A program made the position numbers and the translations under genes. This document shows, piece after piece, positions 1-64,000 of a DNA stretch of 64,000 bases; position 1 is the stretch's first letter, and every line of letters starts with the position of its first letter. The notes below the pieces were generated by a model that saw only the letters and a list, made by a program, of their open reading frames with translations, was not told where the DNA came from and made no database searches. Source of the DNA: Cellulosilyticum lentocellum DSM 5427 (GTDB lineage Bacteria; Bacillota; Clostridia; Lachnospirales; Cellulosilyticaceae); the NCBI RefSeq assembly GCF_000178835.2, contig NC_015275.1:3555001-3619000 (forward strand), given 5' to 3'.

Positions 1-510
1 AGCCACAACCTTAGTCTTATTTGTTATCTTTTTTTCTATTTCTTCTTCAGTAAGCTTTAGGGCATCATTTAAATACATATACTTTAAATGCGCTTTTTTT
101 AGCTTTGCTATACGCTGCCAGGGTAATAGATTGGCATGATGCTCAGAAACAAGTAATACTATTTCATCCCCATCTTCAATCTGTGTATAGCCTGTCGCAA
201 TCATATTTAAACTTTCTGTTGCAGATCTAGTGAAAATAATTTGTTCCTTTGACGCTGCGCCTATAAAATCTCTCACCTTTTCTCTTGTATTTTCCAAGGC
301 TTCATAGGCTCTTTCTGCTAATACATGACCACTTCTTCCTGCATTAGAATACTGATGCAATACATAGGTTCTTGTTTTTTCTAGTACAGCTAGTGGTCTT
401 TGAGTAGTGGCTGCATTATCCAAATAAACTAAGGCTTGTTCATTAATGATTTCACCGAGAATAGGAAAGTCAGTCTTTGGAACCAAAGTTTCTAATGCAA
501 GTTGTTTCAT
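1..510 (-). CDS. sufS: SufS-type cysteine desulfurase, N-terminal part (gene runs off the left edge)
   Basis: PLP-dependent enzyme that takes sulfur from cysteine as a persulfide and passes it to the SUF scaffold for Fe-S cluster building. The 170 visible codons translate to a typical class II cysteine desulfurase N-terminus: YLDNAATTQRP near residue 40, then SNAGRSGH, FTRSATESLN and SEHHANLLPW, the motifs around the PLP pocket. The Schiff-base lysine and catalytic cysteine would lie beyond the window. The ATG at 508-510 overlaps the TGA of sufD (ATGA), so the two are probably translationally coupled. It is the last visible gene of the sufCBDS operon. Family identity is clear; SufS rather than IscS/NifS is supported by the operon. 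Confidence 0.95.
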   Translation of the reverse strand, partial: MKQLALETLVPKTDFPILGEIINEQALVYLDNAATTQRPLAVLEKTRTYVLHQYSNAGRSGHVLAERAYEALENTREKVRDFIGAASKEQIIFTRSATESLNMIATGYTQIEDGDEIVLLVSEHHANLLPWQRIAKLKKAHLKYMYLNDALKLTEEEIEKKITNKTKVVA

Positions 511-1250
511 TTTCCTATCCTCCTACTTATTTCATTTGAAATGCTTTCTCTCATTTCCACTTCTTCTATTTCATCTAAAATAGGAGCAAGCTCAGCTTCC
601 ACCATGAGACATTTGCTTTGTTCTTCTGATAAACCACGACTCATCAGATAAAATAACTTATCTTTTGAAAGTTTACCAGAAGATGCAGAGTGATTTCCCA
701 TAATATCATCCTCATCGCACCAGAGCGCTGGTACTGCATAGGACTTAGCGTTAGGGCTTAATAAAATAGCATCTTCTATCTCAGAACCTTTAGCTCCTTT
801 AGCCCCTTGTTTGAAATATAAATTTCCCTTGAAATCTTTATGTGCTTCATCTTGAAGTGCTCCTTTTACAATGACATCAGAAATCGTTCGTTTGCCTTTA
901 TGGAACACATCATATGCCATCATATGAGTTGTTTGTTCATCTATGAGATAACCTGCTTTTAGTTTACACCTTGAACCATCTCCATTAAGATAGATGGTAA
1001 TGCTCTCTTTATTTTTACCCTTTCCTAGGTAAAGCGTCGTCAGCTCTAACTTGGCATCATCTTCTAGTTCTACGCTGAGCTTAAAAATAGCCTCTTCTTC
1101 TTGATTAATCTCATTAATCATCGCTAATTTTAAATAGGAACCTCTACCGAGGGTAATATGCTTTTCCTTACCAGACATGTCTTCTTTTATAATGAGTAAC
1201 TGGCTTTGCTTTGTATAGTCTTCTATATAATTAGATTGTAACTCCGTCAT
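507..1250 (-). CDS. sufD: SufD-like Fe-S assembly scaffold protein (short form)
   Basis: A SufB/SufD-family beta-helix protein that should pair with SufB and SufC in the SufBCD scaffold. The C-terminus carries the family signature (SASSGKLSKDKLFYLMSRGL followed by SEEQSKCLMVEAEL). It has 247 residues, against roughly 400 or more for SufD of E. coli or Bacillus; short SufD forms occur in anaerobic Firmicutes, so this need not be a truncation. It lies 11 bp after sufB, and its TGA overlaps the sufS ATG. The ATG at 1250 follows a GGAGGTGGAGAA-type ribosome site. Confidence 0.85.
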   Translation of the reverse strand: MTELQSNYIEDYTKQSQLLIIKEDMSGKEKHITLGRGSYLKLAMINEINQEEEAIFKLSVELEDDAKLELTTLYLGKGKNKESITIYLNGDGSRCKLKAGYLIDEQTTHMMAYDVFHKGKRTISDVIVKGALQDEAHKDFKGNLYFKQGAKGAKGSEIEDAILLSPNAKSYAVPALWCDEDDIMGNHSASSGKLSKDKLFYLMSRGLSEEQSKCLMVEAELAPILDEIEEVEMRESISNEISRRIGK

Positions 1251-1261
1251 TTCTCCACCTC

Positions 1262-2659
1262 CTATCCAATAGTTCCCTTCATCTCTAAGTTAATTAGGTT
1301 ATTCAGTTCAACAGCATAAGCTACTGGCAATTCTTTCGCTATAGGATCTACGAAGCCTCTTACAATGAGTCCTACTGCTTCTTCCTCTGTAAGTCCGCGG
1401 CTCATAAGATAAAAAATAGCTTCATCACTGATTTTACCTATTTTTGCTTCATGGGCGATTTCTACATCATCATTTTTAATATCCATAACAGGCACTGTAT
1501 GAGATGCTGATATATCATCTAGCATTAATGCATCACAATTGACTGATGCTTTAGAACCATAAGCCTTAGGTGATATTTTAACCAATCCTCTGTAGGTTGT
1601 CTCTCCACCAGCCTTAGAAATAGACCTTGTATGAATAGTCGATTTAGTATGTGGTGCAAGGTGTGCCACCTTTGCTCCTGTATCCAAGTTTTGTCCCTTT
1701 GCTGCAAAGGTAATCCCTGTAAAATCACTACTAGCGCCTTCTCCGATCAAGACACTCATAGGGTATAACATAGACACTCTAGAACCAAAAGATCCTGATA
1801 CCCATTCCATATGGGCATTTTTATGAATCATTGCCCTTTTCGTATTTAAGTTATACATATTTTTGGACCAGTTTTCTATTGTTGAATACCTTAGTCTTGC
1901 ATTTTCTTTAACATAAAGCTCTACACAGCCTGCATGTAAATTAATAACATTGTGTTTTGGAGCTGAACATCCTTCTATAAAATGTAAACTTGCACCTTCT
2001 TCTACGATAATCAGAGTATGTTCAAATTGACCTGCTCCAGGTGCATTCAGTCTAAAATAGGATTGAAGAGGCATATTGACCTGTACGCCTTTAGGTACAT
2101 ATACAAATGAGCCTCCTGAGAAAACTGCCCCATGTAAAGCTGCAAATTTATGGTCACTAGGTGGCACACACTTCATAAAATACTCTCTTACAATCTCTTC
2201 ATAGTCTCTACAAGCTGTTTCGAAATCTGTATAAACAACCCCCTGAGCTTCTAACTCACGTTGAATAGAGTGATAAACTACCTCTGAATCATATTGTGCA
2301 CCTACACCTGCTAAGCTAGAGGATTCTGCTTCTTGAATACCCAGTCTATCAAAAGTATTAGCTATAGTTTGATCTACATTTTCCCAGTTATCACTTAGCT
2401 GTGATTTAGGTCTTACATAAGTTATAATATTATCAATATCTAATTCACTAAGATCTGGTCCCCATGTTGGCACAGGTATGCTATTATAAATAGCCAGTGA
2501 TTTTAATCTAAAGTCTAGCATCCACTGTGGCTCATTTTTTTCTTTTGAAATAGCTCTAATAACATCTTCAGTCAGCCCTTTTTCAGTTCTGTAACTATAT
2601 TCATCTTTGTTCTTAATATCATATATGCCTCTTTCGACATCATCTACTACTGTTCTCAT
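1262..2659 (-). CDS. sufB: SufB, Fe-S cluster assembly scaffold subunit
   Basis: Core scaffold subunit of the SufBCD complex, where clusters are assembled. The 465-residue product has the usual SufB length and landmarks: an N-terminal segment with YSYRTEKGLTEDVI, the central GGSFVYVPKGV motif, IEGCSAP, and the C-terminal block HEAKIGKISDEAIFYLMSRG with GLTEEEA. Its ATG overlaps the sufC stop by 4 bp (ATGA), indicating coupled translation. Together with SufC, SufD and SufS it forms a complete SUF core; no isc-type gene is seen nearby. Confidence 0.97.
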   Translation of the reverse strand: MRTVVDDVERGIYDIKNKDEYSYRTEKGLTEDVIRAISKEKNEPQWMLDFRLKSLAIYNSIPVPTWGPDLSELDIDNIITYVRPKSQLSDNWENVDQTIANTFDRLGIQEAESSSLAGVGAQYDSEVVYHSIQRELEAQGVVYTDFETACRDYEEIVREYFMKCVPPSDHKFAALHGAVFSGGSFVYVPKGVQVNMPLQSYFRLNAPGAGQFEHTLIIVEEGASLHFIEGCSAPKHNVINLHAGCVELYVKENARLRYSTIENWSKNMYNLNTKRAMIHKNAHMEWVSGSFGSRVSMLYPMSVLIGEGASSDFTGITFAAKGQNLDTGAKVAHLAPHTKSTIHTRSISKAGGETTYRGLVKISPKAYGSKASVNCDALMLDDISASHTVPVMDIKNDDVEIAHEAKIGKISDEAIFYLMSRGLTEEEAVGLIVRGFVDPIAKELPVAYAVELNNLINLEMKGTIG

Positions 2660-3411
2660 AGATTCACACCTTCTTTTTGAAGATATTTACCATATCCATT
2701 TGCTTCTATATCTTTAACGATTTCCATACCACCTGTTTTGACAATAGTTCCTGCCACTAATACATGAACATAATCTGGTTTAATCTCTTGAAGCATATGA
2801 TTATGATGTGTCACGATTAAAAAGGCATTGTTTTCATTAGCTACTTTCAGTATACCTTCTGAAACAATTTTAGTAGCATCTACATCAAGTCCAGAGTCTG
2901 TTTCATCTAGCATAGCAAGCTTGGGTTGTAGCATTGCCATCTGAAGAACTTCGCTTTTCTTTTTTTCACCACCTGAAAAGCCTACATTTAAATACCTATC
3001 TCTATATTCTTTAGAAATACTAAGCTCCTCCATCTTCTCTTCTAAAGCTTTTCTAAAAGCAACTAATCTTACAGGCTCAGTGCTTCTTGCCATTTTAGCG
3101 CTGCGAATAAAGTTCTCTATAGTAACCCCATTGATTTCTTCAGGATATTGAAAAGATAAAAAGATTCCTTTTCTAGCGCGTTCTGTTACTGAAACTTCTT
3201 CTAGGCTTTCTCCTTCAAATAAGATTTCTCCGCTTGTTACCTCATATTTTGGATGCCCCATAATACTACTTGCTAAGGTAGACTTACCAGCTCCATTAGG
3301 TCCCATAATAACGTGAATTTCACCTGGCTTAATCGTTAAATTAAGACCTTTTAAAATTTCTTTTCCTTCTACTTCTACATGTAAATCATTTATTTTAATT
3401 AATTCTTCCAT
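2656..3411 (-). CDS. sufC: SufC, ABC-type ATPase of the Fe-S assembly complex
   Basis: Cytoplasmic ABC-class ATPase that drives the SufBCD scaffold. Walker A GPNGAGKST is at residues 37-45, the Q-loop is in FLSFQYPEEI, the signature is the SufC-specific FSGGEKKKSE, and Walker B is LAMLDETDSGLD. Length (251 aa) is normal. It is the first gene of the operon: a sigma-70-type promoter lies 56 bp upstream and an AAAGGAGAAA ribosome site precedes the ATG. The stop overlaps the sufB start. Confidence 0.97.
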   Translation of the reverse strand: MEELIKINDLHVEVEGKEILKGLNLTIKPGEIHVIMGPNGAGKSTLASSIMGHPKYEVTSGEILFEGESLEEVSVTERARKGIFLSFQYPEEINGVTIENFIRSAKMARSTEPVRLVAFRKALEEKMEELSISKEYRDRYLNVGFSGGEKKKSEVLQMAMLQPKLAMLDETDSGLDVDATKIVSEGILKVANENNAFLIVTHHNHMLQEIKPDYVHVLVAGTIVKTGGMEIVKDIEANGYGKYLQKEGVNL

Positions 3412-3466
3412 TAGAATTTCTCCTTTATCAAATACATTTTAATTCCGAGTAACTTACTATGGATTA

Positions 3467-3495
3467 ATTGTAAGCCAATAATAATTATTAGTCAA
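3467..3495 (-). promoter_or_regulatory. Promoter of the suf operon
   Basis: On the minus strand TTGACT (3490-3495) and TACAAT (3467-3472) are separated by exactly 17 bp, each one base from consensus, and point at sufC about 55 bp downstream. No clear Rrf2/IscR operator could be assigned, although the very AT-rich spacer could hide one. Confidence 0.75.
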
Positions 3496-3572
3496 TATTT
3501 TTTATCTTATATTTATGTTTTAATATTGTTAATTTTTTTATTTTTTATACTATGTAATTCGTTGCACGCTAA

Positions 3573-3620
3573 AAGGACCTACTTAAATTCATACATTGTA
3601 TGATAGATAAGTCGGTCCTT
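3573..3620 (-). terminator. Hairpin downstream of the 27-codon peptide gene
   Basis: Inverted repeat AAGGACC-N-ACTTA / TAAGT-N-GGTCCTT with an inner CATAC/GTATG stem. On the minus strand it is followed by TTTTAG. It lies between the small peptide gene and the suf promoter and most likely ends the peptide transcript. Confidence 0.6.
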
Positions 3621-3672
3621 ATGAGTTATAAAACCTTACTGACTTATAAGATTTTTTCAAATCCTATAAGCC

Positions 3673-3756
3673 TTAAGTTCCTTTTGGCCCATCTCCAGCA
3701 CCATTGTCTGCGTAAGCCTCCGAGTCGAGAATGCTTTGGTTACTTTGATTATTCAT
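3673..3756 (-). CDS. Candidate 27-residue peptide (no known family)
   Basis: A tiny reading frame too short for normal gene finders. The ATG at 3754-3756 is preceded by a very strong ribosome site (AGGAGGGAAC, spacing 6-9 nt), and the frame ends in TAA at 3673. The product begins MNNQSNQSILDSEAYADNG and ends AGDGPKGT. It is acidic, Gly/Asp-rich and has no signal peptide, membrane segment or cysteine. A 12-bp hairpin (3643-3670) follows the stop directly and a second hairpin (3573-3620) ends the unit. It sits alone between the SDR gene and the suf operon. The start site and flanking hairpins suggest real expression; the function is unknown. No radical SAM, transporter or protease gene is adjacent that would make it a RiPP precursor. 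Confidence 0.6.
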   Translation of the reverse strand: MNNQSNQSILDSEAYADNGAGDGPKGT

Positions 3757-3842
3757 CTTTGTTCCCTCCTACATTCAATTTGGTTTGGTTTTACAATACT
3801 AGTATGTGCGATTTATGAGAAATTATGTTGTAAAAATTTAAC

Positions 3843-3880
3843 AAATGCTCTTGCTACTCTTAATAATAGCAAGGGCATTT
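3843..3880 (-). terminator. Terminator after the SDR gene
   Basis: Imperfect 14-bp inverted repeat (AAATGC-Y-CTTGCTA with its complement, one mismatch) a few bases after the SDR stop codon. T-rich sequence follows on both strands, so it may act in both directions. Confidence 0.7.
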
Positions 3881-3885
3881 TGTTT

Positions 3886-4683
3886 TTATCTCTTACTCTT
3901 AAGTTCAATCATATCCCCATATACAGGTGTTGGCATGCCAAATCCACCTGAAACATCTACAATCTGACCAGTTGTATAAGCAGAGTCATCACTTGCAAAG
4001 TATAATACTGTTCCTGCAATTTCTTCTGGTAATCCCATACGCTTAATTGGTGTATGTTTTAAGAAGAATTCTTTGAATGCATCTGATAGATTATTATTTA
4101 CAGCATCTGTTGCAGTCATCCCAGGAAGCACTGCATTGCAACGAATATTGTCTCTTGCACATTGGGTAGCAATAAGCTTTGTTAAATAATTAATAGCAGC
4201 TTTACTTGTTCCATAACCAATTTGAGAGATATCTGGGCGAATACCACCAATAGAAGAGATGTTGATAATACTTCCTCCTCCATTTGCTGCCATATGTGGA
4301 ATAGCTGCTTGTGATGATAAAAATACGCTAGCTAAATTGATATCTACCGTTCCAATAAATTCATTATAATCCGTAGTCTTAATATCTAAATCTACTTTTG
4401 GATTAGAGGTTCCAAAGTTATTCACTAATATATCTATTTTCCCTTCTTGGCTAACTACTTCTTCTACCATAGTTTTATAACTTTCTTTTACTGTTGCGTC
4501 ATTATAAACAACCTTTACCTGATAACCTTCTATATTTAATTCACTTGCAATCTCCTTGGCACGTTCTACATTTCTAGCACCCATATACACAGTAGCGCCT
4601 TCTTTTGCCAAACGTTCCACGCAAGCTAATCCAATTCCTCTTGTAGAAGCTGTTACTAATACTACTTTACCTTGTAATCTCAT
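3886..4683 (-). CDS. Short-chain dehydrogenase resembling 7-alpha-hydroxysteroid dehydrogenase
   Basis: NAD(P)-dependent SDR-family oxidoreductase of 265 residues. Visible elements are the cofactor motif TASTRGIG (11-18), NNFG at 89-92, and the catalytic triad Ser143/144, Tyr157 and Lys161 (YGTSK). The segment AAIPHM...GGGSIINIS...PDIS.I.Y..SKAAIN, the phrase NIRCNAVLPG, and the C-terminal ASDDSAYTTG...GGF are strongly reminiscent of clostridial HdhA, which oxidises the 7-alpha-hydroxyl of bile acids. From sequence alone the substrate is not certain; other SDRs share much of this. It is transcribed divergently from an AraC regulator that probably controls it. A GGAGG site precedes the ATG. 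Confidence 0.85.
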   Translation of the reverse strand: MRLQGKVVLVTASTRGIGLACVERLAKEGATVYMGARNVERAKEIASELNIEGYQVKVVYNDATVKESYKTMVEEVVSQEGKIDILVNNFGTSNPKVDLDIKTTDYNEFIGTVDINLASVFLSSQAAIPHMAANGGGSIINISSIGGIRPDISQIGYGTSKAAINYLTKLIATQCARDNIRCNAVLPGMTATDAVNNNLSDAFKEFFLKHTPIKRMGLPEEIAGTVLYFASDDSAYTTGQIVDVSGGFGMPTPVYGDMIELKSKR

Positions 4684-4978
4684 GATGTTTTCCTCCTATA
4701 CAAGCTATTTTTATGTTCCCCATAAGTTTATATCTCCCATATATAATTATTATAAACGCAATCTTTATTTTAAAGCCTTTTAATATCATAGGAAATTTTG
4801 AAATCGTTATTCATGTTATACTAATATACTATCTATTCATTCTGCTTTATTGTTTTATAGAATCAGATATGTGATAATAGATTATTATAAAAAAGATAAA
4901 ATAAGTAAGTAATTTCCTATGCTTCATGACGTTTTAAATAGCTGCTTAGAAGAAAAATAACCATTTATGGAGGGATAT

Positions 4979-5818
4979 ATGAATTATTATCAAGAAAAGG
5001 TAGAGAATCAAGGTAATATACCTGCTCAGATTTATATTGGTAATAGCCAATGTATGAATTGTCATTATCCCCTACACTGGCATACCCATTTAGAGTTTAA
5101 TTTGGTGCTAGAAGGAACAATCAAAGGAGTCATTAACGGCAACTCTGTAACTATTCCTCCAGGAGATATTTTTTTCGTCAATAGTAGTGATTTACATGAA
5201 ACTGATGCAGTGGATCAAAATCACATGCGGGCTATTACACTTTTACTCTCTTATGATTTACTCAAGGAGTACTGCCCTGATGTAGATACTTATTATTTTA
5301 ATTGGAGTGGCAATGATACGATTCATCAGCAACTCAAAAAGCTTATTCTAGAGTGTGCCAAACTCTCAGAAAAGAAAGATGTTTACTATGAATTAGAACT
5401 CTCTATTGCTCTCAGAAAGCTCTGCCTTATTTTGCTAAAAAATTGTAAGCATAAAAGGCAAGAAAAAAATCTAAGTAAGCCTGAGGTAAAAAGTATGGTA
5501 GATATTAGGAAAGTCATTGCCTTTATAGAAAATCATTATGAAGATGATCTTTCGCTATCAGAGATTGCGACTTACATCGGCATGTCTCCTAACTATTTTT
5601 CTCGCTTTTTCAAGAATGCTACTAATGAAACCGTACATAGTTATTTAACACACATCAGACTATATCACGCCCATAAAGAGCTACTAAATAGCACTCACTC
5701 TATAACAGAGCTTGCTTTAAACAATGGTTTTCCTAATGTAAAAGCCTTTATTGAGGCTTTTAAAAAAGCCTATGGTACAACTCCAAATAAATATAAGAAT
5801 CAATTTGCTAAAAGATAA
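4979..5818 (+). CDS. AraC-family transcriptional regulator with N-terminal cupin domain
   Basis: One-component regulator of 279 residues. The N-terminal half is an AraC-type cupin (HWHTHLEFNLVLEG near residues 30-45), and the C-terminal 100 residues hold two helix-turn-helix motifs (LSEIATYIGMSPNYFSRFFK and ITELALNNGFPNVKAFIEAFKKAYG). The longest frame starts 12 bp earlier at 4967, but that ATG overlaps the GGAGGG (4969-4974) that serves the ATG at 4979, so I use 4979. It is divergent from the SDR gene and shares its 295-bp AT-rich upstream region; control of the SDR is the natural inference. The ligand is unknown. Confidence 0.88.
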   Translation: MNYYQEKVENQGNIPAQIYIGNSQCMNCHYPLHWHTHLEFNLVLEGTIKGVINGNSVTIPPGDIFFVNSSDLHETDAVDQNHMRAITLLLSYDLLKEYCPDVDTYYFNWSGNDTIHQQLKKLILECAKLSEKKDVYYELELSIALRKLCLILLKNCKHKRQEKNLSKPEVKSMVDIRKVIAFIENHYEDDLSLSEIATYIGMSPNYFSRFFKNATNETVHSYLTHIRLYHAHKELLNSTHSITELALNNGFPNVKAFIEAFKKAYGTTPNKYKNQFAKR

Positions 5819-5903
5819 GATTTAACCATCTTAAGTAAATAATAAACAATACCCACTTTAAGTTGTGTTGTAAAATGACAATATAAATAATGGAGGTGGG
5901 GTT

Positions 5904-6752
5904 ATGCATAAAGATTTAGAGGTAGCCTTTCATAATATGCTAGCGCTCTTGAAAAAGGATATGCGTTGTAAAGGAGGTTGGCATTATGGCTCTATTAGCC
6001 GAGGGCAAGATGATATTTATTCTGATTACGATCCAGTTTTTTTGGTAGCAGATAAAGATTTTGAAGCCTTTGCGGCAGACGTTCCCTATTTTCTTAGGGC
6101 TGTTTCCGATGAGCTTTTAATCCTTTGGCCAGAGAGCTTTAATGATGCTTCCTTCAAAAATTACTGCAGTGTCATTCGCCTGGGAGATAATCTCCATCAA
6201 TTAGACTTTTTTATTATTAATCAGGACCACCCAGAAGCTTGGATGTGCAAACAACACTGTAAGGGTTGTACCAAGGAGCATATTCTTTTTGACCAAACAG
6301 GGGAGGTAGCTGATTTTCTTGACAAAGGCTATCGCACAGATAACTACATTCCTGACACCCTAAGAGCCATAGATACTTACTGGTTCCATATTGAGATGCT
6401 GATTAAATACTTCAAAAGAAATGATATCTTCAAATTAATAAAAAACATCCAAGAGTTCTTATTTCATTCACATGTGGATTTACTACTATCCTACTATGAT
6501 AACTTAGATTGGGGTGCCTGGGAAAGCAAAGTAAAACACTGTATCCCTAATGAAAAACAAGAACACTTAAAAGCTTATTTTTCTAAAGCAGATCTTTGCA
6601 GCCTAGAAGCTGCTGTCAAAGAAAGCATGGTTCTTTTTAAACAAGATGCTGAAGAAATTTGTAGAGCGAAGAGCCTTGAATATCCTACTTTGGCCTCTGA
6701 ACAAATTATTGCCTACTTTTATAAAAGATTGGCTTCCGATAACTGGAGCTAA
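5904..6752 (+). CDS. Aminoglycoside 6-adenylyltransferase-like nucleotidyltransferase
   Basis: Member of the streptomycin adenylyltransferase family (ANT(6)/AadE-like). The nucleotidyltransferase signature GS-x10-YSDYD is at residues 29-43, with metal-binding acids Asp41 and Asp43, and HQLDFFIIN supplies the third acid. A following GCTKEHILFD segment and an all-helical C-terminal half match the family. It has 282 residues, slightly shorter than AadE (about 300). The GGAGG site is 7 nt before the ATG. Whether it confers resistance cannot be told; many clostridial chromosomal homologues have unknown substrates. It is a single-gene unit with its own terminator. Confidence 0.82.
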   Translation: MHKDLEVAFHNMLALLKKDMRCKGGWHYGSISRGQDDIYSDYDPVFLVADKDFEAFAADVPYFLRAVSDELLILWPESFNDASFKNYCSVIRLGDNLHQLDFFIINQDHPEAWMCKQHCKGCTKEHILFDQTGEVADFLDKGYRTDNYIPDTLRAIDTYWFHIEMLIKYFKRNDIFKLIKNIQEFLFHSHVDLLLSYYDNLDWGAWESKVKHCIPNEKQEHLKAYFSKADLCSLEAAVKESMVLFKQDAEEICRAKSLEYPTLASEQIIAYFYKRLASDNWS

Positions 6753-6784
6753 TTTTCTAGCTTTATCATCTCATAAAACCATCT

Positions 6785-6840
6785 AATAAAAAACACGAAG
6801 AGCAATGACTATTTGATTCATGGCCTTCGTGTTTTTTATT
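6785..6840 (+). terminator. Terminator after the adenylyltransferase gene
   Basis: Perfect 16-bp inverted repeat (AATAAAAAACACGAAG and its complement) ending in a T-run, 35 bp after the stop codon. Confidence 0.85.
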
Positions 6841-6952
6841 AGACTTTAACACCTTGCAGGAACAAATTCATTTAATCTATTAACTAACTTAAAGTTGCCA
6901 CCTATATCACCTCTAATGGCTTGTTATCATTATTTGTTCCTTTATACCCCTA

Positions 6953-7306
6953 TTATTCATAAATTGCAAGAAAGGAGGTAATCTTTCCTTCGGGATGGCA
7001 CGACTCTAGAAGGCCAAACTCTGGATCATAATATTGCTGGTTATACAATAAGACCCAATGTGTATAAGTTGGCATATGTACTGTTAAAATAGCATACTCT
7101 GAAGGCATTGGATTCTTCTTTGAAATTCTCACGTTTTTTTCTGCATGTTTAATCTTATAGTAATCAAGGGCCTCGATTAGTTGACCTATTGAGGTTGGTC
7201 CTTCTGTCTTCATCACCTTGAAAACTTCTTCAATACTTTTATTAGTAATCATTGCTATACATGCTTGACCACAAGCACATGGATTAGGCTGCATCATTAG
7301 TTCCAT
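6953..7306 (-). CDS. Small C39-like cysteine-peptidase-fold protein
   Basis: A 117-residue stand-alone domain that looks like the C39 peptidase fold found at the N-terminus of bacteriocin exporters. Gln6, Cys12 (in CACGQACIAM), His84 (THWVLL) and Asp95 (YYDPEFG) sit in the order and spacing of the papain-like active site. There is no transmembrane or ABC segment. Its ATG follows the TAG of the upstream AraC/GyrI regulator directly (TAGATG), with the GGAGG lying inside the end of that gene, so the two are translationally coupled. Substrate and role are unknown; similar small C39-like proteins occur in many Firmicutes. Confidence 0.7.
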   Translation of the reverse strand: MELMMQPNPCACGQACIAMITNKSIEEVFKVMKTEGPTSIGQLIEALDYYKIKHAEKNVRISKKNPMPSEYAILTVHMPTYTHWVLLYNQQYYDPEFGLLESCHPEGKITSFLAIYE

Positions 7307-8653
7307 CTAAATCCTCCTCATTACTGGCATATATTGTACAATGTCTGTATCGCCATCAATCATTGGTTCATTAATCACATACTCCTCCATAAAATGATGA
7401 CTTCCAAAACAATACTTCTCATTATGCTCTATGGATTTAATAAAATTAAACCAAGATTGGCTATTCATTTTATACTTTATGAACCGTTTTAAATATAAAC
7501 CACCTGTAAATGTTTCCTTTATAAGCTTCTCATCCTTTATTTCAAGCGCTTCTGGAATAGTTAAATATAAGGTATAAAAATACTCCGGTGTTCCTATCTT
7601 TTCAAAGTTATAAAAGGCAAATAGCCTTGTCTCAGCTTTTTGAAACTCAATCCCATTGTTTCTTGCCCAATCAAATAAATATTTTCTTGCTTTATTTTCT
7701 GCATTTTTACCTTTTACAGTATAAGAAACACAGGTCAAAGGAGAAAGTAGCTCTTCCGTTTCCTCTGCCTTTAAATCACTACGTAATAGGATAGGCATAT
7801 ATAAATCCACTCCACCAATATGCTCCATGTCTTGTGTAAAACCTAGATGTTCCTCAAGCCATTGTGCCTCCCCATAGACATATTTACTTCCCTCTAACCA
7901 CTTTTGAAATCTCTGCCAGCCTTTTATAATTGCTTCTCCAAGGCATTCGCCACGCTTAATAGCCGTTACTGCATATAATCCGCCACTCAGCTCTTTAGTC
8001 TTTACCTTTTCATCTTCCACTACTAAATCTTCTGGAATAGTAATACACACCTCATAGCCATACTCTTCTCCAGATGCATCCGTATCGGGTGCGTTATAAC
8101 CAAAGATACGATAATTCCCATTATTAATATCTATATTATTTTTCTTAACCCAGTCCTGCATGACGCTAAAGGCACCATCTTCAGGATTTTTTCCGTAATA
8201 GCAATAATAAGCAACTCTCATGGCTTTCATTTCTTTTAAAACTTTTATATCTGGATACTGCTCTGCAACCTCACTATCTTGTACTTCGAAATACTTGTCC
8301 ATTACATTAACCCTTTCAAAAATATAATTTTTAATGCTATCCGTATACTTACTAGGTAAAAATCCCGTAATACTCTTAAAGCTTCTGGAAAAGGCATCTA
8401 CACTATTGTAAGCATATTTTACAGCCACCTCTATGATTTTCTCTTTACCTTGTTTAAGATCATGAGCTGCGCAAGATATTCTGCGACATCGTATGTATTC
8501 TTTAGTCTGATAACCTGTAATAGCAAAAAACATCCGGTAAAAATTAGATACTGACATAAAAGCTTCTTTAGCTATATCCTCTATCTTCATCTCTTCTTCT
8601 AGAGAAGCTTCAATGTAGTCAATAGCTTTTTGAATCCTTTCATAATAATTCAA
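7307..8653 (-). CDS. AraC-family regulator with two GyrI-like effector domains
   Basis: 448 residues. The N-terminal 105 residues form an AraC DNA-binding domain (IEDIAKEAFMSVSNFYRMFF and IIEVAVKYAYNSVDAFSRSF). Two GyrI-like small-molecule-binding repeats follow: about residues 125-280 (FEVQDSEVAEQYPDIKVLKEMKAMRVAYY, then YEVCITIPED and GGLYAVTAIKRGE) and 290-445 (YFYTLYLTIPEA and GGLYLKRFIK). The BmrR/GyrI family binds amphipathic or multidrug-like compounds; the ligand here is unknown. The start is a TTG at 8653 behind a GGGGGGAG site. It is coupled to the downstream C39-like gene. Confidence 0.85.
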   Translation of the reverse strand: MNYYERIQKAIDYIEASLEEEMKIEDIAKEAFMSVSNFYRMFFAITGYQTKEYIRCRRISCAAHDLKQGKEKIIEVAVKYAYNSVDAFSRSFKSITGFLPSKYTDSIKNYIFERVNVMDKYFEVQDSEVAEQYPDIKVLKEMKAMRVAYYCYYGKNPEDGAFSVMQDWVKKNNIDINNGNYRIFGYNAPDTDASGEEYGYEVCITIPEDLVVEDEKVKTKELSGGLYAVTAIKRGECLGEAIIKGWQRFQKWLEGSKYVYGEAQWLEEHLGFTQDMEHIGGVDLYMPILLRSDLKAEETEELLSPLTCVSYTVKGKNAENKARKYLFDWARNNGIEFQKAETRLFAFYNFEKIGTPEYFYTLYLTIPEALEIKDEKLIKETFTGGLYLKRFIKYKMNSQSWFNFIKSIEHNEKYCFGSHHFMEEYVINEPMIDGDTDIVQYMPVMRRI

Positions 8654-8734
8654 GGCTCTCCCCCCTCTTTTGCTAAGTTGATATTATTATAGCAGTTCCC
8701 TCTTGCTAAAATCCGACTTTTTCTCTAAAAAAAC

Positions 8735-8768
8735 AGCCATAGCCCATGCTCTAGCATGTGCCATGACT
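8735..8768 (-). terminator. Terminator after the GNAT gene
   Basis: Sixteen-base imperfect inverted repeat (AGCCATAGCCCATGCT with its partner at 8753-8768). On the minus strand it is followed by a run of seven Ts. Confidence 0.75.
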
Positions 8769-8772
8769 ATCC

Positions 8773-9300
8773 TTACACAATATATTCTAACTGACAATCA
8801 CAAGGTTCTTTTTCAACGTGCTCCTTGTTATACTCCAAGGCTTCTACACAGCCCATAGCCTTATAAAATGCTTGAGATTCTATTGATGAATGCGCTGAAA
8901 TATACAATTTCTTTGCGCCCTTTTCTCTTGCCCATGTAGATGCCATTTGAAAAAGTTGTTTACCTATTCCCATTCCCCGCATCTCTTCTGATACATGAAT
9001 GCTTGAAAGGTCTAGATACTCTTGGTTTGATCCGAAAAATTCACTTTCTACTGAACTTATGCCTTTAAGTATCCCTTCTTTAAACGCCCCAAATACAATA
9101 CCACCAGTTTCTAACGTGTGCTTAAGGCATTTTATTAATATCCTATACTCTTCTTCTCCCCAGTTCTCCTCAAATGGATTATCCTTAACTACCCAATTAC
9201 CATCAATTTTTCTCCAACATTTCGTAACCACTTGATGACGCTTAAATTCTTTAAAAAGCTCTAAATCCATTTCTTCCGTGCTAAGTGCTCTATATTCCAT
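8773..9300 (-). CDS. GNAT-family N-acetyltransferase
   Basis: 175-residue Gcn5-type acetyltransferase. The acetyl-CoA pyrophosphate loop is visible as MRGMGIGKQLF (Q/RxxGxG/A), preceded by a beta-strand with LSSIHVSEE and followed by KKLYISAHSSIESQAFYKAMGC, the usual motif B. A GAGGAGG ribosome site precedes the ATG. It is a single-gene unit ended by a terminator hairpin. The substrate cannot be inferred. Confidence 0.85.
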   Translation of the reverse strand: MEYRALSTEEMDLELFKEFKRHQVVTKCWRKIDGNWVVKDNPFEENWGEEEYRILIKCLKHTLETGGIVFGAFKEGILKGISSVESEFFGSNQEYLDLSSIHVSEEMRGMGIGKQLFQMASTWAREKGAKKLYISAHSSIESQAFYKAMGCVEALEYNKEHVEKEPCDCQLEYIV

Positions 9301-9382
9301 ATATACCTCCTCTTTGGTTACTATTTATCTATAGTATAGCTCATTTTATCCTTTCTTAGATAAAGATTATTTAACTCATCTA

Positions 9383-10435
9383 TTACATTATAACCTCAGC
9401 ATTTTTTCTATTAATCCACTCTGTAGAAATATCCATTGCAGCGCGACAGGCTTTAGTTTGGTCTAAAGCATTAAGCATTACAAAATCATGGATGATCGCC
9501 TGAAAACGTATAGCTGTTACATTGACTCCAGCTTCTCTCAGCCTTCTAGCATAAGCTTCTCCCTCATCTCTTAGCACATCTGCCTCTCCATTTAAAACCA
9601 TGGCATCAGGAAGCTCTTTTAATTCTTCTATAGTTGCCCTTAGAGGTGAGGCTGTTATCTGATTACGATCCTTTTTACTCATTGTATACTGATCCCAGAA
9701 CCACATCATGCCTGCTCTATACAGATAATAATTTACTGCAAACTTGTAATAGGATTCCGTAGAAAAACAGGCATTTGTAACGGGATAATAGAGGAGCTGC
9801 TTATGGATTTTAGGCCCTTTTCTATACTTAGCCATAATCGTCATTATAGTTGCCATATTCCCTCCTACGCTATCTCCAACAACTGTTAGGGTATCTAATC
9901 TAGCATTACAGCTCGCTTGTACTAATAAATCTGGTAATGAACACATGACTTCATAGCACTGCTCAACGGCTGTAGGATATTTAGCTTCTGGTGATCGGCT
10001 ATATTCAGGAAATATGACTATAGACTGTGTACGCGCAGCTAGTTCTCTTACTAATTTATCATGCGTATGAAAACTACCAAATACCCAACCTGCTCCATGA
10101 ATATAGTAAATCACATGAGGGCTACCTACGATATTGTCCGGTATTACACAATAGACACTAATGGTCCCCCAATTGCTTGTTTGAACGGGTATTATTTTAA
10201 TTTCAGCTGGATACTTATAAACAGGTGCATCCTGGGCACGTTCTAAAACCTCACGCCCCTGCTCTGGAGGAAGCTGAAAAATAAGAGGTGGTTTGGAGCT
10301 CTTATCACAAACCAATTCTGCTTCTCTTTCTAAAGGTACTGTTCTCCTCATATATCTATTCTCCTTTACAACTTTTTGGGGAAATCTTCTAAACCTCTTA
10401 TCTTTGTTGTAAAATCTTAGGTATTTCACTTCCAA
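9383..10435 (-). CDS. Alpha/beta hydrolase, hormone-sensitive-lipase (acetyl esterase) family
   Basis: 350 residues. The oxyanion-hole motif HGAGWVFG (113-120), nucleophile elbow GDSVGG (Ser189), acid in NGEADVLRDEG and histidine in IHDFVML define the HSL-type carboxylesterase family. The frame begins at TTG 10435, 12 nt after a GGAGG; no closer in-frame ATG has a better site, so the exact start is uncertain. It follows an unknown gene and a MarR regulator with the same orientation and is probably the last gene of that operon, so it may be induced by small phenolic or ester compounds. That is inference. Confidence 0.82.
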   Translation of the reverse strand: MEVKYLRFYNKDKRFRRFPQKVVKENRYMRRTVPLEREAELVCDKSSKPPLIFQLPPEQGREVLERAQDAPVYKYPAEIKIIPVQTSNWGTISVYCVIPDNIVGSPHVIYYIHGAGWVFGSFHTHDKLVRELAARTQSIVIFPEYSRSPEAKYPTAVEQCYEVMCSLPDLLVQASCNARLDTLTVVGDSVGGNMATIMTIMAKYRKGPKIHKQLLYYPVTNACFSTESYYKFAVNYYLYRAGMMWFWDQYTMSKKDRNQITASPLRATIEELKELPDAMVLNGEADVLRDEGEAYARRLREAGVNVTAIRFQAIIHDFVMLNALDQTKACRAAMDISTEWINRKNAEVIM

Positions 10436-10526
10436 TATATGATTGAACCTCCAGAAGTTTACTACTTCTTGGCGTATGAATTGATTGCTCTTTTATAACT
10501 ACTTCATTGGTAATGATTTCTTGACC

Positions 10527-11645
10527 TTATTTCCCTTTCCACCAATCAGCAGTCAATTCTTTATAATCTATTCTTGCCCAATTAGTAGACGATTGACCCG
10601 TCTGTAAGTTTATATTCTGCTTGTAACAATATGTCTTGGGCCAAGTACAAAATATGGATTTTTTCTGCAACATGACCTTTGTTAAAAACATCTTGTTTTG
10701 AACAATCCATCCATCAGTAGGTATCATTGTAATTTCAACATGTTCTTCTTGTCTTGTTACTTTATATTTACCAGAAAAATACCCCATAGACGCATCCATC
10801 TCTATCTTAAAACGACCATTCACCTCTGTATTTTTCATACGTAATAAATCGGGAAAGGCATCTACAAATTTCAATATAAAAATATGTTTTGAGCTCTGGA
10901 ATCTTAGGGATTCCATCAGCTTCATATCCTCTACTGTTTGATAGGTTGCAATTAATCCCTGTTCATGAATTTCATGATTGTTACAAGGATAGGTTTGTAA
11001 AATCACTTCTTGTTTTTTCCCAAACTCAACCAGCTCACAATCATAGCCATATCTAGTAAAATGGCGCATTTGTCCATCTTTTGGAATAGGTACTGGAAAT
11101 GCATCTGGCAGTATGTCTTTCCCATCGATTTGTATTTTAAGGATAGTATTTTTCTTTCTCACTAAATCAAATTGGTACATAGCAAAAGCTGGAAAGGATA
11201 CTGGATTTCTTGAAGATACGCCTATTGGTGCTATAAGATCAAAGGTTCTACTTGGTTTCTTTCCATGTTCCCTTGCAACTACATCTATTAGCCTTCCTTT
11301 GTAATCACGAAAACAAAATTCAACTTGAATGCCCTCCTCTGTTAGCTGAAAACATCCTCTATCAAAAGTCACTTTACGATAGTGCTTGAGTCCTTTATCG
11401 CATACCTCAAACTTTCCAACTTCCTTAATGCATAAGCTTTCTTCATCGTATACATCCACATATTTATCATTTCGATACGCAATGACCCTAAAACCTTTTC
11501 CTTCGTTTTCTGTAACTAGGTACTGTAATTCAAGGCCTGCATAAATTGCTTCTGGATTTTTTTCAAAGTTAAAAAGGATGAGTTTCTTAATAGGTACAAT
11601 TTCCATGGTAAAAGGTTGGAGAACCTCACCATTCATTATCTTCAT
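10527..11645 (-). CDS. Protein of unknown function in the MarR-esterase operon
   Basis: 372 residues, cytoplasmic, no signal peptide, no membrane segment. It looks mainly beta-stranded, with many alternating hydrophobic segments and conserved-looking aromatic patches (TRYGYDCELVEFG, GYFSGKYKV, DGWIVQNKMF). I do not recognise the family. It lies between marR and the esterase, 33 bp after marR, so it probably works on or senses the same compound. The frame remains open for 38 more codons after the TAA at 10527-10529, which may be chance. An AGGAGG site precedes the ATG. Confidence 0.7.
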   Translation of the reverse strand: MKIMNGEVLQPFTMEIVPIKKLILFNFEKNPEAIYAGLELQYLVTENEGKGFRVIAYRNDKYVDVYDEESLCIKEVGKFEVCDKGLKHYRKVTFDRGCFQLTEEGIQVEFCFRDYKGRLIDVVAREHGKKPSRTFDLIAPIGVSSRNPVSFPAFAMYQFDLVRKKNTILKIQIDGKDILPDAFPVPIPKDGQMRHFTRYGYDCELVEFGKKQEVILQTYPCNNHEIHEQGLIATYQTVEDMKLMESLRFQSSKHIFILKFVDAFPDLLRMKNTEVNGRFKIEMDASMGYFSGKYKVTRQEEHVEITMIPTDGWIVQNKMFLTKVMLQKKSIFCTWPKTYCYKQNINLQTGQSSTNWARIDYKELTADWWKGK

Positions 11646-11678
11646 ATAAATAACCTCCTAATGACTCTTTTTTTACAT

Positions 11679-12125
11679 TTACTGTATGGTACCGCCTAAA
11701 TTGTGATTCATCTTCTTAAGTGTTCCTATAGCCATTTTTAATTCTTCCTTACTAATTCCCCTATACATTTCTTGCATAAATTGGTTAGTCCCTTCTAAAT
11801 TCACTTGTTCTAGCTTTGTCATTTTATCTGTTGCAACAAGTCTCAGTTTTCTTTTGTCTTTTTCATCTTGTATGATTCGCAAATATCCATTTTGCTCCAA
11901 CTGTGTTGCCATACGCTTCACATTCTGATAAGAACAGCCAATGAACTCCCCTGTTTCTTTCAAAGTGGGTGCTTCTTCTCCCATTACACTTAATGCAACC
12001 ATCATAAAATGCTGCTTCATAGTAATGTCCTCAAACTGACTGTCCCCTATTGTTTGAATACGATTGCATAACGCAAAGAGCATCCCATATAACATTAGCT
12101 CTTCATCAATTCCTTCTAATTTCAA
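11679..12125 (-). CDS. MarR-family transcriptional regulator
   Basis: The 148-residue product has the winged-helix layout of MarR proteins: a helical dimerisation start, then TLKETGEFIGCSYQNVKRMATQLEQNG as the recognition helix region and IIQDEKDKRKLRLVATDK as the wing. The longest frame starts at 12212 but would run through the operators; the TTG at 12123-12125 has a GGAGGG 6 nt upstream and gives the normal family length. Two tandem palindromes in its promoter point to autoregulation and to control of the two downstream genes. Confidence 0.85.
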   Translation of the reverse strand: MKLEGIDEELMLYGMLFALCNRIQTIGDSQFEDITMKQHFMMVALSVMGEEAPTLKETGEFIGCSYQNVKRMATQLEQNGYLRIIQDEKDKRKLRLVATDKMTKLEQVNLEGTNQFMQEMYRGISKEELKMAIGTLKKMNHNLGGTIQ

Positions 12126-12151
12126 GCTACGCCCTCCTTTTTCAAGAATAT

Positions 12152-12205
12152 ATAATATGTTATGTATTTTACTTTTAAAATATAACATGTTATGTATTTT
12201 GTCAA
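12152..12205 (-). promoter_or_regulatory. marR promoter with two tandem palindromic operators
   Basis: The palindromes ATAATATGTTAT (12152-12163) and ATAACATGTTAT (12182-12193) lie inside two 20-bp direct repeats (19 of 20 identical) exactly 30 bp apart. TTGACA at 12200-12205 (minus strand) begins a promoter whose spacer and -10 region (TATTTT, 17 bp) overlap the upstream palindrome. This is the classic arrangement for MarR autorepression. Confidence 0.78.
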
Positions 12206-12296
12206 GAAGCAATCAACTATTATGCTCATCTACTTATTATATGCTAGTGGATCTGCTATTTTACCTAAACAAGGGGCTGTAAAAAAACAGCCTCGA

Positions 12297-12339
12297 AACA
12301 AGGAGCAGGTCGCCTGTAGCGACCTGCTCCTTGTTTTTT
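12297..12339 (+). terminator. Hairpin inside the left end of the IS
   Basis: Perfect 16-bp stem (AACAAGGAGCAGGTCG and complement) with a 7-nt loop and T-run on the plus strand. It lies between the left repeat and the transposase stop. Confidence 0.8.
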
Positions 12340-12429
12340 AATAGATTTATTATCATTATCACAAAATTAGAAGTCACTTATTAAGCCTATGGTTTTATAG
12401 GCTTTAAATGATGATATTATATCCGTTTT

Positions 12430-14016
12430 TTATGCAGCTATGGATGTCCGATGTTTCTTGTTATGATACTTATAGAGGTTGTATCCACAAGAGATTAACG
12501 TGAATTCTAAAATGACAGCTTTTTCACCTCGCCGAAATAATCTTTTATAAGATCTATCCCACTTAATTATCCCAAATGTCCCCTCTGATTGAATACTTCT
12601 GTTCATACACAATAAGGCACCATGAATTGATTCTAGATTATTTATTACTTCCTTATGTATTTCTGTTAATTCTCGATTAAGGCGTACTGTTCTATTTCCA
12701 TGTGATCTTTTGCAACATTCACTACGATATGGACATCCTGCACAGTCTTCACATTCATATATTTCTTCTGTTCTACCATATTGATTTTTATATATATGCC
12801 TATCACATTTATATATAAACTTTTTATTATTAGGACAGATCAGGTTTCCTTGTTCATCTCTTTTGAAATTTACTGCACGATATGGATCATAATGATATTT
12901 TTCATTCTTAGTTTCCCTCTCAAACATAGTAAATTTCATATATTTTTCCATGCCATGTTCCTCACAATAAAGATAATTATTATAAGAACCATATCCTGCG
13001 TCAGCAACAGGATACGTTGGATAATGACCATAAGTAGCATTAAACTTTTCCATTAAAGGTTGAAAACATTCCATGTCTGAAGCATAAGGTTTTGCGTCTA
13101 TTACAGCTATATATTCATCACATATGGAAGCCTGCATGTTGTAAGCAGGAAGGAGCTGGTCATTTCCCATATAATCACGTTTGATTCTCATAAAAGTTGC
13201 ATCGTGATCAGTTTTTGAATAACTATTTCTTCGCTCACCACATACTTCGAGGTGCTTTGCATATTTCTTGAGGCGTTCTAGATACCCCTGCATTTCCTGA
13301 TACTGTTTTTGATGGATACTTTTCTTATGCCCCGCTCCGGAAACAAATTTTGAAACCTCTAGATTTATTGCCTTCTGATAATTTTCAAGCAATGCCTCAA
13401 CGTAATCAATCGCATATTCATCTCTTTTTTCTAACTTCACATTAAGAAAACTAAGAACCTCTGAATTCATTGTATCGATGAGTAATGAGATCTTTTCGAA
13501 CACTTTGTTTCTATTTTTGATGCAAGATTTCTTCCATACCCAGGTATAGCGATTAGCATTAGCTTCAATCTTTGTTCCATCGATGTAAGTGTGATGTAAA
13601 TCCACATGCTCTTGATTAAAAATATAAGAATTGATATCAATGAAGATTTGTTCAATTGAAGTCGTTAATTCATTACGAATAAAGTTGCCGAAAGTAGCAA
13701 AAGATGGAGCTTTCATTCCGTCAAGAAGATACATATATCTGATGTCTGTACGACAGAGTTTTTCAATATTTCTTAAAGAACTAATGCCATGCTCCATAAA
13801 AGTGAAAAGTATAATCTTAAGCATTTTATCTGAATCACATCTTGGACGACCTGTTTTGCAGTCCTTCTCTACAAAATATCGTGTTAGGTCAATGTGATCC
13901 ATTACTTCGCATAAAGTATATACTGGATCTGAAATATCAATTATTTTTTCGATATCCAATGGTAATTTTAGCTGTCTTGGTGTAAAATTATCATTGGTAT
14001 TTTTGTTTAGTAGCAT
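12430..14016 (-). CDS. IS1182-family transposase
   Basis: 528-residue DDE transposase without frameshifts. The N-terminus (FTPRQLKLPLDIEKIIDISDPV) is typical of the family. Candidate catalytic residues are Asp in YIDGTKIEANANRYT, Asp in PVADAGYGSYNNY and Glu in NRSIQSEGTFGIIKWDR. A cysteine-rich segment (YECEDCAGCPYRSECCK) precedes the last motif, as in other IS1182 members. The element therefore looks competent for transposition. Confidence 0.93.
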   Translation of the reverse strand: MLLNKNTNDNFTPRQLKLPLDIEKIIDISDPVYTLCEVMDHIDLTRYFVEKDCKTGRPRCDSDKMLKIILFTFMEHGISSLRNIEKLCRTDIRYMYLLDGMKAPSFATFGNFIRNELTTSIEQIFIDINSYIFNQEHVDLHHTYIDGTKIEANANRYTWVWKKSCIKNRNKVFEKISLLIDTMNSEVLSFLNVKLEKRDEYAIDYVEALLENYQKAINLEVSKFVSGAGHKKSIHQKQYQEMQGYLERLKKYAKHLEVCGERRNSYSKTDHDATFMRIKRDYMGNDQLLPAYNMQASICDEYIAVIDAKPYASDMECFQPLMEKFNATYGHYPTYPVADAGYGSYNNYLYCEEHGMEKYMKFTMFERETKNEKYHYDPYRAVNFKRDEQGNLICPNNKKFIYKCDRHIYKNQYGRTEEIYECEDCAGCPYRSECCKRSHGNRTVRLNRELTEIHKEVINNLESIHGALLCMNRSIQSEGTFGIIKWDRSYKRLFRRGEKAVILEFTLISCGYNLYKYHNKKHRTSIAA

Positions 14017-14031
14017 AAATAAATTATACCA

Positions 14032-14069
14032 AAAAAATCGCTGAAGTCTTACGATCTCAGCGATTTTTT
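14032..14069 (-). terminator. Hairpin inside the right end of the IS
   Basis: Perfect 13-bp stem AAAAAATCGCTGA with its complement, flanked by A and T runs so it can act on both strands. It lies upstream of the transposase ATG and would stop outside transcription from entering the gene. Confidence 0.75.
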
Positions 14070-14175
14070 CGTTAGGGGAGTTTTTTTACATCCCCTTATC
14101 TAATATTATTTTTTCATAATCACACCTATCCTTAGCCGTATTGGCCCTATTAATGGTACCTTCAAAATATATTTA

Positions 14176-14421
14176 TTAAGTAAAACTGTTTTTCTCTATA
14201 ATATGTATGATCTCTTGATTAATCTGTTCTGCAATTTCATGATTAATTCCATGTCCAACACCTTCAAAAAATTTCACACGCATCTTTTTCTCTCTCAGTA
14301 TAGCTTCTCCACCAAGCTTTTCAAAAGGATCTTCCAGTCCTACAAGGAAAAATGCCTTTGTACGAAGTAACTCTATCTCTTTTTCTGATAAAGAAGATAT
14401 ACTATGATACTTCATAGCCAT
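14176..14421 (-). pseudogene. C-terminal remnant of an alpha/beta hydrolase
   Basis: An 81-codon frame that matches only the last third of an alpha/beta hydrolase: the acid segment (FFLVGLEDPFEKLGGEA) and the histidine segment (VKFFEGVGHGINHEIAEQIN). No nucleophile elbow or oxyanion motif precedes it, because the histidine kinase gene ends only 20 bp upstream. The ATG at 14421 has no ribosome site. I read it as a 5'-truncated gene left by a deletion or rearrangement; the IS lies 79 bp past its 3' end. Confidence 0.65.
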
Positions 14422-14440
14422 ATTATTATACTACATTTCT

Positions 14441-16186
14441 TTATTTTCTGCGCATAAGTTCAAACCAGAATTTTACTCCTCCATCTGTGTTGTTGACTCC
14501 ATAGGGCATTTTATGAAGTTCTAATACGTTACGTACAATAGATAGTCCAAGACCTGTCCCTCTTTCACATCTTTCTTTGTCCTTATCTCCTTTATAAAAA
14601 GCGTCCCAAATTAGAGGAAGCTGATTTTCTGGAATAGGCTCTCCTTCATTTTCAATGACTACCCTTCCTTTTTCAATTGAGATTTGAATCTTTCCGCCCT
14701 CTGGTGTATGTATAAGTGCATTGATTACTAGATTATTGATTACTTGCATCATTCTTTTGTAGTCTGCTACAATCTCCCACTCCTGATCAGCAGTAAAAGT
14801 TACTTCTAATTCCTGATTTTCAAAAAGTCTTTCTTTATTTTTTAAGACCTCTTGGATAAGGGTATTCAGACAAAATGTTTCTTCCTTCAATGTATAGGCC
14901 TTTGATTCTAGCTTTGATAAGTCCAGCATTTCTAGTATAAGCTCATCCATCTTGGCAGTCTCATCTATGATGACTTCTAGATAATGATCTCTTTTTTCTT
15001 CTGAAATATGCTCCTTTAGCCCTTCACTATAAGTACGAATAATGCCTAAAGGTGTTTTTAACTCATGACCAATAGTGTCTGTAAGTTCTCTTCTATTCTT
15101 CTCTAAGAGTATCTGCTTTTCGTAAGTTTTCCATAAACCCTTAGATAAAATAACTACTAGTAGAACTATCATAATTAAAGAAAATACATATACGGGTGCT
15201 AAATTTTTTATGGCTATTTCTAATGGAAAGCTAACTGTATTTACCACTAAATAATAGTTTTTTCCACCTTCATTAAAATACCGTATGATCTGTCCTTTCT
15301 CTTTATAAAATTCACTTTCAAAGGATGATATTGTTATCTGCTCCTTGGCTTCCTGCATCATTTCCTTAGTAAGTGTCGGTGTACATGTCTCAAATCTCCT
15401 TATGATCTTCTCATTCCTACTCCTCTTCATATAGTAGTAGCTATCTCCTATATTCATAAACCCTACATTTACTATACTCTCTGGATAAAATGTACAGTTA
15501 TCTGCCCTATACTTCTTTAGCCCCTCTACATCTTCTACTATAAAAGTATATTCCTCTAGAAACTCACGCTTTATCCGTGAAGCACTTTTAATAATTTGCT
15601 TATCAGGAATTACACCTGTTGGCTTCCACTCCTCTTTATAAATCGTTATTTTCTCAGGAATAATTTCATTCTTATATTGATATCCTGATACACTTAATGA
15701 AAACTTTAGGATATCATTTTCTTTTTGCATTAGTTCAAACAAATGAGTAATCTGCTCACTACTAAGGTATTTATCCACATCAACTAGTGCAAAATAGGAT
15801 TCATATGAACTTTTACCAAAATTACTTTCATTAACTATAATGGGATTTGGACAAGCTATATAGTTGCCTGTTTTTACTACACTCTCCCCTGTTTCTGTAT
15901 AAAGTGCCGCTCTTATGTAATTCTCATTAGTGCAAAAGAAATCTCTCCGCATAATAAAAAAATAACTTAAGGGTGTATCTATATTTCTGTGTTCAGCACT
16001 AAACTCAGATGCTGAAGGTATATCCTCCATAATAGAGGAGCAAAATCCAGCTCTCCTATTTTCGCAATCAGCTTTACTATGTTTATACTGCACAAACGTA
16101 AATAGGCTCATTATTCCTATATAAAAAGCAAAAAAAGCCGCAAATACTCTTAAAAGTATTTTCCGAAAGCTCATCTTATTTTTCAT
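14441..16186 (-). CDS. Membrane sensor histidine kinase
   Basis: 581 residues. One membrane helix near residues 10-32, a long extracellular sensor region to about 325, a second helix at about 330-350, then HisKA with His374 (TIGHELKTPLG) and a HATPase domain (N-box QVINNLVINALIHT; G-box RGTGLGLSIV). There is no recognisable HAMP or PAS domain. The 290-residue outer domain is not a family I recognise. It overlaps the response regulator gene by 11 bp and is certainly its partner. The stimulus and target genes are not evident from the neighbourhood. Confidence 0.92.
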   Translation of the reverse strand: MKNKMSFRKILLRVFAAFFAFYIGIMSLFTFVQYKHSKADCENRRAGFCSSIMEDIPSASEFSAEHRNIDTPLSYFFIMRRDFFCTNENYIRAALYTETGESVVKTGNYIACPNPIIVNESNFGKSSYESYFALVDVDKYLSSEQITHLFELMQKENDILKFSLSVSGYQYKNEIIPEKITIYKEEWKPTGVIPDKQIIKSASRIKREFLEEYTFIVEDVEGLKKYRADNCTFYPESIVNVGFMNIGDSYYYMKRSRNEKIIRRFETCTPTLTKEMMQEAKEQITISSFESEFYKEKGQIIRYFNEGGKNYYLVVNTVSFPLEIAIKNLAPVYVFSLIMIVLLVVILSKGLWKTYEKQILLEKNRRELTDTIGHELKTPLGIIRTYSEGLKEHISEEKRDHYLEVIIDETAKMDELILEMLDLSKLESKAYTLKEETFCLNTLIQEVLKNKERLFENQELEVTFTADQEWEIVADYKRMMQVINNLVINALIHTPEGGKIQISIEKGRVVIENEGEPIPENQLPLIWDAFYKGDKDKERCERGTGLGLSIVRNVLELHKMPYGVNNTDGGVKFWFELMRRK

Positions 16187-16856
16187 TGGTTGCCACCTCC
16201 AGCTTATAGCCCACTTTCATGATTGTACGAATAGCCTTGCCACTTTTACCCAATGCTTTTCTAAGTTTTTTTACATGAGTATCTATCACCCTATCATTCC
16301 CTTCAAAGTCATACCCCCACAACCTTACGATAAGCTGGTCTCTTGTAATGACTTGATTTTTATTTCTCATGAAATAAACAAGCATCCTATACTCCATAGG
16401 AGCTAGCTTGATTTCTTCCCCTCCTACAGTCACCTCTAATTTCTTGCAATCTATACAAATATCATTAACCTTCAGCTTGTCCTCAATAATGGTTCCTTTT
16501 GCCCTCTTAATAAGAGAATTAACTTTAGCATATAATACCCCTAAAGAAAAAGGCTTTGTCACATAATCATCTGCCCCTAACTCATACCCATAAAGCTGAT
16601 CTTCTTCATCAGATTTTGCTGTAATAAAAATAATGGGTGTTTCATACCGAAGGCGCACCTCTTTACATACTGTAAAACCATCTATTCCTGGCATCATCAC
16701 ATCTAGTAAGATTAAATCAAAGCTTTCTTTTTCTAAAATACTCAGCGCTTCTTTCCCCTGATTCACGCAGATAACCTTACAGTCTTTAACTTGAAAGTAA
16801 TCACTGATTATCTCCTGCATTCTCTTTTCATCTTCTACTAATAATATTTTATCCAT
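16176..16856 (-). CDS. OmpR-family response regulator
   Basis: 226 residues with a receiver domain (phospho-acceptor Asp52 in LLDVMMPG, Lys in YVTKPFS) and a C-terminal winged helix (ITRDQLIVRLWGYDFEGNDR, then VIDTHVKKLRKALG). It is cotranscribed with, and overlaps, the downstream histidine kinase gene, forming a standard two-component pair. Confidence 0.95.
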   Translation of the reverse strand: MDKILLVEDEKRMQEIISDYFQVKDCKVICVNQGKEALSILEKESFDLILLDVMMPGIDGFTVCKEVRLRYETPIIFITAKSDEEDQLYGYELGADDYVTKPFSLGVLYAKVNSLIKRAKGTIIEDKLKVNDICIDCKKLEVTVGGEEIKLAPMEYRMLVYFMRNKNQVITRDQLIVRLWGYDFEGNDRVIDTHVKKLRKALGKSGKAIRTIMKVGYKLEVATNEK

Positions 16857-16938
16857 TTCTGTCCTCCCCTTTTCCCTCTCATAATAGTAGCATAATCTGT
16901 CTTTTTTATGACCTTTTGTATGTAAAATACATTGTTAT

Positions 16939-16983
16939 AAAAATCCCCAACCAAGTGCTACTAGTACTTGGTTGGGGATTTTT
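16939..16983 (-). terminator. Terminator after the rsmH paralogue
   Basis: Perfect 18-bp stem (AAAAATCCCCAACCAAGT and complement) with a 9-nt loop and T-rich ends, 15 bp beyond the rsmH stop. It separates that gene from the two-component operon. Confidence 0.88.
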
Positions 16984-16997
16984 ATTTTCTATTCAAA

Positions 16998-18089
16998 TTA
17001 TGCCTTTATCGCCCATCTCATTTTCGTTGAGCGAGCGCGACCATTCATATTACATTCTTCTGCTGATGGTCTGATAACCTCAGTGGCAATTTCACTATAA
17101 ACCCCTTCACGGAGTAATCTTTTAAAGGATTTTTTAACAAGTCTATCTTCTCCTGAATGGAATGTCAGTATGGCAACACGTCCTCCTTTGGCAAGAACAT
17201 TAGGAAGCTTTTCTAAAAATTCTTCTAGCACTTCAAACTCACTATTAACATCAATTCGTAATGCTTGGAACGTTCTTTGACATGATTTCTTAATCGCTTC
17301 TTTTCGTTTATCTTCTGGAATAAATTCAAGAGCTTCTCCTATAACTTGTTGAAGCTTAGTCGTCGTAGAAATATAATCTTTTTTTCTTATTTTAGAAATA
17401 ATAGCCTCTGATATCTCCTTGGCATAAGGTTCATCCGAATTTTCAATTAGCATACCTTCTAATTCTTTTTGTGTCATATCTTTTAAACGTTCAGCTGCCG
17501 ATATACCTTTCTCAGGATCCAATCGTAAATCCAATGGCCCTTCATATTTAAATGAAAAACCTCTATCTGGATTATCAATTTGCATTGAAGAGACACCTAA
17601 ATCCGCCAACATAAAATCAAATAAGCCATTTTCTGCAGCTACTTGATCAATATCCCGAAAGTTCAGCTGCTTAATTGTTAATATTTCCTCTCCATACCCT
17701 AAATCTTCTAACCGTTTTTTTGTTTTTACTATTTCAATAGGATCTACATCCAAGGCATACATATGCCCCTTAGCTTCTAAACATTTTAGCATTTCTAAAG
17801 TATGACCACCATATCCAAGGGTTGCATCTAGTCCCTTTTGCCCCGGTTTTATTTGTAAAAATTCTAGTATTTCTTTAACACATATAGATATATGCATACC
17901 AGCAGGTGTACTTCCTTTTTTGATTACCTTCTCAATCGTATCTCCATATTTTTCAGGCTGAAGTTCTTTGTATTTTTCTTTATAATTTTTTGGATGAGTT
18001 CCTTTATATCTCACACGTCGTTTGTGCTTTTGCTCTTGATTATCCATTGATTTCCTCGTAGCTTTCTTCGTTTTAGTTGTTTTGACCAT
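16998..18089 (-). CDS. rsmH: RsmH-family 16S rRNA (cytosine-N4) methyltransferase with basic N-terminal extension
   Basis: SAM-dependent methyltransferase of the MraW/RsmH family, which methylates C1402 of 16S rRNA. Motifs: DATLGYGGHT (SAM binding), GPLDLRLDPEKG, LADLGVSSMQ and TFHSGEDRLVKK. At 363 residues it exceeds the usual 310-320; the first 60 residues are very basic (KTKKATRKS, KHKRRVRYKGTHPKNYKEKY) and absent from standard RsmH. No dcw genes (mraZ, ftsL, pbp) are nearby, so this is probably a second, solitary paralogue whose site may differ from C1402. A lone terminator ends it. Confidence 0.88.
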   Translation of the reverse strand: MVKTTKTKKATRKSMDNQEQKHKRRVRYKGTHPKNYKEKYKELQPEKYGDTIEKVIKKGSTPAGMHISICVKEILEFLQIKPGQKGLDATLGYGGHTLEMLKCLEAKGHMYALDVDPIEIVKTKKRLEDLGYGEEILTIKQLNFRDIDQVAAENGLFDFMLADLGVSSMQIDNPDRGFSFKYEGPLDLRLDPEKGISAAERLKDMTQKELEGMLIENSDEPYAKEISEAIISKIRKKDYISTTTKLQQVIGEALEFIPEDKRKEAIKKSCQRTFQALRIDVNSEFEVLEEFLEKLPNVLAKGGRVAILTFHSGEDRLVKKSFKRLLREGVYSEIATEVIRPSAEECNMNGRARSTKMRWAIKA

Positions 18090-18230
18090 TTTCCAATATT
18101 AAATTATATATATCTTTTAATTAATAGTAGCACATCCATCTAGCACTTACAAAATTTTTATATCTTTATGTTTATTTTGCAATATTAATACCATTCATTA
18201 TCTCTTGTTAATATCAAGTACATACCTAGC

Positions 18231-18896
18231 TTATACTTTAGTTTGAATAGGTAAAATAGCATATTGATTGCTATACACTTTATCTTTATAAGCAAATGGT
18301 ACTGGATAGGAAAATAATGGCCCATCTGACACAAAGGTATGATACTCTCCATTTTCTCCACAAGCATCTGCTCCTTCTAATACAATAGATGAAATGATTT
18401 TAGCAGATAAACACTTTCCTAAATGCTTCTCGCTAAGCCTTGTCGTATCTACCACTGTAATATTGGCTTTGAATCCCACCTTTATGAATTCCTCCACTAA
18501 GGCTCTCCTCTCTTCCTTCCAAAGTGGAAAGAAAGCTTCTATGCCAACTGCTTCGCAGCGCTTTGCGCACCACTCTAAATGCTCCTCAATATCAATATCA
18601 CCAAAAATGCAAACCTCTACCCCATTTCCCTGCTGAAGCAAAAGCTCTTTTTCAAAATTCTGGGCATATTCCTCACCGGAAGTTCTGATGAGCCTGATAG
18701 GAATATTCAATGACTTTGAAACCTCTTGAAGCACCTTTTCCGGTACACCATGAAACCATGATTCATTTCTATCTGTATTAAATGTAATAATGAGTGCAAC
18801 AGGCTCCATTCCCATTTGAATAGCTCTATATATGGCTAACAGACTGTCTTTCCCACCACTATAGGATGCAACGAATTTTTTACCTCTATGATTCAT
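18231..18896 (-). CDS. Dph6-like ATP-pyrophosphatase (diphthine-ammonia ligase family)
   Basis: 221-residue PP-loop enzyme. The ATP-binding motif SYSGGKDSLLA is at residues 10-20, and ITFNTDRNESWFHGVPEKV and CIFGDIDIEEHLEWCAKRCEAVG match the family named for eukaryotic diphthamide synthesis. Bacteria lack diphthamide, so the substrate must be another carboxylate to be amidated, and is unknown. It is a single gene, upstream of rsmH on the same strand with a 140-bp gap. Confidence 0.82.
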   Translation of the reverse strand: MNHRGKKFVASYSGGKDSLLAIYRAIQMGMEPVALIITFNTDRNESWFHGVPEKVLQEVSKSLNIPIRLIRTSGEEYAQNFEKELLLQQGNGVEVCIFGDIDIEEHLEWCAKRCEAVGIEAFFPLWKEERRALVEEFIKVGFKANITVVDTTRLSEKHLGKCLSAKIISSIVLEGADACGENGEYHTFVSDGPLFSYPVPFAYKDKVYSNQYAILPIQTKV

Positions 18897-19195
18897 TTTA
18901 TTATTTTCTCCTTATATTCATCTCTCTTGTTAGAGCCTATAATACGTATTTCATGTATAACCCCTATAGGGTCATCTTGATTATATTAAATTTAATATTT
19001 ATACACAACTGTCTATCCCAAGTGCCTACAGTCTTCGGCTTAGTAATTAACTGATTGTAACATCATATATAAAAAATGAGTATATGTCACACGGCATATA
19101 CCTGTTTGATTAGAGGAATATTGGGAACATTACGTAATTTTTTTCGTCAAATCTAATAGAAGACTAAATAGAACATCTTATTAGGAGGAACCCAG

Positions 19196-19951
19196 ATGAA
19201 ACAATACCTATTATTATTTACTACCATGACCTGTATGTCTCTGCTATTGGTAGGTTGTAGTCAAAGTGCTCTTGCTCTAGGAAGTGAGGGACATTCCAAA
19301 CCTGTTATAGCCACCAAAGAAAAAAAAGAGACCGAAGAAGTTGCATTGGACAGGCGTCCTATGGTAATGGTAAATGGCGAATTATACCTTGATACAGGTC
19401 GTGAAAGCGATATTGAGGGTAGATGTGGTGTGATGGACGGAGAAATCACTTCAACCGTAGATACCTCTAAAATCCCAATCCAAGATAACCAATCCAATTT
19501 TGGAGATGGTTATGGTTATCAATATGTAGATGAAAACAGCATCGATTTATACATGAATGGGAAGTGGATAAGATTTGAAAAAGAAACTACGGATACTTGG
19601 GGTATCCAACTAACTGCCAGCAAAGTCACCTCTTCTGGACTGACATTGGTATGTAATCAGTCAGGTGCCCAGCCAACAGGAAATTTACAAACTGGTAGTC
19701 CTTATTGGCTAGAAGTCCAAATAAACAATGAATGGGTCCCCGTAGAAATGTTGCCCTCAGAATATGAACGAGGTTGGACACAAGAAGCCTGGATTATCCC
19801 CATGAATAACAGCATAGAATGGGTAGTGAACTGGACAGAGCTATATGGCAATCTTCCTGCTGGCAAATACAGAATAGGTAAAGAGATTATGGATTTTAGA
19901 GGTACAGGAGATTATGATACCAATACTTACTATGCTAACTTTGAAGTATAG
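19196..19951 (+). CDS. Secreted lipoprotein with C-terminal bacterial Ig-like (Big_14-type) domain
   Basis: 251 residues. The lipobox LLVGC places the mature N-terminus at Cys21, so the protein is a lipid-anchored surface protein. The last 110 residues (ASKVTSSGLTLVCNQSG, SPYWLEVQINNEWVPVEML, EWVVNWTELYGNLPAGKYRI) match a small Ig-like domain common in clostridial lipoproteins. The middle region is unassigned. An AGGAGG site precedes the ATG. The role is unknown; it is a single gene ended by a strong bidirectional hairpin. Confidence 0.8.
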   Translation: MKQYLLLFTTMTCMSLLLVGCSQSALALGSEGHSKPVIATKEKKETEEVALDRRPMVMVNGELYLDTGRESDIEGRCGVMDGEITSTVDTSKIPIQDNQSNFGDGYGYQYVDENSIDLYMNGKWIRFEKETTDTWGIQLTASKVTSSGLTLVCNQSGAQPTGNLQTGSPYWLEVQINNEWVPVEMLPSEYERGWTQEAWIIPMNNSIEWVVNWTELYGNLPAGKYRIGKEIMDFRGTGDYDTNTYYANFEV

Positions 19952-20008
19952 TATTATCTACACTTTCTACTTTACTAATCAGTTATAGAAGTAACACCTA
20001 AGAGTCTG

Positions 20009-20067
20009 AAAAAAGCAAGAATCCCAAACTATGTACCCTCCTACATAGTTTGGGATTCTTGTTTTTT
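20009..20067. terminator. Bidirectional terminator between the lipoprotein and ATPase genes
   Basis: A 20-bp perfect stem (CAAGAATCCCAAACTATGTA and its complement) flanked by six As and six Ts. It serves both convergent genes. Confidence 0.9.
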
Positions 20068-20135
20068 CTACTTATAATATCTAAATTTAAATAATCTATT
20101 TTATTTATTTTACATACATAAAGGTAACTCTTTTA

Positions 20136-22376
20136 TTAATGTTTACATACCTTAGCGATTAATGCTGCAGAAATTCTTTCTATGATTATTCCTATCACTG
20201 TAATACCTACAAAGAGTAATAATGTATTCATACTGATAAGAGGAAGCTTTAAAATCTTATGGAATAATAATACTGCAGTGAAAAATCCAATTGTAGTCGT
20301 AACAGCTAGAAATGCTCTTAGCTTATTAAATGGCTTGCAAGATTTAATAACCCCAACAATACCTAGCATACCTACACTTAAATACATAAGTAGCGCTGTC
20401 TGCTCACTATCATTTGGAACTATAAATGATGCAGCTCCAATAATAATGCAACACAGTGTAATGGCAATCGCATTAGGTGCTGCACTTTTTAAGGCTGTAG
20501 GGAGGAATTTTCCTTTAACTTTTGTATCATTAGGCTCAAAGGAAATAAAGAATGCTGGATAGCCCTCTATGGCCAGGTCAATTAAGGTAATTTGTATCGG
20601 TATAAAAGGAAAATCCATATTAAGTAATACACAAATAATACATAACAATACGGAATAAATCGTTTTTATAAAAAATACGCCAGCTGATTTCGTAACATTG
20701 TTTACAACCCTTCTTCCTTCTGCAAGAACGTTCTTTAGTACAGAAAAATCAGAGTTAAGTAGTACTAACTGGGCTGTTTGTCTAGCAGCATCACTTCCGT
20801 TCCCCATTGCAATAGAACAATCTGCTTGTTTCATTGCTAGAAGGTCATTGACACCATCACCAGTCATTGCAACACTATGTCCCTCATTTTGCATAGCACT
20901 AATCAGATGTTTTTTCTGTTGTGGGGTCACACGTCCGAAAACGGAATACTCTTTTGCTATCTTTGGAATGTCCGTATCACTTACTGTAGACATATCGATA
21001 AAGCTACTAGCATCCTTTATTCCTGCTTTTGCTGCAACAGCTGATACTGTAACTGGATTGTCACCAGAAATAACTTTGACATCAACATCTTGGTTATGAA
21101 AATAAGAAATGGCAGAAATAGCATTTTTTCTTATTGGGTCACTAATAATGATCGCAGCAAGTAGCTTCACTTCACTAGAGCAGAGCGTTTTATCCTCTAT
21201 TTTATTCGCCACACCTGCAAGTAAAATTCTCTTGCCATCTTTCATCTCATGACGTACCTCTTCTGGAAGTTCCTTATCACAAAGCTTCTCAGGTGCACCA
21301 ATTACAAATGTATCCCCCTGATCAAAGGTTACGGCACTCCATTTTCTATCAGAGGAAAAAGGAATCTTTGAAGTTACTTGAAATGCATCTGCTTCTGGGA
21401 AATAAGCTTTCATGGCTTGAAATGTTGCATTATTGTCATCTGTATTGCCTAAGAAAACACCCATAATCGTGCTAAATGGTATCTTGAAATCATTATCAAG
21501 CATGATAACATTCTCAACTTGCATTTTGCCTTCTGTTATTGTACCTGTTTTATCTAGGCATATAATATCAACATGTGCAAGGGATTCTAGAGAATATAAA
21601 TCCTGCACGAGTACTTTCTGCTTAGAAAGCCTAACAATTCCTGTAGCTAGGCCAATACTAATGAGTAAAACAAGTCCTTTAGGAAGCATACCTAGTAATC
21701 CTGCTGCTGTTGAAACAACTGCTGTTTGAAGAGAATTACTTCTTAGAAAATAAGCCTCAAGGAATAGAAGCACACCTAATGGAATAATCAACCAGCCTGT
21801 AAAACCAGTTACTTTTCTCATAGAAAGCAATAGCTCTGAATTTACCTTTTTAAGTTTTTTTACCTCATCAGCTATTTTAGAAACATAGTTCTCACTGCCT
21901 GTATGAACTACCTTTGCTTGACACTTACCACTGATAACAGAACTACCTGATAAAAGTGAATCCCCTTCTTTCTTTATGATAGGGTCTGATTCTCCAGTAA
22001 GCAGTGATTCATTGACTTCTAACTCACCTGAGATAATCACACTGTCAGCACAGATTTGATTGCCACTTTCAAGTAAAAGAATATCTTGATCTTCTACCTC
22101 TTGAACTGAAATATGCATTTTTTCATTGTTTCTGATAACATCAGCCGTTGGCATTGACAATAAAGATAGTTCTTCCACTAGCTTCTTAGCTTTTAATTCC
22201 TGTACAATTCCAATGCAAACATTAACCGCTATAATAAGTATGAAGAACATGTTCGACCATGCCCCTACGCAGGCAAGGGCAATTGCAATAAGTAGATTAA
22301 ATAGATTGAAAAGCGTACAGATATTATCCTTAAATATCTGCCCTGTCGTTTTTGTTATTTGGTTTTCCTTATTCAT
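20136..22376 (-). CDS. P-type cation-transporting ATPase (CtpE-like)
   Basis: 746 residues. Actuator TGES at 127-130, phosphorylation motif DKTGT at 275-279, hinge TGDGVNDLLAMKQADCSIAMG, two N-terminal helix pairs, and six predicted C-terminal helices. The membrane helix 4 motif is LPKGL instead of the PEGL of SERCA-type pumps, and there is no heavy-metal CPC motif or metal-binding domain, so it belongs to the poorly characterised CtpE/cation-transporting ATPase E group; CtpE of mycobacteria has been linked to calcium uptake. The transported ion here is not known. It is a single gene; no riboswitch is visible upstream. Confidence 0.88.
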   Translation of the reverse strand: MNKENQITKTTGQIFKDNICTLFNLFNLLIAIALACVGAWSNMFFILIIAVNVCIGIVQELKAKKLVEELSLLSMPTADVIRNNEKMHISVQEVEDQDILLLESGNQICADSVIISGELEVNESLLTGESDPIIKKEGDSLLSGSSVISGKCQAKVVHTGSENYVSKIADEVKKLKKVNSELLLSMRKVTGFTGWLIIPLGVLLFLEAYFLRSNSLQTAVVSTAAGLLGMLPKGLVLLISIGLATGIVRLSKQKVLVQDLYSLESLAHVDIICLDKTGTITEGKMQVENVIMLDNDFKIPFSTIMGVFLGNTDDNNATFQAMKAYFPEADAFQVTSKIPFSSDRKWSAVTFDQGDTFVIGAPEKLCDKELPEEVRHEMKDGKRILLAGVANKIEDKTLCSSEVKLLAAIIISDPIRKNAISAISYFHNQDVDVKVISGDNPVTVSAVAAKAGIKDASSFIDMSTVSDTDIPKIAKEYSVFGRVTPQQKKHLISAMQNEGHSVAMTGDGVNDLLAMKQADCSIAMGNGSDAARQTAQLVLLNSDFSVLKNVLAEGRRVVNNVTKSAGVFFIKTIYSVLLCIICVLLNMDFPFIPIQITLIDLAIEGYPAFFISFEPNDTKVKGKFLPTALKSAAPNAIAITLCCIIIGAASFIVPNDSEQTALLMYLSVGMLGIVGVIKSCKPFNKLRAFLAVTTTIGFFTAVLLFHKILKLPLISMNTLLLFVGITVIGIIIERISAALIAKVCKH

Positions 22377-22792
22377 TTTAATTAACCTTTTGTATTACCT
22401 TTCTTTTAGATGTTAATACTTGTCCATTGAGGATGGTATAAAACTGTTCCCCAAATATCACTAGCAATAGAATCAAATCATTATATCATTTGCAATGAAG
22501 ATTTGAAACTTTATTCGGTAAATTGAAGTATACGATTAAATTAACTTCTTGTATTGAATACACAACATATATCAACTATATAATTTTTTGAGACAGATAG
22601 CAATCTATCTTTTAAGAACATGCACCTATGTATCTAAAGTTTATTATCTTACCAGTATTATTAGGCATATTTATTCCAATGATAATACTAACAAAAAAAT
22701 ATGAATAATTTTTGTAAAATACTAAAATCCATAAAATATCAAGACCGTATTCATTAATGTATCTTTCACATTTCTGAATACGGTCTTTTATA
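22377..22792. other. 416-bp intergenic region
   Basis: AT-rich spacer between the divergent-side ATPase start and the tcdA stop. It holds a hairpin at 22741-22788 (AAGACCGTATTCA with its complement) that ends tcdA. A 26-codon hydrophobic frame at 22628-22708 lacks a ribosome site and is not called. No riboswitch or RNA gene was recognised. Confidence 0.5.
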
Positions 22793-23542
22793 TCAAACTA
22801 AATCCTTCACGATTTCACTGGCAATAATAAGGCCTGCTACTGATGGTACAAAGGCTGTACTTCCCGGTATATCTCTACGATCCGTACACTTTCTTTCTGC
22901 CCCTGGTGGACAAATACAATGGTTTCTACAACTTATAGACATATCTTCTTGTGGCTTAATCGGCTTTTCAGTAGAATATACAACTTTTAGAGATTTAACA
23001 CCACGCCTCTTTAACTCTCTTCTCATCACTTTTGCTAAAGGACACATCTGGGTTTTGTAGATATCAGCGACCTCAAACTTTGTTGGATCTAGCTTATTTC
23101 CTGCTCCCATACAACTAATAACCGGCACCTTTGCTTCTTGAGCTTTCATAATAATTGAGATTTTTGCAGTTACAGTATCCACTGCATCTACAACATAGGT
23201 ATAGCTTGAAAAGTCGAATTCCTCTGCTGTTTCTGGCAGATAGAAGCACTTATGAACCTGTACATCTGCCTTTGGATTAATCTCTAAAATGCGGTCACGC
23301 ATGACCTCTACTTTATATTGCCCTACCGTTCTTCTAGTAGCTATAATCTGTCTATTAATATTGGTTAAACAGACTTTATCATCATCTACTAAAACAAATG
23401 CCCCAACGCCGCTCCTAGCCAAGGCTTCAACAACATAACCACCCACACCTCCAATGCCAAATACTGCCACTCTCGCATGAGCTAATGTTTCTATTCCTGT
23501 TTCTCCAATAAGTAATTGTGTTCTAGAAAACTGATTTAACAT
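22793..23542 (-). CDS. tcdA: tRNA threonylcarbamoyladenosine dehydratase (TcdA)
   Basis: E1/ThiF-fold enzyme that cyclises t6A37 of tRNA using ATP. The nucleotide loop GIGGVGGYVVEALARSGVG, the DDDKVCLTNINRQI segment and VVDAVDTVTAKISI are diagnostic, with conserved Cys in SCMGAGNKLDP. 249 residues is normal for the TcdA/CsdL (YgdL) group. It is a single gene with a hairpin 5 bp after the stop. Confidence 0.92.
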   Translation of the reverse strand: MLNQFSRTQLLIGETGIETLAHARVAVFGIGGVGGYVVEALARSGVGAFVLVDDDKVCLTNINRQIIATRRTVGQYKVEVMRDRILEINPKADVQVHKCFYLPETAEEFDFSSYTYVVDAVDTVTAKISIIMKAQEAKVPVISCMGAGNKLDPTKFEVADIYKTQMCPLAKVMRRELKRRGVKSLKVVYSTEKPIKPQEDMSISCRNHCICPPGAERKCTDRRDIPGSTAFVPSVAGLIIASEIVKDLV

Positions 23543-23700
23543 AACACCCTTCTTTTCTCGTATTATTTTAGAATTTATTCTTTATTATTTGACATATTTT
23601 AAATAATCCTAAACTTTCAAAGGTGTTTTGTCAAGTTTTCATATCTAAATACTTGGTATTTTCATTTAAATATCGTATTCTATTATTCATTATCAAAAGC

Positions 23701-23745
23701 AAAAGGCTATTTATAGAAATACATTTTTTCTATAAATAGCCTTTT
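23701..23745 (-). terminator. Terminator after the ArsC-like gene
   Basis: Perfect 19-bp stem (AAAAGGCTATTTATAGAAA and complement) directly after the ArsC-like stop codon. Confidence 0.85.
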
Positions 23746-23746
23746 A

Positions 23747-24088
23747 TTAGTCCCATTCTTTCCAGACTTCTGGTTTATAACCTATGGTAGCCTGTTTTCC
23801 ATTTCTTACAATAGGTGTCTTTAAAAGCTGCGGATATTCTAATACTCTTTTTTCCTTATTGATGTTGGATGCAAATTGAATACGGGATAAAGCCTCTTTA
23901 TCCTTGCAGTTTTCATTAATCATGACCTCAATGCCACCAACAGCTTGTTTTACACTGTTAAGTTCACCTTGACTCATGCCTTTTTCTTTCATATCTATCA
24001 GTTGATACTTGATGCCACGTTCTTTAAAATAGCGTTCGGCTTTCTTGGTATCAAAACACTTTTTAGTTCCAAAAATTTGTATATTCAT
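23747..24088 (-). CDS. ArsC/Spx-family thioredoxin-fold protein
   Basis: 113 residues with the ArsC-family start IFGTKKCFDTKKAERYFKERG; the single Cys11 sits in CFDTKK, without the second cysteine of Spx (CxxC). LLKTPIVRNGK and GYKPEVWKEW match the family C-terminus. Such proteins (YffB/YusI type) are often labelled arsenate reductase, but no ars genes are near, so a general thiol-redox role is as likely. Confidence 0.82.
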   Translation of the reverse strand: MNIQIFGTKKCFDTKKAERYFKERGIKYQLIDMKEKGMSQGELNSVKQAVGGIEVMINENCKDKEALSRIQFASNINKEKRVLEYPQLLKTPIVRNGKQATIGYKPEVWKEWD

Positions 24089-24190
24089 TGCTCTATTATT
24101 AAGTAGACATGCTACTTAATTGCTCCTTCTATGCTTTCTCATTTACTCTTATTTTATCCTGAATAAGCATTTATTAAAATAGCTTGTCTC

Positions 24191-24415
24191 CTAAAAAACA
24201 TAAAATCTAATAATCACGAAAAGTCCATAAGCTACCACTAAGCCCACACTATTTACTAACACTACATTTCCATAATCTACATCTTTGTGCTTTCTAGTCT
24301 TAATGATTCCAATAATAAGTAGTGTTAATTGAGATAAAATGAATAAATATGCCCCCAATATACTCATGCCCCCTGCAAACACTAGACCTATAATAAACAC
24401 GAGTATCATACCCAC
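24191..24415 (-). CDS. Small membrane protein of unknown function
   Basis: 74 codons with two or three hydrophobic helices (MILVFIIGLVFAGGMSILGAYLF, LTLLIIGII and a C-terminal VGLVVAYGLFVIIRFYVF). The GTG at 24415 has no clear ribosome site. A neighbouring frame (24490-24413) encodes MIDDTLAKHLLNKRYLDGMN and runs into a stop just where this frame opens; one added base near 24411 would join them, so the 5' end may be frameshifted. It follows the DUF89 gene by 92 bp on the same strand. Confidence 0.5.
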   Translation of the reverse strand: MGMILVFIIGLVFAGGMSILGAYLFILSQLTLLIIGIIKTRKHKDVDYGNVVLVNSVGLVVAYGLFVIIRFYVF

Positions 24416-24507
24416 ATAAATAAGTGGTTCATACCATCCAAATACCTTTTATTCAGAAGATGTTTAGCTAGGGTATCATCTATCATTTCTTTATGTTCAA
24501 AGACAAA

Positions 24508-25374
24508 TTACATATTTTTATTAAGACACACTAGTGAATTGGTGGCTACTCCAATATCATTTGCTATCACTTGACACTTGACCATTAAAAGAAAATAAAT
24601 TTTCTTCTTCTCATATTCACTTAAACATTCATAGTTAGCCTGACCTTTTGCAATGACCACATCTGCAGATTCAAATACCTTTCTAAATGTCTCACTTGTT
24701 CTTTCTAAAACAGTACCTAGTGCATAGTCCCCATTGCTAATAATCGTGGCATACTCATCAATCCCTACATCATAAGCATCTGCTTCTATAGAATCATTTA
24801 CAACAGCAGCGCCTCTCACACCAAAATACACTTTTAAGTTAGGATTTTCCTTCTTTATTTGTTTAATAAGTAATTTATCTAAACAAATTTCACCACAATT
24901 ATCTCCTAAATATAATAACGTCTTTGCCTCTTGTATATCCTTTTTCAAAGCTTCTACATGGTTAATTGTAAAGTCTAAATGCTCAGCATCATTAATAAAC
25001 TTCATTATTTCATCCATAGTTCTGTTATAAATAGGATTAAAGTCTATAATATTGCCAATTACTGCATACTTAACAGCTTGATAAAATGGGTACTCATGAC
25101 TCCTAATATGTTCTTCTATAGATTCACTCATATCCATTAATAGCATGTTATAGTATTTTCTCACCTCATAATAGGGGTCATCGTTCTTTAAATGTGTCTT
25201 TAAAATAGCGAAGGTTTCTCCTATAACTTCTGGGTTAGTCTTCTGAAAGTCCAGCTGAGCAAGAAATGTAAATATTTTTCTATATAACGCTTCTCTATCT
25301 GGTGCTTGTGTTATATCTGCAACTTTTATAACTTGATTAACTAAACAAGGCAAACATTGATCTTTCATTTTCAT
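24508..25374 (-). CDS. DUF89/ARMT1-family protein (metal-dependent phosphatase fold)
   Basis: 288 residues. The N-terminal CLPCLVNQ cysteine pair and LLYLGDNCGEICLDKLLI, GVRGAAVVNDS and DVVIAKGQANYE are the hallmarks of DUF89. Members remove phosphate from damaged or excess sugar phosphates (metabolite damage control) with a divalent metal; bacterial substrates are little studied. An AAATATAGC-rich leader and GGAGGAAATAT site precede the ATG. Confidence 0.85.
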   Translation of the reverse strand: MKMKDQCLPCLVNQVIKVADITQAPDREALYRKIFTFLAQLDFQKTNPEVIGETFAILKTHLKNDDPYYEVRKYYNMLLMDMSESIEEHIRSHEYPFYQAVKYAVIGNIIDFNPIYNRTMDEIMKFINDAEHLDFTINHVEALKKDIQEAKTLLYLGDNCGEICLDKLLIKQIKKENPNLKVYFGVRGAAVVNDSIEADAYDVGIDEYATIISNGDYALGTVLERTSETFRKVFESADVVIAKGQANYECLSEYEKKKIYFLLMVKCQVIANDIGVATNSLVCLNKNM

Positions 25375-25472
25375 TGCTATATTTCCTCCTAGACTATTAT
25401 GTACATCATAATATACTTTTCTTCATTTCAAAACCCTATATGCATATTTTTTCTATCTTATGATTAAAACTT

Positions 25473-25510
25473 AAGACGTATTACATCTTAATCAAAATGT
25501 AATACGCCTT
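25473..25510. terminator. Terminator after the GyrI-like gene
   Basis: Stem AAGACGTATTACAT with ATGTAATACGCCTT (one mismatch), 19 bp beyond the GyrI-like stop codon. Confidence 0.7.
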
Positions 25511-25528
25511 GTATTCTCTCCCTCATCA

Positions 25529-26161
25529 TCATGCTTCCTTAATAGGATGCCTTATTACAGTCTTAAGCTTTGATACATCTACTTTTCTTGGGTCGCTTAA
25601 GTAAATCTCATGATGTAGTCTGGTATCACTTAAGTCTATGACATAACCTTTTAAGCTAGCAAATTCCTCCATAGCACGTACTGTTTCTGGCTCATTATCA
25701 AAAGAACCTATATGCATACACTGAACACAAAGGCCTTCCTCATGGCTCCAAAATTCCATATTGGAAAAATCTAGCTTCTTCTTCCTAGTTGCCTCTTCTA
25801 CTGCCCATTGAAAGTCTGTTTCAGCTATAAAGTCAGGTACACGAATGACTGAAATCCAATTAAAAGTATCCTTATTTGAATAATCTACTCCGGCAATACC
25901 ATCTTGCCACCAAAAACCTTCTAATGGCGGTACTACATATTCAAAGTAGCCTTTTATTTGATGCTCACCTTTATAGCTCATCTTAAGAGTGTAGGATGCA
26001 GCATATAATAATCCCACAGCTGTTTTATATTCTCCCTCTTCATCATTTGGATTTCCCTTTCCTCTTATTGCAATAAAGTTCATCTTTGGTACCTGTACAA
26101 TAACAGGTCTCACTGGTGGCATATAAAATGACTTGTATTCTTTTTTATAATCGAATGACAT
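25529..26161 (-). CDS. Stand-alone GyrI-like small-molecule-binding protein
   Basis: 210 residues without a DNA-binding domain. FIAIRGKGNPNDEEGEYKTAV, the aromatic patch EGFWWQDG, the central WAVEEATRKKK and C-terminal LHHEIYLSDPRK match the GyrI-like/AraC effector fold in its free-standing clostridial form. Some such proteins bind or hydrolyse hydrophobic compounds; the ligand here is unknown. It is a single gene with a perfect 18-bp palindrome in its upstream region. Confidence 0.8.
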   Translation of the reverse strand: MSFDYKKEYKSFYMPPVRPVIVQVPKMNFIAIRGKGNPNDEEGEYKTAVGLLYAASYTLKMSYKGEHQIKGYFEYVVPPLEGFWWQDGIAGVDYSNKDTFNWISVIRVPDFIAETDFQWAVEEATRKKKLDFSNMEFWSHEEGLCVQCMHIGSFDNEPETVRAMEEFASLKGYVIDLSDTRLHHEIYLSDPRKVDVSKLKTVIRHPIKEA

Positions 26162-26204
26162 TTTCCTTCACCTCGTTTGTAATATTTGTACTTTATTAGA
26201 TCCT

Positions 26205-26246
26205 AACATATTAAAGCTGACAACAGTATGTCAGCTTTAATATGTT
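26205..26246. promoter_or_regulatory. Perfect 18-bp inverted repeat upstream of the GyrI-like gene
   Basis: AACATATTAAAGCTGACA and its exact complement flank a 6-nt spacer, 44 bp before the ATG of the GyrI-like gene. There is no T-run on the minus strand, and a separate terminator already serves the ABC operon, so an operator or leader hairpin is as likely as a terminator. Confidence 0.5.
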
Positions 26247-26282
26247 TTGAATCTTCTTCCTTTAAATCAATACAAATAGAAA

Positions 26283-26327
26283 AAACGCCCAAATCATTTA
26301 TTTCTTGCATATGATTTGGGCGTTTTC
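26283..26327 (-). terminator. Terminator of the sugar ABC operon
   Basis: Perfect 16-bp stem (AAAACGCCCAAATCAT and complement) followed by TTTTTT on the minus strand, about 45 bp after the last permease gene. Confidence 0.88.
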
Positions 26328-26373
26328 ATTTATTAATCTCTTTATCATTACATTCTTATGCTTCACTTAAATC

Positions 26374-27261
26374 CTATCCTTTTACCGCACCAGATACCAT
26401 ACCTTTAATGATTTGTTTACTAAAGGAGAAGTATAAAACAACAATAGGTGACATCGTTAATAGCATCGCCGCCATAATTTTAGGATAATCTGATGCAAAT
26501 TGTCCCTTAAACATAGTCATTGCCAATGGAACAGTTTGCAAGTTAGCATCTTGAATGAGTACTAAAGCAAATGAGAACTCATTCCAACATGCGAAGGTCT
26601 GAATGATTGCAATTGTTACAAGTATTGGTTTTGTAACAGGTAATATAATCTTGAATAACGTATTTGAAAATGAACTTCCATCAATTGCTGCCGCTTCTTC
26701 TAATTCTATTGGTACTGACTTAATAAAGGCTTCTACTAAGAATATAGCAATCGGCAACCCAAAGGCTACATACGGTATAATGAGGGTAAACCACTGATTA
26801 TTCAAATGAGTGTTTTTAAATACCACATATATAGGTACAAGTAGTGAATGGACAGGAATTAACATCCCCATTAGAAACATAACATATAAAATTCTATTCC
26901 CCTTAAATTTAACCCTAGCCAAAATATAACCTACTATAAATCCAAATAAAACAATTAGAATAATAGAAAGAGCTGTGGTCCTTACACTATTAAACATGGA
27001 CTCAGCCAAATGATAATCCTCGTTGTTTAAAATCTTAATATAATTAGAGAAAGTGGGGGATGTTGGAAGTCCCATAATATCCGCATTAAACTCTCTTTTT
27101 TCTTTAAGCGAAGAAAGAAACATCCATACTAACGGGAAAATACATGATGCCGAAAATAGGATTAAAAAAGCATTTAAGAAAAAGGAAGCAATATGCGTTT
27201 TGATACCTACTTTGTGTGAGTTCTTATTCACTTGCTTTTGCTGAACTACTTGTGCTGGCAT
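26374..27261 (-). CDS. Carbohydrate ABC transporter permease, MalG type
   Basis: 295 residues, six predicted membrane helices, and the EAA loop EEAAAIDGSSFSNTLFKIILP that docks the ATPase. The long first helix after FFLNAFLILFSASCIFPLVWMFLSSLKE is typical of the second permease of CUT1 sugar importers. The ATG follows the stop of the upstream permease without a gap (TAGATG). The operon has no ATPase; a shared MsmK/UgpC-type ATPase encoded elsewhere would be needed. Confidence 0.93.
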   Translation of the reverse strand: MPAQVVQQKQVNKNSHKVGIKTHIASFFLNAFLILFSASCIFPLVWMFLSSLKEKREFNADIMGLPTSPTFSNYIKILNNEDYHLAESMFNSVRTTALSIILIVLFGFIVGYILARVKFKGNRILYVMFLMGMLIPVHSLLVPIYVVFKNTHLNNQWFTLIIPYVAFGLPIAIFLVEAFIKSVPIELEEAAAIDGSSFSNTLFKIILPVTKPILVTIAIIQTFACWNEFSFALVLIQDANLQTVPLAMTMFKGQFASDYPKIMAAMLLTMSPIVVLYFSFSKQIIKGMVSGAVKG

Positions 27262-28158
27262 CTATTCCACCCCCTTATCTTTCATTAGTAGATTCACTAG
27301 TACTTGCACACCTACAATAACTAATAAACTTACTACGAAAATTCCTACAGAAATAGCACTACCATATCCCATGTTCTGCTGTGAAAAGGATACCTGATAG
27401 CCATACATTGCCATAACCATAGACGAGTTACCTGGTCCACCCTTTGTCATGGTATAAATATGATCGAATACTTTCATATTTCCTGCCACACACAAAGTAA
27501 CACAAACAAGAACTGTATTTTTAATAAGTGGTAATACAATATAAATGGCACGTTGGAATGCACTAGCACCATCTAACTCAGCTACTTCGAATATTTCTGA
27601 ATCTACAGAGCCAATGGCTGATAATAGAATAACCATGTAATACCCTATAAATTGCCAAATAAGTGGAATACAAACTAAAAGTAATACAAGCCCTGGCTCA
27701 TTTAGCCAAACTCTCGTTAAATCTTCTCTACCAATTGCTTCTAATACCCAGTTTAAAACGCCTCTCTTGTAGTCATAAATCATCATCCAAATAAAACCTA
27801 TACATACAGCTGATACCGTACTTGGGAAAAAGGCAAAGGTACGATGAATACCTTTCAATTTTGCAAGTCTTGAATTAACCATTAGTACAACAACAAAAGC
27901 AATACCTATCTGACCTATGATACAAGCAATAACAATATAAATATTATTAATAAAAGCGCCCCAAAATATTTTATCTTTAAATAAACTTACATAATTCTCT
28001 AATCCAATAAAGGTTTTACTAGGTCCACCTTTCCATTCAAAAAAACTATAAAACATAGCTGTAATAAGTGGCACAAATACAGCAAAAGTATACCAAACAA
28101 CTGGTATAAATAGATACAATGCTATGGTTCTGCCTTTTGGTTTAACGGCTCTTAGCAT
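27262..28158 (-). CDS. Carbohydrate ABC transporter permease, MalF/UgpA type
   Basis: 298 residues with six predicted helices, the conserved FYSFFEWKGG after helix 1, and the EAA loop VAELDGASAFQRAIYIVLP. It is the first permease in a CUT1-type importer and is coupled to the second permease gene (TAGATG). The distance from the binding-protein gene is 115 bp and contains a stem-loop. Confidence 0.93.
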   Translation of the reverse strand: MLRAVKPKGRTIALYLFIPVVWYTFAVFVPLITAMFYSFFEWKGGPSKTFIGLENYVSLFKDKIFWGAFINNIYIVIACIIGQIGIAFVVVLMVNSRLAKLKGIHRTFAFFPSTVSAVCIGFIWMMIYDYKRGVLNWVLEAIGREDLTRVWLNEPGLVLLLVCIPLIWQFIGYYMVILLSAIGSVDSEIFEVAELDGASAFQRAIYIVLPLIKNTVLVCVTLCVAGNMKVFDHIYTMTKGGPGNSSMVMAMYGYQVSFSQQNMGYGSAISVGIFVVSLLVIVGVQVLVNLLMKDKGVE

Positions 28159-28198
28159 ACAGTTAGACCCCCTTCACTCCTAAGTTTTTATTAAAACA

Positions 28199-28226
28199 GG
28201 GGCTAGCCACACAACGGGCTAGCCCC
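28199..28226 (-). terminator. Intercistronic stem-loop between binding-protein and permease genes
   Basis: Perfect 10-bp GC-rich stem GGGGCTAGCC / GGCTAGCCCC, followed on the minus strand by TGTTTTAAT. Such partial terminators usually give more binding protein than permease. Confidence 0.75.
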
Positions 28227-28273
28227 CTACTTTATTGGCTATTTCCTACTAATAATATCTTCTCATATGAATA

Positions 28274-29689
28274 TTAGTAATTAGCTTCGTATGCAGCTTG
28301 TGTTTTTTCAGCAACTGTTTGTGGATCTGTATCACCATTTAACATATCTTGAAGTTCTGTGTTGAAGATATCCCAAACAGCACCGTTTACATATGAATCG
28401 TAAATTTCACATGCATTGGTATCTACATAAGAGTAGTTATAAAATGCTTGTGTTACTGCATCAAATGCACTCAAGTCAACATTTTCAACTTTTACAATAC
28501 CACTAAGTGCATATTTTGAAGCCACAAAGTTAGAGAAATCTGAGCCTGTTAATTTGTATGCTAAATCAATTGCTGCTGCTAATTTTTCAGGATCATCCTT
28601 TAACTTAGGGTTAATGGCTACACCAAATCCCATACCAATGTTTTGCGCATTGGTTAAACCTGTAGCATTAGCTGGAGTAGGGAATGTTGCAAAACCAATA
28701 TTATTATATTTTTCTGCATTTCCCTCTAATAAAGTTGCCATGATATAAGATACATCCCAGTTACCACCGATGAATGCTGCTGATTCACCTGATATATAGT
28801 ATTCACGAGCATCTTCATTAGTAATCGCATTAAAGTCTGCATTAAACACGCCTGATTTAAATGCATCTTGTGTAAATGTAAGAGCATCTACAAATGCTTG
28901 ATCTGTAAATTTTGCTCCTCCTTTATCAATAATAGATTGGAACCAGTCTTTACCTGTATACACATTACCTACTGTTGATACAAAACATGAATTAGCTTGC
29001 CATTTACCACCATTTCCAAATGCAATTGTGTCAATACCTTCTCCACTAAAATAGTCTTTTGCTTTTAATACATCATCCCAATTAGTAGGGAATGTATCAA
29101 ATCCTGCATCCTTCCACATTTGTTTGTCATACACAACGACTGTACAAGTACCACCAGTTAAAGCTGGAATAGCATAGATCTTTCCTGATTCGTCTTTAAA
29201 TGGTGTAAACATTGCTTCATTATAATTAGCACTGTCTGGAGACGCTGCAATAACATCTGTCATATCCATGATAAGTCCTTCTTTAGCCCATTGTTTAACA
29301 TTCATTCCTTGAACTAAGAACACATCTGGCAAATCTCCTGCACCAGCTAAAGTTGCAATCTGTGTTTTATATTCAGCATTAGCTAATACATTCTCTGTTA
29401 GATTAATGTTAGGATTTGCTTCCTTCCATTCTGCAATCATAGTACGGAATCCATCAGAACCTCCATTCCCTTGAGATTCTTCTGAGGTTGAAAAGTGCAT
29501 GAGTGATAAATCACCTGCATACCCATTTCCACCTGCTGGTTCTGCAGAGTCAGACGGCTCAGCTGAATCTGTTACAGCTGGTGCTGGTGTTCCTGAAGTA
29601 GTAGTACTACCATTTCCTCCACCACATCCAACTAACATTGTCGTTCCTATTGCTGCACTTAATAAAATGCTCATCATTTTTTTACTCAT
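28274..29689 (-). CDS. Extracellular sugar-binding lipoprotein of an ABC transporter
   Basis: 471 residues. Signal peptide with lipobox MLVGCGGG (lipidated Cys22), a Ser/Thr/Pro/Gly-rich linker (residues 25-55), then a family 1 solute-binding fold (IAALAGAGDLPDVFLV-type motif, FPTNWDDVLKAKDYF, SAAFIGGNWDVSYI). It captures the substrate for the two downstream permeases. The sugar cannot be named; no glycosidase or regulator is next to it. A good promoter lies 80-110 bp upstream. Confidence 0.92.
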   Translation of the reverse strand: MSKKMMSILLSAAIGTTMLVGCGGGNGSTTTSGTPAPAVTDSAEPSDSAEPAGGNGYAGDLSLMHFSTSEESQGNGGSDGFRTMIAEWKEANPNINLTENVLANAEYKTQIATLAGAGDLPDVFLVQGMNVKQWAKEGLIMDMTDVIAASPDSANYNEAMFTPFKDESGKIYAIPALTGGTCTVVVYDKQMWKDAGFDTFPTNWDDVLKAKDYFSGEGIDTIAFGNGGKWQANSCFVSTVGNVYTGKDWFQSIIDKGGAKFTDQAFVDALTFTQDAFKSGVFNADFNAITNEDAREYYISGESAAFIGGNWDVSYIMATLLEGNAEKYNNIGFATFPTPANATGLTNAQNIGMGFGVAINPKLKDDPEKLAAAIDLAYKLTGSDFSNFVASKYALSGIVKVENVDLSAFDAVTQAFYNYSYVDTNACEIYDSYVNGAVWDIFNTELQDMLNGDTDPQTVAEKTQAAYEANY

Positions 29690-29755
29690 TATTCATCAAC
29701 CCCCTTCAGTTATGTACAACTCGTAATTTAAACAAATGATAAATAACCACTTGCT

Positions 29756-29801
29756 TTGTACTTACAAGAATATTATACAAAATCAGTTTATTATAAGTCA
29801 A
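29756..29801 (-). promoter_or_regulatory. Promoter of the sugar ABC operon with a dyad operator
   Basis: TTGACT (29796-29801) and TATAAT (29772-29777) are 18 bp apart on the minus strand. Just downstream of the -10, at 29756-29767, is the 12-bp dyad TTGTA-CT-TACAA, placed over the likely transcription start where a repressor would act. No cre-type site was recognised. Confidence 0.72.
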
Positions 29802-29948
29802 CTTTTTGTGCTTTTTGTATATTATCCATTTAAGTAGGGATGGTTTTATACATTATTTTGCATAACACATAGGCTAATTTATCTTTTTTTACCAATAATC
29901 ATATGTAAGGAGAGTCATTAGTACACTTCTTTATGTAGACTACAATTC

Positions 29949-31094
29949 TTATAAAACCTGCTTTTTACGCTTAAGTAATTCAACAAATATCTTTTCTGCA
30001 TCTTCTTTTGATGTAGGTAAGTGACCATAGGTGACCTCCCAATTTTTCTTAAACACATATAATCCTATATAATCTTGCAAATACCTAGTATTTACATTGG
30101 TCATTTTTTGATTAATAAAAGTTTGTAACTGTAAATTGATCTTCTCTATCTCCTCTACCCCCAAGTGATACAGCTCTTTAAGCCGCTTCACCTCACCATA
30201 TGTAATGTTCCCCTTATTCTTAATATATTCCTTATTACATATCTCATCAGACTCCTTGATAAACGCTTGAGTTTGTATATCATTTATGTAATGAAAGGGC
30301 TTAATAAAATGAGGTATGTTATATTCTTTACTATACTCCTCATACACCTGTACTGGGTAGGAACAAATATACGCTGGAGCACTTATATTCCTTTTATACT
30401 CTTCTTTAAACAGCTTTGTGGTAAATTCCTCATTGGGCATCACTTTACTAACGCAGTATCCTCTATTATCAATAGCCGATACAATCAGTATCAAATCCTG
30501 CTTTGTATCTTCTTTCTCCTTATCACATTCCTCTATAATAATCCTTCTATTGCCTTTATTAGAATCCTTAATCCTTATCTCTCCAATTTGAATAACACCT
30601 GTAAGTACTGGCATAGGGAGCTTTGCTAATGCATGTATTAATTTCATTCTCCAATGCCATATCGTCTTATAATTGATTCCTTCATAGCCATACGTTTCTT
30701 CCAAAATATGTATCATCTTATGAAGTGAATAGTTATTAAGCGTCATCTCTAACACCTTGACCCAACTATCCCAATCATAACGCGTCTTCTCCAACAGCGT
30801 GCCTGTAAATAATGTATATTTGGTTGAACACTCTTTACATTTATACTCTTGTATTTCATTGGTTCTCTTACCATTCTTGACTACCTTACTTGATTGACAT
30901 TGAGGACAATGTTTATGAATATTTAATTTCTCTAGTCTAGACTGTAAGTCTAGAATAACCATATTATTCAGCTCTTGTTCAAACTCCTTGCCATTATGTA
31001 AAGCATAATGATTGACTAACTTTCTAAACTTACTATAAGGCAAATCTTCAATAAATTCCAAAACTTCCTCAAAACCAATATTTCCCTTTGACAT
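29949..31094 (-). CDS. IS1595/IS1-like transposase homologue lacking catalytic aspartates
   Basis: 381 residues, intact reading frame. It has the zinc ribbon CPQC-x17-CKEC (from about residue 60) and the helix-turn-helix region typical of IS1595-type transposases (SLHKMIHILEETYGYEGINYKTIWHWR). Where the family has a D-E-T catalytic motif, this protein reads GVIQIGEIRIKDSNKG (Gly for Asp), and the second aspartate (usually in a TD-S/G segment) is replaced in YICSYPVQVYEEYSKEY. No terminal repeats or target duplication are visible around it. A domesticated DNA-binding protein, or a decaying transposase still open by chance, both fit; the alignment was done by eye. Confidence 0.7.
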   Translation of the reverse strand: MSKGNIGFEEVLEFIEDLPYSKFRKLVNHYALHNGKEFEQELNNMVILDLQSRLEKLNIHKHCPQCQSSKVVKNGKRTNEIQEYKCKECSTKYTLFTGTLLEKTRYDWDSWVKVLEMTLNNYSLHKMIHILEETYGYEGINYKTIWHWRMKLIHALAKLPMPVLTGVIQIGEIRIKDSNKGNRRIIIEECDKEKEDTKQDLILIVSAIDNRGYCVSKVMPNEEFTTKLFKEEYKRNISAPAYICSYPVQVYEEYSKEYNIPHFIKPFHYINDIQTQAFIKESDEICNKEYIKNKGNITYGEVKRLKELYHLGVEEIEKINLQLQTFINQKMTNVNTRYLQDYIGLYVFKKNWEVTYGHLPTSKEDAEKIFVELLKRKKQVL

Positions 31095-31878
31095 ATTTGC
31101 TCTCCCTCTAGTAAATATCTTCTCATTTTAACTTAAATTAATCTTATACTTATTAATATAAACCAAATCAATATTATAAACAATTTAAATATTGTATTTT
31201 TTTGTTTATAATAATGACAAAAATGACTACTTTTTTCAGAAAATTATCCCTTGATTTAAGGATAATCATCTTTTGCACACTGTATATTCTTTATCAAAGT
31301 AGCATTTTTGTGGTTTGTTTTTCTTTGAAAACTTATTTGTATGCTGCAAGTCAGGTGTCCTCCTAGTTAATTTTTTTACTTTTATAAGTTTATTTATCTT
31401 CTATAAATAGATTAATTTTCCCAAATCAATCGACTTTATTTTTAATTAATTTATTTCATATTTTTTTAGCATTCAGATGAGTAGGTTCAATTTAAGAGTC
31501 TGAGAAAATAGAAACGCCTGCTTCCCCACTGTCGTCCCTCTAAGATGAGCATCTATTTTTTAGGTTCAAAGTATGCCTCCCAAAAATGAGAAAGCCTAAG
31601 TCATGTGATTTCACATCGCTTAGGCTTTTTATTTTTTTGTTTCTTTTCCTATTAATTGCATAAATTTAAAAACTCTAGTACAAAACTTTTAGTGAATAAG
31701 GCATACCACTAGCTGTTTTCTCCCCCTTTATCATATGACTATTATAAAAGAGAGACATTAACTCAATGGTCACTCAACATTAACTGAATATTAATTTCTT
31801 ATAAAAATGCCCGAATCAAGTGTTCTTCTCACATGACTCGGGCATTTTTATATTGTCATATATCTATCCTTATTCCTT
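31095..31878. other. 784-bp intergenic region with two hairpins
   Basis: AT-rich spacer without a credible gene. A hairpin at 31591-31630 (AAAGCCTAAG stem with an inner ATGTGA/TCACAT stem, then a T-run on the plus strand) looks like a terminator, but no plus-strand gene precedes it, so a small plus-strand transcript may end there. A second at 31803-31849 (AAAAATGCCCGA stem) ends the uvrA-like gene. Both share the sequence AAGTCATGTG or GAGTCATGTG with the terminator at 34833-34925. Confidence 0.5.
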
Positions 31879-34131
31879 CTATTCACATGATTTGCGTAGA
31901 TACTTTGCTGTAATAGTGTTTGCAGAAGCAATCATTTCTTTTGGTGTCCCTGTAAATACAACTTCTCCTCCGGCGTTCCCTCCATCTGGCCCAATATCAA
32001 TAATGTAGTCTGCTTGTTTCATCACATCTAGATTGTGCTCAATCACCACCACCGTATTACCACGCTTTACAAAGCTATCTAGAAGCTTCATAATATTTTT
32101 CACATCAGAAGCATGTAAGCCTGTTGTGGGCTCATCTAACACATAGATATTTCCTTTTTGATTCAAATACTTAGCAAGCTTAATCCTTTGCCTTTCCCCA
32201 CCTGAGAGAGTTGAGAGAGGTTGTCCAAGGGATAGATAGGATAAGCCCACCTCATTCATCGCCTTGATATGCTTACTAATTTTACGATTATCCCCGAAAA
32301 ATTCTAGGGCTTCTTCTACAGTCATATTCAGTATATCAACGATGTTCTTTCCTTTATATTGATAGCTAGTTGCCTCTTCACTATATCTATTACCTTCGCA
32401 GCTCTCACACACTGTGGTTACAGGATCCATAAATACCAGTTCTGTCACCACTACACCTTTTCCACCGCATATAGGGCATGCCCCTTTACTATTAAATGAA
32501 AATAATGAGGCTTCTGCCTGATTTTCACTGGCCATTACCTTCCTTATTTCATCAAAAAAGCCAAGAAAGGTAGCTGGTGTAGAACGTGAAGTCGCCGTTA
32601 CAGGTGACTGATCCACTAGTATAACCCTATCAGAATAAGTCTCTGCAAACACATCACGGATTAATGTACTTTTACCCGAGCCAGCTACACCTGTTACCAC
32701 TGTTAGAATATTAAGTGGTATATCCACAGAAATATTTTTTAGATTATGCAGTTTGGCTTTTTGAACTGGTAGAAACGCTTTAGGAAGGCGCACTTTTTCT
32801 TTCAACGGAATCTGTTCTCTCATTGCCTTCCCTGTTCGTGTTTCAGATAATAATAGTGCCTCATAACTTCCCTGGAATAGAATTTGACCGCCATTTCTGC
32901 CGGCAAGAGGCCCTACATCTATGACTTCATCTGCAATGCTAATGACATCCTTATCATGTTCTACCACAAGTACTGTATTGCCTTTATCCCTTAGGCTTTG
33001 TAAAAGTCTGGTCATGCGGTGCACATCTCTTGGATGCATCCCTGTGCTTGGCTCATCAAAAATATAGGTCATACCTGTTAAGGCACTTCCCATATAACGG
33101 ACTAATTTTAGTCTCTGTGCCTCTCCACCTGACAAGGAAGCAGATTCCCTATTCATACTTAGATAAGGAAGTCCTATCTCAATCATTCGCGTAAGTGAAG
33201 CAATAAGCGTCTGTATGATGGTCTTGCCTCTCTCATCTTTTATTTCCTTTAGCACTTCACGAAGCTGCACGAATTCTAGCTCGCAAAGCTCTGCTATACT
33301 ATAGCCGTTAATTTTACAGCTTAGTACTTCTTGATTCAAGCGTCTTCCATGACATACTGGACATTCTTTCTGGTGAATCATTGTCTCAAGGCGTTTCTGC
33401 GTGGTATCTCCTGATGTAGAAGTATCACGTTTTAGAAGAAGTCTTGAGAGATGATTATGAATACCTTCTACGCGTTTGTTAACGCGCTCCCCATCTTTTT
33501 CATAGGCCCCATAGAAAAGTAGGTTTCGTTCCTTTTCCGTATAGTCCTTAAGCTTTTTATCAGGGTCAAATAAGCCTGATTCAACATATTGTTTAAAATA
33601 CCAGTTGCCAGGGTGAAAAGCTGGTAACTCCACCATACCTTCATTCCAAGATAATTCTTCCTTTAATGCGCCACTAATATCTAGTTCTGTCACTTTTCCT
33701 AGGCCTGAACAAGTCATACACATGCCATTGGGATCATTAAAGGAAAAGTAAGAAGCTGTTCCTACATATGGTGTGCCAATTCTTGAATACAACAAGCGAA
33801 GTGCTGCATATAAATCACTAATCGTTCCTACTGTAGACCTTGCATTGCCGCCCAATCTACTTTGATCTACAATAACAGAAGCCGAAAGGTTTTCAATAAG
33901 TTCAACCTTTGGCTTCTCATACTTAGGTAATCTTCCTCTGATAAAGGCACTATAGGTCTCATTCATCTGACGCTGACTTTCTGCTGCAATGGTATCAAAT
34001 ACAATACTTGATTTACCTGAACCAGACACCCCTGTGAACACGACTATTTTTTCTTTTGGAATATCTAGAGATACATTCTTTAGATTATTTTGATGTAAAC
34101 CTCTAATTACAATCTTGTCTCTCTCTAACAT
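31879..34131 (-). CDS. UvrA-like ABC ATPase (short form)
   Basis: 750 residues from the ATG at 34131, which has a GGAGG 8 nt upstream; the open frame extends 28 codons further without such a site. It has two UvrA-type ATPase halves: Walker A FTGVSGSGKSS and VTGVAGSGKST, signatures SLSGGEAQRLK and TLSGGERQRIK, and the Zn modules CMTCSGLG, CPVCHGRR, CPICGGKG and CESCEGNR. It is about 190 residues shorter than UvrA and is not next to uvrB or uvrC. This short UvrA-like group is widespread in Firmicutes and sometimes tied to drug tolerance; a role in nucleotide excision repair should not be assumed. Confidence 0.85.
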   Translation of the reverse strand: MLERDKIVIRGLHQNNLKNVSLDIPKEKIVVFTGVSGSGKSSIVFDTIAAESQRQMNETYSAFIRGRLPKYEKPKVELIENLSASVIVDQSRLGGNARSTVGTISDLYAALRLLYSRIGTPYVGTASYFSFNDPNGMCMTCSGLGKVTELDISGALKEELSWNEGMVELPAFHPGNWYFKQYVESGLFDPDKKLKDYTEKERNLLFYGAYEKDGERVNKRVEGIHNHLSRLLLKRDTSTSGDTTQKRLETMIHQKECPVCHGRRLNQEVLSCKINGYSIAELCELEFVQLREVLKEIKDERGKTIIQTLIASLTRMIEIGLPYLSMNRESASLSGGEAQRLKLVRYMGSALTGMTYIFDEPSTGMHPRDVHRMTRLLQSLRDKGNTVLVVEHDKDVISIADEVIDVGPLAGRNGGQILFQGSYEALLLSETRTGKAMREQIPLKEKVRLPKAFLPVQKAKLHNLKNISVDIPLNILTVVTGVAGSGKSTLIRDVFAETYSDRVILVDQSPVTATSRSTPATFLGFFDEIRKVMASENQAEASLFSFNSKGACPICGGKGVVVTELVFMDPVTTVCESCEGNRYSEEATSYQYKGKNIVDILNMTVEEALEFFGDNRKISKHIKAMNEVGLSYLSLGQPLSTLSGGERQRIKLAKYLNQKGNIYVLDEPTTGLHASDVKNIMKLLDSFVKRGNTVVVIEHNLDVMKQADYIIDIGPDGGNAGGEVVFTGTPKEMIASANTITAKYLRKSCE

Positions 34132-34412
34132 ATCACTCGCCTCCTTATATAAGACTATGTTACAGTCTCCCCCTAGGGATGAGTCAACTGTATTTTGTAA
34201 TGCTATCACCTTCATAAACCATCTTACCCTTTTTAAGCACAGCTAGCCTGTCCTATGAAAGTATCATTTCATAAAATAATGTAATCAATATTGATATACT
34301 CAAGACTATATCAATTAAAAATTTTTTTCAACGACTTTTTTAATTTTATTTTATAAATTTTGAATAGTAATAATTTTTTATCTTTAACTAAGGAATTCCT
34401 TTTCTCATCACA

Positions 34413-34423
34413 TATAATATAAT
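34413..34423 (+). promoter_or_regulatory. Probable -10 region of the structured RNA
   Basis: Two overlapping TATAAT hexamers (34413-34418 and 34418-34423) on the plus strand, just ahead of the structured region. The -35 (TTCCTT near 34396-34401) is weak, so the promoter call is moderate. Confidence 0.45.
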
Positions 34424-34832
34424 GTAAAGATAAAACAAATAACTTCTCGTAGCAGAATCACCACAGCTTCAATCTGAGGAACTGACCGGGTCAGCCAAGT
34501 CTCAATCTATTGTTATAGGTACCTCTGGACTTAAGGAAAATGTTCACTGATGCGCTGTAAAGGGAAGCGCTCTTTTATAAGTTATTTTATAATGCTTTAC
34601 ATTTAGCATTACCTTAAACAAAGTTTAAACCAGAGTCTTAAAGCCTTAGCTTCCTCATCATAAGGGTGCACCGGCCAAGACTTTTAAGGAGCTCCTCACT
34701 CATTGGTTTGACTTTTATAACTATCTTTGATGTGCTTACAAGATTAGTCATGTAAGTGCTGAGGAGCTGCGCCATGCCCCTTGATAGGTATGTCAGGTAG
34801 TTATAGAAGTTAAGCTTGGAGGCTGGTAAAAG

Positions 34833-34927
34833 AAAACGCCTAAGTCATGTGGTTATTGAACTGCCCCCAATAAGTTAGACCTGAAAATCTAACTTATTGG
34901 GGGCATCGCATGACTTAGGCGTTTTTT
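34833..34927 (+). terminator. Terminator of the structured RNA, stem interrupted by an inserted palindrome
   Basis: Outer stem AAAACGCCTAAGTCATG (34833-34849) pairs perfectly with 34909-34925 and is followed by TTTTTTATTT. The loop contains a second, independent 18-bp palindrome (34862-34905). Confidence 0.85.
34862..34905. repeat. IS3/IS150-end-like palindrome inside the terminator loop
   Basis: TGCCCCCAATAAGTTAGA and its exact complement with an 8-nt loop (CCTGAAAA). The element begins with TG and ends with CA, and the arm resembles terminal repeats of IS150-group insertion sequences. It looks like a minimal relic of two IS ends fused head to head, or a very small MITE. Confidence 0.5.
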
Positions 34928-34993
34928 ATTTATTCTTTTTTATCTTACACTTCTAATCTGCAACAATATCTAACCACTCTAAGGCTAAATAAA

Positions 34994-35414
34994 TCACCTC
35001 GTTACTGTATTAATATATTTGCTGATTGTACTTTTAATATAGCCCTCAAAATTCTCATCTGCTATTCGAATTTGAAAATCATCATATATCTCTACTATTC
35101 TCCAATTGTCATTTATAGCAAAACCACAGTAACAGTCCCCTACTACATAGTCTCCAAAATACAAAATCCCTTGAATCTCTTTGATTTTTCTTTTATAAAT
35201 CACCTCTGTTTCAATTACTCCATGAAATATACTAAGGCAAGTATCTATTTCAATATCTCCCCACCCTACTTCCCTTAAAAATTCAATATAATCTTTAGGT
35301 AAATCTGGATATTTTTTTTATATCTTTTTCTAATTCCTCTTCCAATATTTCTTCAAATTCATTGATTAACTGATAATTATTAAGTACTAACATTAATTCA
35401 TTATATCTCCCCAT
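34994..35414 (-). pseudogene. SUKH-1 (SMI1/KNR4)-type immunity-like gene, frameshifted in an A8 run
   Basis: The ATG at 35412-35414 has a GGAG site 8 nt upstream and opens a frame starting MGRYNELMLVLNNYQLI. At 35312-35319 there is a run of eight As (coding strand); with seven As the frame would continue as KYPDLPKDYIEFLREVGWGD and on into the 69-codon frame that ends at 34994 (ILYFGDYVVGDCYCGFAIND, NFEGYIKSTI). The joined 140-residue protein has the SUKH fold pattern. As given, translation ends shortly after the A-run. SUKH proteins are often immunity partners of polymorphic toxins. A real mutation, phase variation, slippage on the A-run, or a sequencing error could each explain the break. 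Confidence 0.68.
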
Positions 35415-35822
35415 ATTATGTTCTCCTTTTATATATCTCTTTTAAACTATAAATATTCTGGATTATTTATCTCCTAGTTAAAACTCCTTCTAGTATAGCT
35501 TGTTAAGGTAAATATATGAAAGCATTCCAAATAAGACATACTCAAAAATTCTCACAGATTCTAATTTTTCAATACTAAATACAATCTGCTAATGCTACTG
35601 CTTTCTTTATACCTACTTCATTATTATAATTCACAATCCCTATTTTATATGCTATGTGTGACTGGGGAGAAGAAAATAGAAAATCCACCGATAAAGTTTA
35701 AAGAATATCTATGCCAGAGTCTTTTTGGAAAAATCAAAGGCACAATAATATGTAGGCAAATGAATGCCATATTTCAAAGGTATTGTCAAAAATACAAATG
35801 CAAAAAGACTTCACGATTGTGT
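35415..35822. other. 408-bp region without a recognisable gene
   Basis: It contains the ribosome site and presumably the promoter of the SUKH-like gene. A 99-codon plus-strand frame over 35592-35891 is rich in Cys, Phe and Leu, lacks a ribosome site and overlaps the opposite small membrane gene, so it is not called. Nothing else was recognised. Confidence 0.4.
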
Positions 35823-36053
35823 CTATTCCTCTGGTTTTTTAATCTTTTTATACTCTTTATAGGTTACAATGGCTTCGTAGATGAACAATAAAATATACAC
35901 TAGAACAAGAATAACTGAAGCCATACAGCTTACTGCTATATCTCCCTCTCCATTATACCAAGACCACCCTATGACAAGAAGCCCAATTCGTAGAATACCC
36001 CATCTTATAACTACCTGACATATAAACGAGAAAATAAGTTGTACTCTTGTCAC
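35823..36053 (-). CDS. Small three-helix membrane protein, unknown function
   Basis: 76 residues from a GTG at 36053 with an AAGGAG site 8 nt upstream. It has three hydrophobic stretches (LIFSFICQVVIRWGILRIGLL, MASVILVLVYILLFIYEAIV) and a lysine-rich tail (YKEYKKIKKPEE). It lies between the SUKH-like and DUF4259-like genes on the same strand, so it may belong to the same immunity-type island. No family recognised. Confidence 0.55.
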   Translation of the reverse strand: MTRVQLIFSFICQVVIRWGILRIGLLVIGWSWYNGEGDIAVSCMASVILVLVYILLFIYEAIVTYKEYKKIKKPEE

Positions 36054-36231
36054 AATCTATGCTCCTTCTTCAATACAGTGTTGATAGGTTCCATTACATA
36101 CAGTTACTTGTGTATATTATTCCCAAAACTAGGCTTACTTATCACTTTCTCTATAAAGAATTTTAATACACTATACTATCTAGCCGTTCCAAGAACGATA
36201 ATTACTATTTCTCATTCTACATAGTCAACTA

Positions 36232-37698
36232 TTAATGATTGTGTCTTTCTATTATTGTTCGAATAATATCTGTTGTATTATCAACTCCTTCTAGCCCTAA
36301 TCTTGTTAATTCTCGTTCGTAGCCTTTAACTGCTTCTAGTATTAAATGATCTGTATGCAAAATATGTTCTTTACATACCTCTAAGTCCTCATTATCAGGA
36401 AGATTTCTTAGTAAATATTTACCTCTATATTTCATTCCTTTAGGCATCCATGAGTCCAATATATCTACAAATGGAAGTAAATACTCTCCTTTTCCATTTT
36501 TCTTATTTATAGAAAAGCATACAAATGGTACAAAATCTGCAAATTCTCTTAAATGATCATCATCTATAAGCTTTACATATACAAATGGTACCTCATCCAT
36601 CACATCTGGTACTACCAACTCCATGCCTCTTATTTCATATACATAGAGATATATCTTCCAGCCTTTATATTGCTCTTTCCCCTCTGGTGGTTGATCAATA
36701 ATGTATTCAAATCTATCGCCTATCCACCATCTATTCTTATGTGAGCTATGTATGGGATGATTATCAGTTCTTTTTATTTTATGATTTTTTCCTCTTTTTA
36801 TAGGTAAGCTCTGATGTCCCTGTACAAAAGACACTCTATCCTCTAACTGTAACCCTGTTGCACGCTCTAGTAATTTATTATATTCTATTCTTTGCAACTC
36901 TCTCTCATATTCTTCAATTGCATCTGCTTTAAATGACCACCATAATTGAAAGTCTTCTCTTTTTATTTCAAGTGTTGGATATTGAAAATGCTCACATACA
37001 CCTAGGAATTCTATCTCTTTAGGATAAAAACGATGGGATGTTTCAACAAGTGCCTTTTCAAATGCCCCTTGTCCCGTACTCCATTCTATAGACCAAACAA
37101 TAAATGGCAGAGAATTGATTTGTGAGGCATCCTTCGGTTTTTCTTTTGACATTTTTAAATAAATATAAGGTACAACATCCACCACGCCCCTAACTACTAG
37201 CTCCATTTCACGTAAACGACTTACATAAATAACTCCCCACCAGTCTTCATATTCTTCCTTTCCCTCTGGTGGATTCTTTATTTGATATAAATATACTTCT
37301 CTTGGTGTCCATTTTGTAATAAAAGGTTGATGTACTGCTATCCTTTTTCGTTTTGGCATCTCAGTATTTAATTGTGCTTCTAATTTTTCTAATACTTTAT
37401 TTCTGGCTTTTTTAGTCTTTTCATCTTCGAAGCGATTAGCTAGTCTCTCCTCACTAATTAAAGCTAATGCTTTGCTTTTCACTTCGTAAGTTAATCTTCC
37501 CCTTTTCCACATGGTATCAGCCAAAGCAAACCAAACATCATATTGGTCATCATCATCCTCCATTTCCTCTTTATAGGACTGAAAAATCTCAGCTAATGTT
37601 TCTTCATCACTTTTCCCACCTTTTAGTTTTGATAAATATTCGTCTTTGACATCTTCGCCCAAATCATTTGAATAAAGACCAGTTCCCCAATTTCCCAT
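36232..37698 (-). CDS. DUF4259-type protein with a tandemly repeated domain
   Basis: 488 residues. The N-terminus MGNWGTGLYSNDLGEDVKDE is typical of DUF4259, followed by an acidic helical segment. Two copies of one domain follow: about residues 126-280 (PPEGKEEYEDWWGVIYV, MELVVRGVVDVVPYIYLK) and 320-475 (PPEGKEQYKGWKIYLYV, MELVVPDVMDEVPFVYVK), each ending in a helix with a YERELxR motif. DUF4259 proteins frequently sit among toxin-immunity genes; the repeat suggests an internal duplication. No toxin gene is visible within the window. Function unknown. Confidence 0.72.
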   Translation of the reverse strand: MGNWGTGLYSNDLGEDVKDEYLSKLKGGKSDEETLAEIFQSYKEEMEDDDDQYDVWFALADTMWKRGRLTYEVKSKALALISEERLANRFEDEKTKKARNKVLEKLEAQLNTEMPKRKRIAVHQPFITKWTPREVYLYQIKNPPEGKEEYEDWWGVIYVSRLREMELVVRGVVDVVPYIYLKMSKEKPKDASQINSLPFIVWSIEWSTGQGAFEKALVETSHRFYPKEIEFLGVCEHFQYPTLEIKREDFQLWWSFKADAIEEYERELQRIEYNKLLERATGLQLEDRVSFVQGHQSLPIKRGKNHKIKRTDNHPIHSSHKNRWWIGDRFEYIIDQPPEGKEQYKGWKIYLYVYEIRGMELVVPDVMDEVPFVYVKLIDDDHLREFADFVPFVCFSINKKNGKGEYLLPFVDILDSWMPKGMKYRGKYLLRNLPDNEDLEVCKEHILHTDHLILEAVKGYERELTRLGLEGVDNTTDIIRTIIERHNH

Positions 37699-37772
37699 TT
37701 ACATTCTCCCCATTCGTATAAAAAATTGATGTTACAATAAAAGTATATCTACCTAACGTTTATATTAATGTT

Positions 37773-38621
37773 CTATATTTTCACTTTTCCTTCTGCTACA
37801 ATACACACTTGGCCACTTACAATCATTTCATCCGTCTGCTTTTTCTTATTAATTACAATTTCACTGTCTCTTTCTAAAAAGCGTCCTTGCCTTAATAAAA
37901 TGACTTCAGATTCCAAAAAGACTTTATACTTATATAAGTATGCTCCCACGGGACCAGCAGCACTTCCTGTTGCAACATCTTCAACAAGTCCTCTTGAATC
38001 CCATGTTCTACCTTCTATTTCATTTACATCAAATATATATACGAATTTTGCCCCTATATTCGCAAGCACTTGTTCATAATCCTCAGTTTTGATTTTAGCC
38101 TTTTCTAAACCTGATACAACTGGCACTAATAAATATGGAAGACCGGTCGATACAACTTCTAGAGGAAATTCTTTTGAAAGATTCTCCTGACCTAAATTGA
38201 GTGGTTCTATTAATTCCATATAGCAATTTTCATCTATTCGCTTCATAAACTCTACTTTCCCTTGATTCATGAAGCACTTAAATCCTCCCTCCTCCTTTTT
38301 ACTTTCTACTTGTACTACTTTTTTATTTAATCGAAACGAAATTTCTATCTTCTTATCCTCCATGAAATATGCTTGATGTATAACTGCTGCTGCCCCTAAT
38401 ATAGGATGTCCTGCAAAATCAAGTTCTTCCTCTACTGTAAAAATTCTTGCCTGAAAATCCTTCTCTCCAAGACGTACAAGAAATATTGTTTCAAACTGTT
38501 TAAATTCTTTGGCTATTATTTGCATCTTTTCTCTAGTCAAAAATTCTTCTAGTATCATAACTGTTAGTCCATTTCCAGTAAAAGCCCCTTTACAAAATAC
38601 ATCTACATGAAAATATCTCAT
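37773..38621 (-). CDS. PhzF-family isomerase-like protein
   Basis: 282 residues from the ATG at 38621, which has an AGGGGG site 9 nt upstream; a 17-codon upstream extension (KKNSNLKKKKYRGNKK) looks like translated leader. The family start MRYFHVDVF, the motif DFAGHPILGAAAVIH and the C-terminal VATGSAAGPVGAYLYKYK are all present. PhzF proteins have the diaminopimelate-epimerase fold. No phenazine genes are near, so a general isomerase or epimerase role is more likely. Confidence 0.85.
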   Translation of the reverse strand: MRYFHVDVFCKGAFTGNGLTVMILEEFLTREKMQIIAKEFKQFETIFLVRLGEKDFQARIFTVEEELDFAGHPILGAAAVIHQAYFMEDKKIEISFRLNKKVVQVESKKEEGGFKCFMNQGKVEFMKRIDENCYMELIEPLNLGQENLSKEFPLEVVSTGLPYLLVPVVSGLEKAKIKTEDYEQVLANIGAKFVYIFDVNEIEGRTWDSRGLVEDVATGSAAGPVGAYLYKYKVFLESEVILLRQGRFLERDSEIVINKKKQTDEMIVSGQVCIVAEGKVKI

Positions 38622-38779
38622 TTTCTTATTCCCCCTATATTTTTTCTTCTTGAGATTTGAATTTTTCTTCATCTAACTAATATATCCGATTTAAATTTAG
38701 TCAGAATTTTCACTGTAAAATATATTTATCATACAATAAAACAAAACTATTGTCATCCCAATTCAAAGCTTTAAGACCA

Positions 38780-39766
38780 TCATGATATACAATTCTCAAA
38801 GATTGGTTCAATATACTCCTTAATAAATTCTATTCTATCTGTGACATTCTGTTTAAAAAGAGCGGTAATTGAAATCACTATATTTTTCTTTTTGTTTACA
38901 TATATGACATTTCCACCATCTCCAATTGCTGCAAATCCATCATCAACAATCCACCATAAATATCCATATAAAAGATTTGCTTTCTCCCATCTGCTATGTT
39001 CCTTGGTACTCTCCTTTATCCACTCTGTCGATACGATTTGCTTTCCATTCCAAACTCCGTCATCCAACAATAACTTACCTATACTTGCCATATCTACTGG
39101 GGATAGGGTAAGTCCCCATCCAGCAGAGTTCAAACCAGATGCGTCAGCAACCCAACCGCTGATATTAGTAGCTTTGTTAAATGCACTTTGTTCCTTTGCA
39201 GTTCGAAAAAATATATTACGCTCTACAATAATTCCAAGCGGTGAGAATAAATGATCTGTTGCAAACTCAAGCACCGTTTGTCCGGTTACTTTCATTAAAA
39301 TACCAGACAAAATATCTGGTCCTACAATAGGTGTGTACCTAAATTGACCTATTTGTCCTTTACCTCCCAACAAATCAAGCGTAAATTTCAACCAATTATC
39401 ACTCATGAAATACTTAATGTAGGTGTAGGGTGCAAACTTATATTTATATGGGGTGGTCATTGTAAGTAAATCTTTAATGGTAACATTCTGTATGGTCTTT
39501 TCCCCCTTTTTTACTATGTAATCAGGGAAAAAATCCAATACTTTTTGATTGACACTTTTGATGTATCCTTTGTCTATTGCAATCCCTATCAATATCGAAA
39601 TAATACTTTTTGACACTGAATAAACATGGATCCTGCTATCAGCTGTACACTCATTAAAATACTTTTCGTATCGCATTTCACCATCTTTAAGTACAACTAC
39701 TCCTGCAATATTACCATATTCATTATTTATTTTACTCTCTAACTCTTTAAGTTTTTCTTTATTCAT
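38780..39766 (-). CDS. Serine hydrolase of the class C beta-lactamase / PBP family
   Basis: 328 residues from the ATG at 39766, which has a GGAGAG site; the open frame extends 20 codons upstream through the palindromic leader, which is unlikely to be coding. The nucleophile motif SVSK (YSVSKSIISILIGIAI), a tyrosine motif (YGYLWW) and DLLTMTTPYKYKF define the family. It has no signal peptide, so it is probably a cytoplasmic esterase or amidase and not a secreted beta-lactamase. It lies downstream of an AraC-GyrI regulator. Confidence 0.8.
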   Translation of the reverse strand: MNKEKLKELESKINNEYGNIAGVVVLKDGEMRYEKYFNECTADSRIHVYSVSKSIISILIGIAIDKGYIKSVNQKVLDFFPDYIVKKGEKTIQNVTIKDLLTMTTPYKYKFAPYTYIKYFMSDNWLKFTLDLLGGKGQIGQFRYTPIVGPDILSGILMKVTGQTVLEFATDHLFSPLGIIVERNIFFRTAKEQSAFNKATNISGWVADASGLNSAGWGLTLSPVDMASIGKLLLDDGVWNGKQIVSTEWIKESTKEHSRWEKANLLYGYLWWIVDDGFAAIGDGGNVIYVNKKKNIVISITALFKQNVTDRIEFIKEYIEPIFENCIS

Positions 39767-39788
39767 ATCATTAAACTCTCCTATAAAA

Positions 39789-39830
39789 TTTAATGGATAT
39801 ATCCTTAAAACAAAGGATATATCCATTAAA
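39789..39830. terminator. Perfect 18-bp hairpin between the AraC-GyrI and serine hydrolase genes
   Basis: TTTAATGGATATATCCTT and its exact complement flank AAAACA, 60 bp after the AraC-GyrI stop and directly before the hydrolase ribosome site. It could end the regulator transcript, act as an operator (the arm itself contains the palindrome GGATATATCC) or both. Confidence 0.6.
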
Positions 39831-39889
39831 AATGCTTTTCAAGTACTATTTTAAACCTTTCGCCATATGCTTAACTTACATTCTTGTAT

Positions 39890-40747
39890 TTATTTCTTTT
39901 TTACCGGAATCCATATCTCGCTATAGTAATGATCATCCTCTATTCCATTTTTGTACTTAGAGGCATCACCATACATTTCGATACAATATCCTGCCGCAAA
40001 TTCATACTCTTTACAGTTTGGTAGCCATTCGGAAAATATTTTTTGATTAACCTCTTGCATTGCTTTTGGCATTGCTCCTCTACAAGGAAAAACAGCCCAT
40101 GTATAGCTAGGAATTACTTTCGTAACAAAGCCCTCCGGTATTTCTGCTCTCCCATTGTAATCGTCTGCTATCAGATACTCAAACTCCTTGTCTCCCATAC
40201 TTTCATCCATATTCACGCCATACATGCCACAAACGATACTCCCTTTACCACTTTGATAATGTTCTGTCCAAAACTTTGGAATTTCTGTTTTCGCATCATC
40301 ATACTTAAACTTTTTCTGTGCACCTATAACCGTAAATGCCTCTTTTTCAACAATTTTGTATTCCATAGTAAAACCACCTTTCAAAGTAAATGAGATTTTC
40401 AGTGGAGCAAACGATTTAATCATTGCTCCATCCTTTCGTACAGCTGTAGGTGTAACACCATGGAAACGTGTAAAAGCTTTTGAAAAGCTATCTGGCGACT
40501 CATAGCCATATTTGAGTGCAATATCAATGATTCTTGTATCCGAGGAAACAAGTTCGCTTCCGGCAAGTGTGAGCCTACGTTGTCTAATATAATCACCCAC
40601 AGTAAAACCACAAAGCATGGAAAATCCTTTTTGAAAATAAAAGGGTGAGATGAGCGCATGACTTGCAATTCTTTCGATGGTCAGTTCATCCGTAAGATTT
40701 TCCTCAATATAATCGATAGCTTCGCTAATACTTTTTATCCATTCCAT
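39890..40747 (-). CDS. AraC-family regulator with C-terminal GyrI-like domain
   Basis: 285 residues. AraC DNA-binding domain at 8-105 (IERIASHALISPFYFQKGFS and IIDIALKYGYESPDSFSKAFTRFHG) and a GyrI-like effector domain at about 125-285 (KIVEKEAFTVIGAQKKFKYDD; EMYGDASKYKNG; EIWIPVKK). A GGGAGG site precedes the ATG. This is the third GyrI-containing gene in the window. The ligand and targets are unknown; the adjacent hydrolase is the obvious candidate. Confidence 0.88.
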   Translation of the reverse strand: MEWIKSISEAIDYIEENLTDELTIERIASHALISPFYFQKGFSMLCGFTVGDYIRQRRLTLAGSELVSSDTRIIDIALKYGYESPDSFSKAFTRFHGVTPTAVRKDGAMIKSFAPLKISFTLKGGFTMEYKIVEKEAFTVIGAQKKFKYDDAKTEIPKFWTEHYQSGKGSIVCGMYGVNMDESMGDKEFEYLIADDYNGRAEIPEGFVTKVIPSYTWAVFPCRGAMPKAMQEVNQKIFSEWLPNCKEYEFAAGYCIEMYGDASKYKNGIEDDHYYSEIWIPVKKK

Positions 40748-40779
40748 AGTTTCTACCTCCCTGCTATGTCTCTATGTTA

Positions 40780-41349
40780 TTACTTCAAAAGATTCCTTTC
40801 CCGACTTATTGTGCCTTCTTTTGTCCGAATAGCTTCCTTCTCCCATTCCTCTCTAGTGATGACATATACTTTTGTAATCTCATTCTCCTTATCTATAAAT
40901 TCATCAACTTGATGCATCCCTATTGAAAGTGCTGTGGCATACGAACCAATATTTGTATGCTTCATATAAGAATAGATCCTATTGAATGGTGTATTCTTAA
41001 AAACCCAATCCCTGCTCGCTTTGGCTGCCTCACTTGCATACCCTTGTCGTTGGCAGTCTTTTCGGATATGATATCCAATCTCAGGTTTAATCTGACCATT
41101 TATAAGTTGCATGGTCAAGCCACAATCACCTATCATTTCTCCTGTTGCCTTGAGTATGACTGCCCATAATCCAAATCCAAAAATCTTATATCTTTCTCTG
41201 TTTTTCTCAATCCAATTCATCACTCTTTTTTCATCAAAAGTATAGGGATAATGTTCCATAATATCTGAATCAGCAAGAACAGCATAAAGTGCCTCAAAAT
41301 CACTTTCATTCATTTCTCTTAAGGATAATCTCTCTGTTTCTATATGCAT
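40780..41349 (-). CDS. GNAT acetyltransferase, RimJ/RimL type
   Basis: 189 residues. MHIETERLSLREMNESDFEALY at the start and KPEIGYHIRKDCQRQGYASEAAKA (acetyl-CoA loop RxxGYA) are diagnostic of the RimJ/RimL-like branch, which acetylates N-termini or small amines. The C-terminal YSYMKHTNIGSYATALSIGM segment is motif B. A GGAG site precedes the ATG. The substrate is not inferable. Confidence 0.87.
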   Translation of the reverse strand: MHIETERLSLREMNESDFEALYAVLADSDIMEHYPYTFDEKRVMNWIEKNRERYKIFGFGLWAVILKATGEMIGDCGLTMQLINGQIKPEIGYHIRKDCQRQGYASEAAKASRDWVFKNTPFNRIYSYMKHTNIGSYATALSIGMHQVDEFIDKENEITKVYVITREEWEKEAIRTKEGTISRERNLLK

Positions 41350-41544
41350 ACCTCTATCTCCTATGGTAACTATGACTTATCAATTTAATTTCAATATAAT
41401 ACTTATTGATACGCTTGTCTATTCATTCTCCTACTCTAAAATGGTATTTCTATTTTGCTAAACCTACCGTCTTTCCTTTAATTATTTTTCAAAACTCGTT
41501 AAATTGCACAAAATAATAATTAATTTATTATAATTTTAGGTGAA

Positions 41545-41611
41545 TTGAAGTAAATATTGATTGTGATACAATGAAAACTAGGAAACCAATTATAGTTTTT
41601 TAGTTTCCTAG
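41545..41611 (+). promoter_or_regulatory. Promoter and operator-like inverted repeat before the TetR gene
   Basis: TTGAAG (41545-41550) and TACAAT (41567-41572) are 16 bp apart. CTAGGAAAC (41578-41586) and GTTTCCTAG (41603-41611) form a 9-bp inverted repeat over the likely start of transcription; the right arm runs into the AGGAGG ribosome site of the TetR gene. The repeat may be the TetR operator, a leader hairpin that hides the ribosome site, or both. Confidence 0.65.
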
Positions 41612-41623
41612 GAGGATACGAAT

Positions 41624-42184
41624 ATGGATTTACATACAAGTATATTGGAAGCATGTATTACTGTGTTTAATAAAAAAGGCATTAAGTTTACCATGGATGA
41701 TTTGGCGAAAGAATTATCCATAAGCAAGAAAACGATTTACTCTGTCTTTAATGACAAGGAATCTCTACTACTACAAATGGTGGATTATTGTTTCGATGGC
41801 ATTAAAGACAGCGAGAACAAAGTGCTTTCGGATAGCAGCTTAAATACGGCCGAGAAGATAGAAACGATTTTAGGCGTTCTGCCTGACTGCTATCAAAATC
41901 TGGATTTCAGCCAGTTATATCTTATCAAGGATAAGCATCCTCTGGTATATTCACAGATTGAACAGCGCCTTGAAAATGGTTGGGAAAATACAATTGCCCT
42001 CTTAGAACAGGGGATGCAAGAAGGAGTGGTTCGCCCGATACACCCCATTATCATCAAAACAATATTTGAAGCTACACTGGAACAATTTCTAAAAAGAGAC
42101 CTGCTTGAGAAAAATAACATCACTTATCAGCAGGCATTGAAAGAAACGGTTAAAACGCTTACAAGAGGCATTATTGTAGATTGA
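41624..42184 (+). CDS. TetR-family transcriptional regulator
   Basis: 186 residues. The N-terminal helix-turn-helix (FTMDDLAKELSISKKTIYSVFNDKESLL) is typical; the rest is a helical ligand domain. An AGGAGG site precedes the ATG. It is the first gene before a four-gene galactoside operon on the same strand (31 bp to the next gene), so it probably controls it and itself. Confidence 0.9.
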   Translation: MDLHTSILEACITVFNKKGIKFTMDDLAKELSISKKTIYSVFNDKESLLLQMVDYCFDGIKDSENKVLSDSSLNTAEKIETILGVLPDCYQNLDFSQLYLIKDKHPLVYSQIEQRLENGWENTIALLEQGMQEGVVRPIHPIIIKTIFEATLEQFLKRDLLEKNNITYQQALKETVKTLTRGIIVD

Positions 42185-42221
42185 CAGATTCCATTTTTTA
42201 AACCGAAAGGTTGGTGTGTTA

Positions 42222-44666
42222 ATGAAAAAATATATAAACAATCATTGGATTTTTACAGAACACTATTCACCTGAGCTTCATAAACCCGGATTTACAAAAG
42301 GCTTGAAAGTAAGACTTCCACACACCTGCAAAGAAACACCCTTTCATTACTTTGATGAAAACCTCTATCAGATGACATGCTGGTACAAAACAGAACTGGA
42401 TATTCCAGCAGACTGGAACGGTGATTATGTAGCTGTGACATTTGAAGGCGTTGCACATCAAGCTGATGTATTTGTGAATGGCGTCAAAATATATTCCCAT
42501 TATTGTGGCTATACAGCCTTTACAGTAGATATAAGCTCCAGCATAAAGTACGGCGAAACAAATGTACTGGTCGTAAAGGTTGATTCCCATGAGCAATTAA
42601 ATCAGCCACCTTTTGGGCATGTCATAGATTATATGACATTTGGTGGGATATACCGTGAAGTCTATTTAGAGCATAAGCCAACTCTTCACATTGCAGATAT
42701 CTTTGTGAAACCGGAGATCTTAACGGATAAAATAGAATCTACCAACTTGGATACGAAAGTTTCTGCACAGGTCTCAAGTGATATTACATTATCCGCTATT
42801 GATGTCCCAGTAAAATTAGAACAACTATTATACAGTACCTCTGAAGAAAAAACACCGTTAGCAACATACACCTGTTCAGACTGTCATCCAACATTTACGG
42901 TGGACAATGTCAGTCTGTGGGATATAGATACCCCCGTGCTTTATCAATTAGTCACTCGTCTGTATGACATGTCGCAAAAAACACCCCAGTTACTGGACAC
43001 AGTGACTACGACAATAGGATTCAGGCGTTCTGAATTTAAGAAAGACGGCTATTATTTAAACGGACGCAAGTTAAAGATCAGGGGGCTCAATAGGCACCAG
43101 AGTTATCCTTATGTAGGCTATGCCATGCCTGCTTCAATGCAGAAACTGGATGCAGATATCTTGAAAAACGAGCTTGGTGTAAATGCGGTAAGAACCAGCC
43201 ATTATCCACAATCACATCACTTCATACAAAGATGTGACGAAATAGGGCTTCTGGTATTTACTGAGATTCCCGGCTGGCAACATATAGGCGATGACACATG
43301 GAAAAAGCAGGCGGTAATCAATACAACAGATATGGTCAGACAATATAGAAATCATCCATCCATCATATTATGGGGTGTCAGAATAAATGAGTCTCAGGAT
43401 GACGATGCCTTTTATCTTGCTACTAATAAGGCTGCTCACGAAGCAGATCCAACACGTCCTACTGGAGGTGTCAGGGCAATAGCTCATAGCCACTTATTAG
43501 AGGATGTCTATACCTATAACGATTTTATACATGATGGCGTAAAAAGAGGCTGTCAGCCAAAGCAAAAGGTTACATCCAATAACCATAAACCTTATCTTAT
43601 TACCGAATATTGTGGACATATGTATCCTACTAAAACCTATGATGATGAGGCACACAAAAGGGAACATGCCAGACGTCACGCCAATATTCTTGATGCAGTT
43701 GCCTCAGAAAATGAAATAGCAGGTTCCTTTGGCTGGTGTATGTTTGATTATAATACTCACCGTGACTTCGGTAGTGGAGATAGAATATGTTATCACGGTG
43801 TTATGGATATGTTCCGCAATCCAAAGCCTGCTGCTTATGTATATGCTGCTCTTGGTAATAGAAATCCTGTACTAGAGATCAGTTCCTCCATGGATATAGG
43901 CGAACATCCTGGCTGTATAAGAGGGGATATTTATATCTACACCAATGCAGATTCAGTAAGGTTTTATAAAAATAATGAATTGATTAAGGAATTTTTTAAT
44001 AGAGACAGTACATATAGTCACTTATCCCATGGACCTATTACTATGAATGATTTTATAGGTGATAAGATGGGCAAACAAGAACACTTTTCATCAAGACAGG
44101 AAGCTCTAGTAAAAGACCTAATTAACGCTTATGCCTTAAAAGGAGCAGATTGTATGACGCTGGGACTTATGCTTAAAGCTCTAGCACTTATGGCCATATA
44201 CCGCATGAAACCAGCAGATGCCTTGAGGCTGTATAATCAATACATCGGAGATTGGGGTGGCACAGCTACTACCTATAGGTTTGATGCCATCACAAATGGC
44301 AAGGTCGTTAAATCTATCACCAAAGCCCCAATGACTAGCATCCATTTAAAAGGGACTACCAATACTCAAATGCTGACGGAAAGCGATACCTATGATGTAG
44401 CCTCTATAAGGCTTTCTGCTACAGATGAATACGGTAATGTTCTTCCCTATTATTCAGGCTACGCACACATCACCTGTGAAGGAGCTATCGCATTAATCGG
44501 ACCAGACATCCTACCTTTTCAAGGGGGGTACAGCGGATGCTACGTTAAGACCATCGGTTCTGAGGGACAGGGAAGTGTCACCGTTTCTATTCCAGAGACA
44601 GATCCAGTCACCTTTACATTTCATGTGACTTGTAAAAATAATGCCAATCAGAATGGAGGATTATAA
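42222..44666 (+). CDS. Glycoside hydrolase family 2 enzyme (beta-galactosidase type)
   Basis: About 814 residues: an N-terminal GH2 sugar-binding domain (WYKTELDIP, GVAHQADVFVNGV, GGIYREVYLEH), an Ig-like middle domain, and a TIM barrel with RGLNRHQSYPYVG, VRTSHYPQS, acid/base Glu390 (GVRINES) and nucleophile Glu462 (LITEYCG). The acid/base motif differs from the usual WSLGNE. Further C-terminal domains follow. There is no signal peptide, so it acts inside the cell on imported oligosaccharides. The frame is open from GTG 42216; ATG 42222 is used here, with an AAAGG site upstream, but GTG 42216 is closer to it. Beta-galactosidase is favoured over glucuronidase by the alpha-galactosidase and GPH neighbours. 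Confidence 0.85.
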   Translation: MKKYINNHWIFTEHYSPELHKPGFTKGLKVRLPHTCKETPFHYFDENLYQMTCWYKTELDIPADWNGDYVAVTFEGVAHQADVFVNGVKIYSHYCGYTAFTVDISSSIKYGETNVLVVKVDSHEQLNQPPFGHVIDYMTFGGIYREVYLEHKPTLHIADIFVKPEILTDKIESTNLDTKVSAQVSSDITLSAIDVPVKLEQLLYSTSEEKTPLATYTCSDCHPTFTVDNVSLWDIDTPVLYQLVTRLYDMSQKTPQLLDTVTTTIGFRRSEFKKDGYYLNGRKLKIRGLNRHQSYPYVGYAMPASMQKLDADILKNELGVNAVRTSHYPQSHHFIQRCDEIGLLVFTEIPGWQHIGDDTWKKQAVINTTDMVRQYRNHPSIILWGVRINESQDDDAFYLATNKAAHEADPTRPTGGVRAIAHSHLLEDVYTYNDFIHDGVKRGCQPKQKVTSNNHKPYLITEYCGHMYPTKTYDDEAHKREHARRHANILDAVASENEIAGSFGWCMFDYNTHRDFGSGDRICYHGVMDMFRNPKPAAYVYAALGNRNPVLEISSSMDIGEHPGCIRGDIYIYTNADSVRFYKNNELIKEFFNRDSTYSHLSHGPITMNDFIGDKMGKQEHFSSRQEALVKDLINAYALKGADCMTLGLMLKALALMAIYRMKPADALRLYNQYIGDWGGTATTYRFDAITNGKVVKSITKAPMTSIHLKGTTNTQMLTESDTYDVASIRLSATDEYGNVLPYYSGYAHITCEGAIALIGPDILPFQGGYSGCYVKTIGSEGQGSVTVSIPETDPVTFTFHVTCKNNANQNGGL

Positions 44667-46129
44667 TGGAGGATAAATCAAAAGTAATATTTGGAAACCC
44701 CATATCATCAAGGGATTATAAGAAAGCAGTAAGATCCAAGAACAACTATTTAAAAAAGTTTGGTGATGATTCTAACGCCGATTATAAAATCGCTATTGAG
44801 GAAAATCCCTATATCGGAGATTTACTTGGAGTCAAGAATATTATAGTAGACCCTAAAGATCCCAGTGGTACCTTTGACAGGGATAAAGGCATTATTATCG
44901 GCAATATTCGTATGGGATTTGGGCATTACCGAATTGCTATGGCAATGGCATCAGCAGCACATGCCATGGGTTATACACCCTACTGGATGGATTTGAACGC
45001 CTATCCTTCTACTACCTGTACAAAGGTGATAAGTGCTCAAAATGAATTGTATTCTTTAGGCTCAAGGCTTTCTAAGTTTTCTCTGTTTAATAAGCTAGTA
45101 TGGGAACCCATGAATTACGAAGGCTTCCGTGCACTTGCCTATAATGCTTCTGACCAAAAAAATGCGGAACTTATGGCCCCTGTATTTGCTAACATCCCCA
45201 AAGATATGCCTTTTATAGGTACTCATGTATGGCCATCACAAGCTGCAGTACATAGTGGCATGAAAAAGGTTATTAATGCTATCCCTGACAATTGGCCAAT
45301 GGCACTTCATTTTGCTGAAGGAAGCATTCATACGGTTCAGTGCTGGAATGCCTATCAGGGTTATCGCATATGCAATGGTATGCAAAAAAAATCAACTTGC
45401 CATGCACTTCCTGCTGATTCTTTAGTCTACACCGGACACTATATTGACCATGAACTAGTCTCAAATATAGAAGCAGACTGTGATGCGCGTATGAAGCGAA
45501 AAGCCAATAAAGAACCTATGCGTTTTCTTCTAACAATCGGTGGTGCAGGAGCACAAAAAGAAATATTTGCTGCTATTATCAAGCATGTACTACCTGCCAT
45601 TGCAAAAAACAAAGCTGTTCTTTATATCAATGTAGGTGATTACAAAAATGTATGGGAAGCCTTGATTAAGGAGATACCGGATTTATCTACCTATGCCATA
45701 GAACATTTTGATAACTGGGAAGATACCAAGGCATTTGCTAATCAAGCTCTTGAAGGACCTGTCACAGGCATCCATGCATTCTATCATCACAATATATTCG
45801 AAGCTGTTTATTGTACGAATCTGCTTATGAGAAGCTGTGATGTACTCGTAACAAAGCCTAGTGAGCTTGCATTTTATCCTGTGCCAAAGCTCTTTATAAA
45901 AAGAGTGGGAAAACATGAAATGTGGGGTGCTATCCACTCTGCTGAAATGGGAGACGGTACACTGGAATGTCGTGATATACCACATACCTTGCAGATGATT
46001 AATTTATTTTATAAAGATAGCGCCTTTCTTGCAGCTATGTGCGAATCCATCAAACGTAACAAATCCATGGGACTCTATGATGGTGCTTATAAAGTGGTAG
46101 AAATGGCAATGAAACAGGAAAATAAATAA
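44666..46129 (+). CDS. GT-B-fold glycosyltransferase-like protein in a galactoside operon
   Basis: 487 residues, cytoplasmic. GIIIGNIRMGFGHYRIAMAMASAAH resembles the N-terminal glycine loop of GT28/MurG-like enzymes, and FLLTIGGAGAQKEIF plus LVTKPSELAFYPVPKLF resemble the donor-binding C-terminal lobe. I do not know the family by function. It starts at the last base of the GH2 stop (TAATGG), with a GGAGG inside the end of that gene, and lies 21 bp before the GPH transporter, so it is an integral part of the operon. A sugar-handling activity such as a phosphorylase or transferase fits; catalytic function is inference. Confidence 0.7.
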   Translation: MEDKSKVIFGNPISSRDYKKAVRSKNNYLKKFGDDSNADYKIAIEENPYIGDLLGVKNIIVDPKDPSGTFDRDKGIIIGNIRMGFGHYRIAMAMASAAHAMGYTPYWMDLNAYPSTTCTKVISAQNELYSLGSRLSKFSLFNKLVWEPMNYEGFRALAYNASDQKNAELMAPVFANIPKDMPFIGTHVWPSQAAVHSGMKKVINAIPDNWPMALHFAEGSIHTVQCWNAYQGYRICNGMQKKSTCHALPADSLVYTGHYIDHELVSNIEADCDARMKRKANKEPMRFLLTIGGAGAQKEIFAAIIKHVLPAIAKNKAVLYINVGDYKNVWEALIKEIPDLSTYAIEHFDNWEDTKAFANQALEGPVTGIHAFYHHNIFEAVYCTNLLMRSCDVLVTKPSELAFYPVPKLFIKRVGKHEMWGAIHSAEMGDGTLECRDIPHTLQMINLFYKDSAFLAAMCESIKRNKSMGLYDGAYKVVEMAMKQENK

Positions 46130-46150
46130 TAAATAAAGGGGGTAGCAGTT

Positions 46151-47563
46151 ATGGATACAGTAAAAAGTTTATCAGTCAAAGAAAAATTTGCTTACGGGAT
46201 AGGGGCAGTTGGAAAAGATATGGTTTACATGTTATCTGCCAGCTATGTTTTATACTACTATCAGGATATTATGGGTGTAAGCGCATGGGCAATGGGAATT
46301 ATCTTATTAGTGGCCAGAGTATTTGATGCTTTTAACGATCCTATTATGGGCGTAATCGTAGCCAAAACCAAAACAAAATGGGGAAAATTCCGTCCATGGC
46401 TTCTCATAGGCACATTGCTAAATGCTATTATCTTATTTTTTATGTTTGCGGCACCACCACAGCTTGATGGAGCGGGACTTACTACTTATGCCGCAGTGTT
46501 TTACATTTTATGGGGTGTCACCTATACTATGATGGATATCCCTTACTGGTCTATGATTCCTGCTTTTACAAAAGGGGGCAAAGAACGTGAAAATCTGTCT
46601 ACACTAGCTCGTTCCTGTGCAGGTGTCGGAAGTGCTATTATTACCATTATTACAGTTATAGCAGTAGCAGGACTTGGTAGCTTCTTGTGTCCTTCAGGGT
46701 CACCTGATACAGAAATAGAGCGAATAGGCTTTAAATATTTTGCGCTTATTATTGCTATTCTTTTTCTTATCTTTATCATCATTACCTGTCTAGCCATTAA
46801 AGAAAAATCCACAGTGGATATGAAAGCGGCAACGATTAAGGAAATGTTTACATCACTCATTCAAAATGACCAAACCATGACAATGGTCATTGCTATTGTT
46901 CTCATTAATTCTGCTGTCTATATTACTTCAAATCTTGTTATTTACTTTTTCAAATACGATTTTGGTGGCACTTCATGGAAAACCAATTACACCATCTTTA
47001 ACACCTTCGGTGGTGCAGTACAGATCTTGTCCATGATGATTTTGTTCCCATTACTTCGAAAATTTTTCCAAGCCATCAAAGTGTTTTACATCAGCATAGG
47101 GATGGCGGTCATTGGTTATTTTGTATTATTAGGCATTTCATTTACCAGCATGGGAAATGTATTTCTACTTCTGATTCCAGGATTCTTTATTTTTGGAGCA
47201 GTCGGTATACTCAACGTACTGACAACCGTATTTTTAGCCAATACAGTTGACTATGGTGAACTTAAAAATAACCGCAGAGATGAATCAGTCATCTTTTCTA
47301 TGCAGACCTTTGTGGTTAAACTTGCATCAGGAATTGCTGCACTTATTGCTTCTGTTTGCCTGTCAGTCTTCCATATAAGCGCAGATGAAACCATAAAGTC
47401 AGCCATCTCTGGAAGTTCTGTGGTCGGACTTCGCATGACCATGACTGTACTTCCTATGCTCGTACTCCTTGTAGCCTTTATTGTCTTTAAAAAACATTAT
47501 ATACTCACAGATGAAAAACTGGAGTCAATTACGAAGGAGCTTAAATCACGTCAAAAGCATTAA
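46151..47563 (+). CDS. GPH-family sugar:cation symporter (MelB-like)
   Basis: 470 residues, twelve predicted membrane helices. KFAYGIGAVGKDMVYML, the Asp-rich helix VARVFDAFNDPIMG and the loop KTKTKWGKFRPWLLIG are the hallmarks of the GPH family, whose members (MelB, LacS, XylP) import glycosides with sodium or protons. Within this operon it is the importer for the alpha/beta-galactosides cut by the flanking hydrolases. A GGGGG-type site precedes the ATG. Confidence 0.93.
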   Translation: MDTVKSLSVKEKFAYGIGAVGKDMVYMLSASYVLYYYQDIMGVSAWAMGIILLVARVFDAFNDPIMGVIVAKTKTKWGKFRPWLLIGTLLNAIILFFMFAAPPQLDGAGLTTYAAVFYILWGVTYTMMDIPYWSMIPAFTKGGKERENLSTLARSCAGVGSAIITIITVIAVAGLGSFLCPSGSPDTEIERIGFKYFALIIAILFLIFIIITCLAIKEKSTVDMKAATIKEMFTSLIQNDQTMTMVIAIVLINSAVYITSNLVIYFFKYDFGGTSWKTNYTIFNTFGGAVQILSMMILFPLLRKFFQAIKVFYISIGMAVIGYFVLLGISFTSMGNVFLLLIPGFFIFGAVGILNVLTTVFLANTVDYGELKNNRRDESVIFSMQTFVVKLASGIAALIASVCLSVFHISADETIKSAISGSSVVGLRMTMTVLPMLVLLVAFIVFKKHYILTDEKLESITKELKSRQKH

Positions 47564-47587
47564 GCTTACCAGAAAGGAATGACCCTT

Positions 47588-49930
47588 ATGATCCAAGAAA
47601 AAAACGGACTTTTTCATTTAAACACAAAGCACACTTCCTATGTATTTAAGTTACATCCTGACGGTCATCTTGAACATCTGCACTATGGGAGAAAGATTCA
47701 TCTAGAGGAAAGTGATGCAATGACAGAAAAGCATACTTTTGCTCCTGGCAACACGGTATTGTATTCTGAGGATAATCCTGGTGTATCTTTAGAGAATGCA
47801 GCCCTTGAATTTTCTTCTTATGGCAAAGGTGATATCAATGAACCACTGGTGGAAATTGTTCATGCAGACGGAAGCCGTACATGTGATTTTTTGTATGATT
47901 CCCATCAAATATTACCGGGAAGGAAAGCCTTCACCAACCTTCCTGGTTCTTATGGCACAGACAGTGAGGTAAGTACACTACTCATCACACTCATTGATAA
48001 ACACTACGCTTTAACACTGGATTTATATTACTATGTTTATGAAGAAGATGATGTGATCTGCAGGCAGACCTGTCTTACAAATAACAGTTCTAATCCAGTA
48101 AATGTCCATAGACTGTTAAGTAGCAGTCTTACTCTTTTTGGTACAGACTATCAGGTAACCTCTTTTCATGGGGCATGGGGACGTGAAATGCAGCGTCATA
48201 CGACCAGATTAAATGCAGGCAAATATGTGATCTCTTCTCAGTGTGGCACTTCAAGTAGTAGGGCCAATCCACTGGTATTTGTCACAGAGCCCCATGCAGA
48301 TGAAGATTCTGGTCAGGTTTATGGCTTTAATCTCATATACAGTGGCAATCATTACGAAGCCATAGAAGCCGACAGTTACGGTCATACCAGAATCGTAACA
48401 GGTATGTCACCAGTTAGTTTTTGTTACCAATTAGAACCGGGGAATTTCCTTGAAGCACCAGAAGCTGTGATGACTTATTCTCACTGTGGCTTCACAAAGG
48501 CAAGTCATCACTTTCATTCCTTTGTACAAAATCACATTGTACGCGGAAGCTGGCAGTACAAAGAACGCCCTATACTTCTCAATAGCTGGGAAGCCTCATA
48601 CTTTCATTTTACGGAAAGCTCTTTGCTACGTCTTGCAAAGAAAGCAGCCAAAGCAGGGATAGAACTATTTGTTATGGATGATGGATGGTTCGGTGAGCGA
48701 AATGATGACAAGCATTCTCTTGGTGACTGGACTCCCAATCTCTCTAAACTGCCCTATGGACTAAAAGGTCTAGCAGATCGCATTAATGATATGGGAATGG
48801 CATTTGGTATATGGGTAGAACCGGAGATGGTTAATACAGATAGCAGCCTTTTTAAAGAGCACCCTGACTGGACTTGTTCCATTCCTGATCAACCACATAG
48901 TGAGGGACGTAATCAGCGTATTCTTGACCTCTGTAATCCAGATGTTCAGGAATATATCATCACAAGTATGTCTGAGGTATTCTCCTCTGCTAACATAAGT
49001 TATGTGAAATGGGATATGAATCGTATTTTTTCCGATTATTATTCTCCTTCTCTTCCTTCCAGTAGACAAGGTGAAATGCTTTATAACTATTACATAGGGC
49101 TATACAGCATTATGAAAACCCTTACTGAAAGATTTCCTAACATTTTATTTGAGGGTTGTGCTGCAGGAGGTAACCGATTTGATCTTGGTATGCTTTGCTA
49201 TTTCCCACAAATCTGGGCAAGTGACAATACAGATGCTGTATGCCGCTTAGCTATACAGAACGGCTATAGCTATGGTTATCCGATGTCCACCATAAGCTGC
49301 CATGTCAGTAGCTGCCCCAATCATCAGACCTTGAGAATCACACCTTTTGAAAGCAGATTCAATGTGGCGGCTTTTGGTGTCCTTGGATATGAGTGTAATT
49401 TGAGTGATATGAAAAAAGAAGAGCTTGAAGCACTTAGTGAGCAGGTAACACTCTATAAAAAATGGCGCCACCTACTACAATATGGAACGTTTTATCGCAT
49501 AAGATATGGCAATATTTATTCTTGGAATACGGTATCAGCAGACAAAAGTAAATCAGTAGGGTTTCTCATGCAAAAACTCACAACGGCAAACTGGCAACAC
49601 GAAATATTTAAGGCAAAAGGGCTTGATGAGGATAAGAGATATACCTTTTCAGGCAGAAAACTCAAACATAACATAAAAGAATTTGGTGATTTGATTAATA
49701 CGATATCACCCATTCATGTAAAACAGGATTCGTTGCTTCATAATATATTAACGAAATGGGTTAAACTAGATGGGGAAACAGAGCTTTACCATGTCTACGG
49801 AGATACCCTGATGTACAGTGGCATCAAATTAAAGCAAGGCTTTGCCGCAACAGGTTACAATGAGGAGGTAAGATATTTTCAGGATTTTTGCTCCCGTCTT
49901 TATTTTATAGAGGAAGAGGATGAAGCTTAG
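47588..49930 (+). CDS. Alpha-galactosidase, glycoside hydrolase family 36
   Basis: 780 residues: N-terminal beta-supersandwich, TIM barrel with MDDGWFGERNDD, nucleophile Asp476 (YVKWDMN), CAAGGNRFD and acid/base Asp546 (WASDNTDA), then a C-terminal beta domain. Length and motifs match the tetrameric GH36 enzymes of Firmicutes that act on raffinose, stachyose and melibiose. There is no signal peptide. The frame opens at ATG 47579, but that codon abuts the AGAAAGGA site; ATG 47588 has proper spacing and is used. It is the last gene of the operon. Confidence 0.93.
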   Translation: MIQEKNGLFHLNTKHTSYVFKLHPDGHLEHLHYGRKIHLEESDAMTEKHTFAPGNTVLYSEDNPGVSLENAALEFSSYGKGDINEPLVEIVHADGSRTCDFLYDSHQILPGRKAFTNLPGSYGTDSEVSTLLITLIDKHYALTLDLYYYVYEEDDVICRQTCLTNNSSNPVNVHRLLSSSLTLFGTDYQVTSFHGAWGREMQRHTTRLNAGKYVISSQCGTSSSRANPLVFVTEPHADEDSGQVYGFNLIYSGNHYEAIEADSYGHTRIVTGMSPVSFCYQLEPGNFLEAPEAVMTYSHCGFTKASHHFHSFVQNHIVRGSWQYKERPILLNSWEASYFHFTESSLLRLAKKAAKAGIELFVMDDGWFGERNDDKHSLGDWTPNLSKLPYGLKGLADRINDMGMAFGIWVEPEMVNTDSSLFKEHPDWTCSIPDQPHSEGRNQRILDLCNPDVQEYIITSMSEVFSSANISYVKWDMNRIFSDYYSPSLPSSRQGEMLYNYYIGLYSIMKTLTERFPNILFEGCAAGGNRFDLGMLCYFPQIWASDNTDAVCRLAIQNGYSYGYPMSTISCHVSSCPNHQTLRITPFESRFNVAAFGVLGYECNLSDMKKEELEALSEQVTLYKKWRHLLQYGTFYRIRYGNIYSWNTVSADKSKSVGFLMQKLTTANWQHEIFKAKGLDEDKRYTFSGRKLKHNIKEFGDLINTISPIHVKQDSLLHNILTKWVKLDGETELYHVYGDTLMYSGIKLKQGFAATGYNEEVRYFQDFCSRLYFIEEEDEA

Positions 49931-50257
49931 CAATGATAACCATTATAATAGAGTGAACTGTGGCATTATGGAACAGTTTGCCATTGTAATGGTAGAGGAT
50001 GACAACATTATTTTTTTGATTCAACGACACTAGAATACTCGCATACTAGTTTATGTAACTTAGCACGCTTATCGTAGGGCTTGAAAGTGAATCCACTGCT
50101 TTATACTTACTTATATGCTGTTACATTATATCTTGCCTAACAATATTGATTGCTTCGATTGCCGTGCATCATATAGATTTCACTTTGTTGCTACGCAGCA
50201 CAGTTCGACTCCGCTTCGCTTCATCTCACTGTGTTACTGCGCCCTATGCAGTTTAGC
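49931..50257. other. Intergenic region with GC-richer repeat-like stretch
   Basis: Between the convergent alpha-galactosidase and guaA genes. From about 50160 to 50255 the base composition rises, and several short inverted segments appear (GCTACGCAGC; CACAGT...ACTGTG; GCTTCGCTTC). It does not encode a convincing protein or tRNA. It could be a repeat relic. Confidence 0.4.
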
Positions 50258-50302
50258 AAAAAAAGTAGGGATTGAGAGCTAGCTCTCATCCCTACTTTTT
50301 TT
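50258..50302. terminator. Terminator after guaA
   Basis: Twenty-two-base stem: seven As, GTAGGGAT, GAGAGCT against AGCTCTC, ATCCCTAC and seven Ts. It is symmetrical, so it can end transcription from both sides. Confidence 0.92.
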
Positions 50303-50327
50303 GTTAAGCCGCGCACGGCTGTTAGTT

Positions 50328-51869
50328 TTACTCAAATTCAATCGTTGCTGGTGGTTTTCCTGTGCAATCATAAAGTACGCGGTTAACACCTTTAACTTCA
50401 TTTACAATTCTAGTCGTTACTTTTCCAAGTACTTCCCATGGAAGGTCAGCTGATTCTGCTGTCATAAAGTCACTTGTTGTTACTGCTCTTAGGGCTACTG
50501 CGTAGTCGTAAGTTCTTTCATCTCCCATTACTCCTACAGATCTCATATTTGTAAGTGCTGCGAAGTATTGTCCGATTTCTTTTGCAATCCCTGCTTTTGC
50601 AATTTCTTCTCTGTAAATCCAGTCTGCGTCTTGTACGATGCGTACTTTCTCTGCTGTTACTTCTCCGATAATACGGATACCAAGTCCTGGACCCGGGAAT
50701 GGTTGTCTAAATACTAAGTATTCTGGAATACCTAATTCTAAACCTGCTTTACGTACTTCATCTTTAAATAATAAACGAAGTGGTTCAATGATTTCTTTGA
50801 AATCTACATAGTCTGGAAGTCCACCTACATTGTGGTGTGACTTAATCACTGCTGATTTACCAAGTCCACTTTCGATAACATCTGGATAGATTGTTCCTTG
50901 TACAAGGAAGTCTACTGTGCCGATTTTTTTAGCTTCTTCTTCAAAAACACGAATGAACTCTTCACCGATGATTTTTCTTTTAGCTTCTGGTTCTTCTACA
51001 CCTTTTAATTTTTCGTAGAATCTTTCTTGTGCATTAACACGGATGAAGTTAAGGTCGTAGTGGCCTTCTGGTCCGAATACTGCTTCTACTTCATCTCCTT
51101 CATTCTTTCTAAGTAAACCGTGGTCTACGAATACACATGTCAGTTGTTTACCAATAGCTTTTGAAAGCATAACTGCTGCTACTGATGAGTCAACCCCACC
51201 TGAAAGGGCACATAATACTTTACCATTGCCTACTTTTTTGCGAAGTGCTTTAATAGTTGTTTCTACGAAAGAATCCATTTTCCAGTCGCCTTGACATTCA
51301 CAGATATTAAGAACAAAATTAGAAAGCATTGTCATACCTTCTTGTGTATGCATTACTTCTGGGTGGAATTGTACTGCATAGATTCCCTTTTCTACATTTT
51401 CCATTGCTGCTACTGGACAAACTGGTGTATGTGCAGTAATAGTAAAATCAGCTGGTGCTTGTTCAATATAGTCTGTATGGCTCATCCAACAAATTGTTTT
51501 TGGTGATACACCTGCAAATAACTTAGATGTTGTGTCTATATCTACTTCTGTTTTACCATATTCGCTAACTGGTGCTGTTGCTACCTTACCACCTAAAAGG
51601 TGTGCTGTAAGCTGTGAGCCATAGCAAATTCCAAGTACAGGAATACCTAATTCAAAGAGCGTCTTATCACAAAGTGGTGAATCTTCACCATATACGCTAT
51701 TTGGTCCACCTGTAAAGATGATTCCTTTTGGATTCATTTCTTTAATCTTTTCTATACTGATATTGTAAGGATGTACTTCACAATATACATTACATTCTCT
51801 AACACGTCTTGCAATCAATTGGTTGTATTGTCCACCAAAGTCAAGAACGATTACTAACTCATGATTCAT
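50328..51869 (-). CDS. guaA: GMP synthase (glutamine-hydrolysing)
   Basis: 513 residues. Class I glutamine amidotransferase domain (catalytic Cys in GICYGSQL, His-Glu in QFHPEVMHT), ATP-pyrophosphatase domain with [11 protein letters not shown], and the dimerisation domain with [13 protein letters not shown]. It converts XMP to GMP. A GGAGG site lies 8 nt before the ATG. It follows guaB by 249 bp on the same strand, so IMP is turned into GMP by two neighbouring genes. Confidence 0.98.
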
Positions 51870-52044
51870 GCCATTTGCCTCCTTGATTTTTCTTCCATCT
51901 ATTATATCATCCTTCTGTCTCTAAGGATATTCATTTCGTAACTATATATCTTTATTAATTCATACTAATAAATAATGAAGCTAGCTTTTCACGCTTCAGC
52001 ATCTCTAATTAATGATTTATTTCTAATTTTTAATTAATAAAGAA

Positions 52045-52107
52045 GGGGCTGCCACATAATCATATTTTAGATATGAGAAACCTTATATGTTTATGCAACA
52101 TCCCCCC
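52045..52107. terminator. Imperfect inverted repeat between guaB and guaA
   Basis: GGGGCTGCCACATAA and TTATGCAACATCCCC bracket a smaller CATAT/ATATG stem, just after the guaB stop. It may be the guaB terminator. The outer bases AAGGGGCTG also match the IS1182 left end in this window, so a small MITE is an alternative. Confidence 0.5.
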
Positions 52108-52118
52108 ATTATTTTACC

Positions 52119-53630
<1,512 letters not shown>

Positions 53631-53659
53631 TTAAAATAATATTGATATATTTTGTACAC

Positions 53660-53687
53660 TTTATCACATTTTCAAAGGTATTGTCAA
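53660..53687 (-). promoter_or_regulatory. guaB promoter
   Basis: Perfect TTGACA (53682-53687) with GATAAA (53660-53665) 16 bp downstream on the minus strand. An AACGTTCG-containing sequence (53625-53632) in the leader faintly resembles a Bacillus PurBox core (CGAAC), but this is weak. No purine riboswitch is visible in the leader. Confidence 0.65.
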
Positions 53688-54210
53688 GTTGTGACGGACA
53701 TCCTTTTTATCCTTGTTTATTTTGCTTATTTCTTTTTTAATTCTAATAAACCTATTGTAGAAAAATATATTTATTTACTTCTCTAATGGACGCAATTGCC
53801 CTACTAATCATCTTTTTTATACTATTTCGATATAAGTCCTTTCATAGATTTTATTTGGCGAGAAGTAACTATTTTATAGCTTACTCTCTACCTTAAGCAA
53901 GAGAAATGAATGTGATTAGCCCCTTATTTGTACGTCACTTGCATACATTTGTATTCTTAAATTCAGAATATCTTCTATTATACCTTGTATTTATCGAACA
54001 TTCATTGACTATAAAATTTTATAGCTATTCAGTCACTAGGATATATAGTAACTTTCGTATTATAATGCTAGAAATAAGAAAAACTATTTATTACCTCATA
54101 GCTTATATGGCTGAATAGTTTAGAAACCTTAGCTTGAGTAAGCTTATGCTTACGATGTGAAAATTCCTTCTACGTCAGATTGATTAACCCAGTAATCAAT
54201 CTACTTCCAT
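53688..54210. other. Gene-free AT-rich region
   Basis: It lies upstream of the guaB promoter. A 70-codon plus-strand frame at 53906-54118 has no good ribosome site and unremarkable composition. A short AGTAAGC/GCTTACG hairpin sits near 54134-54150. I see no gene or known RNA. Confidence 0.4.
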
Positions 54211-54261
54211 AATCAATAAAGAAAGGGAACCTACAAAATAGTTTCCCTTTCTTTATTGATT
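54211..54261. terminator. Terminator after the PH-like membrane protein gene
   Basis: Stem of 19 perfect base pairs (AATCAATAAAGAAAGGGAA and its complement), adjacent to the stop codon of the gene on its right. Confidence 0.88.
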
Positions 54262-54265
54262 ATTA

Positions 54266-54778
54266 TTATATTTTCTTAAAAACTTTATTAGGTGCTTGTC
54301 TGAATAAGTCATTTACAAAAGCTTCATTAGGTGAGAATATTACCTTACATGCTCCTTTAGCTGGGGTTTGTGTCATAATAACATATGTATTCTCATCTTT
54401 TGAATTATCACTTACATTAACTACTTTATATCCTTTATTAAGTTCTGATTGATGACGCTCATCTTTAATATTGGCCATGATCTCAATTTTTTTCATATCA
54501 ATAGTCATTACTCTTTTACGTCTTGAGCGATTATAAATAACATCAATGTCTAATTCATTATTAGTTAAAATATATTCATACTCTCTGCTAAATCTGCTAA
54601 ATAAAAAGCCTGCTCCAAATAGGATACCTACAATTAGAATCGGCCCTATAAAATCCCCACCGTATAAAAAAGCAACTCCTATCAGAATAATTGTTGCTAC
54701 AACTAATCCGATTTGAGCTAAAATATCAGTTGAAGATTTCTTTTGCTTAATGAGATACTCTTTAAATGTTTCTGACAT
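54266..54778 (-). CDS. Small membrane protein with PH-like C-terminal domain (DUF6106-like)
   Basis: 170 residues: a short cytoplasmic start, two adjacent helices (IGLVVATIILIGVAFLYGG, FIGPILIVGILFGAGFLF), then a 110-residue beta-rich domain (YEYILTNNELDIDVIYNRSRRKRVMTIDMKKIEIMA) of the pattern seen in bacterial PH-like proteins. This architecture is common in Clostridia and looks like DUF6106, an assignment from memory. Function unknown. Single gene with its own terminator. Confidence 0.7.
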   Translation of the reverse strand: MSETFKEYLIKQKKSSTDILAQIGLVVATIILIGVAFLYGGDFIGPILIVGILFGAGFLFSRFSREYEYILTNNELDIDVIYNRSRRKRVMTIDMKKIEIMANIKDERHQSELNKGYKVVNVSDNSKDENTYVIMTQTPAKGACKVIFSPNEAFVNDLFRQAPNKVFKKI

Positions 54779-54985
54779 ATTCTTCTACCCTTCCTTTTTC
54801 GCCTCTTATTCTCTATAATAAAAATACTATAGAATCTCTATTTTTTCAACATTTACTGTTATTGTTTTTATAATTATAATATTATCAGTAAATGTAATAA
54901 TTTGATAGCTTGTTTTCATAAACTATTATAAACTAGTTATGTATAAAAATTATAAACAAATGCGATTTAGGAGGCGATTTGTAAA

Positions 54986-55825
54986 GTGGATTTATTATTT
55001 GCATTAAAAGCGGCTATATTAGGTGTTGTGGAAGGACTAACTGAATTTTTACCGGTTTCCTCTACAGGTCATCTTATTATTTTTAGTAACCTATTAAAAT
55101 TCTCAGATAACACAGCTTTTGCTAATATGTTTACTATGGTTATTCAACTTGGCGCTATCTTAGCTGTGCTAGTTCTTTATCGTAAGAAAATTTGGGATAC
55201 CATTGTTCATTTGTTTCCAAGTAAAAATGTTTCTTTCGAAAAAAGTGGTCTTTATTTCTGGCTTATGATTGTCATCTCATGTGTTCCTGCTGCTGCTATA
55301 GGTATTCCTTTTGATGATTTAATTGAGGAAAAGCTCTTTAATCCTCTTGTCGTAGCATGTGCTTTATTTGTAGGTGGTCTTTGGATGATGTATGCAGAAA
55401 GCAAATTACGTGGTAATCAAACCACTTCTCTGTCTACTACTAAAATCACAGCTAAAATGGCCATTATTGTAGGTTTATTCCAAGTACTCTCTATTGTGCC
55501 TGGTATGTCTCGTTCTGCTTCCACTATTATAGGTGGTTGGGTAGCTGGTTTTTCAACTGTAGCTGCTGCTGAGTATTCCTTCTTCCTAGCCATTCCAGTT
55601 ATGTTTGGCCAAGCACTTTTAAATATCTTAAAAGCTCAAGGAACGCTCTTAGCAAGTGAATGGATTGCCCTTGGTATTGGCTTTGTAGTTTCTTTCATTG
55701 TGGCCTTAGCGGTTATTGGTTCTTTCATTTCTTACCTTCAAAAGAAGCCAATGAAAGTCTTTGCTATCTACCGTATCATTTTTGCTTTTGTTGTATTAGG
55801 CGTTGGTATGCTAGGATTATTTTAA
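54986..55825 (+). CDS. uppP: Undecaprenyl-diphosphatase (UppP/BacA)
   Basis: 279-residue membrane enzyme that recycles the lipid carrier of cell-wall synthesis. The catalytic motif EGLTEFLPVSSTGHLII (near residue 17) and the second conserved motif GMSRSASTIIGG are present, with eight predicted helices. Overexpression of homologues raises bacitracin tolerance. The start is a GTG at 54986 with AGGAGG 11 nt upstream. A terminator hairpin follows. Confidence 0.96.
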   Translation: MDLLFALKAAILGVVEGLTEFLPVSSTGHLIIFSNLLKFSDNTAFANMFTMVIQLGAILAVLVLYRKKIWDTIVHLFPSKNVSFEKSGLYFWLMIVISCVPAAAIGIPFDDLIEEKLFNPLVVACALFVGGLWMMYAESKLRGNQTTSLSTTKITAKMAIIVGLFQVLSIVPGMSRSASTIIGGWVAGFSTVAAAEYSFFLAIPVMFGQALLNILKAQGTLLASEWIALGIGFVVSFIVALAVIGSFISYLQKKPMKVFAIYRIIFAFVVLGVGMLGLF

Positions 55826-55839
55826 ATAATATTTTGATA

Positions 55840-55903
55840 AAAAACCCCTTAAAAGTTGGTACTTATATCTCTTAGTATATAAATGTACTTGTAAGGGGTT
55901 TTT
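55840..55903 (+). terminator. Terminator after uppP
   Basis: Stem AAAAACCCCTTA paired with TAAGGGGTTTTT, enclosing a weaker GTAC stem, 15 bp after the stop codon. Confidence 0.82.
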
Positions 55904-56007
55904 ATATTGTAAATGGTTACCACTCCTTTCATTTACTACTCTAAATTTTTTATCGCATCTTATTAAAGGATTATTTCTTCATCCAGTTGCTGTTTTGACA
56001 CATAAAA

Positions 56008-56048
56008 AAGGATGTTCCACCTAACTTTGCTAGATAAGAACACCCTTT
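56008..56048 (-). terminator. Possible groEL terminator
   Basis: Stem AAGGATGTTC with GAACACCCTT (one mismatch), about 55 bp after the groEL stop codon. On the minus strand it is followed by TTTTTTATG. Confidence 0.7.
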
Positions 56049-56101
56049 GTTCAACTCTCCGAAATATTGGAGAAGTAGTTGTTACTTTATTTTGGGTGGA
56101 A

Positions 56102-57754
<1,653 letters not shown>

Positions 57755-57884
57755 TTATTGTTTTTACTCTCTATTATTGGGCTAGTTCATTCAAACTAGC
57801 CTATGTTGTCTATATTAAGTACTCATATGCTTCGCCAGATGAGCTTAAACAAAAGGAAATACGCCCCTTAGGTCATATAATAGC

Positions 57885-58169
57885 TTATTCAACGATTGCT
57901 AAAATATCACCCTGGCGAACGATAACATACTCTTCTTTGTCTAATGTTACTTCTGTACCTGCATATTTTGAGTAGATTACTTTATCTCCAACTTTAACCT
58001 GCATCTCTACTTTTTGTCCATCTACAACGCCACCAGGCCCTACTGCTACAACTACTGCTTCTTGTGGTTTTTCTTTAGCAGTCCCTGTTAAGATGATTCC
58101 TGATTGTGTTTTTTCTTCTGCTTCAAGATGTTTGATTACAACTCTGTCGCTTAATGGTTTTAAGTTCAT
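57885..58169 (-). CDS. groES: Co-chaperonin GroES (Hsp10)
   Basis: 94 residues, normal length, with [19 protein letters not shown], the mobile-loop region TQSGIILTG, and [15 protein letters not shown]. It caps GroEL. First gene of the operon, with a GGGAGG site, and controlled by the upstream CIRCE element. Confidence 0.99.
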
Positions 58170-58214
58170 AAAGAAAACCTCCCTGTTTATATTTAATAGT
58201 TTGTTTTTGTATTA

Positions 58215-58241
58215 TTAGCACTCACTATGATTGAGTGCTAA
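58215..58241 (-). promoter_or_regulatory. CIRCE operator (HrcA binding site)
   Basis: Perfect consensus TTAGCACTC-N9-GAGTGCTAA, 46 bp upstream of the groES start. A TATAAT is found just upstream on the minus strand (about 58265). HrcA repression of groESL in response to heat is the established role of this element. Confidence 0.97.
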
Positions 58242-58429
58242 TTGATATTTATAATATTATGGCATTATACCTTATATTGCAAATACAATTTTTACCTTAT
58301 TTAAGGTATTTTAAACATATTTAATTTATTTATTTATAATTTCTTTTATTTGCTTCTATTTTTAATGATTTACTTTTATTTTTAACTTTTTTCTCTTGTT
58401 TTTATACACTCTTCTTATATTTCTCTGTT

Positions 58430-59326
58430 TTATGCTTTTTTCTTACTTATATCTTTAAAAAGCGCATTTTCTCTTCCATAGAAAAAAAGATATTGTTGAG
58501 CATAACCAGCCAATTCACCAAAGTACTCACTTGCAAACTTTTGTATTTCCTCTAACTTTACATCTTTACCTTCAAAGTAAAGGCCTTCTATTACTCTTTT
58601 AATCCAAACATCTGTTGGAAAAAGCTCCATCCTAGAGTAAGCAAATAATAAGATGCAGTCTGCAACTTTAGGCCCTACGCCTTTTATAGTCATTAACTTG
58701 GCTTTAGCTTCTTCAATAGGCATAATATATAAATCGTTTAAAATAACATCACCATTTAATACTTTTTGACAAGCATCCATTATATAGGGTGCCCTAAAGC
58801 CTACTTTACATTCTCTTAAATCTTCTTCTGTGGCACGAGATAGCTCCTTTGGTGTTGGAAATGAATGATAATGTTCTCCCATGCCATCGACTTCATTAAT
58901 TGGGAATCCAAATTTATTTGTTATATTCTTTAAACAAGCTTTAATATGAGGAATGGATTTATTCTGTGAGACAATAAAAGAAATAAGCATCTCCCATGGA
59001 TCTTGACGCAAAATACGAATGCCTTTACCAAACTCCACAGCTTTTGCCATCCATTCATCCTTTGCAGCTAATGTTGCTGTAATATTTTCATAGTTTGTGT
59101 TAATGTCAAAGTAATTCATCCAGATTTCTTCTACTTCACTAGCAGTAGTATTATAAATCGCTACACTGCTAGAATCTGGTTGCTGAGTAATTTTAATTAA
59201 CTTTTGCTTGGCATTTAAAAGGTAACTATGATCTGAAATTTTTTCAAAGCGAAACACTTGTCCGCTTTCTAAAATTTGTCCAATATTAAAGTGACTTACA
59301 TGATTGAGCATTACCATATTATTCAT
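58430..59326 (-). CDS. OGG1-type 8-oxoguanine DNA glycosylase (HhH-GPD family)
   Basis: 298 residues from the ATG at 59326 (AAAGG site 9 nt upstream); an in-frame GTG three codons earlier is less well placed. The N-terminal beta domain contains SGQVFRF; the helix-hairpin-helix TIKGVGPKVADCILLFAYSRMELFPTDVW carries the catalytic Lys220 (GPKVADC) and Asp239 (PTDVW), as in human OGG1. It excises oxidised guanine and nicks the strand by beta-elimination. OGG1-type enzymes are common in anaerobic Clostridia in place of MutM. Confidence 0.9.
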   Translation of the reverse strand: MNNMVMLNHVSHFNIGQILESGQVFRFEKISDHSYLLNAKQKLIKITQQPDSSSVAIYNTTASEVEEIWMNYFDINTNYENITATLAAKDEWMAKAVEFGKGIRILRQDPWEMLISFIVSQNKSIPHIKACLKNITNKFGFPINEVDGMGEHYHSFPTPKELSRATEEDLRECKVGFRAPYIMDACQKVLNGDVILNDLYIMPIEEAKAKLMTIKGVGPKVADCILLFAYSRMELFPTDVWIKRVIEGLYFEGKDVKLEEIQKFASEYFGELAGYAQQYLFFYGRENALFKDISKKKA

Positions 59327-59725
59327 GTTCCACACCCTTTACTTTTTCATTCTTTCATATTATTACCATTTCGTCTGCTAATATCCATTTTTATGTAATT
59401 TTTTGTCCCTTAATATGATTAATGATTGTTAATTTTTCTTTTATATTATCATAATATTTATTATTTTACACTCGTTATAGATAAACTATTTTTCTTTTTT
59501 ACCTTTCTCATATCACTCTTATTCCAACATTATCAATAAAAGTATAATAAATCATTATTTCTTAAGGACAGTTTCTCTAGATTATAATACGCTCTAAATC
59601 TACTCTCTATCTTTATATACCAATTAGTACTTGATTAAATTTATTAATTTAGTAGGTAATTATTTTTTATTATTGTATAATAAAAACAGAGTTATTTATT
59701 TTTTTATCTAAGAAGGGAGTTTTCT
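59327..59725. other. 399-bp AT-rich intergenic region
   Basis: Divergent promoter region between the glycosylase and the DUF6062-type gene. It is extremely AT-rich. A TTGTATAATAAAAA near 59671-59684 and GGGAG ribosome site serve the plus-strand gene. No other feature was recognised. Confidence 0.45.
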
Positions 59726-60490
59726 ATGAAAGATACAATTTATACCATTCCGCTAACGGATGCCTTTCATGCAGAGGATGAATGTCCTTTTTGTTATATA
59801 AAACGTAAGTTAGAACAAGATGCCATTTCCTTTATTTTAGGCTGTGCTTATATGGAGGATGATATTCGCGCTACAACTGACCAAATGGGCTTTTGTAGTG
59901 AACACTATAAGAAAATGTATGATTACGGCAACCGACTTGGCATGGCTCTTATGTTACATACCCATTATGTAGCCCTTCAAAAAGAATTAACAAAGAAAAT
60001 TGAAGCCTTTTCTCCTACTAAAACGAGTATGTTTGCCAAATTCAAAAAAGCTAAAACCATGGATGAATTAGCTGGAAATCCTATTAGTGAGTGGGTGAAT
60101 GAACAAAATCATACTTGCTATGTTTGTGACTATATTGATAAAAATTTTATCCGCTATATGAATACTTTCTTCTATTTAATGGAGACAAGCCCTGATTTCA
60201 TGGCTCTCTTTAAGGATTGTAAAGGTTTCTGTGTTACTCATTTTGGAGATTTAATGGCTCTATCAGATACCCTTGTTGCTGACAAAGCTAAACCTGAATT
60301 TTATAGTATTTTATTTGATAAGATGCAAACCAATCTGAAACGTATTGAAGAAGATTTATCCTGGTTTATAGATAAATATGACTATCGTAATAAAGATGCA
60401 GATTGGAAAAATTCTAAAGATGCTATTCCTAGAGGTATTCAAAAACTCGTAGGTATTTATGTTCAAGATCCTCCTTTTAAAGAAAAATAA
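59726..60490 (+). CDS. Cysteine-rich protein of unknown function (DUF6062-like)
   Basis: 254 residues, soluble. Paired-cysteine motifs (CPFC near residue 22, GFCSEHY near 56, CYVCDY near 134, FCVTHF near 171) look like two metal-binding sites of the C-x2-C plus C-x2-H kind. I recall this as DUF6062, found in Clostridia without a known role. A GAAGGGAG site precedes the ATG. Single gene with its own terminator. Confidence 0.72.
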   Translation: MKDTIYTIPLTDAFHAEDECPFCYIKRKLEQDAISFILGCAYMEDDIRATTDQMGFCSEHYKKMYDYGNRLGMALMLHTHYVALQKELTKKIEAFSPTKTSMFAKFKKAKTMDELAGNPISEWVNEQNHTCYVCDYIDKNFIRYMNTFFYLMETSPDFMALFKDCKGFCVTHFGDLMALSDTLVADKAKPEFYSILFDKMQTNLKRIEEDLSWFIDKYDYRNKDADWKNSKDAIPRGIQKLVGIYVQDPPFKEK

Positions 60491-60537
60491 TCTTTTATAC
60501 AAAGCTTGTTATTGATTAAATTTAATAATTACTAATA

Positions 60538-60568
60538 AGAGCTGGTACACTATTTAGTGTCCAGCTCT
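60538..60568 (+). terminator. Terminator after the DUF6062-like gene
   Basis: Stem AGAGCTGG-T-ACAC with GTGT-CCAGCTCT, 48 bp after the stop codon, followed by ATTAAAAT. Confidence 0.8.
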
Positions 60569-60623
60569 ATTAAAATGATTCGACTTTAATGAGTTATATA
60601 CTGCGCTCATTCTGTCTATTGGA

Positions 60624-61646
60624 TTATAACCACTCACTTAAATCATAATCTAATTTTCCTTCTTCAACATCTTCTATCATCTGCATACGTTGCTTTTTCC
60701 AAATATACTGTAAGTCTTTGGTATTTCCTTGATAAACCCAGGGTAATGCTTCTTTCATATCTTTATACATTTTTTCTATCTGCTTTCTACTCCAATGTCT
60801 TAAGCAATACTTTCTCCCATCCTGAGCATAAATATAAATACTATAGTCTTCTTGATAAATCCATATCATTTTCTCTATTGGTATAACTACAATACCTTGG
60901 AAGATACCTATAAACCAGTGCTCTGTAATTCTATACCTCTTACCTTCCCTAAGACTCTTTTCTTCTTGTATTTTTAAAGCAACCTCTTTCCATCTTTGCT
61001 TACCTATGTAATGCCTTCCCTTAATCCTTGGTAATCCCAGTACACCTACTAAACATTTTATTACTTCATAAATCACAAAAACACTTATACAGATTAAACC
61101 TGCTACTTCTAAGCGATATCTTAACAAGCCTTTTTCTTCTTCTATGAATACTATTTTATTTATAAAATCCGCCTCTGTTACATTTTCTTTATAAATAGCA
61201 TTCAAATCACGGACAACACCTAATAAAATCGTTTCATAATCAATTAATGTGTTTGCCTCTTTTATTATTAAAAATTTATTCTTACCCGTTAAATAAGATG
61301 GATCTGTACTACTAGTACTAGCGTATATACATATCATGTATTTCCCTTTCATTTCTCCTAAATAAATAGTACTTTCCTTGTAATTCTCCCCATCTTTGTC
61401 CCCACTATAAATTTCATATCCAGTATTAATAAAACTCATTTCCTTGGCTGTTACAACAGGTGGTGCTTCTTTCATAAATAATTTCATGTCATAGTCCTGA
61501 ATATCCCCAGCACCTATTAATAATGATTCTACATACTCTCTATTGGGATAAGTCTGCATGCAGATTACTATTAATAAAACACACCAAACCAATAACCTTT
61601 TTAGATAATGGTGCCTTATCTCTTTGTTTAATCCTTTAGCCTGCAT
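60624..61646 (-). CDS. Two-helix membrane protein, paralogue of the next gene (DUF6709-like)
   Basis: 340 residues from the ATG at 61646, which has a GAGGAG site; the open frame extends seven codons upstream. One helix near the start (LLVWCVLLIVICMQTYP), an extracytoplasmic domain of about 150 residues (MKGKYMICIYASTSSTDPSYL), a second helix (LEVAGLICISVFVIYEVI), then a cytoplasmic domain with EHWFIGIFQGIVVIPIEKMIWIY and the C-terminal motif PWVYQG-x5-LQYIWKKQR. It is about the same length and layout as the protein encoded at 61788-62864. Function unknown; DUF6709 is suggested from memory. Confidence 0.7.
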   Translation of the reverse strand: MQAKGLNKEIRHHYLKRLLVWCVLLIVICMQTYPNREYVESLLIGAGDIQDYDMKLFMKEAPPVVTAKEMSFINTGYEIYSGDKDGENYKESTIYLGEMKGKYMICIYASTSSTDPSYLTGKNKFLIIKEANTLIDYETILLGVVRDLNAIYKENVTEADFINKIVFIEEEKGLLRYRLEVAGLICISVFVIYEVIKCLVGVLGLPRIKGRHYIGKQRWKEVALKIQEEKSLREGKRYRITEHWFIGIFQGIVVIPIEKMIWIYQEDYSIYIYAQDGRKYCLRHWSRKQIEKMYKDMKEALPWVYQGNTKDLQYIWKKQRMQMIEDVEEGKLDYDLSEWL

Positions 61647-61787
61647 TTTTCTCCTCATACTCATCAATCATATTTTTACATTTTATATTATAAGGGGAAC
61701 TAGATGATAGTTCCCCCTCTCTTAAGATTTTACTTCAAATGAAGTGATACGTCTATTAGATCATGTATTGAGAAATAAATCCTTTTC

Positions 61788-62864
61788 TTAGACTTCTTCT
61801 ATCCCTGTATCTTGTATTTGATTAAGGCTTATTATTTTCTTATTCGCTTCAATTTCATCTAACATAATCTGTCTTTGCTTTTTCCATAAATTATGTGTTT
61901 GACTAGTTTCACCATAATAAATCCATGGAATCATTTCTTTTAACTGGTTTAGAACTTGAGTATGATTCATTTCGGTTAGGGTATTTATTACAAACTTGTC
62001 CCCATCCTTGGTATGTATATAAAGCGCATAATATTGTACTTCACTAATGCCTTTTAACTTCGTATAAACCCATATAATATTCTCAAGCTTCACTGCGCAA
62101 GTGTTTAACTTAGTGGAAACAATCCAGTTCTCTGTAATCATTTGTCCTTTTCCTGCGTAGATGGGTTGTTCACTCTCAATTTCATCTATAACACTGGTTA
62201 TTTCACCATACTTTTTCAGATGCCTTATTCCTTTCATCCCCTTAAAGTTGATTAGGTAAATAACATATTTAATAAGATATATTATCATTGCTAAGCCAAA
62301 AATTACAATCGCACCAGTAACAATATAATTAACAATTAAACGGCTCTTTGATTCCATATACAGTACTTTAGGTGCAAAGTCTTCCTCAGTGAAATCAGTT
62401 CCATAGTATGAGTTAAAATCTTTTATTACCTCTAGTAATAATTCACTATATCGGTCTACCTCACTTGTATTTTTAATATAACCCACCATATCTTCAGTTA
62501 ATAATACATCTGGATCTTCATCTGCGGTACTTGGATAAACGCAAATAATCATTTTATTACCTAGCTGCGTTAAATATATACCATCAGTTTTTCTTTCTTT
62601 AGAACTAGGTGTTTCTTGCTCATATAGGTAAAAATAGGTATTTAAAATATATAATTCATCTAAATTCGTAATAGGTGGTAGCATCTGTTCATAGTATTCA
62701 TCGTAGTTTTCCTCTTGTTGTAGAACTATAGGTTTTATAAGTGACTTTAAATAATCTTTATTTTGATATCCAAAAAAACTTAATCCCCCACAAATCACTC
62801 CCAAAATAACTATCCACATTAAATTGTTTTTAATTGCACTCTTCCTTAACAACCCTTGTTCCAT
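61788..62864 (-). CDS. Two-helix membrane protein, paralogue of the previous gene (DUF6709-like)
   Basis: 358 residues. First helix (LMWIVILGVICGGLSFFGYQ), outer domain of about 150 residues (KMIICVYPSTADEDPDVLL), second helix (LIVNYIVTGAIVIFGLAMIIYLIKYVIYLI), and a cytoplasmic domain ending PWIYYGETSQTHNLWKKQRQIMLDEIE, which matches the neighbour's PWVYQG...WKKQR block. The two genes are a tandem duplication, 120 bp apart, and probably cotranscribed. A GGGGAG site precedes the ATG. Function unknown. Confidence 0.72.
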   Translation of the reverse strand: MEQGLLRKSAIKNNLMWIVILGVICGGLSFFGYQNKDYLKSLIKPIVLQQEENYDEYYEQMLPPITNLDELYILNTYFYLYEQETPSSKERKTDGIYLTQLGNKMIICVYPSTADEDPDVLLTEDMVGYIKNTSEVDRYSELLLEVIKDFNSYYGTDFTEEDFAPKVLYMESKSRLIVNYIVTGAIVIFGLAMIIYLIKYVIYLINFKGMKGIRHLKKYGEITSVIDEIESEQPIYAGKGQMITENWIVSTKLNTCAVKLENIIWVYTKLKGISEVQYYALYIHTKDGDKFVINTLTEMNHTQVLNQLKEMIPWIYYGETSQTHNLWKKQRQIMLDEIEANKKIISLNQIQDTGIEEV

Positions 62865-63209
62865 AATTCTCCCCTTTTCTTCTTATTCTAAATCCTCTAC
62901 TTTAATAATCTAACCCCTATTCTCCCCTCCATCGTATTTAGGTTTAATGTATTAAATAATCTACCTTTAATACATTAAAAGTATTAAAATGTTCCTAAGT
63001 CATTTAAATTATATATTATTTTTTTTATATTATCAATATTTAATGTAATCATTTTAAAACTATATATAGTCTTTCATCACAAAAAAATAGGCTACTGGTA
63101 TTTAAATTCCTATAGCCTACTCTTTAACTATCTCAACTTTTCTTCTACTATTCTATAGCTTAGAACTAGTATTTAACTTATCATAAATTTCAGGCTCTAC
63201 AATAAATGT
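62865..63209. other. Intergenic region with one hairpin
   Basis: Very AT-rich. A short hairpin at 63088-63119 (TAGGCTA with TAGCCTA, preceded by seven As) may be a weak terminator. The left end of the ISL3-type element lies somewhere near 63210; its exact border could not be fixed because the other end is outside the window. Confidence 0.4.
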
Positions 63210-64000
63210 TGGGGTTTGAAAAAATGATTGCATAATAAAAGAGCATTTTCAACAATCCTAAGTATGACTAATACTTACAGAAAGGTTGTCGACTATGCTC
63301 TCCTTTTATTATTCCCAAAAACTTCTTAATCTATCAGGTGTTTTAATAAAAGATATTATCCATACTGAAAATAAAACTATCTTTGAAATTGAAATGCAAC
63401 GTAAACTTCACGCTTGCCCTTGTTGTGGCCATTCTACACAACGTATTCATGATTATCGTAGGCAAAAAATCAAAGATATTCCTTCCTTTGGTTCTCATAC
63501 ACTCCTTCTTCTTAGAAAAAGAAGATATGTTTGTCAATCTTGTGGTAAGCGTTTCTATGAAAGCATTGACTTTCTTCCTCGCTATCATCGCATGACCTCA
63601 CGTTTAATTCTTTATGTTTTATCTCAGTTAGCTTCAACTTCTTCTTTTAAGAGTGTTGCTCAGCATGTTAATCTGTCTACTTCTACTGTTGTTAGGATTT
63701 TTGATAAACTTTCCTACTCACCATCTTCTTTACCTAAAGTATTAGCTATTGATGAGTTTAAAGGAAATACCAATCACGAGAAGTATCAGTGTATTATTAC
63801 TGACCCTGAAAATCATAGAGTTCTAGATATTTTGCCTAATAGATATAAAACTCACTTAGCTTCATACCTATTAAAGTTTGATACTTCTCAAACCTCTATC
63901 TTTATTAGTGATATGTGGTCTACTTATCGTGACTTATCCCGTGAAATTTTCTCTTCTGCAACTTATGTCGTTGATAAATATCATTATGCTAGACAAGTTT
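63210..64000 (+). mobile_element. ISL3-family insertion sequence, left part
   Basis: Contains the 5' part of an ISL3-type transposase gene with a structured leader. The left end is probably near GGGGTTTGAAAAAATGATTGC (63211 onward). The right end is outside the window, so the terminal repeat cannot be confirmed. Confidence 0.65.
63295..64000 (+). CDS. ISL3-family transposase, N-terminal part (runs off the right edge)
   Basis: 235 codons without a stop, from the ATG at 63295 (AAAGG upstream). N-terminal zinc finger (CPCCGHSTQRIHDYR, YVCQSCGKRFYE), helix-turn-helix (SFKSVAQHVNLSTSTVVRIFD) and the first catalytic Asp in VLAIDEFKG; the second is probably in FISDMWSTYRDL. The match to ISL3 transposases is clear. 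The start codon lies inside an mRNA stem (GAGCAT 63241-63246 with ATGCTC 63295-63300), with an inner TAAGTAT/ATACTTA hairpin, which would hold translation down. Confidence 0.92.
   Translation, partial: MLSFYYSQKLLNLSGVLIKDIIHTENKTIFEIEMQRKLHACPCCGHSTQRIHDYRRQKIKDIPSFGSHTLLLLRKRRYVCQSCGKRFYESIDFLPRYHRMTSRLILYVLSQLASTSSFKSVAQHVNLSTSTVVRIFDKLSYSPSSLPKVLAIDEFKGNTNHEKYQCIITDPENHRVLDILPNRYKTHLASYLLKFDTSQTSIFISDMWSTYRDLSREIFSSATYVVDKYHYARQV

Follow-up and report, generated by a model that had tools for sequence, protein, structure and literature searches.

The question raised by this locus is whether a stretch of about 500 nucleotides with no evident protein product is a gene for a functional RNA and, if so, of what kind. 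The original prediction took it for a functional noncoding RNA, possibly of a new class or a diverged member of a known one. The unit spans about 34385-34927 on the plus strand of the window, by which we mean the whole 64,000-nucleotide stretch of the Cellulosilyticum lentocellum DSM 5427 chromosome that was analysed, and is about 500 nt long including its terminator. No reading frame of 50 aa or more was found in it, and its GC content is 40%, compared with 27% in the flanks and 35% in the window; both features had been described, as had the TATAAT-like boxes that are present in front. The fold energy gives z = -9.0 against dinucleotide shuffles, none of 100 shuffles being equally good, with the terminator contributing part of this signal. 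What had not been seen is that the unit is one of 38 copies in the genome. Homologues within that genome carry compensatory changes in the main helix, which bears out the prediction of a functional RNA, and no protein-coding relic was found. On the sequence evidence, the existence of a real family of structured RNA genes is close to settled. The locus itself appears to be an independent gene whose product is a structured noncoding RNA, about 500 nt long with its terminator and made up of two domains, a 5' domain closed by helices P1 and P2 and a 3' domain in which a pseudoknot crosses a long helix.

The 38 copies are dispersed along a single contig of 4,714,237 bases, the 4.71-Mb chromosome. 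They are defined by a covariance model (R1) of part of the 3' domain (34613-34788), built from 36 copies and comprising 177 positions and 18 pairs. Searched against its own genome R1 gives 44 matches with E up to 1, of which 38 score at least 69.7 bits and the next 28.8. BLAST with the unit finds 41 places. Of these, 36 are copies of the unit, counting the window's own, the 35 others being 76-90% identical to it where they match; the remaining five are pieces of a palindrome from the terminator. Scraps of the RNA unit account for some of the R1 matches below the 38 and for one BLAST match. The 5' domain is wholly or partly absent from nine of the 38 copies, in several of which the promoter is joined directly to the 3' domain. 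The 29 copies with a complete 5' domain form our alignment A2, in which pairwise identity is 60-95% with a median of 76%. On comparison of 4-kb stretches the homology lies mostly between about -310 and +190 relative to the GGAGCTCCTCAC anchor and so runs from the promoter block to the end of the terminator; the copy boundaries derived in this way are approximate. The same comparison reveals another dispersed repeat, at most about 300 bp long, located upstream or downstream of 11 RNA copies (364549, 417141, 3942742, 742882, 487637, 4020943, 3443593, 3329418, 291492, 3059974 and 3546242).

All helices of the proposed fold lie on the plus strand. The 5' domain is closed by P1 (34422-34429/34595-34602), the 5' strand of which is near the predicted start of transcription, and by P2 (34437-34445/34579-34587), in which 91% of cells in the alignment are paired. 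All counted cells are paired in P3 (34451-34453/34569-34571), where one of the three pairs has letters in just three of the 29 copies, and likewise in hairpin H2 (34507-34510/34515-34518), where A-U is replaced by G-C in seven of the 29. The 3' domain (34613-34826) begins with hairpin P5 (34635-34637/34679-34681), which is nearly invariant with 98.8% of cells paired. The core of the long helix P6 (34711-34723/34798-34810) has 88.8% of cells paired and changes on both sides at five of its 13 pairs. It corresponds to a helix proposed earlier at 34708-34725/34796-34813, and is kept by compensatory changes, as are several helices that the original prediction did not contain. Crossing it is the pseudoknot PK, formed between 34691-34698 (GCTCCTCA) and 34760-34767 (TGAGGAGC). 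This had been foreseen as a 9-bp helix (34690-34698/34760-34768); 98.7% of its cells are paired and it is nearly invariant in the 29 copies, five of the eight pairs never varying. In a relative, G002, one U-A pair of PK is replaced by C-G and is therefore compensated.

How the 3' domain is closed is less firmly indicated. It is perhaps closed by CCAG (34630-34633) pairing with CTGG (34823-34826), which is 96.6% paired with no double changes, or by a helix of the original prediction that joins it to the 5' domain (34461-34470/34819-34826). The latter finds modest support, best as 34464-34470/34819-34825, with 81% of cells paired compared with 19-52% when the partners are slid. Its covariation score is 0.143, compared with 0.113 in shuffles, of which 9 in 500 are as high. 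The two pairings cannot coexist because both use the same CTG, and the closing helix is impossible in copies without the 5' domain. A proposed loop pairing (34475-34481/34651-34657) is 84% paired compared with 33-69% when slid, with no double change.

Taken together, the 40 named pairs of six helices have 93.9% of cells paired in A2, compared with 33-48% when the partners are slid by one to three columns. There are 41 cells with double changes against a shuffled mean of 14.1, and the covariation score is 0.173 against 0.114; in both cases none of 500 shuffles reached the observed value, though the shuffles for pairing and covariation ignore the relatedness of the copies. We also compared the duplex energy of each copy's own two arms with that of swapped arms, using 5000 permutations. 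The own arms are better for P1 (z = -4.5, 0/5000), P2 (z = -2.4, 27/5000), P3 (z = -4.6, 1/5000), H2 (z = -5.7) and P6 (z = -7.8, 0/5000), with unrelated control arms giving -0.2. In the 29 copies P5 gives a non-significant z of -1.5, and the test lends no support to the pseudoknot (-0.1), the CCAG/CTGG pairing (+0.7) or an inner hairpin (+1.1). Under a tree-aware null just five column pairs have E < 1, of which three are canonical and one, in H2, lies within a named helix; poor alignment of the P6 columns may hurt this test. Conserved secondary structure with compensatory changes, by which a new RNA class is recognized, is thus present in 29 of the 38 copies, and is weak under the tree-aware null. 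The original description is partly borne out, the closing helix with modest support and the loop pairing as no more than a candidate.

The copies have their start signals in common. In the window there is a -35-type block TAAGGA at 34389-34394 and, 16 bases after it, a -10-type block CATATA at 34411-34416, both on the plus strand and conserved in place among the copies. The general arrangement is a T-rich stretch, TTAGGGA, a spacer of 16 bases and CATATA, with the 5' strand of P1 next. This would place the start site about where P1 begins. TTAGGGA-N16-CATAT is exact in 31 of the 38 copies, the window copy with its variant TAAGGA being among the seven that depart from it. The exact motif with a spacer of 15-17 occurs 41 times in the genome, compared with three times for a reversed control; 31 sites are at RNA copies, one is at a scrap and nine are elsewhere. 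These nine include a tRNA-Gln gene, an operon encoding DUF1659 and DUF2922 proteins at 319064, and a decayed twin at 339172. The tRNA-Gln (CTG) gene, at 102095 (L146:1501-1608), begins right after a TTAGGGA-N16-CATAT block, and about 220 bp separate it from the promoter of a short RNA copy downstream.

The stop signals are also common to most copies. The strong terminator predicted behind the window copy is present at 34833-34926 on the plus strand, with a stem of 34833-34849/34909-34925 followed by a T run; this copy's stem was found with a 51-nt loop. A stem of at least 15 pairs, short-looped and followed by a T run, lies behind 30 of the 38 copies, compared with 0-1 in shuffled sequences and 0-2 in random windows. 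Inside the loop of the window terminator is a near-perfect palindrome of 44 nt (34862-34905), not noted originally, which matches other places in the genome outside RNA copies and is probably an inserted IS end or miniature IS, the assignment to an IS type being our presumption. Similar ends adjoin transposase-like ORFs in copy 671324 and in contig C15 of the relative G023 (L099). At three places IS-like ends or insertions are found in or beside the RNA terminator, as if its hairpins attract IS elements.

Does the RNA belong to a known class? There is no match to Rfam at the gathering threshold in the 64-kb window, nor any over the unit in 20 loci (15 further copies and five loci of relatives), a run that did find a T-box, a cobalamin riboswitch and CRISPR repeats. 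With E up to 10, 11 matches fall within 34200-35100, each far below gathering and of an improbable type (microRNAs, RAGATH and others), the microRNA precursors falling on the terminator. OLE, ROOL, GOLLD, HEARO, group I and II introns and RNase P (Rfam 15) are absent from these 11 and give no gathering-level match. OLE RNA is a large conserved noncoding RNA of Clostridia and Bacilli present in one copy, whereas here there are dozens of copies, no fixed partner gene and no Rfam match. ROOL and GOLLD, according to PMC12286853, are large noncoding RNAs that are pseudoknotted or complex and of unknown function, carried by phages and prophages and often located near tRNA islands; OLE is described there as forming RNA-only assemblies. 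The present RNA resembles ROOL and GOLLD in its size, its pseudoknotted or complex fold and its noncoding nature. It differs in having 38 chromosomal copies between varied ORFs and no match to their covariance models. Nor does it appear to be carried by phages: comparison of 34430-34860 with 50,697 phage records gave a single match of 23 nt, and two pattern scans of viral contigs gave 0 each. A looser pattern produced 27 matches in viral contigs, unsupported by R1. Association with tRNA genes is likewise not general, such genes being found in six of 37 loci, which together contain all 38 copies. Two copies have them near by: 102420 has a tRNA-Gln gene, and the diverged copy 1284226 is no more than about 200 bp away from nine tRNA genes in an array (L093:3251-4394). 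We found no published account of this RNA in a literature that was mostly open access, and the genus name is absent from the main texts of PMC8632094 and PMC8040213.

Beyond its own genome the family is rare, and the convincing relatives appear to be confined to the same bacterial family. Two of 24 family genomes match by BLAST (C. lentocellum and G023) and two by R1 (C. lentocellum and G002). Sporanaerobium hydrogeniformans XHS1971 (G023) has two decayed copies, and G002 has one clear copy and one partial. The partial copy, in C15 of G002 (L134), directly adjoins a CRISPR array with CRISPR-DR2 repeats. R1 lists 4 of 392 genomes at the level of the order and 3 of 391 at that of the class; the matches in G341, G343, G673 and G734 are near chance, leaving just C. 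lentocellum and G002 as convincing. A pattern scan of contigs from 84,980 species, a set in which our genome is possibly not included, gave no match to the 3' domain and three to the 5' motif, one being S. hydrogeniformans. A plasmid collection contained no match to the RNA unit. In G003, a species without a clear homologue, there is a promoter-linked noncoding folded stretch with a terminator (C57:44216, L187:1501-1830; z = -7.9) that scores weakly with R1 (12.1 bits, E = 0.029 unfiltered). It could be either a much-diverged relative or another RNA that belongs to the same regulon. A 9-bp pseudoknot considered for this stretch is at chance level, with 4 of 40 shuffles reaching 9 bp.

The promoter points to a possible regulator. 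DUF1659 and DUF2922 are the Pfam names of two small proteins in C. lentocellum and G006, and in our genome their operon (319064-319590, L175) is preceded by the promoter of the RNA family. In G006 (L141) a gene for a 169-aa protein with Sigma70_r2 and r4 domains is directly upstream of the same promoter and operon. The same order of sigma-70-family gene, promoter and DUF1659-DUF2922 recurs in G001 (L178), and by eye the pattern precedes the operon in G002, G017 and G018 too. The RNA copies thus have a promoter in common with a gene next to a sigma factor, as in an alternative-sigma regulon, and it is likely, judged from these arrangements, that the copies are controlled by the sigma factor. 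The DUF1659-DUF2922 operon and the sigma gene could form a small regulon.

In 12 relatives TAGGGA-N15-17-ACATAT occurs at 29 sites, compared with 20 for reversed controls, and the raw counts in relatives therefore show no clear enrichment. We inspected 14 of the 29 loci by eye, and two of these looked meaningless. A family of proteins of 234-433 aa (related by eye) is found behind the pattern in G003, in G006 and four times in G017 (L190, L196, L206, L207, L212 and L213); the two members scanned gave no convincing Pfam or NCBIfam match. In G003 an Amidase_2 gene also follows the pattern. An orthologue of the sigma factor was found in all seven genomes of the genus. The sole one found in C. lentocellum (4133181-4133681, minus strand, L182) has one in-frame TAG early in the gene. 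The gene is in two pieces in G002, and the matches in five relatives have no internal stop; thus in both of the genus genomes that R1 matches, the sigma gene looks broken. Adjoining it in five species is a conserved protein of about 155 aa (L182:2218-2697, L177:819-1427, L178, L179 and L181) that we take to resemble ComK. The two sigma-linked proteins scanned matched nothing in Pfam or NCBIfam, and the likeness to ComK is for that reason tentative.

The unit has probably moved. Copy 2720536 lies between two his genes, which we take to be hisF and hisA, with 727 bp between the ORFs. These genes are adjacent in four relatives (G003, G001, G005 and G002), where the gap between the BLAST pieces of the two genes is 38, 57 or 118 bp or nil; G004 and G006 gave no information. 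Insertion at this site is simpler than repeated loss. No clear signal of target-site duplication was found, the mean common string being 5.76 compared with 5.49 in mismatched pairs for 33 of the 38 copies, a test weakened by uncertainty in the exact ends.

The neighbours of the copies vary, and the tie to an immunity island suggested for the window copy is not general. When 248 ORFs near copies were sorted by similarity, no family recurred at more than seven of the 38; the widest group, ABC-type ATPases by eye, occurs at seven and the next at four, three and three. Because the neighbours differ and most copies have their own terminator, the RNA probably does not serve to switch an adjacent gene. 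The reading that best explains the observations as a whole is a family of structured RNA genes transcribed by an alternative sigma factor and with a product that acts in trans, to which we would give a probability of about 0.55. The trans part is drawn entirely from the lack of a cis pattern. As to function, an abundant trans-acting RNA is our first choice and a selfish element its main rival.

According to the latter, the unit would be a mobile RNA-coding element whose RNA, promoter and terminator serve its own copying with no gain to the host, as a passenger of SINE-like or miniature-transposon-like type that depends for its movement on an enzyme encoded elsewhere. The number and dispersal of the copies, the insertion between his genes, the decayed copies and scraps, and the near-confinement of convincing homologues to one genome are all what such an element would leave. 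Yet the copies are old (60-95% identical in the 29 aligned) and nonetheless 31 of 38 retain the exact promoter and 30 a strong terminator; their helices covary; and there is neither a target-site duplication signal nor a linked gene family at more than seven copies. We regard a purely selfish element as possible, though doubtful. The comparison with known dispersed repeats is instructive here. The bcr elements of the Bacillus cereus group, BOX elements and MITEs are intergenic, foldable and apparently mobile, and in dispersal, location, folding and apparent mobility the present copies are alike. They differ in that most are complete predicted transcription units of about 500 nt with a promoter class and terminator in common, in their covarying pseudoknotted fold, and in that no target-site duplication was found.

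An action in cis, as a bidirectional terminator or insulator, or through antisense transcripts that control convergent neighbours, is improbable. It would fit the orientation of the nearest downstream ORF (counted on mechanically defined ORFs of 90 aa or more), which is convergent at 27 copies and no more than 60 bp away in 15 of these, and the A run before and T run after many of the hairpins listed. Against this, the downstream ORF is co-directional at 11 of the 38 copies, the neighbours have no common theme, and a terminator would not need a 400-nt pseudoknotted RNA with a conserved promoter. That the stretch is a coding relic or the mRNA of a small peptide is very improbable. Most of the 29 rows of A2 do have a Shine-Dalgarno-like string and an ATG, in the form AAGGAAAATG or AAGGAAGATG followed by a few codons (about 34534-34560 in the window), but copies 2607157 and 3044890 no longer have the ATG, copy 2048225 has a shifted frame, the 5' domain that holds the ATG is missing or partial in nine copies, and there is no ORF of at least 50 aa. 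With at least two copies lacking the start, this site is probably structural. Scarcely credible is the remaining part of the original proposal, that the RNA is a diverged member of the OLE, ROOL, GOLLD, group I or II intron, RNase P or HEARO classes; size and pseudoknots are similar, whereas the Rfam searches of the window, the 15 copies and the five loci of relatives gave no gathering-level match, and the 11 matches at E up to 10 were all far below it.

Returning to the trans-acting RNA, the following mechanism can be envisaged. An alternative sigma factor of the sigma-70/ECF type would plausibly transcribe both the DUF1659-DUF2922 operon and the RNA copies, activating many loci simultaneously in one state of the cell, the unit having spread by a transposition-like step. 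The product might then be an abundant folded RNA, acting in trans by binding to one common partner, be it a protein, part of the ribosome or other copies of the RNA, and the copy number would set the dose. More tentatively still, a dedicated sigma factor could switch on the 38-locus pseudoknotted RNA along with DUF1659-DUF2922 to mass-produce an RNA, perhaps for an RNA-only or RNA-protein assembly, in a special state of the cell. The family would then be the bacterial counterpart of dispersed RNA genes that exist in many copies. Multicopy families of small RNAs are known in Qrr and csRNA, where several related RNA genes are under one regulator. In comparison, the present family has many more copies, and its RNA is much longer and heavily structured, with a regulator that we infer.

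Few bacterial RNAs are large and ornate, and the best-known of those lacking a function are phage-borne. The occurrence of dozens of copies with common start and stop signals is unusual, and no Rfam family matches them. The 38 natural paralogues in one complete genome provide an internal alignment for working out the fold, and the promoter points to a regulator and to a link with DUF1659 and DUF2922, both Pfam domain families of unknown function. The family also raises the question of how a whole RNA transcription unit gets copied around a bacterial genome. On our best reading of the sequences, C. lentocellum contains a new class of large, probably trans-acting RNA, whose many loci would be transcribed simultaneously through an alternative sigma factor.
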